Notes under the pieces: generated by a model | What the model saw: the letters and a program-made list of their open reading frames with translations, nothing else | Told to the model about the DNA's origin: nothing | Database searches by the model: none | In this document: positions 1-64,000 of the stretch, one piece after another | How positions within the stretch are numbered: the first letter of the stretch is position 1 | Layout of the letters: each line of letters begins with the position of its first letter | Source: Streptomyces drozdowiczii | Lineage (GTDB): Bacteria > Actinomycetota > Actinomycetes > Streptomycetales > Streptomycetaceae | DNA length: 64,000 nucleotides | Direction of reading: 5' to 3' | Assembly (NCBI RefSeq): GCF_026167665.1 | Contig: NZ_CP098740.1 | Span: forward strand, 2,480,001 to 2,544,000 | Translations under genes and position numbers: made by a program

Positions 1-79
1 CGCCGCCACCGCAGGCAGTCGCAGCCAGGGCGATGATGGCCGCTCCCGCGACCCACTTGGCGCTCTTGGCACCACGCAT
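1..79 (-). CDS. N-terminus of a secreted lipoprotein (partial)
   Basis: Only the first 26 codons lie in the window. They read MRGAKSAKWVAGAA followed by a hydrophobic stretch and a Cys at residue 23 before a Gly run. This is a lipoprotein signal peptide: basic start, hydrophobic core, Cys followed by Gly. A clear ribosome binding site (GAGGA) precedes the ATG. Signal peptides of this form are typical of Streptomyces solute-binding lipoproteins of ABC importers, often peptide-binding ones, but the mature domain is outside the window, so the ligand cannot be named. The gene is transcribed leftwards out of the window. Confidence 0.7.
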   Translation of the reverse strand, partial: MRGAKSAKWVAGAAIIALAATACGGG

Positions 80-115
80 GGGTTTCCTCCTCATGAGTCC
101 ACTTTTGACTACAAG

Positions 116-170
116 AAGGGCACTGGGTCGATACACCGACACCCCTGACGGTGATCGTTTCAGTGCCCTT
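116..170 (-). promoter_or_regulatory. long hairpin in the leader of the lipoprotein gene
   Basis: Perfect 10-base arms (116-125 and 161-170) enclose a second stem (129-138 with 149-157, one bulged base). The hairpin ends 37 bases upstream of the ATG at 79. It is not followed by a T run on the minus strand, so it is more likely a leader RNA structure or operator than a terminator. The function is inference. Confidence 0.4.
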
Positions 171-447
171 AGTGTGCTCGTGAGTCGGCGCACTCCCCAC
201 GGTGCGTGACCCATTGACCCGAGCTCAATGGAGCCAACTATTAAGTACGACTGGGCCGTAAACCACACTTAAAGGGTCTCGGTTTGACAACATCCGACCC
301 TTGCGCGGACCAAAATCCGGACAAAGTGATCCCAGACAGACACCCCCGAAACGGACTGTTAACACATGTTTCGGAGAGCAACCTCCGATAATCGGACGTT
401 TCTGTCTCACATGCTGGTCAGGCAAGCCTAAAACCGGTTGACCACGG

Positions 448-482
448 CCCAGGGCCCCCACAGTGTCTGTGAGGGCCCTGGG
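448..482 (-). terminator. hairpin terminator after typA
   Basis: Ten-base perfect outer stem (448-457 with 473-482) continued by five more pairs (459-463 with 467-471) around a 3-base loop. It lies 59 bases past the typA stop. Confidence 0.75.
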
Positions 483-540
483 GCACGGCAATGCCTGGAG
501 CTGACGGATCGTCGACCGGAAATCGCCTACCGGCGCCGGC

Positions 541-2448
541 TCAGCCGTGCTTGGCGCGCGAGGCGGTGCGGCTGCGCTCCTTCTGGTCGAGGACGACCTT
601 GCGGATGCGGACGGCCTCCGGGGTCACCTCGACGCACTCGTCGTCGCGGCAGAACTCCAGGGACTGCTCCAGGGAGAGCTTGCGCGGCGGGACGATCGCC
701 TCGAACGAGTCGGCCGACGAGGACCGCATGTTCGTGAGCTTCTTCTCCTTGGTGATGTTCACGTCCATGTCGTCGGAGCGCGAGTTCTCGCCGACGATCA
801 TGCCCTCGTACACCTCGGTGCCGGGGTCGGTGAACAGCACGCCGCGCTCCTGGAGGTTCGTCATCGCGAAGGCGGTGACGGCACCGGCGCGGTCGGCGAC
901 CAGCGAGCCGTTGTTACGGGTCGTCAGGGTGCCGAACCACGGCTCGTGGCCCTCGTGGATGGAGTGCGCGATACCCGTACCGCGGGTGTTCGTCAGGAAC
1001 TCCGTACGGAAGCCGATGAGGCCGCGGGACGGGACGACGAACTCCATGCGGACCCAGCCGGAGCCGTGGTTCGACATGTTGTCCATGCGGCCCTTGCGGA
1101 CGCCCATGAGCTGCGTGACGGCGCCCATGTGCTCCTCGGGCACGTCGATCGTCATGCGCTCGACGGGCTCGTACGTCTTGCCCTCGACGTCCTTCGTGAC
1201 CACCTGGGGCTTGCCGATGGTCATCTCGAAGCCCTCGCGGCGCATCTGCTCGACCAGGATGGCCAGCGCCAGCTCACCGCGGCCCTGCACCTCCCAGGCG
1301 TCGGGGCGCTCGGTGTCCAGGACGCGCAGCGAGACGTTACCGATCAGCTCGCGGTCCAGGCGGTCCTTGACCTGGCGGGCGGTGACCTTGCGGTCCTTGA
1401 CCGCGGCCTTGGCGTCCGCGCCCTTGCCGGTGCCGCCCCGGCCGACCAGCGGCGAGGTGTTGGTGCCGATGGTCATGGAGATCGCGGGCTCGTCCACCGT
1501 GATCAGGGGCAGCGCGACCGGGTTCTCCGGGTCGGCGAGCGTCTCACCGATCATGATCTCCGGGATACCGGCGACGGCGCAGATGTCACCGGGGCCGGCC
1601 ACCTCGGCGGGCTTGCGGGTGAGCGCCTCGGTCATCATCAGCTCGGTGATGCGCACGTTCTGGATGGAGCCGTCGCGCTTGATCCAGGCGACCGTCTGGC
1701 CCTTGCGCAGCTCGCCCTGCTCGACGCGCAGGAGCGCGATACGGCCGAGGAAGTTGTCGGCGTCGAGGTTGGTGACGTGGGCCTGGAGCGGCGCGCCCTC
1801 CTCGTACGTCGGGGCCGGGACGTGCTCCAGGATCGCGGAGAAGAACGGCTCCAGGTTGGTGGAGTCCGCCGGGACGGTGCCGTCCTCCGGCTTGGTCAGC
1901 GAGGCGATGCCGTCACGGCCGCACGCGTAGACGATCGGGAACTCGATCTGCTCCTCGTCCGCGTCCAGGTCGAGGAAGAGGTCGTACGTCTCGTTGACGA
2001 CCTCGTCGATCCGGGAGTCGGGCCGGTCCGTCTTGTTGATGCACAGGATGACGGGCAGCCGCTGCTGGAGCGCCTTGCGCAGCACGAAGCGGGTCTGCGG
2101 GAGCGGGCCCTCGGAGGCGTCGACCAGAAGCACCACCGCGTCCACCATCGACAGGCCGCGCTCGACCTCGCCACCGAAGTCGGCGTGGCCGGGGGTGTCG
2201 ATGATGTTGATGGTGATGACGTCGCCGCCATCCTTGGGGTGGTACTTCACGGCCGTGTTCTTGGCCAGGATCGTGATGCCCTTCTCACGCTCCAGGTCGT
2301 TCGAGTCCATCATGCGGTCGTCGAGCGACTCGGCGGCGTGCGCGGCGAAGGAGCCGGCCTGCTTGAGCATGGCATCGACGATGGTCGTCTTGCCGTGGTC
2401 GACGTGGGCGACGATGGCTACGTTACGGATGTCGTGGCGCGTGGGCAT
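541..2448 (-). CDS. typA: TypA/BipA translational GTPase
   Basis: 635 residues, the normal length for TypA. TypA is a ribosome-associated GTPase of the EF-G family, needed for ribosome assembly or translation under stress. The G1 loop AHVDHGKTT is at residues 14-22. The switch region LEREKGITI, the DTPGH G3 motif and the NKTDRPD G4 motif follow. Elongation-factor domains II, III and V and the TypA-specific C-terminal part (VPEEHMGAV to PRKLSLEQ) follow in order. The start is the ATG at 2448, where MPTRHDIRN begins; the frame stays open upstream but that part overlaps the next gene antisense and is not protein-like. A strong hairpin terminator follows the stop. Confidence 0.96.
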   Translation of the reverse strand: MPTRHDIRNVAIVAHVDHGKTTIVDAMLKQAGSFAAHAAESLDDRMMDSNDLEREKGITILAKNTAVKYHPKDGGDVITINIIDTPGHADFGGEVERGLSMVDAVVLLVDASEGPLPQTRFVLRKALQQRLPVILCINKTDRPDSRIDEVVNETYDLFLDLDADEEQIEFPIVYACGRDGIASLTKPEDGTVPADSTNLEPFFSAILEHVPAPTYEEGAPLQAHVTNLDADNFLGRIALLRVEQGELRKGQTVAWIKRDGSIQNVRITELMMTEALTRKPAEVAGPGDICAVAGIPEIMIGETLADPENPVALPLITVDEPAISMTIGTNTSPLVGRGGTGKGADAKAAVKDRKVTARQVKDRLDRELIGNVSLRVLDTERPDAWEVQGRGELALAILVEQMRREGFEMTIGKPQVVTKDVEGKTYEPVERMTIDVPEEHMGAVTQLMGVRKGRMDNMSNHGSGWVRMEFVVPSRGLIGFRTEFLTNTRGTGIAHSIHEGHEPWFGTLTTRNNGSLVADRAGAVTAFAMTNLQERGVLFTDPGTEVYEGMIVGENSRSDDMDVNITKEKKLTNMRSSSADSFEAIVPPRKLSLEQSLEFCRDDECVEVTPEAVRIRKVVLDQKERSRTASRAKHG

Positions 2449-2588
2449 GGTGTGGCTTGCGCTTCTCTCGGATCGGGGATTCAGGCGCCTGGGTCGGTCT
2501 TGAGTCCTCGTACGCCCGCCGGGCGGACGCGCCACGGCTACTCCCATGGTACGGGCCCGGCGGGTGGAGGGCTTCCCGGCCGGGGCCC

Positions 2589-3281
2589 TCAGGCGGGGCA
2601 GGACAGTCTGAACGCCTCGTGGGCGGCGGCCGAAGCCGTCCTGTCCAGCGGTTCCTCGCAGCTGATGAGTCCGCCGCCCGAGCTGCCCCAGGTGACCACG
2701 TGCCCCGTGGTCGCCCTCCGGCCCCCACCGCTTCCGCAGGTGTACCGGAAGTCCGTCTCGACCAGGCGCACGAAGCTGAAGTAGGCCAGCCGGAGGGTGC
2801 GGCCCGAGGCGCCGACCTCGCCGCCGCCCGAGTCGATCTCCGCGTACTGCCCCGGTTCGGCGAGCCCCGAGCCCGCCTCCGGGTCCTCGTCCTTCTCCGC
2901 GAACCCGAGGCGCACGCTCAGCGCGAAGAGCACCTCCCGCTGGTCCGGCCGCGGGCCCTGGAAGTCCAGGGACGCCTGGTCCGTACGCAGCCGTCGGACG
3001 GGCTCGGTCAGCTTGACCATCGTGTGGGACTTGCCCGGGATGCGCTGCGGGGCGGCGAGCCCGTTCAGCACGGATTGGTCCCGCAGGTTGAACCAGGTGT
3101 ACGTGCCGCCCCGGCACGCCCGCTGCTCCCGGGCGACGGTCTTGTCCGCCGCCGCCTTCGATGATCCGGCCGGGGCCGGCTCGTCGGCCGCCCCGTCGTG
3201 CGGCGTCGAGGTGCAGCCCCCGACGAGGAGGCCCGCCGCCATCATGACCGCAGCCGTGGTGACCGCTCGTGTCCGCTTCAT
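2589..3281 (-). CDS. small secreted lipoprotein, unknown function
   Basis: 230 residues. The signal peptide MKRTRAVTTAAVMMAAGLLVGGC has a lipobox ending at Cys23, so the mature protein should be anchored on the outer face of the membrane. The mature part has Cys residues near RACRGG, YTCGS and the C-terminal LSCPA that could form disulphides, but no catalytic motif I recognise. The ATG at 3281 is chosen because a GGGGGCGGG ribosome binding site precedes it and the signal peptide starts there. It lies 140 bases upstream of typA and reads the same way, but nothing links the two functionally. Function unknown. Confidence 0.8.
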   Translation of the reverse strand: MKRTRAVTTAAVMMAAGLLVGGCTSTPHDGAADEPAPAGSSKAAADKTVAREQRACRGGTYTWFNLRDQSVLNGLAAPQRIPGKSHTMVKLTEPVRRLRTDQASLDFQGPRPDQREVLFALSVRLGFAEKDEDPEAGSGLAEPGQYAEIDSGGGEVGASGRTLRLAYFSFVRLVETDFRYTCGSGGGRRATTGHVVTWGSSGGGLISCEEPLDRTASAAAHEAFRLSCPA

Positions 3282-3398
3282 GGTCCCGCCCCCGTGGTCC
3301 GTTCTTCCGGTGGAATTCACCGGTGGTCACGGACCACGGTTGCCGTAACGGGCTTCACGGACAAGTGACTTGAGCAGTTCCAGAGGTGCGGATATCGG

Positions 3399-5714
3399 CT
3401 ACTTCCTCCGGTCGGCCGGAGCACCCGCCGCCTGCGGGGCCTTGTAGCCGATGTCCTGGTAGTGCGGCACCCCGAGGCCGAAGGCGCCGACGTTCACGAG
3501 TTGCTTGCCGGTGGCGACGAGCTGGGGGCGCTGGAAGAGGGGAATCGATCCCGCGGCGGCCCAGATCCGGGCGTCCGCCTTCCGCATGAGGTCCTGGGCG
3601 GCCTTCTCGTCCAGCTCCGACGCGGCCTGGTCGAAGAGCTGGTCGATGTGGTCCGTGCCGACCCGGGTGTAGTTCTGCTCCACGAGCAGCGAACCGTCGG
3701 ACGCGGGCAGCGGCTTGGCGAAGATCGGGCGGTCGTCGGTGGCCGGGTAGGCGGTGGCGGGCCAGGAGTACAGGGCCATGTCGTAATCGCCGGAGGCCAC
3801 GTGGTCGCGGAAGTAGCTGTCGTCGGAGACCTTGGTGATCTCGGTGCGGATGCCGATCGTGTCGAGCATCGCGGCGATCTTCTCGCCGACGCTGCGCAGT
3901 CCGGCCGAGCCGGGCCCGGACGGCAGGACGAAGCGCAGGCTCAGCGGCTTGCCGTTCTTGCCGAGCGGACCGCGCGCGGCGTCGGCCGCCTTGGCGGGCG
4001 CCGCGGTGCCCGCCGGGGCGTACGCTCCGGCGGCGCCCCCGGGCTGCCGGTCCTGGGCCCGGATCGCGTCCCGGGCGTCCTCCGACGTGCCCGTGGAGCC
4101 GAGGTGCCCGGCCTGGCGCAGCAGGGCGGCGCTCTGCGCGGCGGCGTCGGGGGCCGGGGCGAGGACGTGGGTGCCGCCGGGCTTGTCGTCGCCGACGATG
4201 TAGAGCCCGTCGTCGGCGGCGGGCTCGCCCGCGGCACGGTTCCCCTTGCCGTCGTCGGCCTCCTGGCCGGCGCTCCCCTTCTTCTCGGCGTCCTTGTCCT
4301 TCTTCTCGCCCTCGCTGCCGGCCTTGGTGCCGTCGCTCCGGCTGAGCGCGCCCTCGCGCGTCCAGCCCGCGTCGGCGAGCAGCGCCTGCGCCTGCGCGGT
4401 GTCCTGCTTGCCGAGCGCGTCGCTGCCGTCCCGGTACGCGGGCTGCCCGGCGACGGCGAGGTGGCTGCCGAGCGGCTGGGCGGGCAGTCCGAGCGGCTTG
4501 AGCACGGTGTCGGCCAGCTCCTGGCGGTCCAGGGCGCGGGCGACGGCCCGGCGCACCCGGTCGTCGGCGAGCGGTCCGGTCTCGCCGTTCAGCGCGAGCT
4601 GGGTGTAGGCGGGCTCCAGGGACTTGCGGACCACGAAGGCGCGCAGCCCGCTCTGCTCGGTGGCGTACGCGTCGGCGGCCCTGGCCTTGTCGTCCCGGGC
4701 CTCCTGCTCCTCCTCGGCCGCCTCCTCGTCGGTGCCGTGCGCCACGGCCCAGGAGCGCAGGGCGTCCGCCGGGCTCTGCGCGGCGCCGGGGCCATGGGCG
4801 GGCGGTGCGCCTGCCGCGCCCTCGCGGGCCGCCTGGGCGATGCGGTGGGCGGTGGTGGAGTCGATGTCGGCGATGTCGACGGCACCCTCGGCCAGCGCGT
4901 CGGTGCGCTCCTCGGGCTTGACGGCCTTGAAGACCAGCGAGTCCAGCTTGGCGCGGCCGCCCCACCAGCGCGGGTCGCGGGTCAGCGTGACGGACCCGGC
5001 CTTCTTGTCCACCTCGCGCAGCCGGAAGGGCCCGGCGGTCGCCTTGAGGGTGGTGCGGGCGCCGTCGTTGAAGGCGTCCGGGGAGCCCGTGACCTGCTTC
5101 GGGTAGAGGGGCGAGAACAGCGAGCGCCAGTCCGCGTACGGCTTGGCGAAGGTGACCTTGACCTCCAGGTCGTCGTGGCCGCGCTCGATCTTCTCGATGC
5201 GTTCGTAGCCGGCGTTGCGGGCGGTCCAGAACGCGGAGTCCTTGCCGCTCAGCGCCCGCCACTGGGCGACGAAGTCCGGGGCGCCGATGCCGCGGCCGTC
5301 GCTCCAGACGGCCTGCTGGTTGAGCCGGTAGACGACGACCTGGCGGGGCTCGGTCTCGGTCACCTTGGCGGATTCGAGGTAGTCCGGGTTGAGCTGCGGC
5401 CGGCCCTGGGCGTCGAGCGGGAAGAGCGTCGGCAGCAGGGCCCCGGTGATCCGGGTGGTGGCGCTGTCGGCGTCCGCCTGGAAGGCGTTGAAGGTGGCGG
5501 GGAGCGCGTCGATCGCCCAGGTGACCTTGCCCCCGTCGGCGACCTGGGCGCGGGCGGCGCGGGCCACGTCCTGCGGTACGGCGGCGACGGCCGCGGTGTC
5601 CTTCCCGTCCGAGCTGCATCCGGCCAGCGCCGGGAGGGTGAGGACGCCTGCGGTGAGGAGGGCGGGGATGCGCCTCTTTCGGGCCGTCCCGCGCGGGACT
5701 CCGACGTGGGACAT
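3399..5714 (-). CDS. peptide ABC transporter substrate-binding lipoprotein (family 5) with large inserts
   Basis: 771 residues. Lipobox LAGC at residues 30-33, then a family 5 (DppA/OppA-like) extracellular binding domain: TWAIDALPATFNAF near residue 65, the strand ALLPTLFPLD, and late motifs such as YFRDHVASGDYDMALYSW. The fold normally takes about 500-560 residues. This protein is about 200 longer because of Ala/Glu/Lys/Asp/Gly-rich, probably disordered inserts near residues 290-345 and 430-560. A GGAGG site precedes the ATG. No permease or ATPase gene adjoins it, so it is either an orphan binding protein that feeds a distant permease or a receptor. Confidence 0.88.
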   Translation of the reverse strand: MSHVGVPRGTARKRRIPALLTAGVLTLPALAGCSSDGKDTAAVAAVPQDVARAARAQVADGGKVTWAIDALPATFNAFQADADSATTRITGALLPTLFPLDAQGRPQLNPDYLESAKVTETEPRQVVVYRLNQQAVWSDGRGIGAPDFVAQWRALSGKDSAFWTARNAGYERIEKIERGHDDLEVKVTFAKPYADWRSLFSPLYPKQVTGSPDAFNDGARTTLKATAGPFRLREVDKKAGSVTLTRDPRWWGGRAKLDSLVFKAVKPEERTDALAEGAVDIADIDSTTAHRIAQAAREGAAGAPPAHGPGAAQSPADALRSWAVAHGTDEEAAEEEQEARDDKARAADAYATEQSGLRAFVVRKSLEPAYTQLALNGETGPLADDRVRRAVARALDRQELADTVLKPLGLPAQPLGSHLAVAGQPAYRDGSDALGKQDTAQAQALLADAGWTREGALSRSDGTKAGSEGEKKDKDAEKKGSAGQEADDGKGNRAAGEPAADDGLYIVGDDKPGGTHVLAPAPDAAAQSAALLRQAGHLGSTGTSEDARDAIRAQDRQPGGAAGAYAPAGTAAPAKAADAARGPLGKNGKPLSLRFVLPSGPGSAGLRSVGEKIAAMLDTIGIRTEITKVSDDSYFRDHVASGDYDMALYSWPATAYPATDDRPIFAKPLPASDGSLLVEQNYTRVGTDHIDQLFDQAASELDEKAAQDLMRKADARIWAAAGSIPLFQRPQLVATGKQLVNVGAFGLGVPHYQDIGYKAPQAAGAPADRRK

Positions 5715-5881
5715 GGCTGATACCTCCGGGGACGGCCCGGCCCGCACCGGGATGGGCCTGATTGAGCGTTTTTGGTGGCATTTGCAGTTGATCACACTGG
5801 TTCCGCCCCTCCACTCAAAACGCCCTCGCGCGGGAACGCCGTGCCGACACGGCGGGTACGCCCCGAAGCCCACCCGTACGG

Positions 5882-5917
5882 CGGAGCGCCGCGGCCCGGG
5901 TGGGCCGCGGCGCTCCG
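5882..5917 (-). terminator. hairpin terminator of the marR operon
   Basis: Sixteen-base perfect inverted repeat (5882-5897 with 5902-5917), 4-base loop, 19 bases past the stop of the isochorismatase-like gene. Confidence 0.8.
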
Positions 5918-5935
5918 TCCTGTGCGCGGGTCCGG

Positions 5936-6487
5936 TCAGCCGAGGAGCTTGACGATCTCGTCGGTCGTGCCGGTCTCGCCGAGGCGCGGGAAGATCCGCT
6001 GGAGGCTGTTGTCGTGGGCCTCGCCGCTCATGTCGGTCATCGCGTCCGTGGCGAGCGTGACGTGGTAGCCGTGCTCGTGCGCGGAGCGGGCGGTGGACTC
6101 GACGCCGATGCTGGTCGCGATGCCGGCCACCACGACCTGGGTGACGCCCCGGCGGCGCAGCTGGAGGTCGAGGTCGGTGCCGTAGAAGGCGCCCCACTGC
6201 TGCTTGGTGACGATGATGTCGCCCTCGGCCGGGCCCATCTCGGGCACGATCTCGGCCCAGTCGGCGGCCGGCTTCCCGGACCGGGCCGGGCCCTCGTTGC
6301 GGCCGGGGGCGCCGCCGGTGACGCGGACGAGGACCACGGGCAGGCCCTTGGCCCGGAAGGCGTCGGCGAGGGTCGCCGCGTTGGCGATGACGTCGGCGGA
6401 GGGGTGGGCGGTGGGCAGGGCGGTGATGCCCTTCTGGAGGTCGACGACGATCAGCGCGGTGTTGGGGTCGAGGACGGTGGCGGTCAT
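5936..6487 (-). CDS. isochorismatase-family hydrolase lacking the usual cysteine
   Basis: 183 residues, full length for the family. The N-terminal strand ALIVVDLQKG places the conserved Asp at residue 16, and a Lys is at 95 in TKQQWGAF. The nucleophile loop reads GIATSIGVES, so Gly128 stands where nicotinamidases and carbamoyl hydrolases have Cys. True isochorismatases such as EntB also lack that Cys and cleave a vinyl ether using the Asp and Lys. The substrate here is therefore more likely non-amide, but is unknown. Third gene of the marR-MFS operon, 33 bases after the transporter, with an AAGGAG site before the ATG and a strong terminator after the stop. Confidence 0.88.
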   Translation of the reverse strand: MTATVLDPNTALIVVDLQKGITALPTAHPSADVIANAATLADAFRAKGLPVVLVRVTGGAPGRNEGPARSGKPAADWAEIVPEMGPAEGDIIVTKQQWGAFYGTDLDLQLRRRGVTQVVVAGIATSIGVESTARSAHEHGYHVTLATDAMTDMSGEAHDNSLQRIFPRLGETGTTDEIVKLLG

Positions 6488-6520
6488 GGTGGTGCTCCTT
6501 GGGGTGGTGCTTGCGGGGAA

Positions 6521-7942
6521 TCAGGTACGCCCGCGCAGGGCGCGGTCGGTGACGGTGAGGACGATGAGCAGGACGCCCAGGACGGCGGCGACGGCGGCCA
6601 TCAGGTGCAGTCCCCGGTCGCCGGCCGACTGTCCGTAGGCCAGGGCGATGAGGCTGGAGGCGGTGATCGCCCCGATGTACTGGGCGGTGCGCTGGAGGCC
6701 GGCGGCCGAGCCGACGGATGCGGGCGGCGCGAAGGCCTGCACGGCCGCCTGGTTGCTGGTGCCGATGAGCCCTTGCGGGATGCCGAAGCAGGCACCGGCG
6801 AGCAGCAGCACGGCGACCGGTGCGTCGCCGGACAGCAGGAAGAGCATTCCGGCCCCGGCGGTGAGCAGGACGCAGGCCAGGACGAGCGGGCCCCGGATGC
6901 CCTTCGTACGGGCGCCGAGCAGCGAGCACACCAGCGCGGCGACGGACATCGGCAGCATGAGGAGTCCGGTGTGCCCGGAGGAGTAGCCCCGGGCCTCCTC
7001 CAGCCACTGCGTGTATCCGTACATCACGCAGTAGATCAGCAGGTAGCTGATGCCGTGCCGGAGGTACGTACGGGAGAGCGCGCCGTTGCGCGCGAGCATC
7101 CGCAGATCGATGAAGGGGGCGGGGGCCCGCAGCTGCCACCACACGAGGGCGGCGCCCAGCGCGGCGAACGGCGCGAGCAGCCACCACATCGGGTGCGCGA
7201 GGTCGAGCAGGAAGAAGACCAGGACGGTGAGCGCGGTCGCGAACAGGCCGATGCCGAGCGGGTCGAGCCCGAGCCGGGGCGCCGGGCCGCCGGTCGCCCG
7301 GGCGCGCGGCGGGTCGGCCGGGATCCAGAGCAGCGCCGCGCCGAGGGCGATCAGCGCCACGGGCACGTTGACGGCGAAGATGCCGCGCCAGCCGGCCGTC
7401 ATGACGAGCAGTCCGCCGAGCGTGGGCCCGACCGCCGCGCTGCCGAGCGCGGCGAAGGAGAGCCGGGCCAGCACCGGGCGCGGGGTCGGCCGCCCGATCC
7501 GGGCCGACTCGTCGCGCAGCACCGCCATCGCGGCCGGGTAGGCCGCCGACGTACCGATGCCGAGCAGCAGCCGCGACACGATCAGCTGGCCGAAGCCCTG
7601 CGCGAAGGTGCCGACCAGGCCGGAGGCGATGACCACGACCAGCCCGGCGAGGAAGACCCGGCGCGGCCCGAGGACGTCGGCGAGCCGGCCCAGAACGGGC
7701 TGGGCGACGGCGCTGGCGAGGTAGAGGACGGAGATCAGCCAGGCGGTGTCGGCGGCGCCGACGGAGAAGTGGTGCCCGATCGCCACCAGCGCGGTGGAGA
7801 TCATCGTGGTGTTCAGCGGGTTGAGCAGCGAGCCGAGCAGCAGCGGCGCGGTGAGCCGGGCGCTGAAGCCGGGGTCGGGCGCCGTCCGCTCCGGGCGGGC
7901 CGCCGCGCGTACCGCCCCGGGGAGCACTTCGCGAGCGGTCAC
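6521..7942 (-). CDS. MFS drug-efflux transporter (DHA2/EmrB-QacA type)
   Basis: 473 residues with about 14 hydrophobic segments, typical of proton-driven multidrug exporters of the DHA2 family. The segment around PLNTTMISTALVAIGHHF and the GRLADVLGPRRVFLAG loop between helices 2 and 3 match the family. The start is the GTG at 7942: it overlaps the TGA of the upstream marR gene by four bases (GTGA), so the two are translationally coupled. Exporter plus MarR regulator is a standard arrangement in which the exporter is derepressed by a toxic phenolic or similar ligand. Confidence 0.93.
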   Translation of the reverse strand: MTAREVLPGAVRAAARPERTAPDPGFSARLTAPLLLGSLLNPLNTTMISTALVAIGHHFSVGAADTAWLISVLYLASAVAQPVLGRLADVLGPRRVFLAGLVVVIASGLVGTFAQGFGQLIVSRLLLGIGTSAAYPAAMAVLRDESARIGRPTPRPVLARLSFAALGSAAVGPTLGGLLVMTAGWRGIFAVNVPVALIALGAALLWIPADPPRARATGGPAPRLGLDPLGIGLFATALTVLVFFLLDLAHPMWWLLAPFAALGAALVWWQLRAPAPFIDLRMLARNGALSRTYLRHGISYLLIYCVMYGYTQWLEEARGYSSGHTGLLMLPMSVAALVCSLLGARTKGIRGPLVLACVLLTAGAGMLFLLSGDAPVAVLLLAGACFGIPQGLIGTSNQAAVQAFAPPASVGSAAGLQRTAQYIGAITASSLIALAYGQSAGDRGLHLMAAVAAVLGVLLIVLTVTDRALRGRT

Positions 7943-8391
7943 GAACCGACCAGGCGTTCGATGAGGGCCGCGGCCTCGGCGACCGCCCGCCGCTCGTGCC
8001 CGTCCAGCTCGGCGGCGACGGCCTCGGCCAGCCAGTTCCGCTTGGCGGCCCGGACGTCGGCGAGGGTGGTGCGCCCGGCGTCCGTGATCGACATGACGGA
8101 CTTCCGCCCGTCGGCCGGGTCCGGCGCCCGCTCGACAAGACCCTGCGTCTCCAGCGCGCCCAGGGTCAGCCGCATGGACTGCGGGCGTACGAATTCGGCG
8201 CGGGCCAGGTCCGCGGTGGTCGCGGCGCCCCCGTCGTCCAGCCGGGCGAGGACCGAGCGCTGGGTCGGCGTCAGCAGCGACTCCGACGAGGAGGAACGCA
8301 GCCGCCGCAGCAGTCGGCCGACGACGGCGGCCAGCTGGTTCGCCACCTCTTCGGCCGTGGGGTCGGGGACCGCCCCGGATGATTGCGTCAT
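7939..8391 (-). CDS. MarR-family transcriptional regulator
   Basis: 150 residues. Winged helix: TPTQRSVLARLDDGG, the recognition helix region VRPQSMRLTLGALETQGL, and the wing with the conserved PADGRKSVMSIT motif. It should repress its own operon, which includes the exporter and the isochorismatase-like hydrolase. A nested palindrome at 8406-8443, just upstream of its ATG, is the likely operator. Start ATG at 8391 with a GGTGA site. Confidence 0.93.
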   Translation of the reverse strand: MTQSSGAVPDPTAEEVANQLAAVVGRLLRRLRSSSSESLLTPTQRSVLARLDDGGAATTADLARAEFVRPQSMRLTLGALETQGLVERAPDPADGRKSVMSITDAGRTTLADVRAAKRNWLAEAVAAELDGHERRAVAEAAALIERLVGS

Positions 8392-8405
8392 ACATTCACC
8401 GTACG

Positions 8406-8443
8406 AGAACGACAGGCCACCTTGCAAGGCAGCCTGTCGTTCT
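8406..8443. promoter_or_regulatory. nested palindrome, probable MarR operator
   Basis: Perfect 12-base arms (8406-8417 and 8432-8443) enclose a second perfect 10-base palindrome, CCTTGCAAGG (8420-8429). It starts 15 bases upstream of marR and 17 bases beyond the stop of the esterase gene, so it may also serve as the esterase terminator. Confidence 0.55.
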
Positions 8444-8459
8444 TCTCCTATCAGTCGAG

Positions 8460-9431
8460 TCAGTCGAGCCGCTTCCCGAAGAACTCCTGCCGCGCCGCCG
8501 CCAGCGCGGCCATGTCCGCGGGCAGCCCCCTGTGGACGAAGTGCCCGGCGGCCGCCACCAGCAGCTCCCGCTCCCCCGCGAGCGCGTTGTACACCGCGAA
8601 CTGCCCCGGTGGCGGCACGGACGGGTCGAACAGGGCCGCCCCCACCAGCGTCGGCCGCTCCAGGAACGCGGCCGCCGTCGCCGCGTCGAAGTACCGCAGC
8701 ACCTCCGTCACCTCGGGGTGCCCGGCGCAATGGCCGCGCACCGCCTCGCCGCTCCCCGCGCACGGCAGCGTCAGCCGCAGCGGGTGGTTGCCGAACGTGG
8801 GGACCGTCAGCTGCGCCGCCGCGAACCGCTCGTCCCACGGCAGGGCCAGGGCGCCGAGCCCGCCGCCGAAGCTCTCGCCCAGGTAGCCGAGGCCCTTCCC
8901 CGCGACTTCCGGGACCAGCTCCTGGAGCGCGGAGGCCGCGCACCACAGGTCCGCCACGCAGTCCCCGATGACATAGGTGTCGCGCGAGGCGATGCCGTGC
9001 AGCACATGCCCGTCCGCCCGCTCCGGGATGCCCGGCGCCAGGCCGCGCGCCCCCATCCCCCGTACGCACGGCAGGATCGCCGCCGACCCGGGCAGCGGGA
9101 GCGGCACGTCCGGCCCCGGTTCCGCCCGGCCGCCGTAGCCGTGGCCGATGACGAAGCCGTGCCGCACGGGCTCGACGGGCAGGGCGAGCCAGCCGCCCAG
9201 GCGGACGCCGCCGACCGAGGTGTAGGTCACCCCGTGGACACGGACGCCGTCGCGCTCCTCCTCCAGGGGGCCCACCTCGGGGTCGGGGGCGACGGCGCGG
9301 GCCGCCGCGTACCGCTCCCGCCAGAAGGCGGCGAAGTCGTCGGGGGCGGGCGGCGCCGGGACCGCCTTCAGCTCGTCGAGTGTGTAGCCGTAGGTGGGGT
9401 CGAAGGGGAAGTCGTGCACGAAGGAAGTCAT
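8460..9431 (-). CDS. acetylxylan esterase-family hydrolase (AXE1, CE7)
   Basis: 323 residues, the usual size of CE7 esterases that deacetylate xylo-oligosaccharides or cephalosporins. Visible: FDPTYGYTLDELK at the N-terminus, the VRGMGARG loop near 123-130 (RGQG equivalent), the nucleophile motif GESFGGG with Ser187, and a late GHFVHRG with the catalytic His. No signal peptide, so cytoplasmic, as is usual for this family. ATG at 9431. Divergent from the TPM gene. Natural substrate unknown. Confidence 0.9.
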   Translation of the reverse strand: MTSFVHDFPFDPTYGYTLDELKAVPAPPAPDDFAAFWRERYAAARAVAPDPEVGPLEEERDGVRVHGVTYTSVGGVRLGGWLALPVEPVRHGFVIGHGYGGRAEPGPDVPLPLPGSAAILPCVRGMGARGLAPGIPERADGHVLHGIASRDTYVIGDCVADLWCAASALQELVPEVAGKGLGYLGESFGGGLGALALPWDERFAAAQLTVPTFGNHPLRLTLPCAGSGEAVRGHCAGHPEVTEVLRYFDAATAAAFLERPTLVGAALFDPSVPPPGQFAVYNALAGERELLVAAAGHFVHRGLPADMAALAAARQEFFGKRLD

Positions 9432-9525
9432 GGGCGCGACGGTAGGGACACGGCGCGCCCGCGCCGAACCATTTGTCGCCCCCGCGCCCCGAACGCCTCG
9501 TGTCGCGGCGGCCCGGAGGTGGACA

Positions 9526-9531
9526 TAGCCT
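9526..9531 (+). promoter_or_regulatory. -10 box of a leaderless promoter (TPM gene)
   Basis: TAGCCT ends 7 bases before the GTG at 9539. That spacing would start the transcript at the start codon. Confidence 0.5.
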
Positions 9532-9538
9532 CACAAAC

Positions 9539-11644
9539 GTGACGCCGCCTGTGAGCCGAACCCGGATCCTCATACCGGGCCGGGCCCTGCTCGCCGTACT
9601 TCTGACGGTGTGCTGGCTGGCCCTGGCCCCCGCACCGGCCGCCCGCGCCGACGATCCGGTCACGCTGTCCCGCGACGGGCAGATCACCGACAAGGTGGGC
9701 GCCCTCGGCGACCGCCGCCCCCAGGTCGTCACGGCCCTCGACCGGCTCTACGCCGAGCAGCGCCTCCAGCTCTTCGTGGTGTACGTACGCGACTTCTCCG
9801 GGCGCTCGGCGCAGGACTGGGCCGACACGACCGCCGACCGCAACGGCCTCGGCCGCGACGACGTCCTGCTGGCCGTCGCCACCCATGCCCGGCAGTACGC
9901 CTACTCCGTCGACCAGGACGCGCCCCTCACCGACACCCAGCTCCGGGACGTGGCGAACACCGCGATCGAACCGGCGCTGAAGCGGAACGACTGGGCGGGT
10001 GCCGCGATCGGCGCCGCCGACGGCTACACCGCCGTCCTGTCCGGCGAGCCCGTGCCCGCCCCCGCGATCACCCCCGGCGTCTCCGACCCGGGCTCGGGCT
10101 CAGGCGGCACCGGCACCGGGGACCTCCTCCTGCCGATCGTCCTGCTCTGCGCGGTGGCGGCCGTCGCCGCGTACGCGTTCCTGCGGCGCAAGCGGCGCGC
10201 CACCACCCGTACGACGCCCGGCACGACCGGCTGGGGCGGCGGCGTGCCGGCGCCGACCCCGCTGCCGGAGCTCGACGCGAAGGCCAAGGAGACGCTCGTC
10301 GCCACCGACGACGCGGTCCGCACGAGCGAGGAGGAGCTGGGGTTCGCCACCGCCCAGTTCGGGGAAGAGGCCGCCGCGCCGTTCGCCGAGGCGGTGGCCT
10401 ACGCCAAGGGCGAGCTGACCACCGCGTTCCGGCTGCGCCAGCAGCTGGACGACGCGTTCCCGGAGGACGAGGCGACCCAGCGCCGGATGCTGGACGAGAT
10501 CATCAGCCGCTGCGCCGACGCCGACGGCCGCCTCGACGCGGTCTCCGAGGACTTCGACCGGCTGCGCGAGCTGGAGCGCGAGGCGCCGCAGGCCCTGGCC
10601 GCGGCCGAGACCGCGCTCCACGAGCTGACCGGCCGCGTTCCGGCCGCCGAGTCCGCGCTCGCCTCGATGCGCGAGCGGTACGCGGACCAGGCATCCGCCC
10701 CCGTCGCCGCCGACACCGGCCAGGCCGAGGAGCGGCTCGCCTTCGCGACCACCTCCCTCGACCGGGCCCGGCAGGCGGTGGACGGCGGCGACCACTCGGC
10801 GGCGGCCGTCTACGTCCGGGCCGCCGAGGGGGCGCTCGACCAGGCGGCCACCCTCGTGGACGGCGTGGAGCGGCGGGGCCGCGAGCTGGACGAGGCGGCG
10901 GACCGCCTGACCGCCGCGCTCACCGAACTGGACACCGACCTCGCGGACGCGGGCGGGCTGCTCGACGGCACGGCACAGGGGGCCTCCACCGCCGACCTGC
11001 GCGGCCGGATCGCCCGTGCGCGGGCGGTGGCCGGCGATGTGCGCGAGGAGCGGGGCGGCAGGTACGACCCGATCGACGCGCTGCGCCGGGTGGAGGAGGC
11101 GGACCGGGCGCTGGACGAGGCGCTGGCCGGCGCGCGGGAACGGGAACAGGGCGACACCCGGGCGCGCTCGCTGCTGGACGGGGCGCTGCTCACCGCGCGC
11201 TCCTCGGTCGCGGCGGCGGCGGACTTCGTCACGACGCACCGGGGCGCGGTCGGCAGCACCGCCAGGACCCGCCTCGCGGAGGCGCAGCGCCGGCTGGAGC
11301 AGGCCGCCGCACTGGCGGGGTCCGGTGACCCGCAGGCCGCCCTGGCCGAGGCGAACCGCGCGGACGCGCTGGCCGGCGAGGCGCGGAGCCTGGCCGAGCA
11401 GGACGTACGCGGCTACGGCTACGGCGGACGCGGCGGCCCCGGCGGCATGGCGGGCGGGGGCGGCGGGGGCATGGGCGGCGCGGTGCTGGGCGGGATCATC
11501 CTCGGCGGGCTGATGGGCGGGGGCGGCGGGCGGGGCGGCTTCGGAGGCGGTGGCTTCGGAGGCGGCTTCGGCGGGGGCGGCGGGCCCGGCAGCTTCGGCG
11601 GCGGCGGGACGCGGGGCCGCCGGGGCGGCGGCGGGCGCTTCTGA
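9539..11644 (+). CDS. TPM-domain membrane protein with coiled coil and glycine-rich tail
   Basis: 701 residues from the GTG at 9539. Residues 12-37 are a signal peptide or first membrane segment ending near ARA. A TPM domain (TLP18.3/Psb32/MOLO-1) spans about 45-165. One membrane helix (LLLPIVLLCAVAAVAAYAF) at about 193-212 is followed by a basic stop. Then comes a long Ala/Glu/Arg coiled coil, about 240-620, and a tail made almost only of Gly with Phe, Met and Arg. The pspA gene follows 102 bases later on the same strand; in Streptomyces the two commonly sit together and probably act in membrane stress or repair. The nearest GGAGG is about 22 bases before the GTG, too far, so translation is probably leaderless. 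Confidence 0.9.
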   Translation: MTPPVSRTRILIPGRALLAVLLTVCWLALAPAPAARADDPVTLSRDGQITDKVGALGDRRPQVVTALDRLYAEQRLQLFVVYVRDFSGRSAQDWADTTADRNGLGRDDVLLAVATHARQYAYSVDQDAPLTDTQLRDVANTAIEPALKRNDWAGAAIGAADGYTAVLSGEPVPAPAITPGVSDPGSGSGGTGTGDLLLPIVLLCAVAAVAAYAFLRRKRRATTRTTPGTTGWGGGVPAPTPLPELDAKAKETLVATDDAVRTSEEELGFATAQFGEEAAAPFAEAVAYAKGELTTAFRLRQQLDDAFPEDEATQRRMLDEIISRCADADGRLDAVSEDFDRLRELEREAPQALAAAETALHELTGRVPAAESALASMRERYADQASAPVAADTGQAEERLAFATTSLDRARQAVDGGDHSAAAVYVRAAEGALDQAATLVDGVERRGRELDEAADRLTAALTELDTDLADAGGLLDGTAQGASTADLRGRIARARAVAGDVREERGGRYDPIDALRRVEEADRALDEALAGAREREQGDTRARSLLDGALLTARSSVAAAADFVTTHRGAVGSTARTRLAEAQRRLEQAAALAGSGDPQAALAEANRADALAGEARSLAEQDVRGYGYGGRGGPGGMAGGGGGGMGGAVLGGIILGGLMGGGGGRGGFGGGGFGGGFGGGGGPGSFGGGGTRGRRGGGGRF

Positions 11645-11746
11645 CGCGGGGAGCTTCCCGTACAGCCGTACGCGTAAACGATGAACGGCACCCCGCAGGC
11701 GTCACCCACGAGCAGCACCACCCGACACCCGACAAGAGAGGCCCCC

Positions 11747-12460
11747 ATGAGCAAGCAGACCATCCTCGGCCGTGTCACCCAGCTGGCGAAGGCCAACATC
11801 AATGCCCTGCTCGACCAGGCCGAGGATCCGCAGAAGATGCTGGACCAGCTGATCCGCGACTACACGAACAACATCGCGGAGGCCGAGCAGGCGGTGGCCG
11901 CCACCATCGGCAATCTCCGGCTGATGGAGCAGGACCACCAGGAGGACACCGAGGCGGCGCGCGAGTGGGGCGGCAAGGCGCTCGCCGCGAGCCGCAAGGC
12001 CGACGAGCTGCGGGCGGGCGGATCGGGCCCCGAGGCGGACAAGTTCGACAATCTGGCCAAGGTCGCGCTGGGCCGGCAGCTCCAGTCGGAGAAGGAGGCC
12101 AGGACCGCCGAGCCGACCATCGCGGCGCAGACCGAGGTGGTCGACAAGCTCAAGACGGGCCTGGACCAGATGAAGGCGAAGCTCTCGGAGCTGAAGGCCA
12201 AGCGGGACGAGCTGGTGGCGCGCGCCAAGTCGGCGCAGGCGCAGAACCAGATGATGGACGCGGTGAAGAACATCAACGTCCTGGACCCGACCAGCGAGCT
12301 GAGCCGGTTCGAGGACAAGGTGCGGCGCGAGGAGGCGCGGGCCCTGGGCAAGCAGGAGCTGGCGGCCTCCTCGCTGGACGCGCAGTTCGAGGACCTGGAC
12401 GCACTGGGCGACAGCGCGGAGGTGGAGGCCCGGCTCGCCGCGCTGAAGACCACGAAGTGA
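11747..12460 (+). CDS. pspA: PspA/IM30 phage-shock family protein
   Basis: 237 residues, almost entirely helical coiled coil. The N-terminal amphipathic helix (SKQTILGRVTQLAKANINALLDQAEDP) binds membranes in this family, and the signature QLIRDY follows. PspA/IM30/Vipp1 proteins are ESCRT-III relatives that polymerise on damaged inner membrane to limit proton leak. The ATG at 11747 is chosen because the conserved MSKQTILGR begins there, after an AAGAGAGG site. Directly downstream of the TPM gene, likely co-transcribed. Confidence 0.95.
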   Translation: MSKQTILGRVTQLAKANINALLDQAEDPQKMLDQLIRDYTNNIAEAEQAVAATIGNLRLMEQDHQEDTEAAREWGGKALAASRKADELRAGGSGPEADKFDNLAKVALGRQLQSEKEARTAEPTIAAQTEVVDKLKTGLDQMKAKLSELKAKRDELVARAKSAQAQNQMMDAVKNINVLDPTSELSRFEDKVRREEARALGKQELAASSLDAQFEDLDALGDSAEVEARLAALKTTK

Positions 12461-12479
12461 GCCGCGCCCCGGCCGCCGC

Positions 12480-15065
12480 TCAGAACATGCTGAGCAGCTC
12501 CTCCACCGAGCGCTCGGCGGGCGGCCGCCCGTCGGGCAGCGGCAGCTCGAACCAGACGGTCTTGCCGCGCGGCGTCCGCCTCGCCCCCCAGGCCGCGCTG
12601 AGCAGTCCCACCAGCTGGAGGCCCCGGCCGCCCTCGTCCGTGTCCCGGGCGCGCCGGCGCCTCGGCTGGACGAGACCGGCGTCCCACACCTCGCAGACCA
12701 GGGTGCGGTCGCGCAGCAGGCGGAGCCGGATCTCGCCCTCGCCGTAGCGCAGGGCGTTGGTGACCAGCTCGCTGACCAGGAGTTCCGTGGTGTCGACCAG
12801 CTCGTCGAGGCCCCAGCTGGTGAGCTGGCCCCGGGCCAGTTCGCGGGCGCGGCCGACCGAGCGCAGCTCGCGGGGCAGCCGCCAGTCGCCGACGGCCTCG
12901 GCGGGCAGGCCCTGGATGCGGGCCATCAGGAGCGCGATGTCGTCCTCGCCGTGCCGGGTGTGCAGCGAGCCGAGGACCCGGTCGCAGACGTCCTCCAGCG
13001 GCTGGTCCGGTTCGATCAGCGCCTTGCGGAGGGCGGCCAGGCCCTCGTCCAGCGGGTGGTCGCGGGACTCGACCAGCCCGTCGGTGTAGAGGCCGAGGAG
13101 CGCGCCCTCCTTCAGCTCGACCTCGACCTCCTCGAAGGGTTCGCCGCCGACGCCGAGCGGCATGCCGGGCGGTACGTCGACCATGTGAGCGGCCTCGCCC
13201 GGCTCGACCACGACGGGCGGCAGATGGCCCGCGTTGGCGAAGGTGCAGCGCCGGGTGACCGGGTCGTAGACCGCGTAGACGCAGGTCGCGAGGTACACCT
13301 CGGAGAGGTCCGCCTCACGGGACTTGTGCGCGGCGCGGGCGGGCCACTGGGCGCCCCCGCCCCCGGAAGCGGAGGCCGCGCCGGGGGCGCCGAGGCCCCG
13401 GGCGACCTCGTCGAGGGCGGACAGCACCTCGGCCGGTTCCAGGTCGAGGAGGGCCAGCGTGCGCACGGCGGTGCGCAGTTCACCCATGGCCACGGCGGCG
13501 CGCAGGCCGCGCCCCATCACGTCGCCGACGACGAGCGCGGTGCGGTGGCCGGGCAGCTCGATGACGTCGAACCAGTCGCCGCCGACCTCGTTGGCGGTGT
13601 TGCCGGGGAGATAGCGACAGGCGATGTCGAGCCCGGCGGCCTCCGGGTCGCCGGGGGGCAGCAGGCTGCGCTGGAGGATCAGGGCGCGCTCGTGCTCGCG
13701 GCGGTAGAGGCGGGCGTTGTCGATACAGACGGCGGCGCGGGCGGCCAGCTCGGTCGCGAGGGCCCGGTCCCGGGCGTCGAACGGCTCGCTGCCCTTCGTA
13801 CGGGAGAAGCGGACGAGGCCCACCACGGTGTCGTGGGCGACCATCGGCACGGCCAGCGTGGACTGCACGAAGCCCCCGTCGTCGCCGGGCACGTCCTCGA
13901 TGTGCCCGGTGCGCAGCGCGACGGCGGACGGCGAGCCGAAGGGGTAGCGGTGGACGGAGCCGAGGGCGGGGGGCGCACCGCCCGGGGGCCCGGACGCGTG
14001 GGACGCGGCGCCGGGCAGGGCGTCGGACACGGCGCTGGCGAAGGCGACGCGGCGCAGTTCGGCGGAGCCGCCGACCGCTTCCTGGCTGAGCGGGCTCCAG
14101 CCGCCGGGCGCCGCCTCGTCCCCGGTGAGCAGGGCCTGGTAGAGGTCGACGGAGGCCAGGTCGCAGAAGACCGGGACGGCGACGTCGAGGAGTTCGCGGG
14201 CGGTGGTCTCCAGGTCCAGGGAGTTCCCGATGCGGGCACTGGCTTCGTTGAGCAGGGCGAGGTTGCGGCGGGCGCTGGCGGCCTCGCGGGCGGCGGTGTG
14301 ACGCCGGGTCACGTCGGTGGCGAGCCCGGCGATGCCGATGGGACGGCCGGAGCCGCTGTGCACCCGGTAGAGGTTCATCGACCAGTGGCGGCGCTCGGTG
14401 TCGCCGGGGGCCGTGCCGACGAGTTGGAGGTCGGTGACGGAGTTGCCCGTCTCCAGGACGCGTTCGAGGGTGGCGGTGAGGCGGTCGGCCTCGGCGCCGG
14501 TGAGGTAGTCGCCGACGGTGCGGCCCTGGTGGTCGTCGGCGCGGCCGCCGAAGACGGTGGCGAAGCGCTCGTTGGCCCGGACGACGGTGAGATCGGTGCC
14601 GAACAGGACGAAGCCGAAGGGAGATTGGCCGAAAATCGCCTGCGAGGCGGCGAGGTCCGTCTCGATGCGGCGCAGGGCGCGGACGTCCACGACGATGCAG
14701 ACCGCCGCCCGTTCACCGGTGGCCGTCTCGCTGGGCATCACATAGATCTCGGCGAGCCCGTGCGTCCCGTCCTCGCCGGGCACCCGGAAGGGGACGAGGC
14801 CCGTCCACTCCTTGCCGTCGAGCACCTCGCCGACGCGGCGGTGGCCCTCGCGGCGGACCTCGCCGGGCAGGAACGCCTCGACCGGGTCCTTGCCCACGGC
14901 CTCGTGGGCGGCCACGCCGAAGAGACCGGCGGCCCGGCGGCTCCACTGCTCGATCAGCCCGTCGGGCCCGATCGAGAAGGAGGCGACTCTGATGTAGTCG
15001 TAGATCGAGCCGGGCGGACTGCTCTGCCACACGACGTCGCCCGCTGTCCCAGGTATTTCGCTCAC
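12480..15065 (-). CDS. PAS-PAS-GAF-PP2C (SpoIIE)-HATPase phosphatase/kinase
   Basis: 861 residues. Order: PAS near 25-130, second PAS near 140-250 (IFGQSPFGFVLFGTDL), GAF near 265-430, SpoIIE-type PP2C phosphatase near 455-685 (VGGDWFDV, VVGDVMGRG, LYTDGLVESRD, EDDIALL carry the metal-binding Asp residues), and an RsbW-type HATPase near 700-850 (N box SELVTNALRYG, G box DEGGRGLQLVG). Such proteins dephosphorylate anti-sigma antagonists and may also act as anti-sigma kinases, integrating signals into sigma-factor control. No membrane segment, so cytoplasmic. GTG start at 15065 with a GGAGGGGA site. The HATPase gene upstream on the same strand may be a partner. Confidence 0.93.
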   Translation of the reverse strand: MSEIPGTAGDVVWQSSPPGSIYDYIRVASFSIGPDGLIEQWSRRAAGLFGVAAHEAVGKDPVEAFLPGEVRREGHRRVGEVLDGKEWTGLVPFRVPGEDGTHGLAEIYVMPSETATGERAAVCIVVDVRALRRIETDLAASQAIFGQSPFGFVLFGTDLTVVRANERFATVFGGRADDHQGRTVGDYLTGAEADRLTATLERVLETGNSVTDLQLVGTAPGDTERRHWSMNLYRVHSGSGRPIGIAGLATDVTRRHTAAREAASARRNLALLNEASARIGNSLDLETTARELLDVAVPVFCDLASVDLYQALLTGDEAAPGGWSPLSQEAVGGSAELRRVAFASAVSDALPGAASHASGPPGGAPPALGSVHRYPFGSPSAVALRTGHIEDVPGDDGGFVQSTLAVPMVAHDTVVGLVRFSRTKGSEPFDARDRALATELAARAAVCIDNARLYRREHERALILQRSLLPPGDPEAAGLDIACRYLPGNTANEVGGDWFDVIELPGHRTALVVGDVMGRGLRAAVAMGELRTAVRTLALLDLEPAEVLSALDEVARGLGAPGAASASGGGGAQWPARAAHKSREADLSEVYLATCVYAVYDPVTRRCTFANAGHLPPVVVEPGEAAHMVDVPPGMPLGVGGEPFEEVEVELKEGALLGLYTDGLVESRDHPLDEGLAALRKALIEPDQPLEDVCDRVLGSLHTRHGEDDIALLMARIQGLPAEAVGDWRLPRELRSVGRARELARGQLTSWGLDELVDTTELLVSELVTNALRYGEGEIRLRLLRDRTLVCEVWDAGLVQPRRRRARDTDEGGRGLQLVGLLSAAWGARRTPRGKTVWFELPLPDGRPPAERSVEELLSMF

Positions 15066-15226
15066 GCGACCGTCCCCTCCAGCTCACACACCGGACCGGT
15101 CATGCCCGCAGTATTCAGCACTACGGCCCCGTCCGGCACGGCGTTCACGATCACAGCACGGTCTCAGTCCCTTTCAGCCAGGTTCGGCCCCGACCTCCGG
15201 TGATCGCTGTGCGTCCCACCTCACTC

Positions 15227-15646
15227 CTAACCAGGCAGAGCCAGCTCGAACCACACCGTCTTGCCGCTCTTTCCCCGCCGGGTCCCCCAGCGCCTGGCCG
15301 CACAGGCCACGAGCTGGAGCCCCCGGCCGCTCTCGTCGTCGGGTCCCGCCGTACGTTCGGTGGGTGGATCGGGGAGGGGATCGGAGACTTCCACGAGGAG
15401 ACCGGCGCGGGCGGCGGAGTGGTCCCCGTCCGGATGGGGGCGCAGCAGCCGCACCCCGATGGGACCCGGGGTGTAGCGCATGGAGTTGGTGACCAGTTCG
15501 CTGACCAGCAGAATCGCTTCGTCACCGACGGCGGCGTCGAGCCCCCAGCCACGGAGGGTGTCCTGGACGGCGTGCCGGGCGGTGCGCACCGCACCGGGGA
15601 CAGCCGGAAAGCTCCACTCGGCTCGATCGCCTTCGGTATCGGTCAC
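15227..15646 (-). CDS. stand-alone HATPase, RsbW-like anti-sigma factor/kinase
   Basis: 139 residues forming a single GHKL ATPase domain. N box SELVTNSMRYTP (Glu50, Asn54) and G box DDESGRGLQLVA are intact, and the C-terminal KTVWFEL strand matches anti-sigma kinases. Streptomyces has many such small proteins; they bind sigma factors of the sigma-B group or their antagonists. The GTG at 15646 is preferred: it has GGGAG 9 bases upstream. An in-frame ATG at 15706 overlaps a sigma-B-like promoter and has no ribosome binding site. Confidence 0.88.
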   Translation of the reverse strand: MTDTEGDRAEWSFPAVPGAVRTARHAVQDTLRGWGLDAAVGDEAILLVSELVTNSMRYTPGPIGVRLLRPHPDGDHSAARAGLLVEVSDPLPDPPTERTAGPDDESGRGLQLVACAARRWGTRRGKSGKTVWFELALPG

Positions 15647-15688
15647 GCCGATCACTCCCAGAGCCGGCAACGGTGACGCCCCGTCTGC

Positions 15689-15730
15689 GCGGGGCAAACA
15701 CCACATACCCGATATTGCGGGGCGAATACC
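15689..15730. repeat. two 14-base direct repeats upstream of the HATPase gene
   Basis: GCGGGGCRAAYACC occurs at 15689-15702 and 15717-15730, exactly 28 bases apart and differing at two positions. One copy covers the -35 of the sigma-B-like promoter, the other lies just past its -10. Could be activator or repressor half-sites. Confidence 0.5.
15705..15729 (-). promoter_or_regulatory. sigma-B-type promoter of the HATPase gene
   Basis: Minus strand: GTAT (15729-15726), 15 bases, then GGGTAT (15710-15705). This fits the S. coelicolor sigma-B consensus GNNT-N14-16-GGGTAY. The predicted transcript would begin about 50 bases before the GTG at 15646. Confidence 0.55.
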
Positions 15731-15868
15731 GCCGGGCTCGACACGCGGGGCGTACGGGTGTACGGCGGCGCGCACGTACGGGTGCCCGGGAAACGGGGGC
15801 GCACACACCGCGCCGCCACGCGCCGCACCATGATCCGCGCGCGGGGCCCAGGGGCTCTCGCGCCGGAC

Positions 15869-16336
15869 TCAGTCCAGGTCGCCGGCGGCCCTGAGGTCGT
15901 CGAAGAGCAGCTGGTCGACGGGCGGCACCCGGTCGCGGTCGGCGTACGAGAACCACGCCACGTCCTCGATCTCGCTGCTGGCCCTCAGCTCACCGCTGAA
16001 CCCGGCGGTGTAGCAGGCCATCCGGACCACCGCGCCGTCCGGCAGACCGGGTCCGCCGGCCTCGTACGTCCCCACATGCGCGACCGACTCCGCGTCGATA
16101 CGGACCGTCAGCTCCTCCTCGATCTCGCGCACGAGGGTGTCGAGGTCGCTCTCGGCGCCCTCCCGCTTGCCGCCCGGGATGTAGAAGACGTCCTTCCCGC
16201 GCGGGCGGGCGCACAGGATGCGGCCCCCCTCGATCCGCACCCACGCCACCGTGTCGATCAGCACCGGCACCTTCACGCCCTCCAGTTCGCCGAACGCCTC
16301 GGCCGGCCACTTCTTCTCCTCGGCGCTCGGCCGCAC
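15869..16336 (-). CDS. Nudix hydrolase
   Basis: 155 residues. The Nudix box is present: G-x5-E from GKREGAE, seven residues, then REIEEEL; the usual Gly after EEL is Thr. Nudix enzymes hydrolyse a nucleoside diphosphate linked to another group, with metal held by the REUxEE glutamates. The substrate cannot be read from the sequence. A GTG at 16336 is used; codon use is coding-like from there. A later GTG (about 16270) has a better ribosome site and starts right at the first strand (PVLIDTVAWV), so the true protein could be 22 residues shorter. Confidence 0.87.
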   Translation of the reverse strand: MRPSAEEKKWPAEAFGELEGVKVPVLIDTVAWVRIEGGRILCARPRGKDVFYIPGGKREGAESDLDTLVREIEEELTVRIDAESVAHVGTYEAGGPGLPDGAVVRMACYTAGFSGELRASSEIEDVAWFSYADRDRVPPVDQLLFDDLRAAGDLD

Positions 16337-16456
16337 CGCCGCGGCCGTGCGGAGTCACCGTCCAACTCGCCCTCGCGTACGGCATGGCGGTGCGGTGCAC
16401 CGCCCTCGCCGCGCCGGACCGGCGCACGGCGCACTGGGGCCGTGCGCCGCACGCCT

Positions 16457-16639
16457 TTACGACTGGGCGGCCTGCCCCACGCGCTCCACCCAGTACAGCT
16501 GCTTGTGCCCCCGGTCCTGCAACTTGTCGGCCGCGCGCTGGGCCTCGCCCTGCGTGGCGTACCTGCCCACGCGGTAGCGGTTGCCGTTGTCGTCCTGCCG
16601 TATCACCAGCCAGGAAAGCACGGCACCGCTGTCACTCAT
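16457..16639 (-). CDS. small SPOR-domain-like protein
   Basis: 60 residues. The sequence WLVIRQDDNGNRYRVGRYATQGEAQRAADKLQ resembles a single SPOR repeat (beta-alpha-beta with a Gly-Arg-Tyr turn), the peptidoglycan-binding module of division proteins, but with no signal peptide or membrane anchor. The ATG at 16639 follows a GGGAGAAAC site; a longer in-frame start exists but lacks one. Small free-standing proteins of this kind are common in Streptomyces; role unknown. Confidence 0.75.
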   Translation of the reverse strand: MSDSGAVLSWLVIRQDDNGNRYRVGRYATQGEAQRAADKLQDRGHKQLYWVERVGQAAQS

Positions 16640-16797
16640 CGTGTTTCTCCCGAGCATCGCGCCCCTCCCCTGAACGATGTGCACGCTTCTAAGGAACTCC
16701 AGGAAACCCCGGTACGCATATGCCTGAGCCTACGCCTGACCTTTACTCAACGAATACGTCTTTACACAAAGAGGTACCGATCCGGCCAGGAACGGAC

Positions 16798-16843
16798 CAA
16801 CGCCCTGGGGGCGCATTCTCTCGAATGCGCCCCCAGGGCGTTG
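16798..16843 (-). terminator. very long hairpin terminator after the GntR gene
   Basis: Perfect 21-base inverted repeat (16798-16818 with 16823-16843), 4-base loop, 45 bases past the gntR stop. Confidence 0.85.
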
Positions 16844-16887
16844 CAGCGGGATCGGGACATGACAATCAAGGCCGGTCCGCCCGGCGT

Positions 16888-17640
16888 TCACCTCACGGGA
16901 AGCCGGTATCCCACCCGGTAGCGGTCGGCCGGCACCACCACGTCGGCGGTCTCGACGGGCCGCCCCGAGGCGTAGAAGGTCCGCTCGACCACCATCACCA
17001 CATGGCCGGGGACCCCGCCCAGCGCCACGAGCTCCTCCGCAAGCCCCGGGCGCGCGCCCACCTGCTCGGCCACGTTGTCCACGATCACGTCGATGGCGGC
17101 CATCCGCTCGACCACCCCGCAGCCGCCCAGCGGGCCCTCCTCCGGCAGCATCACCGGCGTCCGCCCCGTGATGGCCAGGGGCTCCCAGGAGGTGGAGAGC
17201 ATCACGGGGTCACCCGCCTCCCGGAACACGTAATGCGTGCGCATGACGCGGTCGCCCGGTTCGATCCCGAGCCGGGCGGCGATCTCGGGGCTCGCGCCCT
17301 CCTGCTCGCTGCGCGACTCCCAGGTCCCGCGCACGCCGTCGGCCGCCTGCTCCTGGCGGAACGGGCCCGCGCCCGCCTCGGGCCGGAAGCCGGAGCGCTC
17401 GACCATGCGGGGCACCGGCCGCTCGCGCACGTACGTCCCCGAGCCGGAGCGGCCCTCGACCAGGCCCTCCGCCATCAGGACCTTGCGCGCCTCCAGGGCG
17501 ACGGTGTCCGAGACCCCGTACTCCTCGCGGATGCGCGCCTGCGACGGCAGGCGCGTATGCGGCGGCAGCAAACCGTTGACGATCTTCTCTCTCAGATCGC
17601 TCGCCACGCGCAGATAGGCGGGCTGCTCACCGAAAGCCAC
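16888..17640 (-). CDS. GntR/HutC-family regulator with UTRA ligand domain
   Basis: 250 residues. Winged helix at about 5-75 (PAYLRVASDLREKI, LPSQARIREEYGVSD, the wing SGSGTYV) followed by a UTRA effector domain at about 100-245. The HutC subfamily usually senses sugar phosphates, amino acids or similar metabolites. The GTG at 17640 is chosen because GGGGAG lies 7 bases upstream and the family N-terminus begins there. It is divergent from the chitinase, but its sequence is not that of DasR, so chitinase control cannot be assumed. Two dyads upstream (17668-17682, 17719-17731) are possible operators. Confidence 0.92.
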   Translation of the reverse strand: MAFGEQPAYLRVASDLREKIVNGLLPPHTRLPSQARIREEYGVSDTVALEARKVLMAEGLVEGRSGSGTYVRERPVPRMVERSGFRPEAGAGPFRQEQAADGVRGTWESRSEQEGASPEIAARLGIEPGDRVMRTHYVFREAGDPVMLSTSWEPLAITGRTPVMLPEEGPLGGCGVVERMAAIDVIVDNVAEQVGARPGLAEELVALGGVPGHVVMVVERTFYASGRPVETADVVVPADRYRVGYRLPVR

Positions 17641-17667
17641 AGGCCACTCCCCAAGAGGTTGACGGAC

Positions 17668-17682
17668 TGCGACAGCGTCGCA
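17668..17682. promoter_or_regulatory. dyad TGCGAC-N3-GTCGCA, possible GntR operator
   Basis: Perfect 6-base arms 28 bases upstream of the gntR start. Confidence 0.35.
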
Positions 17683-17718
17683 ACCGTGGGTTCCGAATCG
17701 CAAGCGCAGGCCACAGTT

Positions 17719-17731
17719 TCACTCGAAGTGA
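17719..17731. promoter_or_regulatory. dyad TCACT-N3-AGTGA
   Basis: Five-base arms in the gntR-chitinase intergenic region; a second possible operator. Confidence 0.3.
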
Positions 17732-17804
17732 TGACATTGAGCGGGCCTGCGCATAGTCCGCCACACGAGGGCGAGAACCCCTTCGAACCGCCTTTGCCAA
17801 ACCC

Positions 17805-17834
17805 TTGACCCCGTTTGGTCCAGACCAATAACTT
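17805..17834 (+). promoter_or_regulatory. chitinase promoter with DasR-type site in the spacer
   Basis: TTGACC (17805-17810), 18-base spacer, TAACTT (17829-17834). The spacer holds TGGTCCAGACCA (17816-17827), one base off the perfect DasR responsive element TGGTCTAGACCA. The -10 ends 8 bases before the ATG at 17843, so the mRNA is nearly leaderless. A bound repressor would sit between -35 and -10. Confidence 0.75.
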
Positions 17835-17842
17835 CTGGCCTC

Positions 17843-19222
17843 ATGCGTCGAAGAACCCTGTCTTCACTCGCCATCGCCGCCTGCGCCATCACGCTCGCGG
17901 CCTCCTTCTCCCCCGCCGCCAACGCCTCGTCCGGGCACGGCAGTCACGGCGGCGGGCACGGCCACCACGGCTCCGCGCCCGAGTACAAGCGCGTCGGCTA
18001 CTTCACCCAATGGGGCGTCTACGGCCGCGACTTCCAGGTCAACGACCTGGAGACGAGCGGCACCGCGGCCAAACTCACCCATGTCAACTACTCGTTCGGC
18101 AACGTCAGTGCGGACGGCAAGTGCTTCACGGGCAATGTGCCCGGCGAGGCCGACGCCTGGGCGGACTACGTCCGTCCGCTCGACGCGGCCAACTCCGTGG
18201 ACGGGGTCGCCGACACCGACGACCAGAGGCTGGCGGGCAACTTCAACCAGCTGCGGGAGCTCAAGGCCAAGCATCCCGGGCTCAAGGTGATGATCTCGCT
18301 CGGCGGCTGGAGCTGGTCCACGCACTTCTCCGACGCGGCCCGCACCGCCGCGTCGCGCAAGGCGCTCGTCGCCTCCTGCATCGACCTGTACATCAAGGGC
18401 AATCTGCCGGTGGACGGGACGCGCGGCGGCGAGGGCGCGGCGGCCGGGCTCTTCGACGGCATCGACATCGACTGGGAATGGCCGGGATCCGCCGGTGACA
18501 CCGACACGGTGTACCGCCCGGAGGACAAGCGGAACTTCACCGCCCTGGTGCACGAGTTCCGCACCCAGCTCGACGCGTACGCGAAGAGCGCGGCCAAGGG
18601 CCGCCACCACGGCGCGAAGCCCAAGCACTACGACCTCTCGGCGTTCGTCCCGGCGTCCCCCGAGAAGATCGACGCCGGCTTCGACGTGCCGCGCATCATG
18701 CGGGACTTCGACTTCGTGAACCTCCAGGGCTACGACTTCCACGTCTCCGGCGAGGCGAAGACGGCCCAGCAGTCCGCGCTGTACGCGAAGGGCGACTACA
18801 GCGTCGACCGGACCGTGCGTGACTGGCTGAAGCGGGGCGCCCCGGCGCGCAAGCTGGTGATGGGCATGCCCTTCTACGGCCAGGGCTGGACGGGTGTGAC
18901 CGGCGGCGGCGACGGCCTCGGACAGCCGGCGGCGGGCCCCGCCCCGGCGACCTGGGCGGCCGGTTACGAGGACTACAAGGCCCTCAGGAAACTGGCCGAA
19001 TCCGGTACGTACAAGGTGCACCGCAACGCGCGTGACGGCAGCGCCTGGCTGTTCGACGGCACCACGCTGTGGACGTACGACGACCCCCAGGTGCTGCGCA
19101 CCAAGACCGCGTACATCCGCGACCACCGGCTCGGCGGCGCGATGTTCTGGTCACTGGACGGCGACACGGAGAACGGCGAGCTGATCACGGCCGTCGACCG
19201 CGGGCTCTCCTCCCGCCGGTAG
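17843..19222 (+). CDS. secreted GH18 chitinase
   Basis: 459 residues. Signal peptide (MRRRTLSSLAIAACAITLAASFSPAANA), a His/Gly-rich linker to about 45, then one glycoside hydrolase 18 domain to the end. The catalytic signature DGIDIDWEW is at 205-213 with the acid Glu212; SLGGWSWS (152-159) is the second conserved GH18 strand. It would cut beta-1,4-GlcNAc links outside the cell. There is no chitin-binding module in this protein; the monooxygenase gene downstream carries one. A DasR-type site in the promoter ties it to N-acetylglucosamine control. A hairpin terminator follows. Confidence 0.95.
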   Translation: MRRRTLSSLAIAACAITLAASFSPAANASSGHGSHGGGHGHHGSAPEYKRVGYFTQWGVYGRDFQVNDLETSGTAAKLTHVNYSFGNVSADGKCFTGNVPGEADAWADYVRPLDAANSVDGVADTDDQRLAGNFNQLRELKAKHPGLKVMISLGGWSWSTHFSDAARTAASRKALVASCIDLYIKGNLPVDGTRGGEGAAAGLFDGIDIDWEWPGSAGDTDTVYRPEDKRNFTALVHEFRTQLDAYAKSAAKGRHHGAKPKHYDLSAFVPASPEKIDAGFDVPRIMRDFDFVNLQGYDFHVSGEAKTAQQSALYAKGDYSVDRTVRDWLKRGAPARKLVMGMPFYGQGWTGVTGGGDGLGQPAAGPAPATWAAGYEDYKALRKLAESGTYKVHRNARDGSAWLFDGTTLWTYDDPQVLRTKTAYIRDHRLGGAMFWSLDGDTENGELITAVDRGLSSRR

Positions 19223-19232
19223 CAACACCCCG

Positions 19233-19268
19233 AGAGGGGCGGCTGCGTACGACGGCGGCCGCCCCTTT
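19233..19268 (+). terminator. terminator after the chitinase gene
   Basis: Nine-base perfect stem (19235-19243 with 19258-19266) extended by weaker pairs and followed by TTTC. Confidence 0.65.
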
Positions 19269-19550
19269 CGCATCACACCCTCGATGTGACGCCTCGCCAA
19301 GGTCTCGTCAAAGTCCCTGCATACAGGCCCTCTTGACGAGTACACGCCCATGAGTATGGTCTAGACCTAAGGTGAGCCGTGGTCGCCCTTGGCGTCCGTC
19401 GGCGCGCGAAGGGCTGCGGGCGGCGCCCCCTCGCCACCGGCCGTACCCCTGCCCCCACCGCGCCGGCACCCCCTGACAAGGCCGCTGCTCGGTGCGGGCA
19501 TGTCCGACCGCTGCCGTCACCCCGCGGCAGTCCTCAGCGAAGGAGTTGGC
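19269..19550. other. promoter and long leader region of the LPMO gene
   Basis: No gene. After the promoter at 19333-19360 there are about 180 bases of leader before the ATG at 19551, with no obvious small reading frame. Confidence 0.5.
19333..19368 (+). promoter_or_regulatory. LPMO promoter with DasR-type site over the -10
   Basis: TTGACG (19333-19338), 16 bases, TATGGT (19355-19360). TGGTCTAGACCT (19357-19368) matches the DasR responsive element at 11 of 12 positions and overlaps the -10. Confidence 0.75.
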
Positions 19551-20264
19551 ATGAACGCGAAGCGAAAACTGGCCCTCGTGCTCGGTGCGGGAGTCGCCCC
19601 CCTGCTCGCGGTGGTCCTGCCCGCCACCACGGCCAGTGCGCACGGTTACGTCTCCTCGCCGCCGAGCCGCCAGGCGCAGTGCGCGTCGGGCGTCGTCGAC
19701 TGCGGCCAGATCAAGTACGAGCCGCAGAGCGTCGAGGGCCCCAAGGGCCTGAGGAGCTGCAGCGGAGGCAACGCGCAGTTCGCCGAGCTGGACAACGACA
19801 GCAAGGGCTGGAAGGCCACCCCGGTCGGCAGCTCCGCCGACTTCTCCTGGACGCTGACGGCCCGCCACGCCACGAGCACCTGGCAGTACTACATCGGCGG
19901 CTCGAAGATCGCGGAGTTCAACGACAACGGCGCGCAACCCGGCGCCACCAAGACCCACCATGTGAACCTCAGCGGCTACAGCGGCCGCCAGAAGGTGCTG
20001 GCCGTCTGGAACATCGCGGACACCGCCAACGCGTTCTACGCCTGCATCGACCTCCAGATCGGCGGAGGCGGCACCCCCGGCGGCGGTGACGGCGGGGACC
20101 CGGGCGACTGCGCCGCCTCGGCGTGGGAGGCCGGCCGCGTGTACAACGGCGGCGACACGGTCTCGTACAACGGGCACACCTGGCGCGCCAAGTGGTGGGT
20201 CCAGGGCGACCAGCCCGGCACGACCGGCGAGTGGGGCGTCTGGGAGGACCTGGGCGCCTGCTGA
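19551..20264 (+). CDS. AA10 lytic polysaccharide monooxygenase with C-terminal chitin-binding module
   Basis: 237 residues. The signal peptide is cut at ASA|H, exposing His31, which with His106 (TARHATS) forms the copper histidine brace. Phe163 in NAFYAC is the probable axial residue. After a Gly/Asp linker (about 172-187), residues 188-237 form a CBM5/12 chitin-binding domain with the AKWWVQ motif. The enzyme oxidatively cleaves crystalline chitin and boosts the neighbouring GH18 chitinase. The ATG at 19551 has a GAAGGAG site. Both genes carry DasR-type sites, so they should be induced together. Confidence 0.96.
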   Translation: MNAKRKLALVLGAGVAPLLAVVLPATTASAHGYVSSPPSRQAQCASGVVDCGQIKYEPQSVEGPKGLRSCSGGNAQFAELDNDSKGWKATPVGSSADFSWTLTARHATSTWQYYIGGSKIAEFNDNGAQPGATKTHHVNLSGYSGRQKVLAVWNIADTANAFYACIDLQIGGGGTPGGGDGGDPGDCAASAWEAGRVYNGGDTVSYNGHTWRAKWWVQGDQPGTTGEWGVWEDLGAC

Positions 20265-20271
20265 CGCGCGT

Positions 20272-20301
20272 CCCTCCGCGGGGCTCCGGCCTCGCGGAGG
20301 G
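20272..20301 (+). terminator. terminator after the LPMO gene
   Basis: Nine-base stem 20272-20280 with 20293-20301, 12-base loop. Confidence 0.55.
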
Positions 20302-20318
20302 GTACGTACGGGGCAGGG

Positions 20319-20383
20319 CTCATGCCGCGTGCTCATGGCGCCTCCTCATGCCGCGCACTCATGCCGCGTCCTCATGCCGCGTA
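20319..20383. repeat. five 13-base tandem repeats across the end of the SDR gene
   Basis: Five back-to-back 13-base units starting at 20319, 20332, 20345, 20358 and 20371; the core is CTCATGCCGCG, unit 2 being the most diverged. The last unit contains the stop codon and last codons of the SDR gene, so the array looks like a duplicated gene end. Confidence 0.85.
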
Positions 20384-21187
20384 CGACTCGTTCCGCGCGC
20401 GGCCCTCGGCGGCGAGGACCTTGCGCGTGACGCGCTCGGCGATCGCCGCGACCAGGGCGCGCGGCCGACGCGGCAGCAGGTGTGCGGACAGGGAGTTGCC
20501 GAAGCCCGGGGTGACATAGGCGCGGTCGCGGTCGAGGGCGGCCAGCGCGGCGCGCACGACCGGCTCCGGCGTGCTCATCGACCCGTTGACGGCCGCCTCT
20601 CGGGTCCCGATGGCCTCGAAGAACGGCGTGTCGACCGGCCCGGGGCAGAGGGTGAGCACGCGCACGCCGCGTCCGCGGCACTCCTGGCGCAGGGACAGCC
20701 CGAAGTTCAGCACGAACGCCTTGGCGGAGCTGTAGACCGCGAAGTACGGGGCGGGCTGGAAGGCCGCGGTGGAGGCGACGTTGACGACGGCACCGGTGCC
20801 GCGTTCCAGCATGCCGGGGAGCAGGGCGTGGGCGAGGCCGACGAGCGCGACGACGTTGACCATCAGCTGGTCGTGGTCGCGCTCCGCGTCGATGTCCTCG
20901 AAGCGGCCGCAGGTTCCGAACCCCGCGTTGTTGAACAGCAGCCCGATCCGCAGGCCGAGCACGTCGAGCCGGTCGGCGACGGCGCGGGCGGCGCCGGGCT
21001 CGGCGAGGTCCTGGACGAGGACGTGGGCGCGCACGCCGTGCTCGACCTCCAGCCGCGCGGCGAGGGCGGTGAGCCGGTCCTCCGAACGCGCGACCAGGAC
21101 GAGGTCGTGCCCACGGGCGGCGAGCTGGGCGGCGAACTCCGCGCCGAGCCCGGAGGAGGCACCGGTGACGAGGGCGGTTGCGGACAT
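20372..21187 (-). CDS. short-chain dehydrogenase/reductase (classical SDR)
   Basis: 271 residues. NAD(P)-binding TGASSGLG at residues 8-15, NNAG near 90, catalytic Ser in NVASTAAF and YSSAK (Tyr-x3-Lys). Arg34 after VLVA suggests NADP(H). Substrate unknown. ATG at 21187, with a GGGAG-type site, divergent from a TetR gene 160 bases away; SDR/TetR pairs of this sort are often a repressor and its target. The 3' end merges with a tandem repeat array. Confidence 0.93.
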   Translation of the reverse strand: MSATALVTGASSGLGAEFAAQLAARGHDLVLVARSEDRLTALAARLEVEHGVRAHVLVQDLAEPGAARAVADRLDVLGLRIGLLFNNAGFGTCGRFEDIDAERDHDQLMVNVVALVGLAHALLPGMLERGTGAVVNVASTAAFQPAPYFAVYSSAKAFVLNFGLSLRQECRGRGVRVLTLCPGPVDTPFFEAIGTREAAVNGSMSTPEPVVRAALAALDRDRAYVTPGFGNSLSAHLLPRRPRALVAAIAERVTRKVLAAEGRARNESYAA

Positions 21188-21224
21188 GGAGGTCTCCCTG
21201 GGAGAGGGCTGAATGGACCGAACA

Positions 21225-21238
21225 CCTGAAACATCAGG
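21225..21238. promoter_or_regulatory. dyad CCTGA-N4-TCAGG, possible TetR operator
   Basis: Perfect 5-base arms 37 bases upstream of the SDR start. A second, wider repeat (21277-21284 with 21313-21320, TCTACCCA/TGGGTAGA) lies nearer the tetR gene. Confidence 0.4.
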
Positions 21239-21347
21239 GTACCCATTACCCCGCTAACTGCAACACTCATGTCCCATCTACCCAAAAAATGGCGCACGGG
21301 TGTTACGTTTCCTGGGTAGAGGCGGCGGAACGGACAAGGAGTGGACG

Positions 21348-21932
21348 ATGGCCGGTGAGACGGCGGCACGGCCGCTGCGGGCGGACGCGGAGCGCAGCGT
21401 GCGCCTGATTTTGGAGGCGGCGGAACGCCTGCTCTCCAAGGACCCCGGGGCCTCGATGGAGCAGATCGCGGCCGAGGCGGGCGTGTCCCGCACGACGATC
21501 CACCGCCGCTTCGCACACCGCCAGGCGCTGATCGACGCCCTGGCCCTGTCGGCGGCCCGCCAGCTCGCCCAGGCGGTGGCCGACGGCCGCCCCACCACCG
21601 CCCCGCCCCTGGTGGCCCTGCACCGGATCACCGCGAACGTCCTGGAGGTCAAGGGCGCCTGGACCTTCGCCCTGAGCCTCCCCGCGACCCCCGGCACGGA
21701 GGCGGCGGCGCTCCACGAATCGATGACCGAACACTGCCTCACGGTCCTCTCCCGAGCCCGCGAAGCCCACCTCATCGCCCCCACGTCCGACCTCCCCTGG
21801 CTCCAACGCGTCTACTACGCCCTGCTCGGCGAGACGTTGCACGGCAACCCGAACGACCCGGTAACGGACCCGGACGCGCTGGCGGCGCGAGTGGTGGAGA
21901 CGTTCCTGCACGGGGCGGGGGGACGGGGCTGA
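21348..21932 (+). CDS. TetR-family transcriptional regulator
   Basis: 194 residues. The N-terminal helix-turn-helix is at about 15-62 (ILEAAERLL, MEQIAAEAGVSRTTIHRRF). The all-helical C-terminal ligand domain is the variable TetR type. The ATG at 21348 follows AAGGAG. It probably represses the divergent SDR gene and itself. Confidence 0.92.
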   Translation: MAGETAARPLRADAERSVRLILEAAERLLSKDPGASMEQIAAEAGVSRTTIHRRFAHRQALIDALALSAARQLAQAVADGRPTTAPPLVALHRITANVLEVKGAWTFALSLPATPGTEAAALHESMTEHCLTVLSRAREAHLIAPTSDLPWLQRVYYALLGETLHGNPNDPVTDPDALAARVVETFLHGAGGRG

Positions 21933-21972
21933 GGCATCCCGGGTTGTCAGTGCCCACTGCTTTCATGACGCC

Positions 21973-22596
21973 ATGGGCACCGCACGCGACACCGCAGCCC
22001 TCCTCCCCGACCCCGAGGAACTCCGCGCCCACTTGAGGGCACTGGCGGTCCTGGATGCCGCGATCGGCGACGACCCACTGTTCGTCTGCTACACCTTCGA
22101 TACGGCGTGGGGCCCCGACGAGGAAGTGGCCCTGATGAGCAACGGCTCGGGCGACGACTTCTCCGTCCACTTCACCCCGGCCGGCGTGCTCATCCGGGGC
22201 TTCGACCACGAGTCGGCGATGAGCCCGTACGTGAACGAGGAGGTCTGGCCGGGCCTCATCGAGGACGTACCGGCCTCACTGAGCCCGATCCTCCGCGATC
22301 CGGCCTTCCGCGATGAGGACATCGACATCCCACGCGTCACCGCGTGCCTCTGGCAGGAGACCGGCGACCCCCTCTGGCACACCGGCGCATCCATCGACTT
22401 CCCGGCGGACAACGCGTCCCCGGACGGCTCCGGCTTCCTCTTCGGCCTCCTCACGGACCGCTCCCCCGAGGCCGTCCAGGCGTACTTCGAGGACTACTAC
22501 GAACGCCCCGTCCCCCTGGAAGCCATCCACCACGCCCTGACGGGCCTCCCCCTCACCCCTGCGATAACGAAAGCCCTCAGCCGATCCACCCCGTGA
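21973..22596 (+). CDS. hypothetical protein
   Basis: 207 residues with no family I recognise. Acidic, soluble, no signal peptide or membrane helix. Conserved-looking patches are VCYTFDTAWGPDEEVALMSNGSGDDF and DFSVHFTPAGVLIRGFDHESAMSPY, which suggest a beta-rich fold. Codon use is coding-like throughout. The ATG at 21973 lacks a good ribosome site. Its last 20 bases overlap, tail to tail, the 3' end of the next gene on the other strand. Confidence 0.7.
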   Translation: MGTARDTAALLPDPEELRAHLRALAVLDAAIGDDPLFVCYTFDTAWGPDEEVALMSNGSGDDFSVHFTPAGVLIRGFDHESAMSPYVNEEVWPGLIEDVPASLSPILRDPAFRDEDIDIPRVTACLWQETGDPLWHTGASIDFPADNASPDGSGFLFGLLTDRSPEAVQAYFEDYYERPVPLEAIHHALTGLPLTPAITKALSRSTP

Positions 22597-22969
22597 TGGC
22601 ATCGGCCAGCGCCTGGCCGCCCTCCTGAACCGCAGTGCCGACAACCAGTGCGGGCAACGTCCGTGCCAGCTGCAACAGCACACCCTCGTCGGGCGGTGAC
22701 GCGGTGAGCTGGGCGTCGATCGTCTCCGTCATGCCGCGCAGGACGGGCGCGGTGGCCAAGTCCTGCTGGTGCCGCTCCAGTTCGGTGCGGAACGCGGTGA
22801 GCAGGTCGCGTACGTCCTCGGGCCCTGCGGTGTGCCGGACCGACGCCGACTGGTGCACACCGCGGATGTCCCGTCCGACGACGTTCTGAATCGGGGCGAT
22901 GCTGTCGCCGCCGATGTGGATGGCCGAGCTGGGTTCCCTGTCCGGGTCGGGGCGTCGACGGCCGATCAT
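22577..22969 (-). CDS. small protein with N-terminal GD-APIQN-G motif, partner of the membrane protein
   Basis: 130 residues. After a basic start, residues 17-40 (IHIGGDSIAPIQNVVGRDIR and on to Q40) match the last 30 residues of the membrane protein encoded just upstream: identical G, D, A, P, I, Q, N, V, G, I, G, V, Q at matching places. The rest (45-130) is predicted helical. The ATG at 22969 overlaps the upstream stop by one base (TGATG) and has GGAGG 6 bases before it, so the two are translationally coupled. A short shared motif at the C-terminus of one protein and the N-terminus of its partner is how amyloid or RHIM-type signalling pairs are built; that role is inference. Confidence 0.75.
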   Translation of the reverse strand: MIGRRRPDPDREPSSAIHIGGDSIAPIQNVVGRDIRGVHQSASVRHTAGPEDVRDLLTAFRTELERHQQDLATAPVLRGMTETIDAQLTASPPDEGVLLQLARTLPALVVGTAVQEGGQALADAITGWIG

Positions 22970-24768
22970 CACTTGCCTCCTTGGGGTGCGCTGCCCTGGC
23001 TCACGCCACTGATGTTGCTGCCGGCAACGTTCTGGATCGGTGCGTGGTTGTCGCCGTACACCTGGATGTTGGTGATCACAGCAGCCACCTGCTGTTCGTA
23101 GGGGGCGGTATCGACCCCCAGCTCTTCGAGATACTCGGCAACAGTCCGAAAGACACAGGTCTGCATGAGAACGACATGCCTCTTGGCATCGTCGCTCTGG
23201 TGCATGTCCGTGACCTCCTCCATGGAGTAGCGGTCACGCACACTGACGGGGTCCTTCTCCTCGCCCCGGCCGCCGCCGCTCTCTTCCAGGTGCTTCGCCG
23301 GCCCCCGCCCGAAGCGGGCCGCGAACCGCCAGGCAGCCAACGGACCCACCACCGCGTCCAACAAGGACTGCACGGTGAGCCAGCGAAGGAGCCGGAAGTG
23401 CCGGAGCGCCAGCGGCGCGTCCGTCCCGCGCAGCTCGTTGTACACCGGTGTCACGACGTGCGGCCGGACCGTCAAATGGAGTTCCCCGCCCTCCAAGGCC
23501 GCGTGAACGAATACGGTGACCACGACCTCGCCGTCCCAGGTCACGCACTGAGCACGCATATACAGGCGGTCAGGCACACTTGACGGCGATTGCCGGCCCC
23601 GGCCACGAAGTTTCGGCTCCCCCGCCTTGGCGTTTCGCGCACGCCGAAGCCACAGATCCGACGGAAGGCCGACCACATCGGAGGCCGTGAAGCCCGGCAG
23701 CGGTTCGGTGATCTCCTGCGGACCTCGCCCCAGGTCCCGCAGCGCCTCACGCATGCGAGCCAACAGCTCCCGGTCCTCGAACGGTTCAACCGCCCCGTTC
23801 GCGCTCTTGGGCTTCAGCGGAACGATCATGTCCGCGATGCCCCAGACGTAGCGCCCGGCACCGACGAATCGCTCCGGTACGTCGTAAGGCAGCTCGATCA
23901 GCCCCTGCCCGTCCTTCAACCGAGCTATCCGCCGCTTGCCCTTCGGGGCCACCCACGGCAGCCGCCCGGAGGCAATCTCGCCGCCGACGATCCGGCCGAG
24001 CGACGCGCGGGCCACGAGCCGATCCGCGGCAAACACCACGGCTCCGCCGATGAGCAGCACAAACGGCGCGAAGACCAATTCGAGTCGTATGCCGATGACT
24101 TGGCCGCCAATGGGCCATGCGTAGGGAACGACAGCCAGCAGCCACGGCAGGCACAGCACCAAGTACGCCAGGCCGGGCCGGGAAGAACGACCCACTGCCC
24201 TCGGCTTCCGCTCCGCCCGGGCCGCCGCCCAGCGCAGGAAAAGCGCCAGAAGGGCGGCGGTGCCCCAGACCGCAGAAGCCCAAGGAGCGACACTCGCGAC
24301 GGCCACGAACACGAGGAGAAGCGCCGCGCGCCGCGCCCAGCGCCGCCGCCGGACACGAAGACCGTGCGCCGCCACCGGCTCGAGGTCGAACCCGTAGGAC
24401 GGGACCGGCAACGGAGGCCCGTGCACAACATGATCGACGACCCACTGGGCCATCTGCTCCCCCAGAGGGGGACAGTCGTCGCTGCCCTCGAGGTAAATCC
24501 GCCGTCGAGCACTCCGGCGCGGCTTCTCGGGCTTGTCGCCTTTACCCAGAAGCTTGCGCCACCACGCCCTGATGGGCTTCAAGCGGTCAGGGCGCGCATA
24601 CATGCTCTGGCACAACAGCTTGGTCACCACAGATGCCCTGGGGTTCACCTCGTCGCCGCGCGACCCGGCATCGTCCGGCGCCATCCGGTTCTGGCTAGGA
24701 ATCCCCGGAAGCCCTCCCGCCGCCTCGCCCGCATGCCGCTGGGCACGCAGCTCCCGTTCCCGCCCCAT
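22969..24768 (-). CDS. four-helix membrane protein with C-terminal GD-APIQN-G motif
   Basis: 599 residues from the ATG at 24768. The N-terminal about 140 residues are basic and soluble. Four membrane helices lie near 148-164, 167-182, 199-217 and 229-248. A soluble domain of about 320 residues follows (strands such as DRLYMRAQCVTWDGEVVVTVFVHAAL). The last 32 residues carry IQVYGDNHAPIQNVAGSN, the same motif as at the N-terminus of the downstream partner. I recognise no enzymatic motif. A receptor or effector at the membrane that recruits the 130-residue protein through the motif would fit, but this is inference. The start is uncertain; alternatives are 24834 or 24801. Confidence 0.8.
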   Translation of the reverse strand: MGRERELRAQRHAGEAAGGLPGIPSQNRMAPDDAGSRGDEVNPRASVVTKLLCQSMYARPDRLKPIRAWWRKLLGKGDKPEKPRRSARRRIYLEGSDDCPPLGEQMAQWVVDHVVHGPPLPVPSYGFDLEPVAAHGLRVRRRRWARRAALLLVFVAVASVAPWASAVWGTAALLALFLRWAAARAERKPRAVGRSSRPGLAYLVLCLPWLLAVVPYAWPIGGQVIGIRLELVFAPFVLLIGGAVVFAADRLVARASLGRIVGGEIASGRLPWVAPKGKRRIARLKDGQGLIELPYDVPERFVGAGRYVWGIADMIVPLKPKSANGAVEPFEDRELLARMREALRDLGRGPQEITEPLPGFTASDVVGLPSDLWLRRARNAKAGEPKLRGRGRQSPSSVPDRLYMRAQCVTWDGEVVVTVFVHAALEGGELHLTVRPHVVTPVYNELRGTDAPLALRHFRLLRWLTVQSLLDAVVGPLAAWRFAARFGRGPAKHLEESGGGRGEEKDPVSVRDRYSMEEVTDMHQSDDAKRHVVLMQTCVFRTVAEYLEELGVDTAPYEQQVAAVITNIQVYGDNHAPIQNVAGSNISGVSQGSAPQGGK

Positions 24769-24912
24769 GACTCCGCCCCCGTTGTTCGGTACGGCGGGCA
24801 TCCTTGTCGCGCCCGGCAGCGACGACCAGACCACAAACGCAACATTGCTCGCATATCTTCACACCCGTGCGGATTGTCCGAATCCAACCCCTCGGACCGC
24901 CCTATCGGAGCA

Positions 24913-24942
24913 TTGGTGTACACATGGCACACTCGGTACGCT
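24913..24942 (+). promoter_or_regulatory. leaderless promoter and TGTACA operator of the toxin-antitoxin pair
   Basis: TTGGTG (24913-24918), 18 bases, TACGCT (24937-24942), then 7 bases to the ATG at 24950. The palindrome GTGTACAC (24916-24923) contains TGTACA, the core bound by YefM-type antitoxins, placed over the -35. Confidence 0.6.
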
Positions 24943-24949
24943 TGACTGC

Positions 24950-25219
24950 ATGACGCAGCCGCAACCCATAGAGTCCATCCGCGCCGTACGCGCGCACCTG
25001 GCGGAGGTCGTGGAGCGTGCCGACCGGGACGACGTACCCACCGTGATCACCCGACGGGGCAAGCAGGTCGCCGCCATCGTCTCCATCGAGGTGCTGCGCA
25101 AGTACCAGGAGTGGGAAGAGCGCGAGATCAACCGGATCATCGACGAGCGTATGGCCGACTCCGCACCCGGCATCCCGATCGAGGACGTCATGAGGGAGAC
25201 GCTGGAACGCGGTGAGTAA
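24950..25219 (+). CDS. Phd/YefM-family antitoxin
   Basis: 89 residues. The start SIRAVRAHLAEVVERADRDD and the strand VPTVITRRGKQVAAIVSIEVL are the DNA-binding fold of the Phd/YefM family. The charged C-terminal helix (WEEREINRIIDERM) should wrap the toxin. The ATG at 24950 is leaderless. The toxin gene overlaps its end by 8 bases. Antitoxins of this type repress their own operon. Confidence 0.93.
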   Translation: MTQPQPIESIRAVRAHLAEVVERADRDDVPTVITRRGKQVAAIVSIEVLRKYQEWEEREINRIIDERMADSAPGIPIEDVMRETLERGE

Positions 25220-25475
25220 GTACCGAACCGTCTTTCGCCCCGAGGCGCAGGCCGAGCTACGGAAGATCCCTCGCGGCATGGCCCTGCGCATCCTGGCCAA
25301 ACTGGCCGAGCTGGAGAGCGATCCCCTGGGCTTCAACACCACCGCGCTCGTGTCACAGCCGGACCGTCGCCGCCTGCGAGTCGGCGACTACCGAGTCGTG
25401 TACACGATCGACAACGGAGAGGTCGTGGTGTGGGTCGTCCATATCGGTCATCGCTCCACCGTGTACGACACCTGA
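25212..25475 (+). CDS. RelE/ParE-superfamily toxin
   Basis: 87 residues, normal length. The fold pattern is clear: YRTVFRPEAQAELRKIP, GFNTTALVSQPDRRRLRVGDYRVVYTID, and VVHIGHRSTVYD at the end. The LRVGDYRVVY strand with its Arg residues and the terminal VGHR-like HIGHRSTVY are typical of RelE mRNA interferases that cleave mRNA in the ribosome. GTG start overlapping the antitoxin gene, so coupled. A terminator follows. Confidence 0.92.
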   Translation: MSKYRTVFRPEAQAELRKIPRGMALRILAKLAELESDPLGFNTTALVSQPDRRRLRVGDYRVVYTIDNGEVVVWVVHIGHRSTVYDT

Positions 25476-25525
25476 TCTCCGCGGAACCCCGTGACTGCAC
25501 CCACGACACAGCCCGGGCACGCACG

Positions 25526-25556
25526 AAGGGGCCGACTCCCAAGGAGTCGACCCCTT
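25526..25556. terminator. bidirectional terminator between the toxin gene and ychF
   Basis: Fourteen-position stem with one mismatch (25526-25539 with 25543-25556), 3-base loop, with AA/TT ends on both sides. Confidence 0.75.
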
Positions 25557-25604
25557 CTGAACCGCACGCTTGCCACGTCAGTGACGCGGCGACGTGTCAT
25601 CCGC

Positions 25605-26693
<1,089 letters not shown>

Positions 26694-26812
26694 GCCACAA
26701 ACGTCCGCTCAGGATCAAGAAGGGTGGGGTCGGCCGCGACGGCGGCCCAGGCGTGCCATCGTCCACATGCGCGTATCACGGTACAGGGACCGGGGCGAGG
26801 AGATCTCCTCGG

Positions 26813-28053
26813 TCAGAACCAGTGCAGGCAGTGCGGGGAGACGTCGCTCGCGAACAGCGCGTCCGCGTGCGCGGCGGCGGCCGGGTCGTGCGCCCGGATG
26901 TGCCCGGCCCGTACGAGCGTGCTCGGGCGGGTGCCGCCGAGGTAGACCGAGCCCAGGTCCCGTACGTCCAGCGACAGGTCGGGCCGCCGGTCCGTGGCCA
27001 CGCACTCCGCCCTGCCGTCGCGCACGGTCAGCAGGTAGCGGCCGTGCTCGCCCAGGAACGGGTCGTCCACGTCCAGCACCAGCTCCCCGTCCGTGAACCA
27101 GCCGCGCGCCGTCAGCGCACGCGGTACGTCGAGCAGGCGCACCCAGAGCCAGTCGGTGTGGCCGCCGACCTCACCGGCCCGGACGTCCGCGAGCTGCCAC
27201 CGCAGCGGGTGCTCCGGCGGGACGTGCCGGAACACGACCTGGGAGACCAGGTCGTGCCCGAGGGCGTACCGGGCCAGGGCGGTGAAGGCCGCGTCGTCCA
27301 CGGCGATGGTCTCGTCCACGGTCAGGGTGCCGGACTCCGTCGAGTAGCTGGCGTAACCGTCCGGCGTGCCCTCCGCGTCCCGGTGCACGGCCACGTAGCG
27401 CGGGGTCCGGGCGACCGGCGGCTGGCCCGCGCCCAGCTCCCACCAGCGGTGCGGCCGGGACAGCGCGCCGGGCTGCGCGCGGCGGTACCGGTCGTAGACC
27501 GCTTCCAGGATCTCGCCGCAGTCGGCCCGCCGCAGCACCTCGACGGAGCCGGTGCCGGAGGTGCCCGTACCGCCGGATCCGCCAGAAGCGTCCCCCGCCC
27601 CCCGCGGCTCCGCCCACTCCCCCTCTGCCGCGCCACCGTCAGCCGCGCCGTCGACGTCGCGGGGCCGTACCCGAACCGCCCGTAGATCCGCGCTTCCGAG
27701 GCCAGCAGCACCGACAGGTACTCGCCCCGCTCCCGCACATCGGCGAGCTGCCGGCGCATCATCGCGCTGAGCACGCCGCGCCGCCGGTGCGAGGGCAGGA
27801 CGCCGACGGCGGTCACTCCGGCGGCCGGGACGGGCTCACCGCCGGGGAGGGTCAGCTCGAAGGAGTACGCGGCGGCCGTGCCCACGGGCTTTCCGTCCGG
27901 GGCCACGGCGAGCAGGGCGCGGTCCACCTCCAGCGCCGACCACCAGCGCCCGCCCTCCGCGACGGGGGTCTCCGGGAACTGCCCGAAGGCCGTGTGGACG
28001 GTCTCGACGAAGACCTCGAAGTCCTCGTCGGTCGTGGGACGGATCTCCATCAC
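26813..28053 (-). CDS. Eis-like GNAT acetyltransferase, apparent frameshift
   Basis: The N-terminal half reads from the GTG at 28053 (MEIRPTTDEDFEVF, acetyl-CoA loop PSHRRRGVLSAMM). The C-terminal half (VLRRADCGEILEAVYDRYRR to the sterol-carrier-like end HCLHWF) reads in another frame. One added base between about 27600 and 27640, where a GGGGG run occurs, joins them into 413 residues, the usual length of Eis-type enzymes (two GNAT folds plus a sterol-carrier domain). The family acetylates aminoglycosides or other amines. Last gene of the iron-uptake operon direction, 66 bases after the C39 gene. Sequencing error is the likelier cause of the break. Confidence 0.8.
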
Positions 28054-28119
28054 TGCCGTTTCTCCTCGGGTTCGGAAAGGGGCCCAGCGTACGGGTGGCC
28101 CCGCGCCGGGCGCACCGGA

Positions 28120-29172
28120 TCACTCGTGGGCGGTACGCAGGGTCACGGCCCCGCGGAAGTCCCCCGGCGCCATCCGCGACATCGCGTCCAGCGACGCGTC
28201 CGGCACCGGCAGCAGGTGGGCGTCGACCCAGGTGTCCCCGGTCGCCCCGTTGGCCCACGGGTCGTCGATCACCACCGCACCGGGCACGACCCCGTGGCAC
28301 AGCACCCAGTGCGGCACCTCGAACCCCTGCATCGCGGCGAGCGAGAGCAGCAGGAGTACGTGGTCCCGCCGGGCGATCGCGTCACGGACCGCGCTCAGCG
28401 GGAGGTGGTCCGGGTCGACGGGGACGCCGATGCGCTCGGCCTCCGTACGGGACACCCGCTGGAGCACCGCGCGCCACTCCTGGTCGCCCGGGGCCAGGTG
28501 GTCGAGCATGACCGGCCGGTCCGTGTCGAGGTGGACCGTGACCTTGGACGAGGGCCGGGCCCGGCGCAGGGCGACGCCCAGGCCGACGGGCTCGCAGGCC
28601 ATGAAGTTGGTCGCGTCCCGCCACAGCGTCAGCTCCGCCCGGCGGTCCAGCGCCTCGCGCGGCAGGACGCCCGCGTGCACCTGCGCGACGAGGGCGGTGA
28701 CGGCGCCGCAGCTGAAGTGGGTGGTCTGCCCGTAGTACGGGGGCGCGGTCACCGCGTCGCCGTTCAGCCAGCGGACGTAACCGGTGGCCGGCCCGTTCCC
28801 GCCCTCCGACTGCGAGAGCGGCGGGTCCAGGGGCGCGAAGCCCGCGGCGGCGGCCTCCTGCGGCGTGACCGTCCACCCCTCCCACTTCAGCTGTACGAGG
28901 CCCCGGTCGCGCGCGTGGGCGGCGACGGCCTCGATGACGGCCGGTACGTCGCCCACGGCGTCCACGATCTTCAGATACGCCGTGCCCGGGCGGGCGGTCA
29001 CGAGCGCGGCGCCCGTCCACTCCGCGCCGTCACCGCGCACGGCGACGAGGTGCGGGGCGTGGGCGGAGCGGTCGACCGCGTCCCAGCGCTCCGCCACCTC
29101 CGGGGGGACGAGCGGGGCCGGCGCGGTGCCGGGCCCGTACGGCACGGGCCCTTCTTGCGGGGAGGACGACAT
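28120..29172 (-). CDS. C39-like peptidase-family protein
   Basis: 350 residues. The first about 125 look like a degenerate GNAT fold (LVAVRGDGAEWTGAAL, RGLVQLKWEGWTV). The rest is a papain-like domain with Cys in THFSCGAVTA, His in VPHWVLCHGV and Asp in VVIDDPWA, the peptidase C39 triad arrangement. It lies 19 bases behind the siderophore permease gene and is probably co-transcribed, so it may process a peptide siderophore or related peptide, or act as a transglutaminase-like enzyme. That link is inference from position. ATG at 29172 with a GGAG site. Confidence 0.8.
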   Translation of the reverse strand: MSSSPQEGPVPYGPGTAPAPLVPPEVAERWDAVDRSAHAPHLVAVRGDGAEWTGAALVTARPGTAYLKIVDAVGDVPAVIEAVAAHARDRGLVQLKWEGWTVTPQEAAAAGFAPLDPPLSQSEGGNGPATGYVRWLNGDAVTAPPYYGQTTHFSCGAVTALVAQVHAGVLPREALDRRAELTLWRDATNFMACEPVGLGVALRRARPSSKVTVHLDTDRPVMLDHLAPGDQEWRAVLQRVSRTEAERIGVPVDPDHLPLSAVRDAIARRDHVLLLLSLAAMQGFEVPHWVLCHGVVPGAVVIDDPWANGATGDTWVDAHLLPVPDASLDAMSRMAPGDFRGAVTLRTAHE

Positions 29173-29191
29173 TCGAATGCTCCAGAGAGAG

Positions 29192-31300
29192 TCAGGCGCG
29201 GGACTGCTTCAGCACCCACACGAAGTACGGCGCGCCGACCAGCGCGATCATCAGCCCCGCCGGCACCTGGGAAGGGGCCGCGACGGTGCGCCCCAGCGCG
29301 TCCGCCACGCACACCAGCACCCCGCCGAGCAGCATCGCGACCGGGATCGTACGGGCCTGCCGGGCACCCACCAGGGAACGGGCTAGGTGCGGGGCGACGA
29401 GCCCCACGAAGCCGACGACGCCGATGGCGATCACGCTGAGCGCGGCCAGCACCGCGGCGATCGCCAGGGCCGCGAAGCGGGTGCGCTCCACCCTGACGCC
29501 GACGATGCGCGGGGTGTCCTCGTCGACGGCGAGCAGGTCGAGCCGCTCGCGCATGGCCAGCAGTACGGGGAGGCCGAGGGCCAGGGCCACGGCGACCGGG
29601 ACGGTGTCGGAGAACGTACGGCCGTAGGTCGTGCCGGAGAGCCAGGTGAAGATGCGGGGCGTGTTGTACGGGTCGGCGCGCAGCAGCAGGAACGTGGTCA
29701 CCGCGCTGAGGCCGTACCCCACACCGATGCCGATCAGTACGAAGCGGTCGGGCAGGAAGCCGCCGCGCCAGGCCAGCAGGGCGATCACCGCGAAGGTGGC
29801 GAGCCCGGCCGCGACGGCGACCGCGACCAGCACCGCCTGTCCGCCGCCGAGCCCCGAGGTGACGACGCCCGCGGCGCCGAGACCGGCGCCCGCCGTGATG
29901 CCGAGGATTCCGGGCTCCGCGAGCGGGTTGCGTACGGTGCCCTGCACCACGCATCCGGCGAGTCCCAGCGCCATGCCGGCGAGGACGGCGGCGGTGACCC
30001 GGGGCACCCGGTCGTCCAGGGCGGCCCCGATCAGGTCGGGTGCGGTGCCCTGGATCCAGAGCGCGATGTCCCCGGTCTTCAGCCAGAGGCTCCCCGCCAG
30101 GGTGCCGACGAGGGCGGCCGCGACCAGCAGGACCGCCGCGCCGGTCACGACGAGGAGGAAGGCGCGCCGGGACCGGGCGGCGACCCGGGCCCGCGGCGGC
30201 TGCTGGACGCGGCCGGTGTCGCGCAGCCGCAGCGCGAGGACCACGATCACGACGGAGCCGAGGAGCGCGGTGGGCACCCCGGTGGGGATGGAGGCCGCCC
30301 CGTCCGCCCCCTGCACCGCGCGCAGGACCGCGTCCGCGAGCAGGATGAGCAGCGCGCCGAGCAGGCCGGCCGCGGGGATCAGGAGCAGGTGGCGGCGGAG
30401 CGCGCGGACCCGGCCGGCGATCAGGCGGGCCAGGACGGGGGCGCCGAGGCCGACGAAGGCCATCGGGCCCGCGAGGGTCACCGAGGTGCTGGTCAGGAGG
30501 ACCGCGCAGACCACGGCGAACACGCGGGTGCTCCGGATCGGCACGCCGAGGGTGGCCGCGGTGTCGTCGCCGAGGTTCATCACGTCGAGCCGCCGGGAAA
30601 GGGCGAGGGCGGCGCAGAGCACCAGGACGACGAGGGGGATCGCGCGCAGCGAGGCGTCGATGTCGAGCTGCGAGAGCGAGCCGCTGCCCCAGGCGTAGAG
30701 GCCGGTGGTGTTCTGCTTGAACAGGATGAGGAGCATCCCGGTCGCGGAGTCCAGGGCCATCGCGAGCGCCGATCCGGCGAGGATCAGGCGGGTGCCCGAG
30801 GTGCCCGCCGCCCGGCCCGCGAGCAGCAGCACGAGCGCCGCAGCGACCAGGCCGCCGGCGAAGGCGACGACGCCCGAGGCCCACAGCGGTACGGAGAGGC
30901 CGAAGGCGGCGACGAGCGAGACGGCGAAGTAGGACCCGGCCGAGACCGCGAGGGTGTCGGGCGAGGCCAGCGCGTTGTGCGTGACGGACTGGAGGAGCGT
31001 ACCGGCGCAGCCGAGGGCGAAGCCGACCGCGACGCCCGCGAAGAGGCGCGGCAGCCGGGAGCCGGTGAGGATCTCGCCGACCGGAGCGCCGTCGGCGCTG
31101 TCCTGCTGCCCGGCGAGGTGGCGGACCAGGTCGCCGACGCCGACGCCCGAGGTGCCCTGGGTCAGGTGCCACAGGCCGACCAGGACGGTCGCGGCGAGGA
31201 GGAGTGCCAGGACGGCCGCCCCGGCGGGAGCGCCGCCGCGTTCCTTGAGCGGACGCGGGGGCGCTCCCTCGGCGGGTGGCGCTGTGCGTACGGCGCTCAC
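29192..31300 (-). CDS. FecCD-type iron-siderophore permease, two permeases fused
   Basis: 702 residues, twice the usual permease length. Residues about 25-345 and 365-702 are each a complete FecCD unit: GSRLPRLFAGVAVGFALGCAGTLLQ in the first and DDRVPRVTAAVLAGMALGLAGCVVQG in the second are the equivalent signature. About 20 membrane helices. Fused permeases of this kind (as in FhuB) act as a self-contained dimer with two ATPase subunits. The GTG at 31300 overlaps the stop of the binding-protein gene (GTGA), so the two are coupled. Confidence 0.95.
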   Translation of the reverse strand: MSAVRTAPPAEGAPPRPLKERGGAPAGAAVLALLLAATVLVGLWHLTQGTSGVGVGDLVRHLAGQQDSADGAPVGEILTGSRLPRLFAGVAVGFALGCAGTLLQSVTHNALASPDTLAVSAGSYFAVSLVAAFGLSVPLWASGVVAFAGGLVAAALVLLLAGRAAGTSGTRLILAGSALAMALDSATGMLLILFKQNTTGLYAWGSGSLSQLDIDASLRAIPLVVLVLCAALALSRRLDVMNLGDDTAATLGVPIRSTRVFAVVCAVLLTSTSVTLAGPMAFVGLGAPVLARLIAGRVRALRRHLLLIPAAGLLGALLILLADAVLRAVQGADGAASIPTGVPTALLGSVVIVVLALRLRDTGRVQQPPRARVAARSRRAFLLVVTGAAVLLVAAALVGTLAGSLWLKTGDIALWIQGTAPDLIGAALDDRVPRVTAAVLAGMALGLAGCVVQGTVRNPLAEPGILGITAGAGLGAAGVVTSGLGGGQAVLVAVAVAAGLATFAVIALLAWRGGFLPDRFVLIGIGVGYGLSAVTTFLLLRADPYNTPRIFTWLSGTTYGRTFSDTVPVAVALALGLPVLLAMRERLDLLAVDEDTPRIVGVRVERTRFAALAIAAVLAALSVIAIGVVGFVGLVAPHLARSLVGARQARTIPVAMLLGGVLVCVADALGRTVAAPSQVPAGLMIALVGAPYFVWVLKQSRA

Positions 31301-32361
31301 TTCTTGTCGAGTACGTCGACGTAGGCGTCGATCGCCTGCTCGTTGGAGCGGGGACCGCCGGCGCCCCAGACCCGGGCCGGGAAGGCGTGGGCGCGGCCTT
31401 CCTTCACGGCCGGGAGCTTCTTCCAGATCGGGTTCTTCCGGAGCGCGGCGACGTAACCGCCGGCGCCCTCGTCGTTGGCGTAGAAGAGGTTGGCGTCGCC
31501 CACCGCGACGAGCCCTTCGGCGTCCGTCTGCGCGAGCCCGTAGGCGGGGTCGACTCCGCCGTCGCCGTGCTCCTTGTTGACGCTGTTGGTCCACGCGGGC
31601 TTCAGGCCGAGTTCCTTGCCCAGTTCGGTGAAGAGGGCGCCGTCGCTGTAGGGGCGGACGGTGAGGTTGTTGCCCTCCAGCCAGCCGTCGAAGAAGACGA
31701 AGTCCTTCGTCGGCAGGTCGGCGTCGGTGACCTGCTGCTTGGCCTTGGCGAGGTGGGCGTCGAACTCCTTGAGGACCTGGTCGGCGCGCTCGGTGCGTCC
31801 GGTGGCCTCGCCGATCATGCTGAAGACCTGGCGCATGTTCCCGATCGGGTCCTTCGGGTTGGCGCCGCGCGTGGCGAGTACGGGGACGCCCCGCTTCTCC
31901 AGCTTCTTGATCATCTCGTCCTTGGCGTCGAACGCCTCCACGACGATGAGGTCGGGCTTGGCCGCGTAGAGGGTGTCGAGGTCGGGCTCCTCGCGGGTGC
32001 CGATGTCGGTCACCCCGCCGGGCAGCTTCTCCGCGCTGACCCAGGTGCTGTAGCCCTTCGCGTCGGAGACGGCGGTGGGGGTGACGCACAGCGTCAGCGC
32101 GTCCTCGACCTGCTGCCACTCCAGGACCGCGATGCGCTCGGCGGGCTTGTCGAGCTTCACCTGGCGGCCGACGCCGTCCGTGAGGGAGACCGGCCCGGTC
32201 GACGTGGTGGTGGTGTCGTCGGCGCAGCTCTTGGACGCGGGGGCGGCCTTGGCGCTGCTCTTGGCCGTGACGTCGTCGGCGTCGGTCGTGCCGCAGGCGG
32301 CGAGGGCGAACAGGGCGAGCCCCGAGGTGGCGGCGGCCGTGAGGCGGCTGGCGCGGTTCAT
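31297..32361 (-). CDS. iron-siderophore-binding lipoprotein
   Basis: 354 residues. Lipobox ending at Cys23 (ALAACG). The FepB/FhuD-like (TroA superfamily) fold is shown by VLEWQQVEDALTL, TREEPDLDTLYAAKPDLIV, and the C-terminal EGRAHAFPARVWGAGGPRS. It captures ferric siderophore outside the membrane and passes it to the fused permease. ATG at 32361. Confidence 0.94.
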   Translation of the reverse strand: MNRASRLTAAATSGLALFALAACGTTDADDVTAKSSAKAAPASKSCADDTTTTSTGPVSLTDGVGRQVKLDKPAERIAVLEWQQVEDALTLCVTPTAVSDAKGYSTWVSAEKLPGGVTDIGTREEPDLDTLYAAKPDLIVVEAFDAKDEMIKKLEKRGVPVLATRGANPKDPIGNMRQVFSMIGEATGRTERADQVLKEFDAHLAKAKQQVTDADLPTKDFVFFDGWLEGNNLTVRPYSDGALFTELGKELGLKPAWTNSVNKEHGDGGVDPAYGLAQTDAEGLVAVGDANLFYANDEGAGGYVAALRKNPIWKKLPAVKEGRAHAFPARVWGAGGPRSNEQAIDAYVDVLDKK

Positions 32362-32438
32362 GGAGGGTCCTCTTTCTCACATTTCCGAAGGTTGCGTCGG
32401 AGCGCCGCACGGCTGCTCCGGAAGGGGTGGCGGCCTCG

Positions 32439-33302
32439 TCAGATGAGGTGGCGCCCGAGGGGGTCGATGCGCAGCCGGCCCGTACGCGGGTCGAGGGCGA
32501 CGTCGACGCGGATGTCGTAGACCAGGCCGATGTTCTCGGCGGTGAGCACGTCGGCCGGGGCGCCCGCCGCGTGGATGCGGCCGGCGTGCATGAGGACCAG
32601 CGTGTCGGCGACCCGGGACGCCTGGTCGAGGTCGTGGAGCACGATGCCGACGGCGAGGCCGTGCCGCTCCACGAGGTCCCGCACCAGGTCGAGCGTTTCG
32701 AACTGGTACCGCAGGTCCAGGTGGTTGGTCGGTTCGTCCAGCAGCACGACGCCGGTGTCCTGGGCGAGGCAGGCTGCGAGCCAGACGCGCTGCATCTCCC
32801 CGCCGGACAGCTCCCCCACCTGCCGGTCCGCCATGTCCCGTACGCCGGTGACGCCCATGGCGCGGTCGACGGCGGCACCGTCCTCGGGGGTCGGTCCGGC
32901 GAAGCCGCGGCGGTAGGGGTGGCGCCCGAAGGCCACGACCTCGGCGACCGTCAGCCCCTGGGGCGCGGGCCGGGACTGCGAGAAGAGGGTGACCTCGCGG
33001 GCGAAGGCGCGGGGGCTGAGCAGGGCCGCGTCGCGCTCGGCCGCTCCGTCGGGGCCGCCGAGGGCGACCCGGCCGCCGTCCACCTGGTGCAGCCGGGACA
33101 GCGCGCGCAGCAGCGTGGACTTGCCGCTGCCGTTCGGCCCCACGAGGGCGGTCGCGCGGCCGGGCTCCAGGGTGACCGAGACGCCGTGGACGACCGGCTC
33201 GCCGCCGTAGCGCAGGACCAGGTCGCGCCCGTGGAGCGCGGCGGCCGGTGCGGCGGGGCCGTCCGGGAGTTTTCCGGCACGGCGGAAGGGGCTTGTGAAC
33301 AT
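32439..33302 (-). CDS. iron-siderophore ABC transporter ATPase (FecE type)
   Basis: 287 residues. Walker A GPNGSGKST at 55-63, Q loop FSQSRP, signature LSGGEMQR, Walker B VVLLDEP and the switch His in LHDLD. It powers the fused permease. First gene of the operon, 77 bases before the binding-protein gene. An iron-box-like sequence lies upstream at 33354-33372. Confidence 0.95.
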   Translation of the reverse strand: MFTSPFRRAGKLPDGPAAPAAALHGRDLVLRYGGEPVVHGVSVTLEPGRATALVGPNGSGKSTLLRALSRLHQVDGGRVALGGPDGAAERDAALLSPRAFAREVTLFSQSRPAPQGLTVAEVVAFGRHPYRRGFAGPTPEDGAAVDRAMGVTGVRDMADRQVGELSGGEMQRVWLAACLAQDTGVVLLDEPTNHLDLRYQFETLDLVRDLVERHGLAVGIVLHDLDQASRVADTLVLMHAGRIHAAGAPADVLTAENIGLVYDIRVDVALDPRTGRLRIDPLGRHLI

Positions 33303-33353
33303 GAGGGGTCCGGGTGATCGGAGGGGCGCGGGTGTGGGGCACCCCCCGTCGCG

Positions 33354-33372
33354 ACAACTAAGGGTTACCTAA
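33354..33372 (-). promoter_or_regulatory. DmdR/IdeR-type iron box (imperfect)
   Basis: The minus strand reads TTAGGTAACCCTTAGTTGT: the first half-site TTAGGT is perfect, the second is poor. It lies 52 bases upstream of the ATPase gene. Expected effect: repression of the uptake operon when iron is plentiful. Confidence 0.45.
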
Positions 33373-33397
33373 CTCGAAGAAGACTATATTCCGCTTG

Positions 33398-34285
33398 TCA
33401 GGCAGACAATCCGGCGTTCTCGCCACCCGATACGGAATTCCGGACATCCCGGGAGGCGGATTCCGCCGACCCGGAGAACGCGCCGGGCGTGGTTCCCATG
33501 ACGCGCCGGAAGGCCGCGATGAAGGAGCTGGGCTGCGCGTAGCCGAGCTGCTCGGAGACGGACATCACATCGAAGCCGTCGGACAGGAGCATCAGCGCCC
33601 GGTGCACCCGCAGCATCTGCCGCCACTGCGCGAAGGAGAGCCCGGTCGACTGCCGGAAGGCGCGGGTGATCGTGCGGTCGCTGGTCCCCAGCCACCGCGC
33701 CCACTCCTCCAGCGAGCGGCCGTCGGCGGGATCGTCCAGCAGGGCCTCGGCGATGGCGTCGATCCGGGGGTCGCCGGGCAGCCGCAGCGCCAGCTGGTGT
33801 TCCGAGGGTTCGATCACGTCGAAGACCACGGCCTCCGCCCGCAGCCGGGCCCCCTCGTCGAGGTCCGTGCGGGACAGGTGGGTCAGCAGCGATACGAGCA
33901 GCGGGGTCATCGCGATCGCCTTCGGCTCCCCGTACGCGAACGGCGTGCGGTCGGGCGCGAAGAAGGCGCTGTGGAAGCGGGCGCCCTCCGTCGCCCGGCC
34001 CGCGTGCACCACCCCGGCGGGCATCCAGAGCCCGTGCCCCTCGAAGACGGTGAAGACCCGGTCGCCCACCCGGGACGTCAGCGTCCCGCCGCGCACCCAG
34101 ACCAGCTCGTGCAGCCGGTGCGCGTGCTGGGCCCACTCCGTGGGCGCGGGGACGATGCGGAACTCGGCGACGACGGCGCCGGAATCCGTCGCCCGCTCGG
34201 GAGGCGCCCCGGCCCGGCGCACGACCGTGCCCGCCTCGCGCCGCCACAGCCCCGGGCTCACCTCAGGGGACTGCGACCGGACCAT
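33398..34285 (-). CDS. AraC-family regulator
   Basis: 295 residues. N-terminal cupin-like sensor (WVRGGTLTSRVGDRVFTVFEGHGLWMPAGVVH) and C-terminal double helix-turn-helix (RSLEEWARWLGTSDRTITRAFRQ, VSEQLGYAQPSSFIAAFRRVMG). It lies just upstream of the iron-uptake operon on the same strand and probably controls it, perhaps sensing the siderophore. The ATG at 34285 is chosen because a TAGACT box ends 7 bases before it and codon use upstream is poor; longer starts are open. Confidence 0.88.
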   Translation of the reverse strand: MVRSQSPEVSPGLWRREAGTVVRRAGAPPERATDSGAVVAEFRIVPAPTEWAQHAHRLHELVWVRGGTLTSRVGDRVFTVFEGHGLWMPAGVVHAGRATEGARFHSAFFAPDRTPFAYGEPKAIAMTPLLVSLLTHLSRTDLDEGARLRAEAVVFDVIEPSEHQLALRLPGDPRIDAIAEALLDDPADGRSLEEWARWLGTSDRTITRAFRQSTGLSFAQWRQMLRVHRALMLLSDGFDVMSVSEQLGYAQPSSFIAAFRRVMGTTPGAFSGSAESASRDVRNSVSGGENAGLSA

Positions 34286-34292
34286 ACGGGCG

Positions 34293-34298
34293 AGTCTA
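34293..34298 (-). promoter_or_regulatory. -10 box of a leaderless promoter (araC-type gene)
   Basis: TAGACT on the minus strand, 7 bases before the ATG at 34285. Confidence 0.5.
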
Positions 34299-34403
34299 AG
34301 CGGCCGCTCCGAACCGGTTCCCGTTGCGCCGTGTGGCATCGAACTCATCGCCAAGGTCGGCCAAAGCGCGTGTCCCGCACCTGATTCCGGCCTCCCGGCG
34401 ACC

Positions 34404-34409
34404 TACGTT
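34404..34409 (+). promoter_or_regulatory. -10 box of a leaderless promoter (DUF6542 gene)
   Basis: TACGTT, 6 bases before the GTG at 34416. Confidence 0.4.
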
Positions 34410-34415
34410 GTCCCG

Positions 34416-35053
34416 GTGGAGCAGCACAGGACACGTCCCCCGCAGCGCAGGCAGACCCGGCAGGCCCCGTTGTCCCCGTTGGGGGCGGCCAAGGCGGACC
34501 GCACGGGGGCCCTCGGTTACCGGGTGATGAGCGCGCCCGCCGGGCGGCCGGTCTCCCCCGCCGTGGGCGCCCTGCGCCGACTGCCCAATCCCCGGCTCAC
34601 CGGAATCGGCGCGGGGCTCTTCGCGGCCGCCGCGATGTTCCTGATCGGGTGCCTGGACTGGCTGCTGTTCGACGAGTCGCCGGTCGTGTTCGGCGTGCTG
34701 TTCCTGCCGGTCAGCGCGCTCACCGCGCTCTGGGTGCGGCCGGCGGACCTGGTGACCGCGCCCATCAGCGTGCCCATCGCCTTCGCGCTCGGCATCGCCC
34801 CCATCGCGGGCGGCGGCGGAGGGCTCGGCGGCCGGACCATGGCCGTCGTCACCGCCCTCGCCGTGCACGCCGGGTGGCTGTACGGGGGCACCCTCGTCGC
34901 GGGCCTCATCGCCTCCGTACGCAAGGTGCGGCTGATGCGGGCCCGGCAGCGGCGGCTGATGCTGGCCGCGCACACCGCCCGGCCGGCCGCCGCCGCGCAG
35001 GCACCGGCGGGCCGCACGGCGGGACGGGCCCCCGTCGGCCCTCGCAGCGCTGA
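34416..35053 (+). CDS. DUF6542-type membrane protein, apparent 3' frameshift
   Basis: Basic, Pro/Arg-rich N-terminus followed by about four membrane helices (LTGIGAGLFAAAAMFLIGCLDWLLF, FGVLFLPVSALTALWV, then APISVPIAFALGIAPIAGGG, and HAGWLYGGTLVAGLIASV) and an Ala/Arg tail. As sequenced the frame runs on without a stop through all of ppgK antisense to 36041. Adding one C to the CCCCC run near 35032 gives a TGA at 35051-35053, four bases from the ppgK stop, and a 212-residue protein. Such small membrane proteins are found beside ppgK in Streptomyces; function unknown. Confidence 0.75.
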
Positions 35054-35057
35054 GCCG

Positions 35058-35801
35058 TCAGTCCGAGGCCGCCTTCGCGGCCATCGCCGCGCCCACGATC
35101 CCCGCGTTGTTCTGAAGCTCCGCCGGGACCATTTCCGCCCGTACGTGCTCGATCAGCGGCAGGAACTTCTCGGCTTTACGGCTGATTCCGCCGCCGATGA
35201 TGAACAGTTCGGGCGAGAACAGCATCTCCACATGGGCCAGGTACTTCTGGACCCGGCGGGCCCAGTGGTGCCAGCCCAGGTCCTCGTCCTCCTTGGCCTT
35301 CGTGGAGGCGTGCTTCTCCGCGTCGTGGCCGTTGAGCTCCAGGTGGCCCAGCTCCGTGTTCGGGACGAGCTTGCCGTCGATGAAGAGCGCGCTGCCGATC
35401 CCCGTACCGAAGGTCAGCATGATCACCGTGCCCTTGCGGCCCCGGCCCGCGCCGAACGTCATCTCGGCGATGCCCGCCGCGTCCGCGTCGTTGAGCACGG
35501 TGACCGGGAGGCCCAGCTTGCCGCCGAGCAGCGAGCGGGCGTCCTGGTTGATCCAGCCCTTGTCGACGTTGGCCGCGGTGCGGGTGACGCCGTCCGTGAC
35601 GACACCCGGGAAGGTGATCCCCACCGGGCCCTTCCAGTCGAAGTGGCCGACGACCTCGGCCACGCACCCGGCCACGTCCTCGGGCGTCGCCGGGTGCGGT
35701 GTCAGTACTTTGTGGCGCTCCCGCGCCAGGTCCCCGCGGTCCAGGTCCACGGGAGCGCCCTTGATCCCGGATCCGCCGATGTCCACGCCGAAGATCTCCA
35801 T
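35058..35801 (-). CDS. ppgK: polyphosphate glucokinase
   Basis: 247 residues. ROK-family fold: phosphate-binding FGVDIGGSGIKGA at the N-terminus, catalytic Asp in LNDADAAG, TFGTGIGSALF, and ELGHLELNG in place of the zinc-binding Cys motif of other ROK kinases, which marks polyphosphate-dependent glucokinases. It phosphorylates glucose with polyphosphate or ATP. The ATG at 35801 follows TACCGT by 7 bases (leaderless); an in-frame GTG at 35810 is less likely. Confidence 0.95.
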   Translation of the reverse strand: MEIFGVDIGGSGIKGAPVDLDRGDLARERHKVLTPHPATPEDVAGCVAEVVGHFDWKGPVGITFPGVVTDGVTRTAANVDKGWINQDARSLLGGKLGLPVTVLNDADAAGIAEMTFGAGRGRKGTVIMLTFGTGIGSALFIDGKLVPNTELGHLELNGHDAEKHASTKAKEDEDLGWHHWARRVQKYLAHVEMLFSPELFIIGGGISRKAEKFLPLIEHVRAEMVPAELQNNAGIVGAAMAAKAASD

Positions 35802-35808
35802 GTGATCC

Positions 35809-35814
35809 ACGGTA
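35809..35814 (-). promoter_or_regulatory. -10 box of a leaderless promoter (ppgK)
   Basis: TACCGT on the minus strand, 7 bases before the ATG at 35801. Confidence 0.5.
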
Positions 35815-35862
35815 CGGGCACCCGGGCGCGATCACTCACGGAACGGCGCCCAAAGGGCCCGG

Positions 35863-36841
35863 CTACTCGCCCTTCAGGGCCGCCGCCTCCGCGCGCAGGT
35901 CGCGGCGCAGCTCCTTCGGCAGCGAGAAGACGATCGACTCCTCGGCTGCCTTCACGATCTCGACGTCCTCGAAACCCCGCTCGGCCAGCCAGGCCAGCAC
36001 GCCGTCGACCAGCACCTCGGGCACGGACGCGCCGGAGGTGACGCCGACCGTGGAGACACCGTCGAGCCACGCCTCGTCGATCTCGTCGGCGCCGTCGACC
36101 AGGTGGGAGGCGCCCGCACCGGCGCCGAGGGCGACCTCGACCAGGCGGACCGAGTTGGAGGAGTTCTTCGAGCCGACGACGATGACCAGGTCCGCGTCGG
36201 CGCCCATCTGCTTCACCGCGGTCTGGCGGTTCTGCGTGGCGTAGCAGATGTCGTCGCTGGGCGGCGAGATCAGCAGCGGGAACTTCTCCTTGAGCGCGCC
36301 GACCGTCTCCATCGTCTCGTCCACGGAGAGGGTGGTCTGCGAGAGCCAGACGACCTTCGAGGGGTCGCGCACCTCGACGTTCTCGACGTCCTCGGGGCCG
36401 TCGACCAGGGTGATGTGCTCGGGGCCTCGCCGGAGGTGCCGATGACCTCCTCGTGGCCCTCGTGGCCGATGAGGAGGATGTCGAAGTCCTCCTGCGCGAA
36501 GCGCACGGCCTCCTTGTGGACCTTGGTGACCAGGGGGCAGGTCGCGTCGATGGTGGCGAGCTTCCGCTCGGCCGCCTCCTGGTGCACGGTCGGGGCGACG
36601 CCGTGCGCGGAGAACATCACGATCGAGCCCTCGGGGACCTCCGCCGTCTCCTCGACGAAGATCGCGCCCTTCTTCTCCAGGGTCTGTACGACGTACTTGT
36701 TGTGGACGATCTCGTGGCGCACGTAGACCGGGGAGCCGTACTGCTCCAGGGCCTTCTCCACGGCGATCACGGCACGGTCCACGCCCGCGCAGTAGCCACG
36801 GGGAGCGGCGAGGAGGACGCGTCGGGGGTCGTAGCAGTCAT
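35863..36841 (-). CDS. ispH: IspH (HMBPP reductase), two apparent single-base deletions
   Basis: IspH makes IPP and DMAPP in the last step of the MEP isoprenoid pathway with a 4Fe-4S cluster. The three cluster Cys residues are present ([23 protein letters not shown]). The sequence needs two frame changes to be read through: one near 36824 (the ATG at 36841 is out of frame with [12 protein letters not shown]; one more C in a CCCCC run fixes it), one near 36421 (GCCCCGAG should be GCCCCCGAG, giving [21 protein letters not shown]). With both bases added the gene encodes 326 residues, the normal length. A TACGAT box 7 bases before the ATG supports that start. Confidence 0.88.
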
Positions 36842-36848
36842 GCGTCCC

Positions 36849-36854
36849 ATCGTA
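36849..36854 (-). promoter_or_regulatory. -10 box of a leaderless promoter (ispH)
   Basis: TACGAT on the minus strand, 7 bases before the ATG at 36841. Confidence 0.5.
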
Positions 36855-36924
36855 AGGCCGTATCGGACGGGCGCGGGGGGCAGCAGGTCGGGAGACTGAT
36901 CTTGACGCGACCATTGGAGGGCTC

Positions 36925-38298
36925 ATGGCCGACAGCGGTACGGAATCCGGCAGCGGGGGCTCCACGGAGCGGGCCCGGCTGCGGCGGACCCTCGGCTTCC
37001 GGGACCTGGTGGTCTACGGGCTGCTCTTCATCGCCCCGATGGCCCCCGTCGGCGTGTTCGGGACGCTGGACGCGAAGTCGGACGGGGCGGTCGCGCTGGT
37101 GTACGTCGCCGCGACCGTCGTGATGGCGTTCACGGCGTTCAGTTACGCGCAGATGGTGCGGGTCGCCCCGATGGCCGGTTCGGTGTTCGCGTACGCCCGC
37201 AAGGGGCTCGGCGAGGCGCCCGGGTTCATCGCCGGGTGGATGGCGATGCTGGACTACCTGCTGATCCCGGCCGTGGCGTACCTCTTCTCGGGGATCGCGA
37301 TGAACTCGCTGGTTCCCGGCGTCTCGCGGTGGGTATGGACGGCGCTCGCGGTGGTGCTGACGACGCTGCTCAACCTGTGGGGCGTGCGGGCCGCCGCCCG
37401 GGTCGGTTTCGCGGTGCTGGCGATGGAGATCGTGGTGCTGCTGGTGTTCGTGGTGTCCGCCGTGGTGGTGCTCGTACGGGACGGGGCGCAGCGCGGCTGG
37501 CTGACGCCGCTCACCGGGGATTCCGGCTTCTCCATGACGGCGGTGCTGGGCGCGGTGTCCGTGGCGGTCCTCTCGTATCTCGGGTTCGACGCCATCGCCT
37601 CGTTCGCGGAGGAGGTGACGGGCGGCTCGGCGCAGGTGGCGCGGGCGCTGCTGTTCTGCCTGGTGCTCGCGGGGGCGCTGTTCGTGGCGCAGGCGTATCT
37701 GGCGGCGCTCCTCGAACCGATGACCTCGGCGGAGCTGACCGCCGATCCGGGGGCGCAGGGTTCGGCGTTCTACGACACGGTGGACGCCGCGGTGGGGACC
37801 TGGCTGCACGATCTGGTGGCCGTCAGCAAGGCGATCGGGGCGGCGTTCGCGGCGCTGGCGGGGCAGGCGGCGGCCGGGCGGCTGCTGTTCGCGATGGCCC
37901 GGGAGCGGCGGCTGCCGGGGCTGCTGTCGAAGGTCGATCCGCGCTCGGGGGTGCCCCGGGTGGCGATCCTGATCGCGGCCGTCGTGACGCTGGTGGCGGC
38001 GGTGTGGGCGGCGCGGCGCGACGACGGGCTCGACCATCTGGTCTCGGTGGTGGACATCGGCGCGCTGACGGCGTTCGTGCTGCTGCACGCGTCGGTGGTC
38101 GGCTGGTTCGTGGTGCGGCGTAGGGAGGGCGAGCCGAGCTGGTGGCGCCATCTGGTGGTGCCGGTGGTCGGTGCGGGGGTGCTGATCGCGGTGATCGTGG
38201 AGGCGACGGGGAGTGCGCAGGTGGTGGGTGCCTGCTGGCTGGTCGTGGGCCTCGTGGTGGTGCTGGTGCAGCGGGGGCGGCGGGGCGTGGCCCCGTGA
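36925..38298 (+). CDS. APC-family amino acid permease
   Basis: 457 residues, 12 membrane helices. The first helix region ([24 protein letters not shown]) and the helix 6 unwound segment ([17 protein letters not shown]) are the APC substrate site. Likely an amino acid or amine importer; substrate not readable. ATG at 36925 with GGAGG 4 bases before. Divergent from ispH. Confidence 0.93.
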
Positions 38299-38332
38299 GG
38301 CCGTGACAGGACCCGTTGTCGGTCCCGGCCGT

Positions 38333-38338
38333 TACGCT
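38333..38338 (+). promoter_or_regulatory. -10 box of a leaderless promoter (xseA)
   Basis: TACGCT, 7 bases before the ATG at 38346. Confidence 0.5.
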
Positions 38339-38345
38339 CGCTCGC

Positions 38346-39557
38346 ATGGCTCTGAACACTTCCCCGGAAGCCCCGCTGCCCGTCGGTGATGTGTCGCGGC
38401 TCATCGGCGGCTGGATCGACCGCCTCGGTCAGGTCTGGGTCGAGGGCCAGATCACTCAGCTGTCGCGGCGGCCCGGTGCCGGGGTGGTGTTCCTGACGCT
38501 GCGCGATCCGTCGCACGACATCTCGGTGAGCGTGACGTGCTTCCGGCAGGTCTTCGACCGGATCGCGGATGTCGTCTCGGAGGGCGCGCGGGTCGTCGTG
38601 CTGGCCAAGCCGGAGTGGTACGCGCCCCGGGGGCAGCTGTCGCTGCGGGCGACCGAGATACGGCCGGTCGGCATCGGCGAGCTGCTGGTACGCCTGGAGC
38701 AGCTGAAGAAGTCCCTGGCCTCCGAGGGGGTTTTCGCCCTGGACCGGAAGAAGCCGCTGCCCTTCCTGCCGCAGCTGATCGGCCTGGTCTGCGGCCGGGC
38801 CTCGGCGGCCGAGCGCGATGTCCTGGAGAACGCCCGCCGCCGCTGGCCCGCCGTCCGCTTCGAGGTCCGCAACACCGCCGTGCAGGGGGTGCACGCGGTC
38901 AGCCAGGTGGTGCGGGCGGTCAAGGAGCTGGACGGCATCCCGGACGTGGACGTGATCGTGGTGGCGCGCGGCGGCGGCAGCGTCGAGGACCTGCTGCCGT
39001 TCTCGGACGAGGAGCTGATCCGTACGGTCGCGGCCTGCCGTACGCCGGTGGTCTCGGCGATCGGGCACGAGCCGGACTCCCCGCTGCTCGACCTCGTCGC
39101 CGACGTACGGGCGTCCACGCCGACGGACGCGGCGAAGAAGGTCGTCCCCGACGTCGGCGAGGAGCTGGACCGGGTGCGGCAGCTGCGGGACCGGGCCCTG
39201 CGCACGGTCCAGGGGCTGCTCGACCGGGAGGAGCGGGGCCTCGCCCACGCGCTGGGGCGGCCCTGCATGGAGCACCCGCAGCGGATGGTGGACGAGCGCG
39301 AGGCGGACGTCGACGCGCTGGCCGGGCGTGCCCGCCGGGTGCTGGGCCATCTGCTGGACCGGGCCGATTCGGAGCTGGCCCACACCAGGGCCCGGGTGCT
39401 CGCGCTGTCGCCCGCGGCGACCCTGGAGCGCGGTTACGCGGTGCTCCAGCGCGCCGACGGGCACGTGGTGCGGGAGCCCGCGGACGCGGGCGGGGCCGGG
39501 GAGCCGCTGCGGGCCCGGGTGTCGGGGGGCGAGTTCACGGTGCGGGTCGCGGAGTAG
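38346..39557 (+). CDS. xseA: exodeoxyribonuclease VII large subunit
   Basis: 403 residues. N-terminal OB fold ([26 protein letters not shown]), catalytic core with [21 protein letters not shown] and [29 protein letters not shown], then a helical C-terminal region ending in [11 protein letters not shown]. With XseB it degrades single-stranded DNA from both ends. ATG at 38346 is leaderless. xseB follows. Confidence 0.97.
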
Positions 39558-39592
39558 CGGCAGCCCCCGGGACCGACGTGGAGGCCGGACAC

Positions 39593-39853
39593 ATGACGAC
39601 GCATAGGGTGGAAGACATGACGGACGACGGGACGGCGGCCGCCGCCGCGACGAGCCCGCTGGGCTATGAGCAGGCGCGCGACGAGCTGATCGAGGTGGTG
39701 CGCCGCCTGGAGGCGGGCGGGACCTCGCTGGAGGACTCGCTCGCGCTCTGGGAGCGGGGCGAGGAGCTGGCGAAGGTGTGCCGGCACTGGCTGGAGGGCG
39801 CCCGCGCCCGGCTGGACGCCGCGCTCGCGGGCCCGGCGGAGGACGAGGCGTAG
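39593..39853 (+). CDS. xseB: exodeoxyribonuclease VII small subunit
   Basis: 86 residues. The helical hairpin YEQARDELIEVVRRLEAGGTSLEDSLALWERGEEL is the XseB signature. Several copies wrap each XseA. The ATG at 39593 has GGAGG 8 bases upstream; another ATG at 39617, with TAGGGT 7 bases before it, would give 78 residues and may be used as a leaderless start. Confidence 0.94.
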   Translation: MTTHRVEDMTDDGTAAAAATSPLGYEQARDELIEVVRRLEAGGTSLEDSLALWERGEELAKVCRHWLEGARARLDAALAGPAEDEA

Positions 39854-40001
39854 CCGTTTATTCCGGTTCTGTGGCGTGAGTCTCCCCACTCCGCATTTAG
39901 TTGAACGTTAACGCACTTTCGCCGTACGGTGATCGTCGTGGCCGGATCCTTCGTGTCCGTGACCCGATCCCCCCGTGTACGTCCGGAAGGTAATACGCAC
40001 G

Positions 40002-40592
40002 ATGTCCCTCGTTCTTGACCCCGCCGCCCAGGACCTCCTCTTCCGCGAGGCCCGCACCGCCAACACGTTCACCGACGAGCCGGTGACGGACGAGCAGGTC
40101 CAGGCCATCTACGACCTGGTCAAGTACGGCCCGACCGCCTTCAACCAGTCGCCGCTGCGCGTCGTGCTCGTGCGCTCCGACGAGGCCCGCGCGCGCCTGG
40201 TGAAGCACATGGCCGAGGGCAACCAGCCCAAGACCTCGACCGCCCCGCTGGTCGCGATCCTGGCCGCCGACAACGAGTTCCACGAGGAGCTGCCGGCCCT
40301 GCTGCCGCACTTCCCGCAGGCCAAGGACATGTTCTTCTCGGAGCGCCCGGTCCGCGAGTCCGCCGCCTCGCTGAACGCCGCCCTCCAGGCCGCGTACTTC
40401 ATCATCGGCGTCCGCGCCGCCGGCCTGGCCGCCGGCCCGATGACCGGCTACGACGCCGCGGGCATCGAGAAGGAGTTCCTGGACGGCGACCACAACGTCC
40501 TGATGGTCGTCAACATCGGCAAGCCGGGCGAGGACGCCTGGTTCCCGCGCCTGCCGCGCCTGGCGTTCGACGAGGTCGTCAAGACCGTCTGA
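40002..40592 (+). CDS. malonic semialdehyde reductase / RutE-type nitroreductase
   Basis: 196 residues. Nitroreductase fold of the RutE/HadB subgroup: LFREARTANTFTDEPV, KYGPTAFNQSPLRVVLV, and the late GPMTGYDAAGIEKEF, NIGKPGEDAWFPRLPRL. These FMN enzymes reduce malonic semialdehyde or related aldehydes and enones with NADPH. ATG at 40002 with GGAAGG 11 bases upstream. A 19-base terminator follows. Confidence 0.92.
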   Translation: MSLVLDPAAQDLLFREARTANTFTDEPVTDEQVQAIYDLVKYGPTAFNQSPLRVVLVRSDEARARLVKHMAEGNQPKTSTAPLVAILAADNEFHEELPALLPHFPQAKDMFFSERPVRESAASLNAALQAAYFIIGVRAAGLAAGPMTGYDAAGIEKEFLDGDHNVLMVVNIGKPGEDAWFPRLPRLAFDEVVKTV

Positions 40593-40619
40593 GCCACGTC
40601 CGTCTCCCGACGGTCGTAC

Positions 40620-40661
40620 ACGGGGAAGGCCCCGGAGCACTCGCTCCGGGGCCTTCCCCGT
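40620..40661 (+). terminator. 19-base hairpin terminator
   Basis: Perfect stem 40620-40638 with 40643-40661, 4-base loop, 28 bases past the nitroreductase stop. Confidence 0.85.
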
Positions 40662-40698
40662 ATCCACAACACCGTTCATCCGTACGCCGTGCGGGCGG

Positions 40699-41217
40699 TC
40701 AGGACGTCTTCAGCGCCGCGGCCATCTCCGCCAGCCGCTCCGCCCCGGCCGAGCCGGTCACCACCGTCGTGGCGCCCTTCTCCTCGCGCACCAGCGCGTC
40801 GTACTTCGGGCCCTCCCAGCGCTGCCAGGTCTGCCCGGCGACCTCCTGGGTGCGCCCGGTGTCCTTGGCCTCCTGGCTCACCTGGGTGATGTAGGACTTG
40901 GCCGGGGCCGTGGACTGCTCGATCGCGACGTACTTGCCGTCCGGGTCGAGGAAGCCCAGGTGCCAGCTGTTGCCCTTGTCCCGTTCGTACGTGACCGAGG
41001 TGGGCTTCCAGCCCGCGGGCAGGCCGTCGGGGGCCGCCACCGGGTACGGGGCGGCGCGCCGCGCGGTCAGGAGCTCGACGCGGTAGTCGACCGCCTTGAT
41101 CGGATCGGCCTTGTCGTCGTGCGGGATGAAGATGTAGACGACACCCGCCACGGCGGCGATCGCCAACAACGACAGGATCATGTCCCGGACGGTCTGCTTG
41201 CCTTGCTTGCTTGCCAC
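40699..41217 (-). CDS. DUF4245 membrane-anchored protein
   Basis: 172 residues. One N-terminal membrane helix ([20 protein letters not shown], about 13-32) and an extracytoplasmic domain of mixed strands ([37 protein letters not shown]) typical of DUF4245 proteins of actinobacteria. Function unknown; the gene commonly neighbours glpX, as here. GTG start at 41217 behind GGGGGC. Confidence 0.9.
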
Positions 41218-41360
41218 GCCCCCATCGTCGCATCAGCCCCCGTGCGTCCGAATCGGGGGCCACCCCGCTCAAACGTGACCCGGTCTGCTCATTTTATCGG
41301 CCTGGCGATAGAGTCAGATCACCCTCATCCGGTCGTCGCCGTACAGAAAGGTGCGCTCCG

Positions 41361-42392
41361 ATGTCCGAGCATCATCTGCCGTCCCAGCTGGAGGTCTCCC
41401 CGGAGGCCCCCGACCGCAACCTCGCCCTGGAGCTGGTCCGGGTCACCGAGGCCGCCGCCATGGCCGCCGGGCGCTGGGTCGGCCGCGGGGACAAGATCGG
41501 GGCCGACGGCGCCGCCGTGAACGCCATGCGGACCCTGGTCTCCACCGTCTCCATGAACGGCGTCGTCGTCATCGGTGAGGGCGAGAAGGACGAGGCGCCC
41601 ATGCTGTTCAACGGTGAGCACATCGGGGACGGCACCGGGCCCGAGGTGGACATCGCCGTCGACCCGATCGACGGCACCACCCTCAACGCCAAGGGCATGC
41701 CGAACGCGATCGCCGTCCTGGCCGCCGCGGACCGGGGCGCGATGTTCGACCCGTCCGCCGTCTTCTACATGGACAAGCTGGTCACCGGCCCGGAGGCGGC
41801 CGACTTCGTGGACATCAACGCCCCGGTCTCGGCGAACATCCGCCGCGTCGCCCGGGCGAAGAACTCCACGCCCGAGGACGTCACCGTCGTCGTGCTGGAC
41901 CGCCCGCGCCACGAGGGCATCGTCAAGGAGATCCGGGAGACCGGCGCCCGCATCAAGTTCATCTCCGACGGCGACGTGGCCGGCTCGATCATGGCCGCCC
42001 GCGAGGGCACCGGCGTGGACCTGCTCATGGGCATCGGCGGCACGCCCGAGGGCATCATCTCGGCCTGCGCCATAAAGTGCCTCGGCGGTGTCATCCAGGG
42101 GAAGCTCTGGCCCAAGGACGAGGCCGAACGGCAGCGCGCCCTGGACGCCGGGCACGACCTGGACCGCGTGCTGTCCACGGACGACCTGGTCAGCGGGGAC
42201 AACGTGTTCTTCGTGGCCACCGGGATCACCGACGGCGAGCTGATGCGCGGGGTGCGCTACCGCTCGGAGACGGCGACCACGGAGTCCATCGTCATGCGGT
42301 CCAAGTCCGGCACCATCCGGACGATCAACTCCACCCACCGCCTGTCGAAGCTGCGGGCGTACAGCGCCATCGACTTCGACCGCGCGAAGTAG
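41361..42392 (+). CDS. glpX: class II fructose-1,6-bisphosphatase
   Basis: 343 residues. Metal- and phosphate-binding motifs: [24 protein letters not shown], and [30 protein letters not shown]. It makes fructose 6-phosphate in gluconeogenesis. ATG at 41361 behind AAAGGTG. Divergent from the DUF4245 gene; a hairpin follows the stop. Confidence 0.97.
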
Positions 42393-42410
42393 CACCGCGC
42401 ACCCGGCGGA

Positions 42411-42445
42411 AGAGGCGCCCCCCATGTGCGGTGGGGGCGCCTCTT
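42411..42445. terminator. bidirectional terminator between glpX and the wbl gene
   Basis: Fourteen-base perfect stem 42411-42424 with 42432-42445, 7-base loop, AA/TT flanks. Confidence 0.8.
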
Positions 42446-42475
42446 CGTACGTACGGATACGGGACCGGCGCCGGC

Positions 42476-42820
42476 TCAGCCCGCGGCCTTCAGCTCCACA
42501 TCACGCCGCCGGCGCCGGGCCAGCGCCACGCGGCGCTCGGCGGCCGTGAGGCCGCCCCACACCCCGTAGGGCTCGGGCTGCATCAGGGCGTGCTCGCGGC
42601 ACTCCACCATCACGGGGCAGCGCGCGCAGACCCGCTTCGCGGACTCCTCGCGCGAGAGGCGGGCGGCGGTCGGCTCCTTCGACGGGGCGAAGAACAGCCC
42701 GGCCTCGTCCCGGCGGCACACCGCCTCCGAGTGCCAGGGGCCTGCCTGGTCCTCCCGAGCGGGGACCCGCTGCGGGGGAACGGCGGCGACCTGCAGGGGC
42801 TGATGCGGCAGTTGCAGCAC
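42476..42820 (-). CDS. wblI: WhiB-like 4Fe-4S transcription factor
   Basis: 114 residues. Cluster ligands Cys35, Cys65, Cys68 and Cys74 in the C-x29-C-x2-C-x5-C pattern, then the GVWGG turn (86-90) and a basic C-terminal tail (ALARRRRRD) for DNA contact. Wbl proteins bind the main sigma factor and respond to redox or nitric oxide. Its place between glpX and the class I fumarase corresponds, from memory, to wblI (SCO5046) of S. coelicolor. GTG at 42820 behind AGGAG. Confidence 0.9.
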   Translation of the reverse strand: MLQLPHQPLQVAAVPPQRVPAREDQAGPWHSEAVCRRDEAGLFFAPSKEPTAARLSREESAKRVCARCPVMVECREHALMQPEPYGVWGGLTAAERRVALARRRRRDVELKAAG

Positions 42821-42986
42821 GGTCCACTCCTGACGACGGCTTCGCGAGCGAGAGACGATGCAGCAGTCCCTACCCGCTGTGCGTGCGCCTATGCACTGAG
42901 TGGCACTCAGGTCCGCCCCGCGCAATTGCGGTCGAGTCCCTTTTCGGCCCGGGTGAATATGCCTCCGTACACCCACCGGAAGAGCG

Positions 42987-43652
42987 TCAGTGGCCGAGGT
43001 GTTTGCGCAGCCGGTCCTGGAGATCCGCGATGAACTTGCCGCGTTTCGGCTTCGCCTCGACGCTGCCGAACACCGAATATCCGTTGACGACGACCACCGG
43101 CGCCTCGGGGTCGGCGGATTCCAGGGTGCGGACTTCGAAACTGCCGAAAATGCCCGTTCCGCTGCCGCGCAGCGAGATGTTCTCGGGGACCCGGATCTCC
43201 ACGCTGCCGAAGACGGATGTCGCATTGATGACGGTGAGACGCTGTCCGAAAAGCGCCTCCGTCAGGTCGATTTCCACACTGCCGAACAGCGAGAACGCGT
43301 TCGTACGGGGACCCACCCGCCAGCGGCCCCTGCGGGTGGAGCTGCTGAAGATCGCCACCAGGTTGTCCGCGGGCCCGGCCGCCGCCTCGGGGCCGTAGGC
43401 GTAGGGCGTACCGGCGGTCCGGGGCGCACCGCCCGGCGCCGGCAGGTCCCGTACGAGCGGTTCGAGCTCGCCGACGGTCTTGGCGCGGTAGACGGAGTCG
43501 ACCCGCTCCGCGTGCTCCTCGGCGGTCAGCCGGCCCTCGGCCAGCGCCTCGCGCAGGATGTCCGCGATCCGGTCGCGGTCCGCGTCGGAGGCACGGATGG
43601 TGTCGGTGTCCGCCGGTGCGGTGGGCTGCTGGGGCTGCTTCTCGAGGTCCAC
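42987..43652 (-). CDS. DUF1707 protein with LiaF-like C-terminal domain
   Basis: 221 residues. DUF1707 at about 21-73 (RASDADRDRIADILREALAEGRLTAEE), then a beta-solenoid-like region with three repeats of the type FGSVEI or FGSFEV (about 120-205), as in the C-terminal LiaF/VraT-type cell-wall stress proteins. No membrane helix. Probably senses or buffers cell envelope stress; exact role unknown. The GTG at 43652 follows TACGCT by 6 bases (leaderless). Confidence 0.87.
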   Translation of the reverse strand: MDLEKQPQQPTAPADTDTIRASDADRDRIADILREALAEGRLTAEEHAERVDSVYRAKTVGELEPLVRDLPAPGGAPRTAGTPYAYGPEAAAGPADNLVAIFSSSTRRGRWRVGPRTNAFSLFGSVEIDLTEALFGQRLTVINATSVFGSVEIRVPENISLRGSGTGIFGSFEVRTLESADPEAPVVVVNGYSVFGSVEAKPKRGKFIADLQDRLRKHLGH

Positions 43653-43658
43653 CGCCCC

Positions 43659-43664
43659 AGCGTA
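43659..43664 (-). promoter_or_regulatory. -10 box of a leaderless promoter (DUF1707 gene)
   Basis: TACGCT on the minus strand, 6 bases before the GTG at 43652. Confidence 0.45.
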
Positions 43665-43808
43665 CCGAAACGCGATAGATCGCGACAGGGGTGGTGGGCG
43701 GGTGGTGAGCCCTACCTCACAAGCCCGCCGCTCCCGGTGCGTCCTACCCTGGTGGGTGCGCTGTCCAAGGGTGGCCAGCCGCTGTCTGCCGAGTGAGGAA
43801 TGGCCGTA

Positions 43809-45476
43809 ATGCCAGAGTTTGCGTACTCCGATCTGCTCCCCCTGGGAGAGGACACCACGCCGTACCGTCTGGTCACCGCCGAGGGTGTGTCCACCTTCGA
43901 GGCCGACGGGCGTACGTTCCTCAAGGTCGAGCCGGAGGCGCTGCGCACCCTGGCCGCCGAGGCCATGCACGACATCTCGCACTACCTGCGGCCCGCGCAC
44001 CTGGCGCAGCTGCGGCGGATCGTGGACGACCCGGAAGCCTCGTCCAACGACAAGTTCGTCGCGCTCGACCTGCTGAAGAACGCGAACATCGCCGCCGCGG
44101 GCGTCCTGCCGATGTGCCAGGACACCGGCACCGCGATCGTGATGGGCAAGCGCGGGCAGAACGTGCTGACCGAGGGCGGTGACGAGGAGGCCCTGTCGCG
44201 CGGCATCTTCGACGCGTACACCAAGCTCAACCTGCGCTACTCGCAGATGGCCCCGCTGAACATGTGGGAGGAGAAGAACACCGGCTCCAACCTTCCCGCG
44301 CAGATCGAGCTGTACGCCACCGACGGCGGCGCGTACAAGTTCCTCTTCATGGCCAAGGGCGGCGGCTCGGCCAACAAGTCGTTCCTCTTCCAGGAGACCA
44401 AGGCCGTCCTCAACGAGGCGTCCATGATGAAGTTCCTGGAGCAGAAGATCCGTTCGCTGGGCACCGCGGCCTGCCCGCCGTACCACCTGGCGATCGTCGT
44501 CGGCGGCACGTCCGCCGAGTTCGCGCTGAAGACCGCGAAGTACGCCTCCGCGCACTACCTGGACGAGCTGCCCGCCGAGGGCTCCCCCACCGGGCACGGC
44601 TTCCGCGACAAGGAGCTGGAGGAGAAGGTCTTCGAGCTGACGCAGAAGATCGGCATCGGGGCGCAGTTCGGCGGCAAGTACTTCTGCCACGACGTCCGCG
44701 TGGTGCGCCTCCCCCGGCACGGCGCCTCGCTGCCCGTCGCCATCGCCGTCTCCTGCTCGGCCGACCGCCAGGCCACCGCGAAGATCACCGCCGAGGGCGT
44801 CTTCCTGGAGCAGCTGGAGAAGGACCCGGCCCGCTTCCTGCCGGACACCACCGACGAGCACCTCGACAGCGAGGGCGACGTCGTCCGGATCGACCTGAAC
44901 CGGCCGATGGACGAGATCCTCGCGGAGCTGACCAAGTACCCGGTCAAGACCCGGCTCTCGCTGACCGGTCCGCTGGTCGTGGCGCGCGACATCGCGCACG
45001 CCAAGATCAAGGAGCGGCTGGACGCGGGCGAGGAGATGCCGCAGTACCTGAAGGACCACCCGGTGTACTACGCGGGTCCGGCGAAGACCCCCGAGGGGTA
45101 CGCCTCCGGCTCCTTCGGCCCGACGACGGCCGGCCGCATGGACAGCTACGTCGCGCAGTTCCAGGCGGCGGGCGGCTCCAAGGTGATGCTGGCGAAGGGC
45201 AACCGCTCCCAGCAGGTCACCGACGCGTGCGGCGAGCACGGCGGCTTCTACCTCGGCTCGATCGGCGGCCCGGCGGCCCGGCTCGCGCAGGACTGCATCA
45301 AGAAGGTCGAGGTCGTCGAGTACGAGGAGCTGGGCATGGAGGCGGTCTGGCGGATCGAGGTGGAGGACTTCCCCGCGTTCGTCGTCGTGGACGACAAGGG
45401 CAACGACTTCTTCACCGAGCCCGCCCCGGCGCCTACCTTCACCAGCATCCCGGTGCGCGGCCCGGGCCTGGGCTGA
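43809..45476 (+). CDS. fumB: class I (iron-sulphur) fumarate hydratase
   Basis: 555 residues, single-chain class I fumarase. Cluster region and active site: [58 protein letters not shown]-terminal domain with [23 protein letters not shown] and [14 protein letters not shown]. Hydrates fumarate to malate in the TCA cycle and is oxygen-sensitive. ATG at 43809 (GAGGA 9 bases before) is preferred to the ATG at 43800. An iron-free fumC lies 6 kb downstream, which would cover oxidative or iron-poor conditions. Confidence 0.96.
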
Positions 45477-45482
45477 GCCCCG

Positions 45483-45516
45483 CGCCGCCGGAGGGGCCCA
45501 CCCCCTTCCGGCGGCG
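45483..45516. terminator. bidirectional terminator between fumB and the LuxR-type gene
   Basis: Thirteen- to fourteen-pair stem with one bulged T (45483-45496 with 45502-45516), between two stops. Confidence 0.7.
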
Positions 45517-45517
45517 G

Positions 45518-46534
45518 TCAGCCGTCGAGCAGCCCCGAGGTGGCGACGAGATAGCCGAGCTGGGCGCGGCTGGTGCTGCCCAGCTGCTCGGAGACCTTGC
45601 GCATGTGCTCGGCGACGCTGCGCCTGCTCATCCCGATCCGGCGGGCTATCGCGGCGTCCGTCTCGCCGTTCACCACGGCCTGGAGGATGGCCCGTTGCAG
45701 GTCGGAGGTGACGACCGGGGTGCGCAGCGGAGCCCGTTCCTGCCGTACGGGGACGGCCCGCGCCCACGCCTCGTCGAAGTCGCGGGCGAGGAAGCGCACC
45801 AGCGCCGGATGGCGTACGCACAGCGCCTCGTGCGGTTCGTCGGAGAACGGTACGAAGGCGAGGTCGAGGTCCACGACGATCACCCGGTCCACCACCTCGG
45901 CGAGCGTCCTGATCTCGGCCCCGGCCGCGCTCACCTGCTCGATGTAGGCGAGGGTGGCCCGGTCCGAGCGGACGGTGTGCTGGTAGACGGTCCGCTGGCG
46001 GATGCCGCGCCGCAGGTTCCCCAGGTCGCGGACGAGTGCCTCCCGGAGCGCCTGCTCGGGGCGGCCGCCGCCGGGCTGCGCGGTGCGGATCTCCTCGCGG
46101 CAGCCGGCCACCCCGGCCGCCAGGGCCCTGCTGATGACGGCTTCCCCGGACAGCCGGGTGAGCGCGGGCTGTTCGAGCCGGTGCACATCGGCGTACAGGG
46201 TCTCGAAGGCGGCGAGGGTGGCGCGGGTGGCCCGCAGCGCGCGGCGCCGTTCGAGCACGGCCTCCTCCAGCGGCGCGAGCGCGGCGTGGGAGGCGGTCTC
46301 CGGCGGTACGGGGACCATCGAGCCGGGTGACGCGCGGTCCGGGACCATCAGGTGAAGGGCGGTCAGGCAGCCGGACACCTCCTCGCGCGGCAGGCTGCCC
46401 GCCGCGAGCGCGCGCCGGTAGGCGGCGAGTGCCCGTTCGCACGGCTGCTGCGGCGGGTCGCCCGGACGAGCGGTGCCGTCCGGCGCCGATTCGCGGCAAT
46501 CACATACCGCTGGGCGGGATTGATCGTCCTTCAC
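45518..46534 (-). CDS. LuxR-family regulator
   Basis: 338 residues. The C-terminal LuxR helix-turn-helix is at about 275-335 (SDLQRAILQAVVNGETDAAIARRIGMSRRSVAEHMRKVSEQL). The N-terminal 260 residues are helical with no response-regulator or P-loop motif I can see; they resemble the helical region of Streptomyces TrmB/LuxR-type regulators. Divergent from an MFS gene, which may be its target. GTG at 46534; a TAATCT box ends 8 bases upstream, again without a ribosome site. Confidence 0.88.
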   Translation of the reverse strand: MKDDQSRPAVCDCRESAPDGTARPGDPPQQPCERALAAYRRALAAGSLPREEVSGCLTALHLMVPDRASPGSMVPVPPETASHAALAPLEEAVLERRRALRATRATLAAFETLYADVHRLEQPALTRLSGEAVISRALAAGVAGCREEIRTAQPGGGRPEQALREALVRDLGNLRRGIRQRTVYQHTVRSDRATLAYIEQVSAAGAEIRTLAEVVDRVIVVDLDLAFVPFSDEPHEALCVRHPALVRFLARDFDEAWARAVPVRQERAPLRTPVVTSDLQRAILQAVVNGETDAAIARRIGMSRRSVAEHMRKVSEQLGSTSRAQLGYLVATSGLLDG

Positions 46535-46641
46535 AAGGGTGCAGATTACCTTTGTGCATACGGGGGAACGGGCCCCGGTTCCGGGCTCTGGACCACCATG
46601 TGCGGGTGTCCTCCAGTAACTCTCGCCCCGTCGGGGAGCGC

Positions 46642-47856
46642 ATGTTCCGCTATCTGGTGGCGGGGTATGCGGTCTCTTCGTACGGCACCTTCCTCAATAT
46701 GGTGGCGCTCAATCTCTTCGTCTACGAGACGACGGGGCGGGCGCTCGCCATGGGGCTGTTCATGGCCCTGCGGCTGGGCGCCGGATTTCTCGCCGGGCTG
46801 ATCGCGGGCGGGCTGCTCGCGCGGTGCACGGCGAAGAGCGTGATGCTCTGGACGAATATCGCGCAGGGCGCCGTGATGGTCCCGCTGATTCTCGCGCCGG
46901 ACGACTGGCGCACGCCCGCGCTTTTCGCCGTCTCGGTGGTGGTCGGGGCTTGCGGAACGCTGTTCATGGTGGCCCTGCGCAGTTCGGTGCCGGAGATGGT
47001 GGGCGAGGAGCGGCGGTCCTGGGCGAACTCCTTGTCGGTGACCGGGCGTTCGCTGGCGATGGTGGCGGGCTTCGCCTCGGCGGGTGTGGTCGTGTCGCTG
47101 GTGGGGTACACCGCCGCGTTCATCGTGGACCTGTGCACCTTCGCCGTCTGCGCGCTGACGGTGGCACTGCTGCCGGTGGCGGGCGGCGGCCGGGGCAGGG
47201 CGGTTGCGGAGGAGCCGGAGGGGGAACGGCCCCGGCGCCGGAAGCCCGTCGCGTTCGCCGCTCTGGCCGCGGTCCCCGGCCTCGGGCTGATGGTCGGCCT
47301 GCGCGGGGTGGACGCGCTCGGCTCCTCGTCGCACAACGCCGCGCTGCCCGTGCACTCCGCCGCGCTGGACGACGCGCACCCCGCGCTGTTCGTCAGCGCG
47401 TTCTGGTGCCTGTGGGCGGTCGGCAACATCGTGGCGCAGCAGGTGATCCAGCGCTACGGGCGCCGCACCGGCCGGTCCGTGGGCGCGGCGGGCTTCGGCT
47501 ACGGCACCTGCGTGATGTCGGCGGCGTTCATCCTGGCGTTCGCCGGGTTCCCGGCGGCGGCCACGGCCGTGATCGCGCTGGTGGCGGGCGCGGCGGACGG
47601 CCTGACCGAGGTCTCGTACACCTCGCACCTCCAGACCCTGCCGGCCGGGCCCCGGGCGCACGCCTTCGGGCTGTCCGCGACGGTGGAGAACCTGGGCTTC
47701 GGGGCCGGGATGATCGCCGTGGCGGCGGCCCTGGAGCACTTCAGTCCGCTCGCGGTCGTCGGCTGGTCGCACGGCGCGGCGCTCGCCATGGCGGTGGTGT
47801 TCCTGGTGCGCACGGCGGGAACGCGTCGGGCGCGGACGGCCGCGCCGGCCCCGTGA
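46642..47856 (+). CDS. MFS transporter
   Basis: 404 residues, about 12 helices. The start (RYLVAGYAVSSYGTFLNMVALNLFVYETTG) is typical of the DHA3/macrolide-exporter-like or enterobactin-exporter-like group. RSSVPEMVGEERRSWANSLSVTGRSLAM matches the mid region of that group. An export role for a drug-like or secondary metabolite is likely. The ATG at 46642 has GGGGAG close by; a GTG at 46606 would add 12 residues. Divergent from the LuxR-type gene. Confidence 0.9.
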   Translation: MFRYLVAGYAVSSYGTFLNMVALNLFVYETTGRALAMGLFMALRLGAGFLAGLIAGGLLARCTAKSVMLWTNIAQGAVMVPLILAPDDWRTPALFAVSVVVGACGTLFMVALRSSVPEMVGEERRSWANSLSVTGRSLAMVAGFASAGVVVSLVGYTAAFIVDLCTFAVCALTVALLPVAGGGRGRAVAEEPEGERPRRRKPVAFAALAAVPGLGLMVGLRGVDALGSSSHNAALPVHSAALDDAHPALFVSAFWCLWAVGNIVAQQVIQRYGRRTGRSVGAAGFGYGTCVMSAAFILAFAGFPAAATAVIALVAGAADGLTEVSYTSHLQTLPAGPRAHAFGLSATVENLGFGAGMIAVAAALEHFSPLAVVGWSHGAALAMAVVFLVRTAGTRRARTAAPAP

Positions 47857-47878
47857 CGGGTGTGACGGGCGTGACGGG
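47853..47878. repeat. three 9-base repeats over the MFS stop codon
   Basis: GTGACGGG at 47853, 47862 and 47871. The first copy contains the TGA stop (47854-47856). Confidence 0.6.
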
Positions 47879-48330
47879 CGGCGGCGCCCGGCGTGACGCG
47901 GGGCCCCTACACGTACATCGGAAATCAGCCAATCTCGCGCGCCTGCCGCGAACCCCGCGCGACGGCGTCGGCCGGGCCCGCGGGAAGCCGGCACGGACCG
48001 CAGCGGGGCCCGGGGCGCCCGTCCGGCCTCCACGGCGCCCCGCAGCGCACCGCACCTTTCGCGCACCGGGCCGCCCGCCGGACTTGCGGGGCACCGCGCG
48101 CATGCGGTGGGTTGTCCGGCGTTGCCGGAGAACTCCGCACCGCCGGGCGGCCGGCCCGGTGCCACCGCCGGACGCGGGCCCGCCCCACGAGCCCGCCGCC
48201 GTCCTCGCCCCTGCCGACCCCTGCCGCCCCGCCGCCCCTCACCGTGCGGCTGCCCGAACCCGCATGGCCGTCCCGGAATCCGGGCGGCCGCGCCACCCTC
48301 ACCGTCCCACCCCGGAAAGGCGGACACCGC
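47879..48330. other. intergenic region, no gene seen
   Basis: About 450 bases before the aminopeptidase gene. Frames stay open only because of high GC; their translations are Pro/Arg/Ala-rich with no protein-like pattern. No clear promoter, operator or terminator was found. Confidence 0.5.
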
Positions 48331-49632
48331 ATGACGCCGGTCCCCCACCGCAGCCATGCCGACGACCTGCTCACCTTCATCGCCGCCAGCCCCTCCCCGT
48401 ACCACGCCGTGGCGAGCGCGGCCCAGCGGCTGGAGAAGGCGGGCTTCCGCGAACTGCGCGGAACCGACGACTGGACGGGCACCACGGGCGGCGCCTTCGT
48501 CGTCAACGGGGGTGCGCTGATCGCCTGGTACGTTCCCGAATCGCTGCCCGCCCACACCCCCTTCCGGATCATCGGCACGCACACCGACTCGCCGAATCTG
48601 CGGATCAAGCCGACGCCCGACACGAGTTCGGCGGGCTGGCGGCAGGTCGCGGTGGAGATCTACGGCGGGGTGCCGCTCAACACCTGGCTGGACCGCGATC
48701 TGGGCATCTCCGGCCGACTGGCGCTGCGCGCACCGGGCGGCGGGACCGAGGCCCGGCTGGTGCAGATCGACGAGCCGCTGCTGCGGGTACCGCAGCTGGC
48801 GATCCACCTGGACCGCACGGTCAACGACGGGCTCGCCCTGGACCGGCAGCGCCACATCGCGCCCATCTGGTCGCTCGGCCCGGCCGACGAGGGTGCGCTG
48901 CTGCGCCGGGTCGCGGCGGCGGCCGAGGCGGAGCCGGGCGACGTGCTGGGCTGGGACCTGATGCTGCACGACGTGCAGCCGCCCGGCTATCTGGGCGCGG
49001 ACCGGGAGTTCCTGGTGTCCTCGCGGCTGGACAACCTGGTGTCGGTGCACGCCGGGGTCACCGCGCTGACCGCCGCGGCGACGGCCGCCGAGCCGCCGGC
49101 GTACATCCCGGTGCTCGCCGCCTTCGACCACGAGGAGGTCGGCAGCGGTTCGGACACGGGGGCGCAGAGCCCGATGCTGGAGCGGGTGCTGAGCCGTTCG
49201 GTGTCGGCCCGGGGCGGCAGCGGCGAGGACTGGTCGCGGGCGCTGGCCGGCGCGTACTGCGTCTCCGCCGACATGGCGCACGCGGTGCACCCCAACTACG
49301 CGGAGCGCCACGACCCGGGCCACCAGCCGCTGCCCAACGGCGGCCCGACGGTCAAGGTCAACGTCAACCAGCGGTACGCCACCGACTCGACCGGGATCGC
49401 GCTGTTCGCGTCGGCCTGCGAGCGGGCGGGCGCGCCGTGGCAGCCGTTCGTCTCCAACAACGCGATGCCGTGCGGCACGTCGATCGGCCCGCTCACGGCG
49501 GCCCGGCTCGGTGTGCCGACGGTGGACGTGGGGGTGCCGGGGCTCTCGATGCACTCGGCCCGTGAGCTGTGCGGGGCGCGGGACCCGGGTCATCTGGCGG
49601 CGATCCTGACGGCGTTCGTGACGTCCGGATAA
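48331..49632 (+). CDS. M18 family aminopeptidase
   Basis: 433 residues, standard length. Zinc ligands and catalytic residues of the M18 (aspartyl aminopeptidase) fold: GTHTDSPNLRIKP (His84), FDHEEVGSGSDTGA, and MAHAVHPNYAERH. It removes acidic N-terminal residues from peptides, usually as a dodecamer in the cytoplasm. The ATG at 48331 is chosen because the conserved N-terminus (ADDLLTFIAASPSPYHAV) starts just after it. Confidence 0.95.
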   Translation: MTPVPHRSHADDLLTFIAASPSPYHAVASAAQRLEKAGFRELRGTDDWTGTTGGAFVVNGGALIAWYVPESLPAHTPFRIIGTHTDSPNLRIKPTPDTSSAGWRQVAVEIYGGVPLNTWLDRDLGISGRLALRAPGGGTEARLVQIDEPLLRVPQLAIHLDRTVNDGLALDRQRHIAPIWSLGPADEGALLRRVAAAAEAEPGDVLGWDLMLHDVQPPGYLGADREFLVSSRLDNLVSVHAGVTALTAAATAAEPPAYIPVLAAFDHEEVGSGSDTGAQSPMLERVLSRSVSARGGSGEDWSRALAGAYCVSADMAHAVHPNYAERHDPGHQPLPNGGPTVKVNVNQRYATDSTGIALFASACERAGAPWQPFVSNNAMPCGTSIGPLTAARLGVPTVDVGVPGLSMHSARELCGARDPGHLAAILTAFVTSG

Positions 49633-49637
49633 GGGGC

Positions 49638-49680
49638 ACGGGTACGGGGAAGGGCCACGCGGGCCCTGCCCCGTACCCGT
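49638..49680. terminator. bidirectional terminator between the aminopeptidase and SGNH genes
   Basis: Nineteen-position stem with one mismatch (49638-49656 with 49662-49680), short loop; stops at 49632 and 49693. Confidence 0.8.
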
Positions 49681-49692
49681 ATCAGCGGCGGG

Positions 49693-51216
49693 TTACGCGA
49701 AGCGCTGCTTCGCGCTGCCGTCGCAGGCTTGCAGCCGCAGCGGGTCGTGGGCGCCCGCCAGGGTCGCGCACAGGCCCGTGGACGCGGCCGGGCGCAGGGT
49801 GCCCGACTGGCGTACGAAGCGCTGGTTGGCGGCGCCCGAGCAGTTGTAGAGGATGAGCGAGGCGCCTGCCTTGTAGTCCGCGCCGGGGACGTCGAGGCAG
49901 CGGTCGTGGCTCAGTTCGGTGCGCAGGGTCTGCGTGCCGGAGTCGTACCACCAGCCCTGGTTGCGTCCGCCGTGGCACTCCCAGCCGGTGACCCCGGTGT
50001 TGTTGCGGGTGACGGAGGCGGGGGCGTCCAGGCAGGTGGCCGTCGCCTCGCCGCGCAGCGGCTTGAAGACGTCGTCCCAGGCGACCGGCTGGAGGACGGG
50101 CTGCCCGGTGCTCGACGGGTCGGCGCAGCTCGCCTCGCGCAGGCCGGAGTTGTAGATCTGGGTCAGGCAGGAGGCGAAGGCGCCGTGCCCGGCCGCGTTC
50201 GGGTGGAAGGACTGGCGCACCGAGTTGGAGTCCGGCGGGAAGTGCGACAGGTCGATGAAGAGGCCGCGGGCCCAGGCGGACTCGCTGCACACCTCGTGGC
50301 CGTGGAAGAGCCGCGAGTTGTCGAGGTAGACCGCGCCGGTGTCGGCCGCCGCCTTGCGCATACCGCGCTCGAAGGCGGGAACGGCGGTGTTGCGGCCCCA
50401 GGCGGCGTCGGAGTCGTACCCCGCGCAGCCGCCGGGAAGCTTGCCGGGGTACTTCGGGTTGTCGTAGAAGTCCGGGCCGATGGGGCTCGGGTAGCCCATG
50501 ACGACGAGCTTGTAGTCGCTGTCCGCGTAACCGGCGCCGGTCATCACGGTGCGCAGGTCGCGCACGGTCTTCTCGACCTTGGGGACGAGCCCGTCCACGC
50601 GGGCCTGCCAGCCGCCCTCGTACTTCGACTGGCACGGCCCCTGGACGAGGACCCAGCGCTCCACGCAGTCCGTCATGACCGGCCCGAACTGGAGGTCGTC
50701 GTTGGCGCCCGCCACCAGCACGATCATCTTGATGCGGGTGTTGCGCGCCTTGATGGCCAGGCTGTCGCTCTGCACCAGCTCGTCGGCGTACTGCTTGGAG
50801 CCGCCGATGACGATGTTTCCGGTGTACGCGCCGGAGCACGAGACGTTGTACGTGACGTCGGCCGCGATCCCCGTACGGTGGATGGCGGTGTCGGGTGAGC
50901 GGTGGCACCAGTTGTCGGGGCCGTTGGTGCCCGCCTCGTACGTGCCGACGCCCTCGCCGGAGATCTCACTGTCCCCGAGCGAGATGAGGCCCGTCTTGCG
51001 CTGCGCGAGCGGGCGCTCGGCCGGGTCGCCGTACAGCCGGGTGGCCTCCGCGGCGCGGATGGCCTCCAGCTCGGGCGACAGGGGGGTGGATGCGGTACTG
51101 GTGGTACCGGGCTGGGCGGCTGCCGGTCCGGCGGCCGCGGTCATCCCGCCGAACGCCGCCGCGACGGCCGCGGCAGCCGCGACGGTACGGCGGAGTCTGT
51201 GCCTGGTGCGCCTCAT
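49693..51216 (-). CDS. secreted SGNH/GDSL hydrolase with C-terminal ricin-B lectin domain
   Basis: 507 residues. Signal peptide to about residue 34 (AAGPAAAQ). Catalytic Ser83 in [11 protein letters not shown], oxyanion Gly/Asn in LVAGANDD (170-172), catalytic His338 in [11 protein letters not shown] ricin B lectin trefoil follows, about 365-507 ([25 protein letters not shown]), for binding carbohydrate. Likely a lipase or polysaccharide esterase acting outside the cell on a glycan surface. ATG at 51216 behind GGGGAGG. Confidence 0.93.
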
Positions 51217-51330
51217 TGCGCCTCCCCGGGTTGTGGTTACCCCCGGTATTTACTGGTCGGTAGGCGACTTGGGAATACATCGAACAAGACAAGTGCTCAT
51301 CTTTTTGGGCGGCTTCAAGGAGGTTGGACG

Positions 51331-52734
51331 ATGACGGATCAGGGAACGGCCGAGGGCTACCGCGTCGAGCACGACTCGATGGGCGAGGTCAGGGTGCCCG
51401 CCGACGCCAAGTGGCGGGCCCAGACGCAGCGGGCCGTGGAGAACTTCCCGATCTCCGGCCAGCGCCTGGAGCGGGCCCACATCGAGGCCCTGGCCCGCAT
51501 CAAGGCCGCCGCCGCCAAGGTCAACGCCGAGCTGAAGGTCCTCGACCCCGACATCGCGGAGGCCATCCAGGAGGCGGCCGGCGAGGTCGCGGAGGGGCGC
51601 TGGGACGCGGAGTTCCCGGTCGACGTCTTCCAGACCGGCTCGGGCACCTCCTCGAACATGAACACCAACGAGGTCCTGGCCACCCTCGCCACCGAGCGCC
51701 TGGGCCGCCCGGTCCACCCCAACGACCACGTCAACGCCTCGCAGTCCTCCAACGACGTGTTCCCCTCCTCGATCCACATCGCCGCCACCGCAGCGGTCAC
51801 CGCCGACCTGATCCCCGCCCTGGACCACCTCGCCGCCGCCCTGGAGCGCAAGGCGGAGGAGTTCGCGACGGTGGTGAAGTCCGGGCGCACCCACTTGATG
51901 GACGCCACGCCCGTCACCCTCGGCCAGGAGTTCGGGGGTTACGCCGCCCAGATCCGCCACGGCGTCGAGCGGCTGCGCGCCTCGCTCCCCCGCCTCGCCG
52001 AACTCCCCCTCGGCGGCACGGCCGTGGGCACCGGCATCAACACCCCGCCCGGCTTCTCCGCCGCCGTCATCGCCGAGGTGGCCCGCGTCACCGGCCTTCC
52101 GCTCACCGAGGCCCGCGACCACTTCGAGGCGCAGGGCGCCCGGGACGGCCTGGTGGAGACCTCGGGCCAGCTGCGCACCCTCGGTGTCTCGCTCACCAAG
52201 ATCTGCAACGACCTGCGCTGGATGGCGTCCGGGCCGCGCACCGGCCTCGCCGAGATCTCCCTGCCCGACCTCCAGCCCGGCTCCTCGATCATGCCCGGCA
52301 AGGTCAACCCGGTCATCCCCGAGGCCGTCCTGATGGTCGCCGCGCAGGTCACCGGGAACGACGCCACGGTCGCCGCAGCGGGCGCCGCCGGGAACTTCGA
52401 GCTGAACGTCATGCTCCCGGTCATCGCGAAGAACCTGCTGGAGTCCGTACGGCTGCTCGGCAACGCCTCCCGGCTGCTCGCGGACCGTACGGTCGACGGG
52501 ATCACCGCGCACGCCGAGCGGGCCAGGGAGTACGCCGAGTCCTCGCCGTCCGTCGTCACCCCGCTCAACAAGTACATCGGCTACGAGGAAGCGGCCAAGG
52601 TCGCCAAGAAGTCGCTCGCGGAGCGCCGGACGATCCGTGAGGTCGTCCTCGAAGGGGGCTATGTGGAGCGCGGAGACCTGACCGAACAGCAGCTCGACGA
52701 GGCCCTGGACGTGCTGCGCATGACCCGCCCGTGA
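51331..52734 (+). CDS. fumC: class II fumarate hydratase
   Basis: 467 residues. Fumarase/aspartase superfamily: [50 protein letters not shown], and the SS loop [11 protein letters not shown]. Iron-free enzyme, active under oxidative stress or low iron, unlike the class I fumarase upstream. ATG at 51331 behind AGGAGG. Confidence 0.97.
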
Positions 52735-52766
52735 CGGGCGCCGCCGTGCCGGGGCGGCGCGATCCG

Positions 52767-52772
52767 TAGGAT
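52767..52772 (+). promoter_or_regulatory. -10 box of a leaderless promoter (DUF402 gene)
   Basis: TAGGAT, 6 bases before the ATG at 52779. Confidence 0.45.
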
Positions 52773-52778
52773 CTCTCC

Positions 52779-53486
52779 ATGACGGGTACCGGAGAGACCG
52801 AGCGCTGGGCGCCGGGTGACCAGATTCTGTGGCGCTACCGGGGCAACGGGCCCGCGCGGCCGGATTCCGCCGCTCACGCGTTCCACATCTGCCGCCCGGT
52901 CACGGTCGTCCAGGACACCGACGAACTGCTCGCCGTGTGGGTGGCGCCCGGCACCGAGTGCGTCAAACCGGTCCTCGCGGACGGCACCGACGTGCACGCC
53001 GAACCGCTCGCCACCCGGTACACCGCCCCGCGCACGACGGCCCGTTCGCTCTGGCTGGGCAACGGCGTGCTGAAGCTGGCCAGACCCGGCGAGCCCTGGT
53101 CCGTGTGGCTGTTCTGGGAGCGCGGCTGGCAGTTCCGCAGCTGGTACGTGAACCTGGAGGAGCCGCGCACCAGATGGGCCGGGGGCACCGACTCCGAGGA
53201 CCACTTCCTGGACATCTCCGTCTACCCGGACCGCAGCTGGCTCTGGCGCGACGAGGACGAGTTCGAGCAGGCCCAGCGGGTCGGCCTGATCACGCCGGAC
53301 ACGGCGCGCCGGGTGCGCGAGGCGGGGCGGGCGGCGGTCGGGCTGATCCGTTCCTGGGGTGCGCCGTTCCGCGACGGCTGGGAGAACTGGCGGCCCGATC
53401 CGGCGTGGCAGGTGCCCGAACTCCCGGACGACTGGGACCGCCGGCCGGACGGTTCGGACCGTACGGCTTCCGCCATGCCGTCGTGA
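52779..53486 (+). CDS. DUF402 (FomD-like) protein
   Basis: 235 residues. The DUF402 core (GEPWSVWLFWERGWQFRSWYVNLEEP, EDHFLDISVYPDRSWLWRDEDEFEQAQRVGLI) is complete. Relatives include FomD, a nucleotide-phosphonate or nucleoside-diphosphate hydrolase, and bacterial nucleoside tri- and diphosphatases that use two metals. The exact substrate is unknown. Leaderless ATG at 52779, 44 bases after fumC. Confidence 0.9.
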   Translation: MTGTGETERWAPGDQILWRYRGNGPARPDSAAHAFHICRPVTVVQDTDELLAVWVAPGTECVKPVLADGTDVHAEPLATRYTAPRTTARSLWLGNGVLKLARPGEPWSVWLFWERGWQFRSWYVNLEEPRTRWAGGTDSEDHFLDISVYPDRSWLWRDEDEFEQAQRVGLITPDTARRVREAGRAAVGLIRSWGAPFRDGWENWRPDPAWQVPELPDDWDRRPDGSDRTASAMPS

Positions 53487-53681
53487 GACCCTTGATGCAC
53501 CCCAGGGGGGCGAACGTAGGATCGTCCCGAGGAGCGGCTCGGCCCCAACCGGCAGGCGGGGTGCAGGACCTGACCGTAAGTCATCGGCTCGTCGCGCGGA
53601 CCGCGTCCTCGAGGACCGCATCGGCGTCACCGGTCGCACGAGTTGCCCGTATCGCATGAGCCACTACGAGGGGGTGGAGAC
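53487..53681. other. intergenic region before the second phosphatase gene
   Basis: No gene seen. A TAGGAT box near 53516 could be a -10. Together with the small reading frame below, 383 bases separate the two confident genes. Confidence 0.4.
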
Positions 53682-53873
53682 GTGCCCGCCGACCGCTGCC
53701 GCTCCCACGGAAACGTTGTCACCGGCATCCTGATCGGACGTCGCGTTTCGGCCCCGTACGACGGGGAAGGCGATGTCAGCCGTTGTTATCGCCGCACCTG
53801 CCGGGGCACAGTAGCGCCCCACAAGGTGATTGCCTCATACAACCGGCCCGGACGGACGGAACCCCACGCGTGA
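53682..53873 (+). CDS. possible small Cys-rich protein or leader peptide coupled to the phosphatase gene
   Basis: 63 codons from a GTG that follows a good ribosome site (GAGGGGGTGGAG). Its TGA overlaps the GTG of the downstream phosphatase gene by four bases (GTGA), as in coupled genes. The product would be basic with four Cys (DRCRSHG, SRCYRRTCRG). Against it: only about three quarters of codons end in G or C, lower than in the neighbours, and it matches no family I know. Confidence 0.3.
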   Translation: MPADRCRSHGNVVTGILIGRRVSAPYDGEGDVSRCYRRTCRGTVAPHKVIASYNRPGRTEPHA

Positions 53874-55759
53874 CGGAGCATCCCACCTCCCACGAAGGCC
53901 GGCAGCCTCTCGCCGCCCGGCAGCAGGAACGCACCCGGCCGCGGCAGCGGGACGCCGCCGTGGCGGCCGCCGCTGCCGCCACGGCGATCCCGGCACCCGC
54001 CAAGGGCCCTGCGGGCGCGGCCCCCGATCCACAGGCGGCGACGCGGCGCGAGGGCGACCGGCTGCGCTTCGTGGGGGCCGCGACCCGGCGGATCGCCCGG
54101 GGCATCGATCTGGACGAGATCGTGCTCGGGCTGTGCCGGGCCAGCGTGCCGACGTTCTCCGACGCCATACTCGTCTACCTCCGCGACCCGCTGCCCGTCG
54201 GCGACGAGCGGCCGGTCAACCCGTTCGTGCTGCGGCTGCGCCGCTCGGACCGGCTGCGGCTGACCGACGAGGAGACCGAGAGCCTGTCCGAGACGGAGCG
54301 GCTGCGGCTGCCCGCCGTCGACCCGCAGGCCGACCTGATGCCCGCCGCCGAGCTGTGCGAGGTCCGCGCCGGGAGCGCTCTCGCCGAGGTGCTGCGCGGG
54401 GTGCGGCCGGTCTTCGGGGACTCCGCGGCGGCCCGGGTCGCCCTGCCCGAACTGCTCGGCGCCGACCGCACCGTGCCGTCCGGCCACCGGGTGATCCTGG
54501 CCCCGCTGCGCGGCCGGCGCCGGGTGATCGGGGCGGCGGTCTTCCTGCGCGGCGCCGAACGCCCGGCCTTCGAGGCCAACGACCTCCTGGTCGCCGCCCA
54601 GCTGGCGACGCACACCGCCCTCGGCATCGACAAGGCCGTGCTCTACGGGCGCGAGGCGTACATCGCGGACGAGCTCCAGCGCACGATGCTGCCCGACTCG
54701 CTTCCCCAGCCGACCGGGGTGAAACTCGCCTCGCGCTATCTCCCGGCCGCCGAGACGGCCAGGGTCGGCGGCGACTGGTACGACGCGATCCCGCTGCCCG
54801 GCAGCCGGGTCGCCCTGGTCGTCGGGGACGTCATGGGCCACTCCATGACCTCCGCCGCGATCATGGGCCAGCTCCGGACCACCGCGCAGACCCTGGCCGG
54901 GCTCGACCTGCCCCCGCAGGAGGTCCTGCACCACCTGGACGAGCAGGCGCAGCGCCTCGGCAGCGACCGCATGGCCACCTGCCTCTACGCGGTGTACGAC
55001 CCCGTCGCGCACCGCATCACCGTCGCCAACGCGGGCCACCCGCCGCCCGTCCTGCTCCACCTGGGCGGCCGCGCCGAGGTCCTGCGGGTGCCCCCGGGCG
55101 CCCCGATCGGCGTCGGCGGGGTGGACTTCGAGGCCGTCGAGCTGGACGCCCCGGCCGGTGCGACGCTGCTGCTGTACACCGACGGTCTGGTCGAGTCGCG
55201 GCTGCGGGACGTGTGGACGGGCATCGAGCTGCTGCGGGAACGGCTCGCCGCGACCGCCCGGCTGACCGGCCCGGACCACTCGCCGCCGCTGGAGGCCCTG
55301 TGCGACGACGTGCTGGACATGCTGGGCCCCGGTGACCGCGACGACGACATCGCGCTGCTCGCCGCCCGCTTCGACGGGATCGCGCCGAGCGACGTCGCCT
55401 ACTGGTTCCTGGACCCGGACGAGTCCGCCCCCGGCCGGGCCCGCAGGCTGGCGCGCAGGGCGCTCGGCCGGTGGGGCCTGGACGACCTGTCGGACTCGGT
55501 GGAGCTCCTGATCAGCGAGGTGGTCACCAACGCCGTGCGGTACGCGGAGCGCCCGGTCACCCTGCGCCTGCTGCGCACCGAGACGCTGCGCTGCGAGGTC
55601 GGCGACGACTCCCCGCAGCTCCCCCGGCAGCGCCGCGCCAAGGACATGGACGAGAACGGCCGCGGCCTGTTCCTGGTCAACCGCCTGGCCCGCCGCTGGG
55701 GCGCGACGCGCCTGTCGACGGGCAAGGTGGTGTGGTTCGAGATGCCGGTGCGCGGGTAG
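53870..55759 (+). CDS. GAF-PP2C (SpoIIE)-HATPase phosphatase
   Basis: 629 residues from the GTG at 53870. After an Ala/Arg-rich start comes a GAF sensor (about 85-265), a SpoIIE-type PP2C phosphatase (about 285-505: VGGDWYDAIPL, LVVGDVMGHSM, LYTDGLVESRL, DDDIALLAARF) and an RsbW-like HATPase (about 510-629: ISEVVTNAVRYAE, DENGRGLFLVN). Same general design as the protein at 12480-15065 but without PAS domains. Likely an input to an anti-sigma/antagonist network, substrate unknown. Confidence 0.92.
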   Translation: MTEHPTSHEGRQPLAARQQERTRPRQRDAAVAAAAAATAIPAPAKGPAGAAPDPQAATRREGDRLRFVGAATRRIARGIDLDEIVLGLCRASVPTFSDAILVYLRDPLPVGDERPVNPFVLRLRRSDRLRLTDEETESLSETERLRLPAVDPQADLMPAAELCEVRAGSALAEVLRGVRPVFGDSAAARVALPELLGADRTVPSGHRVILAPLRGRRRVIGAAVFLRGAERPAFEANDLLVAAQLATHTALGIDKAVLYGREAYIADELQRTMLPDSLPQPTGVKLASRYLPAAETARVGGDWYDAIPLPGSRVALVVGDVMGHSMTSAAIMGQLRTTAQTLAGLDLPPQEVLHHLDEQAQRLGSDRMATCLYAVYDPVAHRITVANAGHPPPVLLHLGGRAEVLRVPPGAPIGVGGVDFEAVELDAPAGATLLLYTDGLVESRLRDVWTGIELLRERLAATARLTGPDHSPPLEALCDDVLDMLGPGDRDDDIALLAARFDGIAPSDVAYWFLDPDESAPGRARRLARRALGRWGLDDLSDSVELLISEVVTNAVRYAERPVTLRLLRTETLRCEVGDDSPQLPRQRRAKDMDENGRGLFLVNRLARRWGATRLSTGKVVWFEMPVRG

Positions 55760-55780
55760 CGGCCCGGCCCGGGAGACGCG

Positions 55781-55821
55781 AACGGGCGGTGTACGAGGCT
55801 CCTCCTCGTACACCGCCCGTT
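55781..55821. terminator. 18-base bidirectional terminator
   Basis: Perfect stem 55781-55798 with 55804-55821, 5-base loop, AA/TT flanks; between the phosphatase and penicillin-binding protein genes, which converge here. Confidence 0.85.
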
Positions 55822-55850
55822 GCCGTTGTCGGGGGCGGCCGGTCAGCCGG

Positions 55851-58135
55851 TCACCTGTTGTCGTCGGTGTTGTCCGGCCGCTTGTCCCCCGAGAGGTCCG
55901 GGAGCTCCACGGTGGACGAGGGGTCCGGGCCCGGCCGGTTCGAGGGGCTGGGCGGCGGTTCGCTCGTCGGGCCGCCCGAGGGCGAGGCGGGCGGGGAGCT
56001 CTCCGGGGACTCGCTGGCCGGCGGGGGCTCGGAGGACGCCGAGCTGGACGGCGACTTGGAGGGCGTGGGCTTCTCGGACGGCGAGGTGCTCGGGCTCGGC
56101 GAGTTGGACGCGGGCGGCGGGCTGACCGCGGCGCCCATGTCCGTGTCGAGGTCGAACTCGCGGGCCTTGCCGACGGAGTGGCCCATGTAGTCGGCCCAGA
56201 TCTCGGCCGGGAAGCCGCCACCGTTGACGCGTCCGCCGCCGCCGGCGCCCTGGAGGGTCACCTGCGCGTTCTTCTTGATCTTCTTGCCGTCGTCGCCGGT
56301 GCGGTCGAAGGCGGCCTCGCCGAACAGGCCGACCGAGGTGACCAGGTTGGAGGTGTAGCCGGTGAACCAGGCCGACTTGTTGTCGTCGGAGGTACCGGTC
56401 TTGCCCGCGATGTCCTTGTCGGAGAGCCCCTCCGCGTTGCGGACCGAGCCCCGGGCCGTACCGTCGTCCACCACGCCGGTCAGCACGGAGGTCACGGAGT
56501 CCGCCGCCTGGCGGGAGATCACCTGGTCGCCGACGGCGTCGGGCAGGTCGAGCGGGGCGTCGCCCTGGTGCACGGCGGTCTTCACGATCTGCGGGGTGAC
56601 CTGCTTGCCGTGGTTGTCGAGCGTGGCGTAGACCCCGGCCATCTCCAGCGGGCTCGCGCCCATGGAGCCGAGGGTCATCGCGGGCGCGGCCTCCAGGTCC
56701 TTCACGTTCATGCCGAGCTTGCCCGCGGTCGCCAGCACCTTGTCCATACCGACGTCCACGCCCATCTGCGCGAAGACGGAGTTGACGGACGCGTTCATCG
56801 CGGTCTGGACGGTGATCCGACCGTAGTTGTGGTCGTCCTCGTTCTCCGGCGCGAAGTACCGGTCGCCGCCGACGACGGGGCGCTTGCTGGTGCCGTCGTA
56901 GCGGGTGTTCGCGGTGATCTTCTCGCCGTCCTGCGTCTTCGACTCGTTGTCGAGGGCGGAGGCGAGGATGACCGGCTTGAAGGTGGACGCGGGCTGGTAG
57001 TCCCTGCGCCCGGCGTTCGAGATCCAGTGCTCGCTCTGGCCGCGTCCGCCGTACAGCGCGACCACCGCGCCGGTCTTCGGGTCGACCGAGGCAGCGCCCG
57101 CCTGGATGTCCTGGTCGAGCTTGCGCTTCTTGGTGTCCAGCTTGTCGAGCAGCTTGGCCTCGACCGACTTCTCCAGCTGCGCCTGCTTCTTCTGGTCGAT
57201 GTTGACCGTGATCGTCCAGCCGCCGCGGTCGAACTGGTCCTCGGTGATGCCCGCCTGCTTGATCACGGCCTCGCGGGCCGCCTGGACGATGTAGCCCTTC
57301 TGGCCGGCCGTCCCGTTCAGCGGCTTGGGCTCGTGCGGCACCGGGAACGTCTGCTTCTGGCGCTTGGCGGAGTCGAGCCAGCCCTCCTCCACCATGTTGT
57401 CCAGCGTGTAGGCCCAGCGCGCCTTGACCAGCCGCTTGCCGTTCGGACCGGCGACCGCCCAGTCGTACTGGCTCGGCGCCTGGAGCAGCGCGGCGAGGTA
57501 GGCGCCCTGCGAGACGTTCAGGTCCTTGGCGTCCACGCCGTAGTACGCCTGGGCGGCGGCCTGGATGCCCCAGGCGCCGCGTCCGTAGTAGCTGGTGTTG
57601 ATGTACCCGGCGAGGATTTCCTTCTTGGTCTTCTTCTGGTCCAGCTTCAGGGAGATGACCAGCTCCTTGAGCTTCCGGCTGACCGTCTGGTTCTGGTCCA
57701 GGTAGTAGTTCTTGACGTACTGCTGGGTGATGGTCGAGCCACCCTGCTTGCCCTTGCCGGACAGGGTGTTGAGCAGGCCGCGCGCGGTGCCCTTGAAGTC
57801 GACGCCGTGGTCCTTGTAGAAGGACTTGTTCTCGGCGGCGACGAAGGTGTCCTGGACCTCCTTGGGCACCTCCGCGAGGCTCACGACCTCGCGGTTCACC
57901 TCGCCGGTCCTGGCGAGCAGGGTGCCGTCGGCGTACTTGTAGACGTTCGACTGCAACTCCATCTTGGCGTTGCCCTCCGGCACGTCCACCAACATGTAGA
58001 GCACGGCGAAGGCGCCCATGCCCAGCAGGATCACCCGAGGGCGGTGCCCAGTAGTTTGCGCCAGGTGAAGAGCCTGCGTATGCCGCCGCTCTTCGCAGCC
58101 CGCCGCTGGGCTCGTCGCGCTTCCGCTCGACCCAT
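55851..58135 (-). CDS. class A penicillin-binding protein (GT51 + transpeptidase), apparent frameshift near the start
   Basis: Bifunctional peptidoglycan synthase: one membrane helix (VILLGMGAFAVLYMLVDV), glycosyltransferase motifs (ENKSFYKDHGVDFKGTARG, GGSTITQQYVKNYY), and transpeptidase motifs SxxK in ASTFKPV, SVN, and KTGT. The C-terminus is a long Pro/Ser-rich, probably unstructured extracellular tail. The true start is very likely the ATG at 58135 (MGRAEARRAQRRAAK, behind GGAG); that frame meets a TGA just before the membrane helix. Adding one G to a GGG run near 58036 joins them and gives 761 residues. As sequenced the downstream frame has no good start. Confidence 0.9.
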
Positions 58136-58361
58136 CGCTTGGTCGCTCCCGTTTCTCTGCTCTGCTCTGCCGAATCAGCCCGGACCTGCCAGCTAACACT
58201 GTGGGCAAGGCCGAAAAGCCGACGATCCGAGGTTTTACGGACGTGAGAATCAGCACCCGCCCCCGATGGAACCGACTCCTGAGGGGTGCGCAGGGTTGCG
58301 AGAAGCGTTAATGTGTAATCACATTGCTAGCGACCGGCTAGCTGACCATCACGGGGCCACC

Positions 58362-59332
58362 ATGACCGAACCGCTCGACCCGAACACCGCCGCCCAGCCG
58401 CCCGCCGACCTCACCCCGGACGCGCCCGAGATGCCGGAACCGCAGGTCCGGGAGACGAGGGCGCACAGCATCGCCGGCGGCCTCGGGCTGCTGCTGACCG
58501 TGCTCGGCGTGATCGCCGGCATCGCGCTCGCCGTCGTCGGGGCGTCATCGGCTCGAACGGGAACAACGCCGTGGGCATCCCGGTCTGCGTCCTGGGCGTC
58601 CTGCTCGCCATCGCCTCGTTCTTCTGCATGGGCGGTGTGAAGATGGTCGCACCGGGCGAGGCGCGGGTGATCCAGCTGTTCGGCCGGTACGTGGGCACCA
58701 TCCGCACCGACGGACTGCGCTGGGTGAATCCGCTGACCTCCAGCCGCAAGATCTCCACCCGGGTCCGCAACCACGAGACCGCCGTCCTCAAGGTCAACGA
58801 CGCCTACGGCAACCCGATCGAGCTGGCCGCGATCGTCGTGTGGAAGGTCGAGGACACCGCCCAGGCGCTCTTCGAGGTGGACGACTTCCTGGAGTTCGTG
58901 GCCACCCAGACCGAGTCCGCCGTCCGGCACATCGCCCTGGAGTACCCGTACGACGCCCACGAGGAGGGCGGCCTGTCGCTGCGGGGCAACGCCGAGGAGA
59001 TCACCGAGAAGCTGGCCGTCGAGCTGACCGCCCGGGTGCAGGCGGCGGGCGTGCGGATCATCGAGTCGCGTTTCAGCCATCTCGCGTACGCCCCCGAGAT
59101 CGCCTCCGCGATGCTCCAGCGCCAGCAGGCCGGCGCGGTCGTCGCGGCCCGGCAGCAGATCGTCGAGGGCGCGGTCGGCATGGTCGAGATGGCGCTGACC
59201 CGGATCGCCGAGCAGGACATCGTGGAGCTGGACTCGGAGCGGAAGGCGTCCATGGTGAGCAATCTGATGGTGGTCCTGTGCGGTGACCGCGCCGCCCAGC
59301 CGGTCCTCAATACGGGCACGCTCTACCAGTGA
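58362..59332 (+). CDS. SPFH/band-7 domain membrane protein, apparent frameshift
   Basis: Reading starts at the ATG at 58362 (MTEPLDPNT). The first membrane helix ([22 protein letters not shown]) is followed by a frame break at 58537-58540, where GGGG should be GGGGG. The second frame continues with [14 protein letters not shown], a second helix ([15 protein letters not shown]) and an SPFH domain ([20 protein letters not shown] to [13 protein letters not shown]). With the base added the product is 323 residues. SPFH proteins form membrane scaffolds like flotillins or HflK/C. Stop overlaps the next gene. Confidence 0.88.
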
Positions 59333-59604
59333 CCGAGGACACCCCGGAGGAGGCGCGGGAAGCGCGGGAAGCGCCTCGCGCCCGGTCGCGGCAGCGCAAG
59401 CAGATGCTGCTGCGGCTGGACCCCGCCGTGCACGACGCGCTGGCCCGCTGGGCTTCGGACGAACTGCGCAGCGCGAACGCGCAGATCGAGTTCCTGCTGC
59501 GCCGGGCGCTCGCCGAGGCGGGCCGGCTGCCGGGCGGCGCGGCACCCATCCCCCGCCGGGGACGCCCGCCGAAGGCCGCGCCGGAGCCGCCGGGCGAAGA
59601 GTAG
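59329..59604 (+). CDS. ribbon-helix-helix (Arc-like) protein
   Basis: 91 residues. RKQMLLRLDPAVHDALARWASDELRSANAQIEFLLRRAL has the strand-helix-helix pattern of Arc/MetJ DNA-binding proteins. The C-terminus is Pro/Arg-rich. The GTG at 59329 overlaps the stop of the SPFH gene (GTGA), so both are made from one mRNA. Role unknown; possibly a regulator of the operon. Confidence 0.85.
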   Translation: MTEDTPEEAREAREAPRARSRQRKQMLLRLDPAVHDALARWASDELRSANAQIEFLLRRALAEAGRLPGGAAPIPRRGRPPKAAPEPPGEE

Positions 59605-59610
59605 GACCTG

Positions 59611-59636
59611 AGGCCCGTCCCGCCAGGGGCGGGCCT
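59611..59636 (+). terminator. terminator after the RHH gene
   Basis: About 11-pair stem (59611-59621 with 59626-59636, one G-T pair) followed by TT. Confidence 0.65.
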
Positions 59637-59667
59637 TTCACCTGCGCCGTTCGGGTGTACCCCTCGC

Positions 59668-59688
59668 GTATACACAGCAGGTATACAC
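59668..59688. promoter_or_regulatory. GTATACAC direct repeats, likely PadR operator
   Basis: GTATACAC at 59668-59675 and 59681-59688, 13 bases apart, each with the palindromic core GTATAC, just upstream of the padR -10. A bound dimer would block the promoter. Confidence 0.5.
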
Positions 59689-59694
59689 ACCATG

Positions 59695-59700
59695 TAGAGT
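59695..59700 (+). promoter_or_regulatory. -10 box of a leaderless promoter (padR)
   Basis: TAGAGT, 7 bases before the ATG at 59708. Confidence 0.5.
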
Positions 59701-59707
59701 GCTCCGC

Positions 59708-60232
59708 ATGTCTATCGGCCACACCCTGCTCGGGCTCCTGGAGTCCGGCCCACGCCACGGTTACGACCTCAAGCGGACGTTCGACGAGAAGTTCGGGCAC
59801 GACCGCCCCCTGCACTACGGGCAGGTCTACTCGACCATGTCCCGGCTGCTCAAGAACGGCCTCGTCGAGGTCGACGGCGTGGAGAGCGGGGGTGGCCCCG
59901 AGCGCAAGCGGTACGCGATCACGGACGCCGGCATCACCGATGTCGCCTCCTGGCTCGCGCAGCCCGAGAAGCCGGAGCCGTACCTCCAATCGACGCTGTA
60001 CACCAAGGTCGTCCTGGCCATGCTCACCGGCCGCAACGCCGCCGACGTGCTGGACGCCCAGCGCTCCGAGCACCTGCGCCTGATGCGCATCCTCACCGAC
60101 CGCAAGCGACGGGGCGACCTCGCCGACCAGCTGATCTGCGACCACGCCCTGTTCCATCTCGAAGCCGATCTGCGCTGGCTGGAACTGACCGCCGCCCGCC
60201 TCGGCCAGCTCCAGAAAGTGGTGGCCCCGTGA
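59708..60232 (+). CDS. PadR-family regulator
   Basis: 174 residues. Winged helix with SGPRHGYDLKRTFDEKFG, HYGQVYSTMSRLLKNGLVE and the KRYAITDAG wing, then the C-terminal helical dimerisation domain of subfamily 2. It should repress its own operon, which encodes an ABC exporter, until a peptide or drug is sensed. Leaderless ATG at 59708. Stop overlaps the ATPase gene start (GTGA). Confidence 0.95.
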   Translation: MSIGHTLLGLLESGPRHGYDLKRTFDEKFGHDRPLHYGQVYSTMSRLLKNGLVEVDGVESGGGPERKRYAITDAGITDVASWLAQPEKPEPYLQSTLYTKVVLAMLTGRNAADVLDAQRSEHLRLMRILTDRKRRGDLADQLICDHALFHLEADLRWLELTAARLGQLQKVVAP

Positions 60233-60915
60233 CCCCCGCCGGCTCCCTGCTCTCCGCGCACGACCTGCACAAGACCTACGGCTCGACCCCCGCCCTCGAC
60301 GGCGCCTCGTTCTCCGTCCACCCCGGCGAGGTCGTCGCCGTGATGGGCCCCTCCGGCTCCGGCAAGTCCACGCTGCTGCACTGCCTCGCCGGGATCATCA
60401 CCCCGGACTCCGGCACCATCACCTACGACGGCCGCGAGCTGTCCGCCATGTCCGACGCGGAGCGCAGCGCCCTGCGCCGCAGCGACTTCGGGTTCGTCTT
60501 CCAGTTCGGCCAGCTCGTCCCCGAGCTGACCTGCGTCGAGAACGTCGCCCTGCCACTCCGCCTGGGCGGCGCCCGCCGCAAGGACGCCGAGCGCATCGCC
60601 CGCTCCTGGATGGAGCGCCTGGAGGTCGAGGACATCGGCGCCCAGCGCCCCGGCGAGGTCTCCGGCGGCCAGGGCCAGCGCGTCGCCGTGGCCCGCGCGC
60701 TCGCCGCGTCCCCGAAGGTGATCTTCGCGGACGAGCCGACCGGCGCCCTGGACTCCCTCAACGGCGAGCGGGTCATGCAGCTGCTCACCGACGCCGCCCG
60801 CTCCGCCAACGTCGCGGTGGTCCTGGTGACCCACGAGGCCCGCGTCGCCGCCTACTCCGACCGGGACGTCACCGTGCGCGACGGCCGGGCCCTCAATCTG
60901 GAGCACGCCGTATGA
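60229..60915 (+). CDS. ABC transporter ATPase (MacB/LolD type)
   Basis: 228 residues. Walker A GPSGSGKST at 40-48, Q loop FVFQFGQL, signature VSGGQGQRVAVARAL, Walker B VIFADEP, His in LVTHE. Pairs with the FtsX-like permease encoded next; this class mechanically extrudes peptides or lipids and often gives resistance to antimicrobial peptides. The GTG start and the ATGA at its end are both overlaps, so padR-ATPase-permease are coupled in sequence. Confidence 0.95.
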   Translation: MTPAGSLLSAHDLHKTYGSTPALDGASFSVHPGEVVAVMGPSGSGKSTLLHCLAGIITPDSGTITYDGRELSAMSDAERSALRRSDFGFVFQFGQLVPELTCVENVALPLRLGGARRKDAERIARSWMERLEVEDIGAQRPGEVSGGQGQRVAVARALAASPKVIFADEPTGALDSLNGERVMQLLTDAARSANVAVVLVTHEARVAAYSDRDVTVRDGRALNLEHAV

Positions 60916-63302
60916 CGCTCCTGGACGAGCAGCCCACCCAGGCCGCCCCCGCTCCGGCCCGCCCCTCGCGCACCGCCCCCTGGCTGCGCGACCTCGCCCT
61001 CGGCGTCCGGTTCGCCGCAGCCGGCGGGCGCGAGGGCTGGATCCGCACGATGCTCACCGCGATCGGCGTCGGCCTCGGCGTCACACTGCTGTTCCTCGCC
61101 GCGTCCGTGCCGCACGCGCTCGACGCGCGCAACGACCGCGACACGGCCCGCAGCGAGACCAAGATCTCCGAGAACCCGGACGCGCAGGGCAGGAAGTCCG
61201 ACACCTCGGTCCTGCGGATCGGGGCCGACAGCGAGTTCCACGACCGCAGCATCAGCGGCTATCTGATGCGCGCGGAGGGCAGCCACCCGGTGCTCCCGCC
61301 GGGCATCGACGCCATGCCCGCCCCCGGCGAGATGGTCGTCTCCCCCGCCCTGAAGGACCTGCTGGACGATCCGGCCAACGCCCTGCTCAAGGAGCGCTAC
61401 CCGTACCGGATCACCGGCACCATCGCGGATGACGGACTGCGCTCGCCCAACGAGCTGTGGTTCTACGCCGGCAGCGACACCCTCACCCAGGCCGCGGGCG
61501 GCCACCGCGTCACCGGATACGGCGACCCCGAACCGACCCCGCCGCTCGCCCCGCTGCTCGTGGTCCTGGTGATCATGGTCTGCGTGGTGCTGCTCGCGCC
61601 CGTCGCCATCTTCATCGCCACCGCCGTGCGCTTCGGCGGCGACCGCCGCGACCGCCGGCTGGCCGCGCTGCGCCTGGTCGGTACGGACATCAGGTCGACC
61701 CGGCGGATCGCGGCCGGCGAGGCCCTGTTCGGCTCCGTGCTCGGTGTGCTCATCGGCCTCGCCCTCTTCCTGGTGGGGCGTCGGTTCGTGAGCCACGTCG
61801 AGGTCTGGGACGTCAGCGCCTTCCCCTCGGACCTCGCGCCCGATCTGCGGCTCTGCCTGCTCATCGCGTTCGCCGTCCCGCTGACCGCGGTGATGGTCAC
61901 GCTGTCCGCGATGCGCTCGGTGGTCATCGAACCGCTCGGGGTCGTACGCGACAACCGGGCCCGCAAGCGCCGCCTGTGGTGGCGGCTGGCGCTCCCCCTC
62001 GCGGGGCTCGGCCTGCTCGCGCTCAAGGGCCAGACCGGCGAGTACGAGGTCGTCAACCCGTACCCCATCACCGTCGGCGCGGTCCTGGTCCTGCTCGGAC
62101 TCGCCCTGCTGCTGCCGTGGCTGGTCGAGGCGTGCGTGCACCGGCTGCGCGGCGGCCCGGTGCCCTGGCAGCTCGCCACCCGCAGGCTCCAGCTCAGCAG
62201 CGGGACCGCCTCCCGGGCCGTCAGCGGCGTCACCGTGGCGGTGGCCGGCGCGGTGGCCGTGCAGATGCTGTTCGCCTCGATGAACGCCGACTTCAACAAG
62301 GCCACCGGGCAGGACCCCACCCGCGCCCAGTTCTACGCCGTGTCGCAGAAGGTCGGCGGCAACGCCGCCGTGGAGACCATCAACGAGTTCCGCGCCACCA
62401 AGGGCGTCACCCAGGTCATCGGCATGGTCGAGGCGTACGTCACCAAACCGGGGAAGTACGCCGACGGGGAGATGCAGCCCACCACCTCGCTGAACGTCGG
62501 TGACTGCGCCACCCTGCGCGAGGTCGCCCGCATCGACTCCTGCAAGGACGGCGACTCCTTCGTCGTGCACCCCAGGGACGACAAGGAGATGGCCGGCTGG
62601 ATGGACCGGACCGCCCGCAAGGGCAAGGAGGTCGAGTTCGAGTCGGAGAGCGGCAGGAAGCAGCGCTGGACGCTGCCCGCCGACGCGAAGACCGTCGTCA
62701 GCCGCAAGGACCCGATCGGCGAGGACCGCTGGGGGATCATGGTCACCCCGGGGGCGATCGACGCGACCGACCTGCCGGGCGCGAGCACCGTCTCGCAGAT
62801 CCGCATCGACGAGAGCGTCCCGGACGCCGCCGAGTACGTACGCAACACGGCGGCCCGCATCGACCCCGGGATGCGCCTGGCCACCCTGACGTCCGTCGCA
62901 CGCGACCGCCAGTACGCCAGCGTCCAGACCGGCCTCCAGGTCGGCGCCACGGTCACCCTGCTGCTGATCGCGGCCTCGATGCTGGTCTCCCAGCTGGAGC
63001 AGCTGCGCGAGCGCAAGCGGCTGCTGTCGGTCCTGGTGGCCTTCGGCACCCGGCGGACCACCCTCGCCTGGTCGGTGCTCTGGCAGACCGCGCTCCCGGT
63101 GGTCATCGGCCTCGCGGTGGCGGTGGCCGGCGGCCTCTCACTGGGCGCGGCGCTGTGCTGGATGGTCGGCAAGTCGGTCGACGACTGGCTGGTGTTCCTC
63201 CCCCTCGCCGGGGCGGGCGGGGCGCTCATCCTGCTGGTCACGCTGCTGTCCCTGCCGCCGCTGTGGCGCATGATGCGCCCGGACGGGCTGCGCAGCGAGT
63301 GA
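60912..63302 (+). CDS. FtsX-like ABC permease
   Basis: 796 residues. Layout: helix near 40-60, extracytoplasmic domain to about 210, three helices, a central helix pair (about 345-400), a second extracytoplasmic domain (about 470-665) and three C-terminal helices, each helix trio being an FtsX module. The ATG overlaps the ATPase stop (ATGA). Typical of bacitracin/lantibiotic-type exporters. Confidence 0.94.
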   Translation: MTLLDEQPTQAAPAPARPSRTAPWLRDLALGVRFAAAGGREGWIRTMLTAIGVGLGVTLLFLAASVPHALDARNDRDTARSETKISENPDAQGRKSDTSVLRIGADSEFHDRSISGYLMRAEGSHPVLPPGIDAMPAPGEMVVSPALKDLLDDPANALLKERYPYRITGTIADDGLRSPNELWFYAGSDTLTQAAGGHRVTGYGDPEPTPPLAPLLVVLVIMVCVVLLAPVAIFIATAVRFGGDRRDRRLAALRLVGTDIRSTRRIAAGEALFGSVLGVLIGLALFLVGRRFVSHVEVWDVSAFPSDLAPDLRLCLLIAFAVPLTAVMVTLSAMRSVVIEPLGVVRDNRARKRRLWWRLALPLAGLGLLALKGQTGEYEVVNPYPITVGAVLVLLGLALLLPWLVEACVHRLRGGPVPWQLATRRLQLSSGTASRAVSGVTVAVAGAVAVQMLFASMNADFNKATGQDPTRAQFYAVSQKVGGNAAVETINEFRATKGVTQVIGMVEAYVTKPGKYADGEMQPTTSLNVGDCATLREVARIDSCKDGDSFVVHPRDDKEMAGWMDRTARKGKEVEFESESGRKQRWTLPADAKTVVSRKDPIGEDRWGIMVTPGAIDATDLPGASTVSQIRIDESVPDAAEYVRNTAARIDPGMRLATLTSVARDRQYASVQTGLQVGATVTLLLIAASMLVSQLEQLRERKRLLSVLVAFGTRRTTLAWSVLWQTALPVVIGLAVAVAGGLSLGAALCWMVGKSVDDWLVFLPLAGAGGALILLVTLLSLPPLWRMMRPDGLRSE

Positions 63303-63308
63303 CATCCG

Positions 63309-63345
63309 CGGAGGGCGGCCGGACGTCAGGTCCGGCCGCCCTCCG
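63309..63345. terminator. hairpin between the permease and oxyR
   Basis: Sixteen-base perfect stem (63309-63324 with 63330-63345), 5-base loop. It overlaps the last codons of oxyR (63329-63345) and follows the permease stop, so it can serve both genes. Confidence 0.75.
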
Positions 63346-64000
63346 TCACGCGTACCGGCAGCGCCCGCATCGCCTCGCGCAGCGCCGCCGCCAGCTCCTC
63401 GAACTCCTCGTGCCGCGCCGCCCCGGTCCGCATCGCCAGTGCCACCCGCCGCGTCGGGGCCGGGTCCGCGAAACACCCCGTGGTCAGCGCCTCGTTGCGG
63501 GCCGTCTCGACGGTGACCGCGGTGCGCGGCAGCAGCGTGACCCCGAGGCCCCCGGCCACCAGCTGCACCAGCGTGGAGAGCCCGGCCGCGGTCGTGGTGA
63601 CCGGGGCGCCCTCCGTACGGCCGGCCTCGCGGCAGATGTCGAGCGCCTGGTCCCGCAGGCAGTGCCCCTCGTCCAGGAGCAGCAGCGGGAGCTTCCGGAG
63701 CGCGTCGCGGGGGATGTCGGCGCGCCCGCCGAGCGGGTGGCCGCGGTCCATGACGAGCACGAAGTCCTCGTCGAAGAGCGGCAGCTCGCTGATCCCGGGC
63801 ACTCCCAGGGGCACGGCGAGCAGCAGCAGGTCGAGCCGTCCGGCGCCCAGTCCCTCGATCAGCGAGGAGGTCTGCTCCTCGTGCACCTGGAGGTCGAGGG
63901 CCGGGTAGCGCTCGTGGACCAGCCGCAGCACGGCCGGCAGCAGATAGGGGGCGACGGTCGGGATCACGCCGAGCCGGAGCACTCCGGTGAAGGGGGCGCG
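63326..64000 (-). CDS. oxyR: OxyR, LysR-family peroxide sensor (5' end outside the window)
   Basis: The C-terminal 224 residues are present: effector domain from about RAPFTGVLRLGVIPT to the end. The redox pair of OxyR is visible in DEGHCLRDQALDICREAG, the two Cys being nine residues apart as in the known disulphide switch. It activates catalase or alkyl hydroperoxide reductase genes upon peroxide. The DNA-binding domain lies to the right of the window. Its place about 10 kb from fumC agrees, from memory, with oxyR in S. coelicolor. Confidence 0.93.
   Translation of the reverse strand, partial: RAPFTGVLRLGVIPTVAPYLLPAVLRLVHERYPALDLQVHEEQTSSLIEGLGAGRLDLLLLAVPLGVPGISELPLFDEDFVLVMDRGHPLGGRADIPRDALRKLPLLLLDEGHCLRDQALDICREAGRTEGAPVTTTAAGLSTLVQLVAGGLGVTLLPRTAVTVETARNEALTTGCFADPAPTRRVALAMRTGAARHEEFEELAAALREAMRALPVRVTEGGRT

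Follow-up and report, generated by a model that had tools for sequence, protein, structure and literature searches.

Two genes read from the reverse strand lie end to end in the window, by which we mean the whole stretch of 64,000 nucleotides that was analyzed. The upstream gene encodes a 599-residue membrane protein (A) and the downstream gene a 130-residue partner (B). As stated in the original prediction, the two genes overlap by a single base, which is shared by the stop codon of A and the start codon of B (Table 1).

Table 1. Positions of genes, motif copies and other features in the window.
Feature	Protein residues and sequence	Position	Strand	Basis
Gene A, membrane protein	599 residues	22969..24768, stop codon included	-	ATG 24768, TGA 22971-22969
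Gene B, partner of A	130 residues	22577..22969, stop codon included	-	ATG 22969
Stop-start overlap of A and B	TGATG	22967..22971	-	ORF reading
Transmembrane region of A (predicted)	A ~129-261	23986..24384	-	Model helices and Kyte-Doolittle peaks
Motif copy 1	A 568-591, IQVYGDNHAPIQNVAGSNISGVSQ	22996..23067	-	BLASTP alignment, genome pattern search
Motif copy 2	B 17-40, IHIGGDSIAPIQNVVGRDIRGVHQ	22850..22921	-	BLASTP alignment, genome pattern search
Helical domain of B (predicted four-helix bundle)	B 50-129	22583..22822	-	Structure model
Phd/YefM		24950-25219		
ParE		25212-25475		

The structure model of A (mean pLDDT 81.1, pTM 0.80) predicted, in order, N-terminal helices, three to four transmembrane helices, a cytosolic alpha/beta domain, C-terminal helices and a tail that carries a short motif shared with B. 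Helices in the transmembrane region were modeled at residues 129-160, 162-185, 199-213 and 223-261, and the Kyte-Doolittle peaks of the protein were at residues 149-167, 199-217 and 220-238. The Pfam matches of 47 A-family members, taken up to an E-value of 0.1, included no NTPase. The helical domain of B was modeled with a block pLDDT of 94-97. In the models, pLDDT was below 50 in both the tail of A (residues 578-599) and the N-terminus of B (residues 8-45), indicating that both motifs are in termini predicted to be disordered and that neither lies within a globular fold. The C-terminal part of B was rather hydrophobic across the family, with a maximum 19-residue Kyte-Doolittle mean of at least 1.2 in 87 of 90 B proteins and of at least 1.6 in 38 of them. 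This property leaves room for an effector that acts on membranes in the manner of Bell/HeLo, without demonstrating one.

Comparison of the two proteins by BLASTP gave an ungapped alignment of residues 568-594 of A with residues 17-43 of B, in which 14 of 27 residues were identical (E 4e-6 for this single comparison). The Smith-Waterman score of A with its own B was 69, a value not reached by any of 20,000 shuffles of the first 100 residues of B (mean 23.3, maximum 59). The reported likeness of the A tail to the N-terminal part of B is thus real, and the remainder of the two proteins is mutually unrelated, as had been claimed, although there are distant homologs in which both are fused. At the DNA level, the pattern A-P-x-Q-N-V-x-G had two matches in the 7.39-Mb genome, both within the A-B pair and about 150 bp apart, and the same pattern written backwards, as a control, had none. 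Among 295 Streptomyces genomes there were 40 matches in 32 genomes; in eight genomes, two matches lay on the same strand with a spacing of about 150 bp (16 matches in all), and the other 24 genomes had one each. The backwards control had seven matches in these 295 genomes, one per genome. Within the close family, the mean entropy of the motif columns of A was 0.48 versus 0.92 over all of A, a degree of conservation that was unexceptional, as the motif ranked 124th among the 547 stretches of that length (24 residues) in A.

A protein search identified 88 A proteins, including that of the window, the closest named relatives being those of Streptomyces sp. CB01249 and col6 (A 91-92% identical). 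The motif region formed the C-terminal end in 80 of the 83 close A proteins (P0006-P0088), the exceptions being P0045, P0087 and P0088. Five distant homologs (P0089-P0093) were fusions with the order A, motif, linker, motif, B domain. The order A then B was found in 24 of 26 close-family loci of named genomes, a count that includes L158, where the start chosen for B by the script fell within the motif; of the remaining two loci, L156 was a fusion and L149 reached the contig end. With the A of the window as query, A-family matches at E-values up to 0.001 were present in 135 of 150 Streptomyces genomes. The subfamily of the window was patchy, with matches above 400 bits in seven of the 150, its own genome included. 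Of 147 genomes of the order searched with an A profile, 142 had matches, among them 10 of the 15 from outside the genus; A was present in 60 of 150 genomes in family f19 and in 6 of 35 in family f20.

Reading of 99 loci yielded 90 Streptomyces A-B pairs. The start codon chosen for B by the script preceded the A stop in 73 of these pairs; in 80 it lay no more than 20 bases before or 10 bases after that stop. Three A genes bore the motif with no intact B found (L087, L091 and L095), indicating that A can lose B, or work without it. In addition, Streptomyces repeatedly carries an A paralog that has neither motif nor partner (12 distinct loci were read: L025, L027, L101, L198-L203, L214, L216 and L218), and the genome of the window carries one of these (L101). 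Based on the recurrence of this paralog, the founding role of A need not have been immune.

Across the 90 Streptomyces pairs the motif occurred as many unlike classes, each of them matched between the tail of A and B. The class of the window is GDNxAPIQNVxG. Other classes, given as A with B, were GDNNIIQAVAVG with GSGNIIQSSAVG, EMGSVQNQPGA with AMGNVQNQPGA, TMTGPVQATPFS with HMTAPAQVAPFS, GGVHGSTFAVG with GGVHGSTFAIG, and FVGGSVQGNGIAIG with YVGGSVTGNGIAVG, and there were further classes. Co-variation was assessed by aligning each A tail (65 residues) to every B N-terminus (100 residues). The mean score of the Streptomyces A tails was 65-70 with their own B versus 29-35 with a mismatched B. 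When partners were permuted, none of 10,000 permutations reached the observed value at 79, 35 or 19 clusters, and one of 10,000 did so at eight clusters, the level obtained by a cut at 50% mean identity of the core of A with one member each. The own B was the best match for 25 of 79 tails at 79 clusters and for six of eight at eight clusters, and the specificity is therefore at the level of the class rather than of the pair. In the six genomes that contained two pairs each, own scores were higher than cross scores in all 12 comparisons. Comparable values were obtained from 34 pairs outside Streptomyces (own 66.1 versus 34.9 with others; own B best in 17 of 34; 0 of 10,000 permutations). Some pairs were weak: six of the 90 Streptomyces pairs scored below 50, and seven of the 34 others scored 40 or less, of which L257, L265 and L275 were no better than chance. 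Together, the co-variation and the insulation within genomes bear out the proposal of a two-component device joined by a short motif, with one terminal copy on each of two adjacent proteins.

At identical residues of the two own copies the codons were also identical in 811 of 1,296 cases (0.626), versus 0.563 expected from pooled codon usage; in mismatched, between-cluster pairs the corresponding figures were 30,998 of 54,938 (0.564) versus 0.530. This excess was slight, far below what a recent duplication or conversion would be expected to produce, and the similarity of the motifs is thus maintained mainly at the protein level and not as an echo in the DNA.

An indication of what B may be came from relatives in which a different domain follows the motif. 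In four genomes of family f3 (L177, L178, L179 and L182), the gene after an A homolog encoded a partner that bears a matching motif and a TIR domain of the CAP12-PCTIR type (74.8-91.6 bits, cut-off 24.7). The A homolog of L177 aligned to A with an hhalign probability of 99.9, and the motif scores of these four loci were 71-102 versus a median of 25-30 with other partners. The sequence RPNVxxELG, the Glu of which we take to be the catalytic residue, was found in all four TIR partners. A ThsA-Macro gene adjoined the A-TIR pair in each of the four loci, three of these genes being identified by Pfam (185-196 bits) and also by PADLOC (245-256 bits), and the fourth by tblastn (E 7e-96). The type II Thoeris layout is a TIR plus ThsA-Macro, and these relatives resemble it in having a TIR-bearing partner with an adjoining ThsA-Macro gene. 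They differ from it in that the TIR is of the CAP12-PCTIR type and bears a motif matched to membrane protein A, and the pair of the window differs further in having no TIR or Macro match.

In family f20, the partner consisted of the motif and the effector-associated domain EAD1 in five of the six A-bearing genomes (46.7-55.4 bits, cut-off 24.2), the sixth (L286) being of the helical type. The motif scores of the EAD1 loci, for which B was picked by similarity, were 36 for L284 and 51-96 for the other four. None of the six f19 partners scanned carried TIR or EAD1, and five of them resembled DUF5955 (PF19380), as do the helical domains of B in other family members. The curated cut-off for this family (27.1 bits) was passed by two of these partners, L272 (32.2) and L264 (27.6), the other family members scoring below it, and the B of the window had no match to DUF5955. 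Canonical DUF5955 proteins are encoded elsewhere in the genome in 15 of 16 Streptomyces searched, and the motif was absent from them in the frames read.

These comparisons show that a helical bundle, a TIR or EAD1 can sit behind a like matched motif in one receptor family, and suggest that the position of the helical domain in B, which is swapped for TIR or EAD1 in relatives, is an effector slot. The motif is not confined to a single orthologous family. The original prediction had left open whether A was effector or sensor; the relatives point to A as the receptor and to B as the effector or adaptor, and they also provide the link to immunity that had been proposed. The 64-kb window and the 26 close-family loci had no match to TIR, EAD1 or ThsA-Macro, so that the case for a putative immune role of the A-B pair in the window is built on these relatives.

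Several known systems share features with the A-B pair. The BASS (bacterial amyloid signaling sequence) of NLR-effector pairs (Dyrka et al. 2020, through PMC7889193, PMC8086366 and PMC12261475) is described as a short motif of 20-40 residues that the products of two neighboring or overlapping genes each bear at one end, occurring as many families, with effectors that are commonly helical bundles and more rarely TIR and with multicellular actinobacteria as hosts. A and B likewise share a short terminal motif, in many classes, between the products of adjacent or overlapping genes of multicellular actinobacteria. However, A is a multi-pass membrane protein, whereas the BASS receptor is an NLR (NB-ARC/NACHT NTPase), and in the A-B pairs read the motif is on the C-terminus of A and the N-terminus of B, the opposite of the BASS order. 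The effectors bearing BASS motifs are Bell helical bundles or TIR/CHAT; B is a predicted four-helix bundle, with a TIR partner in four relatives. With a receptor other than an NLR and a reversed motif order, membership of A-B among BASS NLR-effector pairs is not supported.

RHIM membership is not supported either. The core consensus of RHIM is [VI]Q[VIL]G..N.[MLIV], and in its strict form this was present in no tail and no B of the 90 pairs. A loosened RHIM-like pattern of our own matched both members of 39 of the 90 pairs (41 tails and 53 B proteins), shuffles averaging 4.0 tails and 5.6 B proteins. By analogy, the A-B pair appears to work like a BASS or RHIM pair while apparently belonging to neither.

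A further parallel is with effector-associated domains (EADs), which one report (PMC7159879) proposes as homotypic coupling adaptors of immune conflict systems, one copy being carried by a core component and another by an effector from a neighboring gene, with adjacent copies most alike. In the A-B family, too, the second copy of the motif is on the product of the neighboring gene and adjacent copies are most alike, at class level, and EAD1 itself is the partner domain in five A-family relatives. The coupling element differs in being a motif of about 25 residues predicted to be disordered (pLDDT below 50) and not a small globular domain. In addition, A is a membrane protein with no Pfam match, unlike the core components named in the available part of Kaur et al. 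2020 (PMC7159879). We found no description of the A-B family in the literature searched, which included few subscription papers. We place the A-B system among motif-coupled immune signaling systems, as a putative form of its own.

We consider it probable, based on the sequence comparisons, that A is a membrane-anchored receptor and that B is its dedicated effector or adaptor, coupled to it through a co-evolving homotypic motif. A would sense a trigger at the membrane, and the disordered motifs at the C-terminus of A and the N-terminus of B would bind homotypically. Direct contact between the two would be the simplest account of the co-variation plus the insulation. This binding would most likely be a templated beta-stacking into a cross-beta assembly, which we infer from the length, composition, terminal position and disorder of the motifs and from their likeness to BASS. 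Clustered A tails would recruit B and gather its helical domains at the membrane, where these would then act or recruit. We likewise infer the trigger and the action of B, the latter being perhaps on the membrane, as for Bell/HeLo. In relatives, the same receptor family would instead recruit a TIR of the CAP12/Pycsar type, encoded next to ThsA-Macro, or an EAD1 adaptor, and because of these relatives the pair of the window is most likely a switch for abortive infection or cell death whose effector is helical.

A 2021 review (PMC7889193) poses as an open question whether bacterial signaling amyloids function in pathways independent of NLRs. We tentatively suggest, as a possibility somewhat short of probable, that the A-B family is such a class of NLR-independent amyloid signalosome, in which a large family of non-NLR membrane receptors of actinomycetes, with private, co-evolving, prion-like motifs, is served by interchangeable effectors (the helical bundle, the CAP12-type TIR with ThsA-Macro, and EAD1). 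The family offers many natural motif pairs for testing NLR-independent amyloid signaling, some with an enzymatic (TIR) read-out, as well as a family of membrane receptors whose partner gene can be told by where it lies and which motif it carries. Being insulated from one another, the motif classes would in addition provide a collection of coupling tags with which to study how templated assembly keeps its specificity.

A and B could instead form a constitutive complex with a non-immune (developmental or envelope) function, in which the motifs would serve for lasting docking without amyloid and TIR and EAD1 were recruited later. The presence of A-family matches in most Streptomyces genomes, the recurrent A paralog with no motif, a third gene for a membrane or secreted protein downstream of the pair in several loci of one group, and the well-folded helical bundle modeled for B would all suit such a complex. 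We nevertheless regard it as unlikely, as the turnover of motif classes and the patchy distribution of the subfamily suit conflict systems better, and the partner has been swapped for a CAP12-type TIR plus ThsA-Macro in relatives.

Specificity at the level of the class would also be expected from one receptor per class, that is, if the motifs of A and B were short linear motifs that bind one common third protein without touching each other. Under this explanation every class would need a co-evolving third protein of its own, and it is at odds with the excess of own over cross scores within one genome and with the fusions, which retain both copies in cis; we judge it quite improbable. Even less probable is a toxin-antitoxin-like pair in which A is a membrane toxin capped by the motif of B. 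The small size and overlapping downstream position of gene B and the membrane nature of A are compatible with such a pair, but in relatives the position of B is occupied by an enzyme (TIR) or an adaptor (EAD1), which is odd for an antitoxin, and three loci have a motif-bearing A with no intact B. It can hardly be credited that a tandem duplication, or gene conversion from one gene end to the other, left the two copies behind as functionless remnants at the end of A and the beginning of B, since, despite their proximity and the slight codon excess, between-cluster pairs have a smaller excess of the same kind, the motif columns are conserved and the match is kept across many classes.

As for the setting of the genes, the A sequences tried had no match in plasmid and phage collections, and in this respect a mobile context typical of defense genes was not found. 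A toxin-antitoxin pair (Phd/YefM and ParE) is present beside A and B, as originally noted, but any role for it was not upheld, as it adjoins only the two closest of the 26 relatives. One A homolog, P0036, is labeled as plasmid-borne by its source.

A toxin-antitoxin gene pair and a gene for a 207-residue protein adjoin the pair formed by the 599-residue membrane protein (A) and its 130-residue, motif-bearing partner (B) in the window. Among the 26 loci of the close family, the Phd/YefM-ParE pair was found next to A-B at L133 and L134 only, and the gene for the 207-residue protein, which had no Pfam match, was likewise present at these two loci only.

Analyses of the wider set of loci identified a third gene downstream of B at several of these (L022, L026, L029, L030, L031, and L258), the product of which begins with a YWNEETQRWE-type start followed by a membrane or secreted part. 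At L258, this third gene and B form one common open frame. Copies of B at L028, L068, L075, L204, and L254 appeared by eye to have two motif-like copies in tandem ahead of the helical domain. Broken copies were also observed, with B being frame-shifted at L019 and A having an internal stop at L008/L153.

An A paralog of approximately 570 residues that has neither the motif nor an accompanying B recurs in Streptomyces (L101, in the S. drozdowiczii genome itself, L025, L027, L198-L203, L214, L216, and L218). Many Streptomyces also carry members (P0094-P0213) of the A subfamily known from the TIR-type pairs of other genomes; the tails of these members are Asn/Gly-rich and highly diverse. A second Macro gene was identified near two of the TIR-type pairs of those other genomes; at L293 its product has a ThsA-Macro domain (175 bits) fused behind a regulator-like N-terminus, in which the BTAD and Trans_reg_C matches were both below the cut-off.

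Coordinates of genes neighboring or related to the A-B pair
Feature	Locus	Position	Strand	Remark
Phd/YefM antitoxin and ParE toxin pair	window	24950-25475	+	divergent from A
207-residue protein gene	window	21973-22596	+	convergent with B
Motif-less A paralog, S. drozdowiczii	L101	5806281-5807843		
Second Macro gene near TIR-type pair	L293	11118-12524		
Second Macro gene near TIR-type pair	L297	4680-5501		tblastn only
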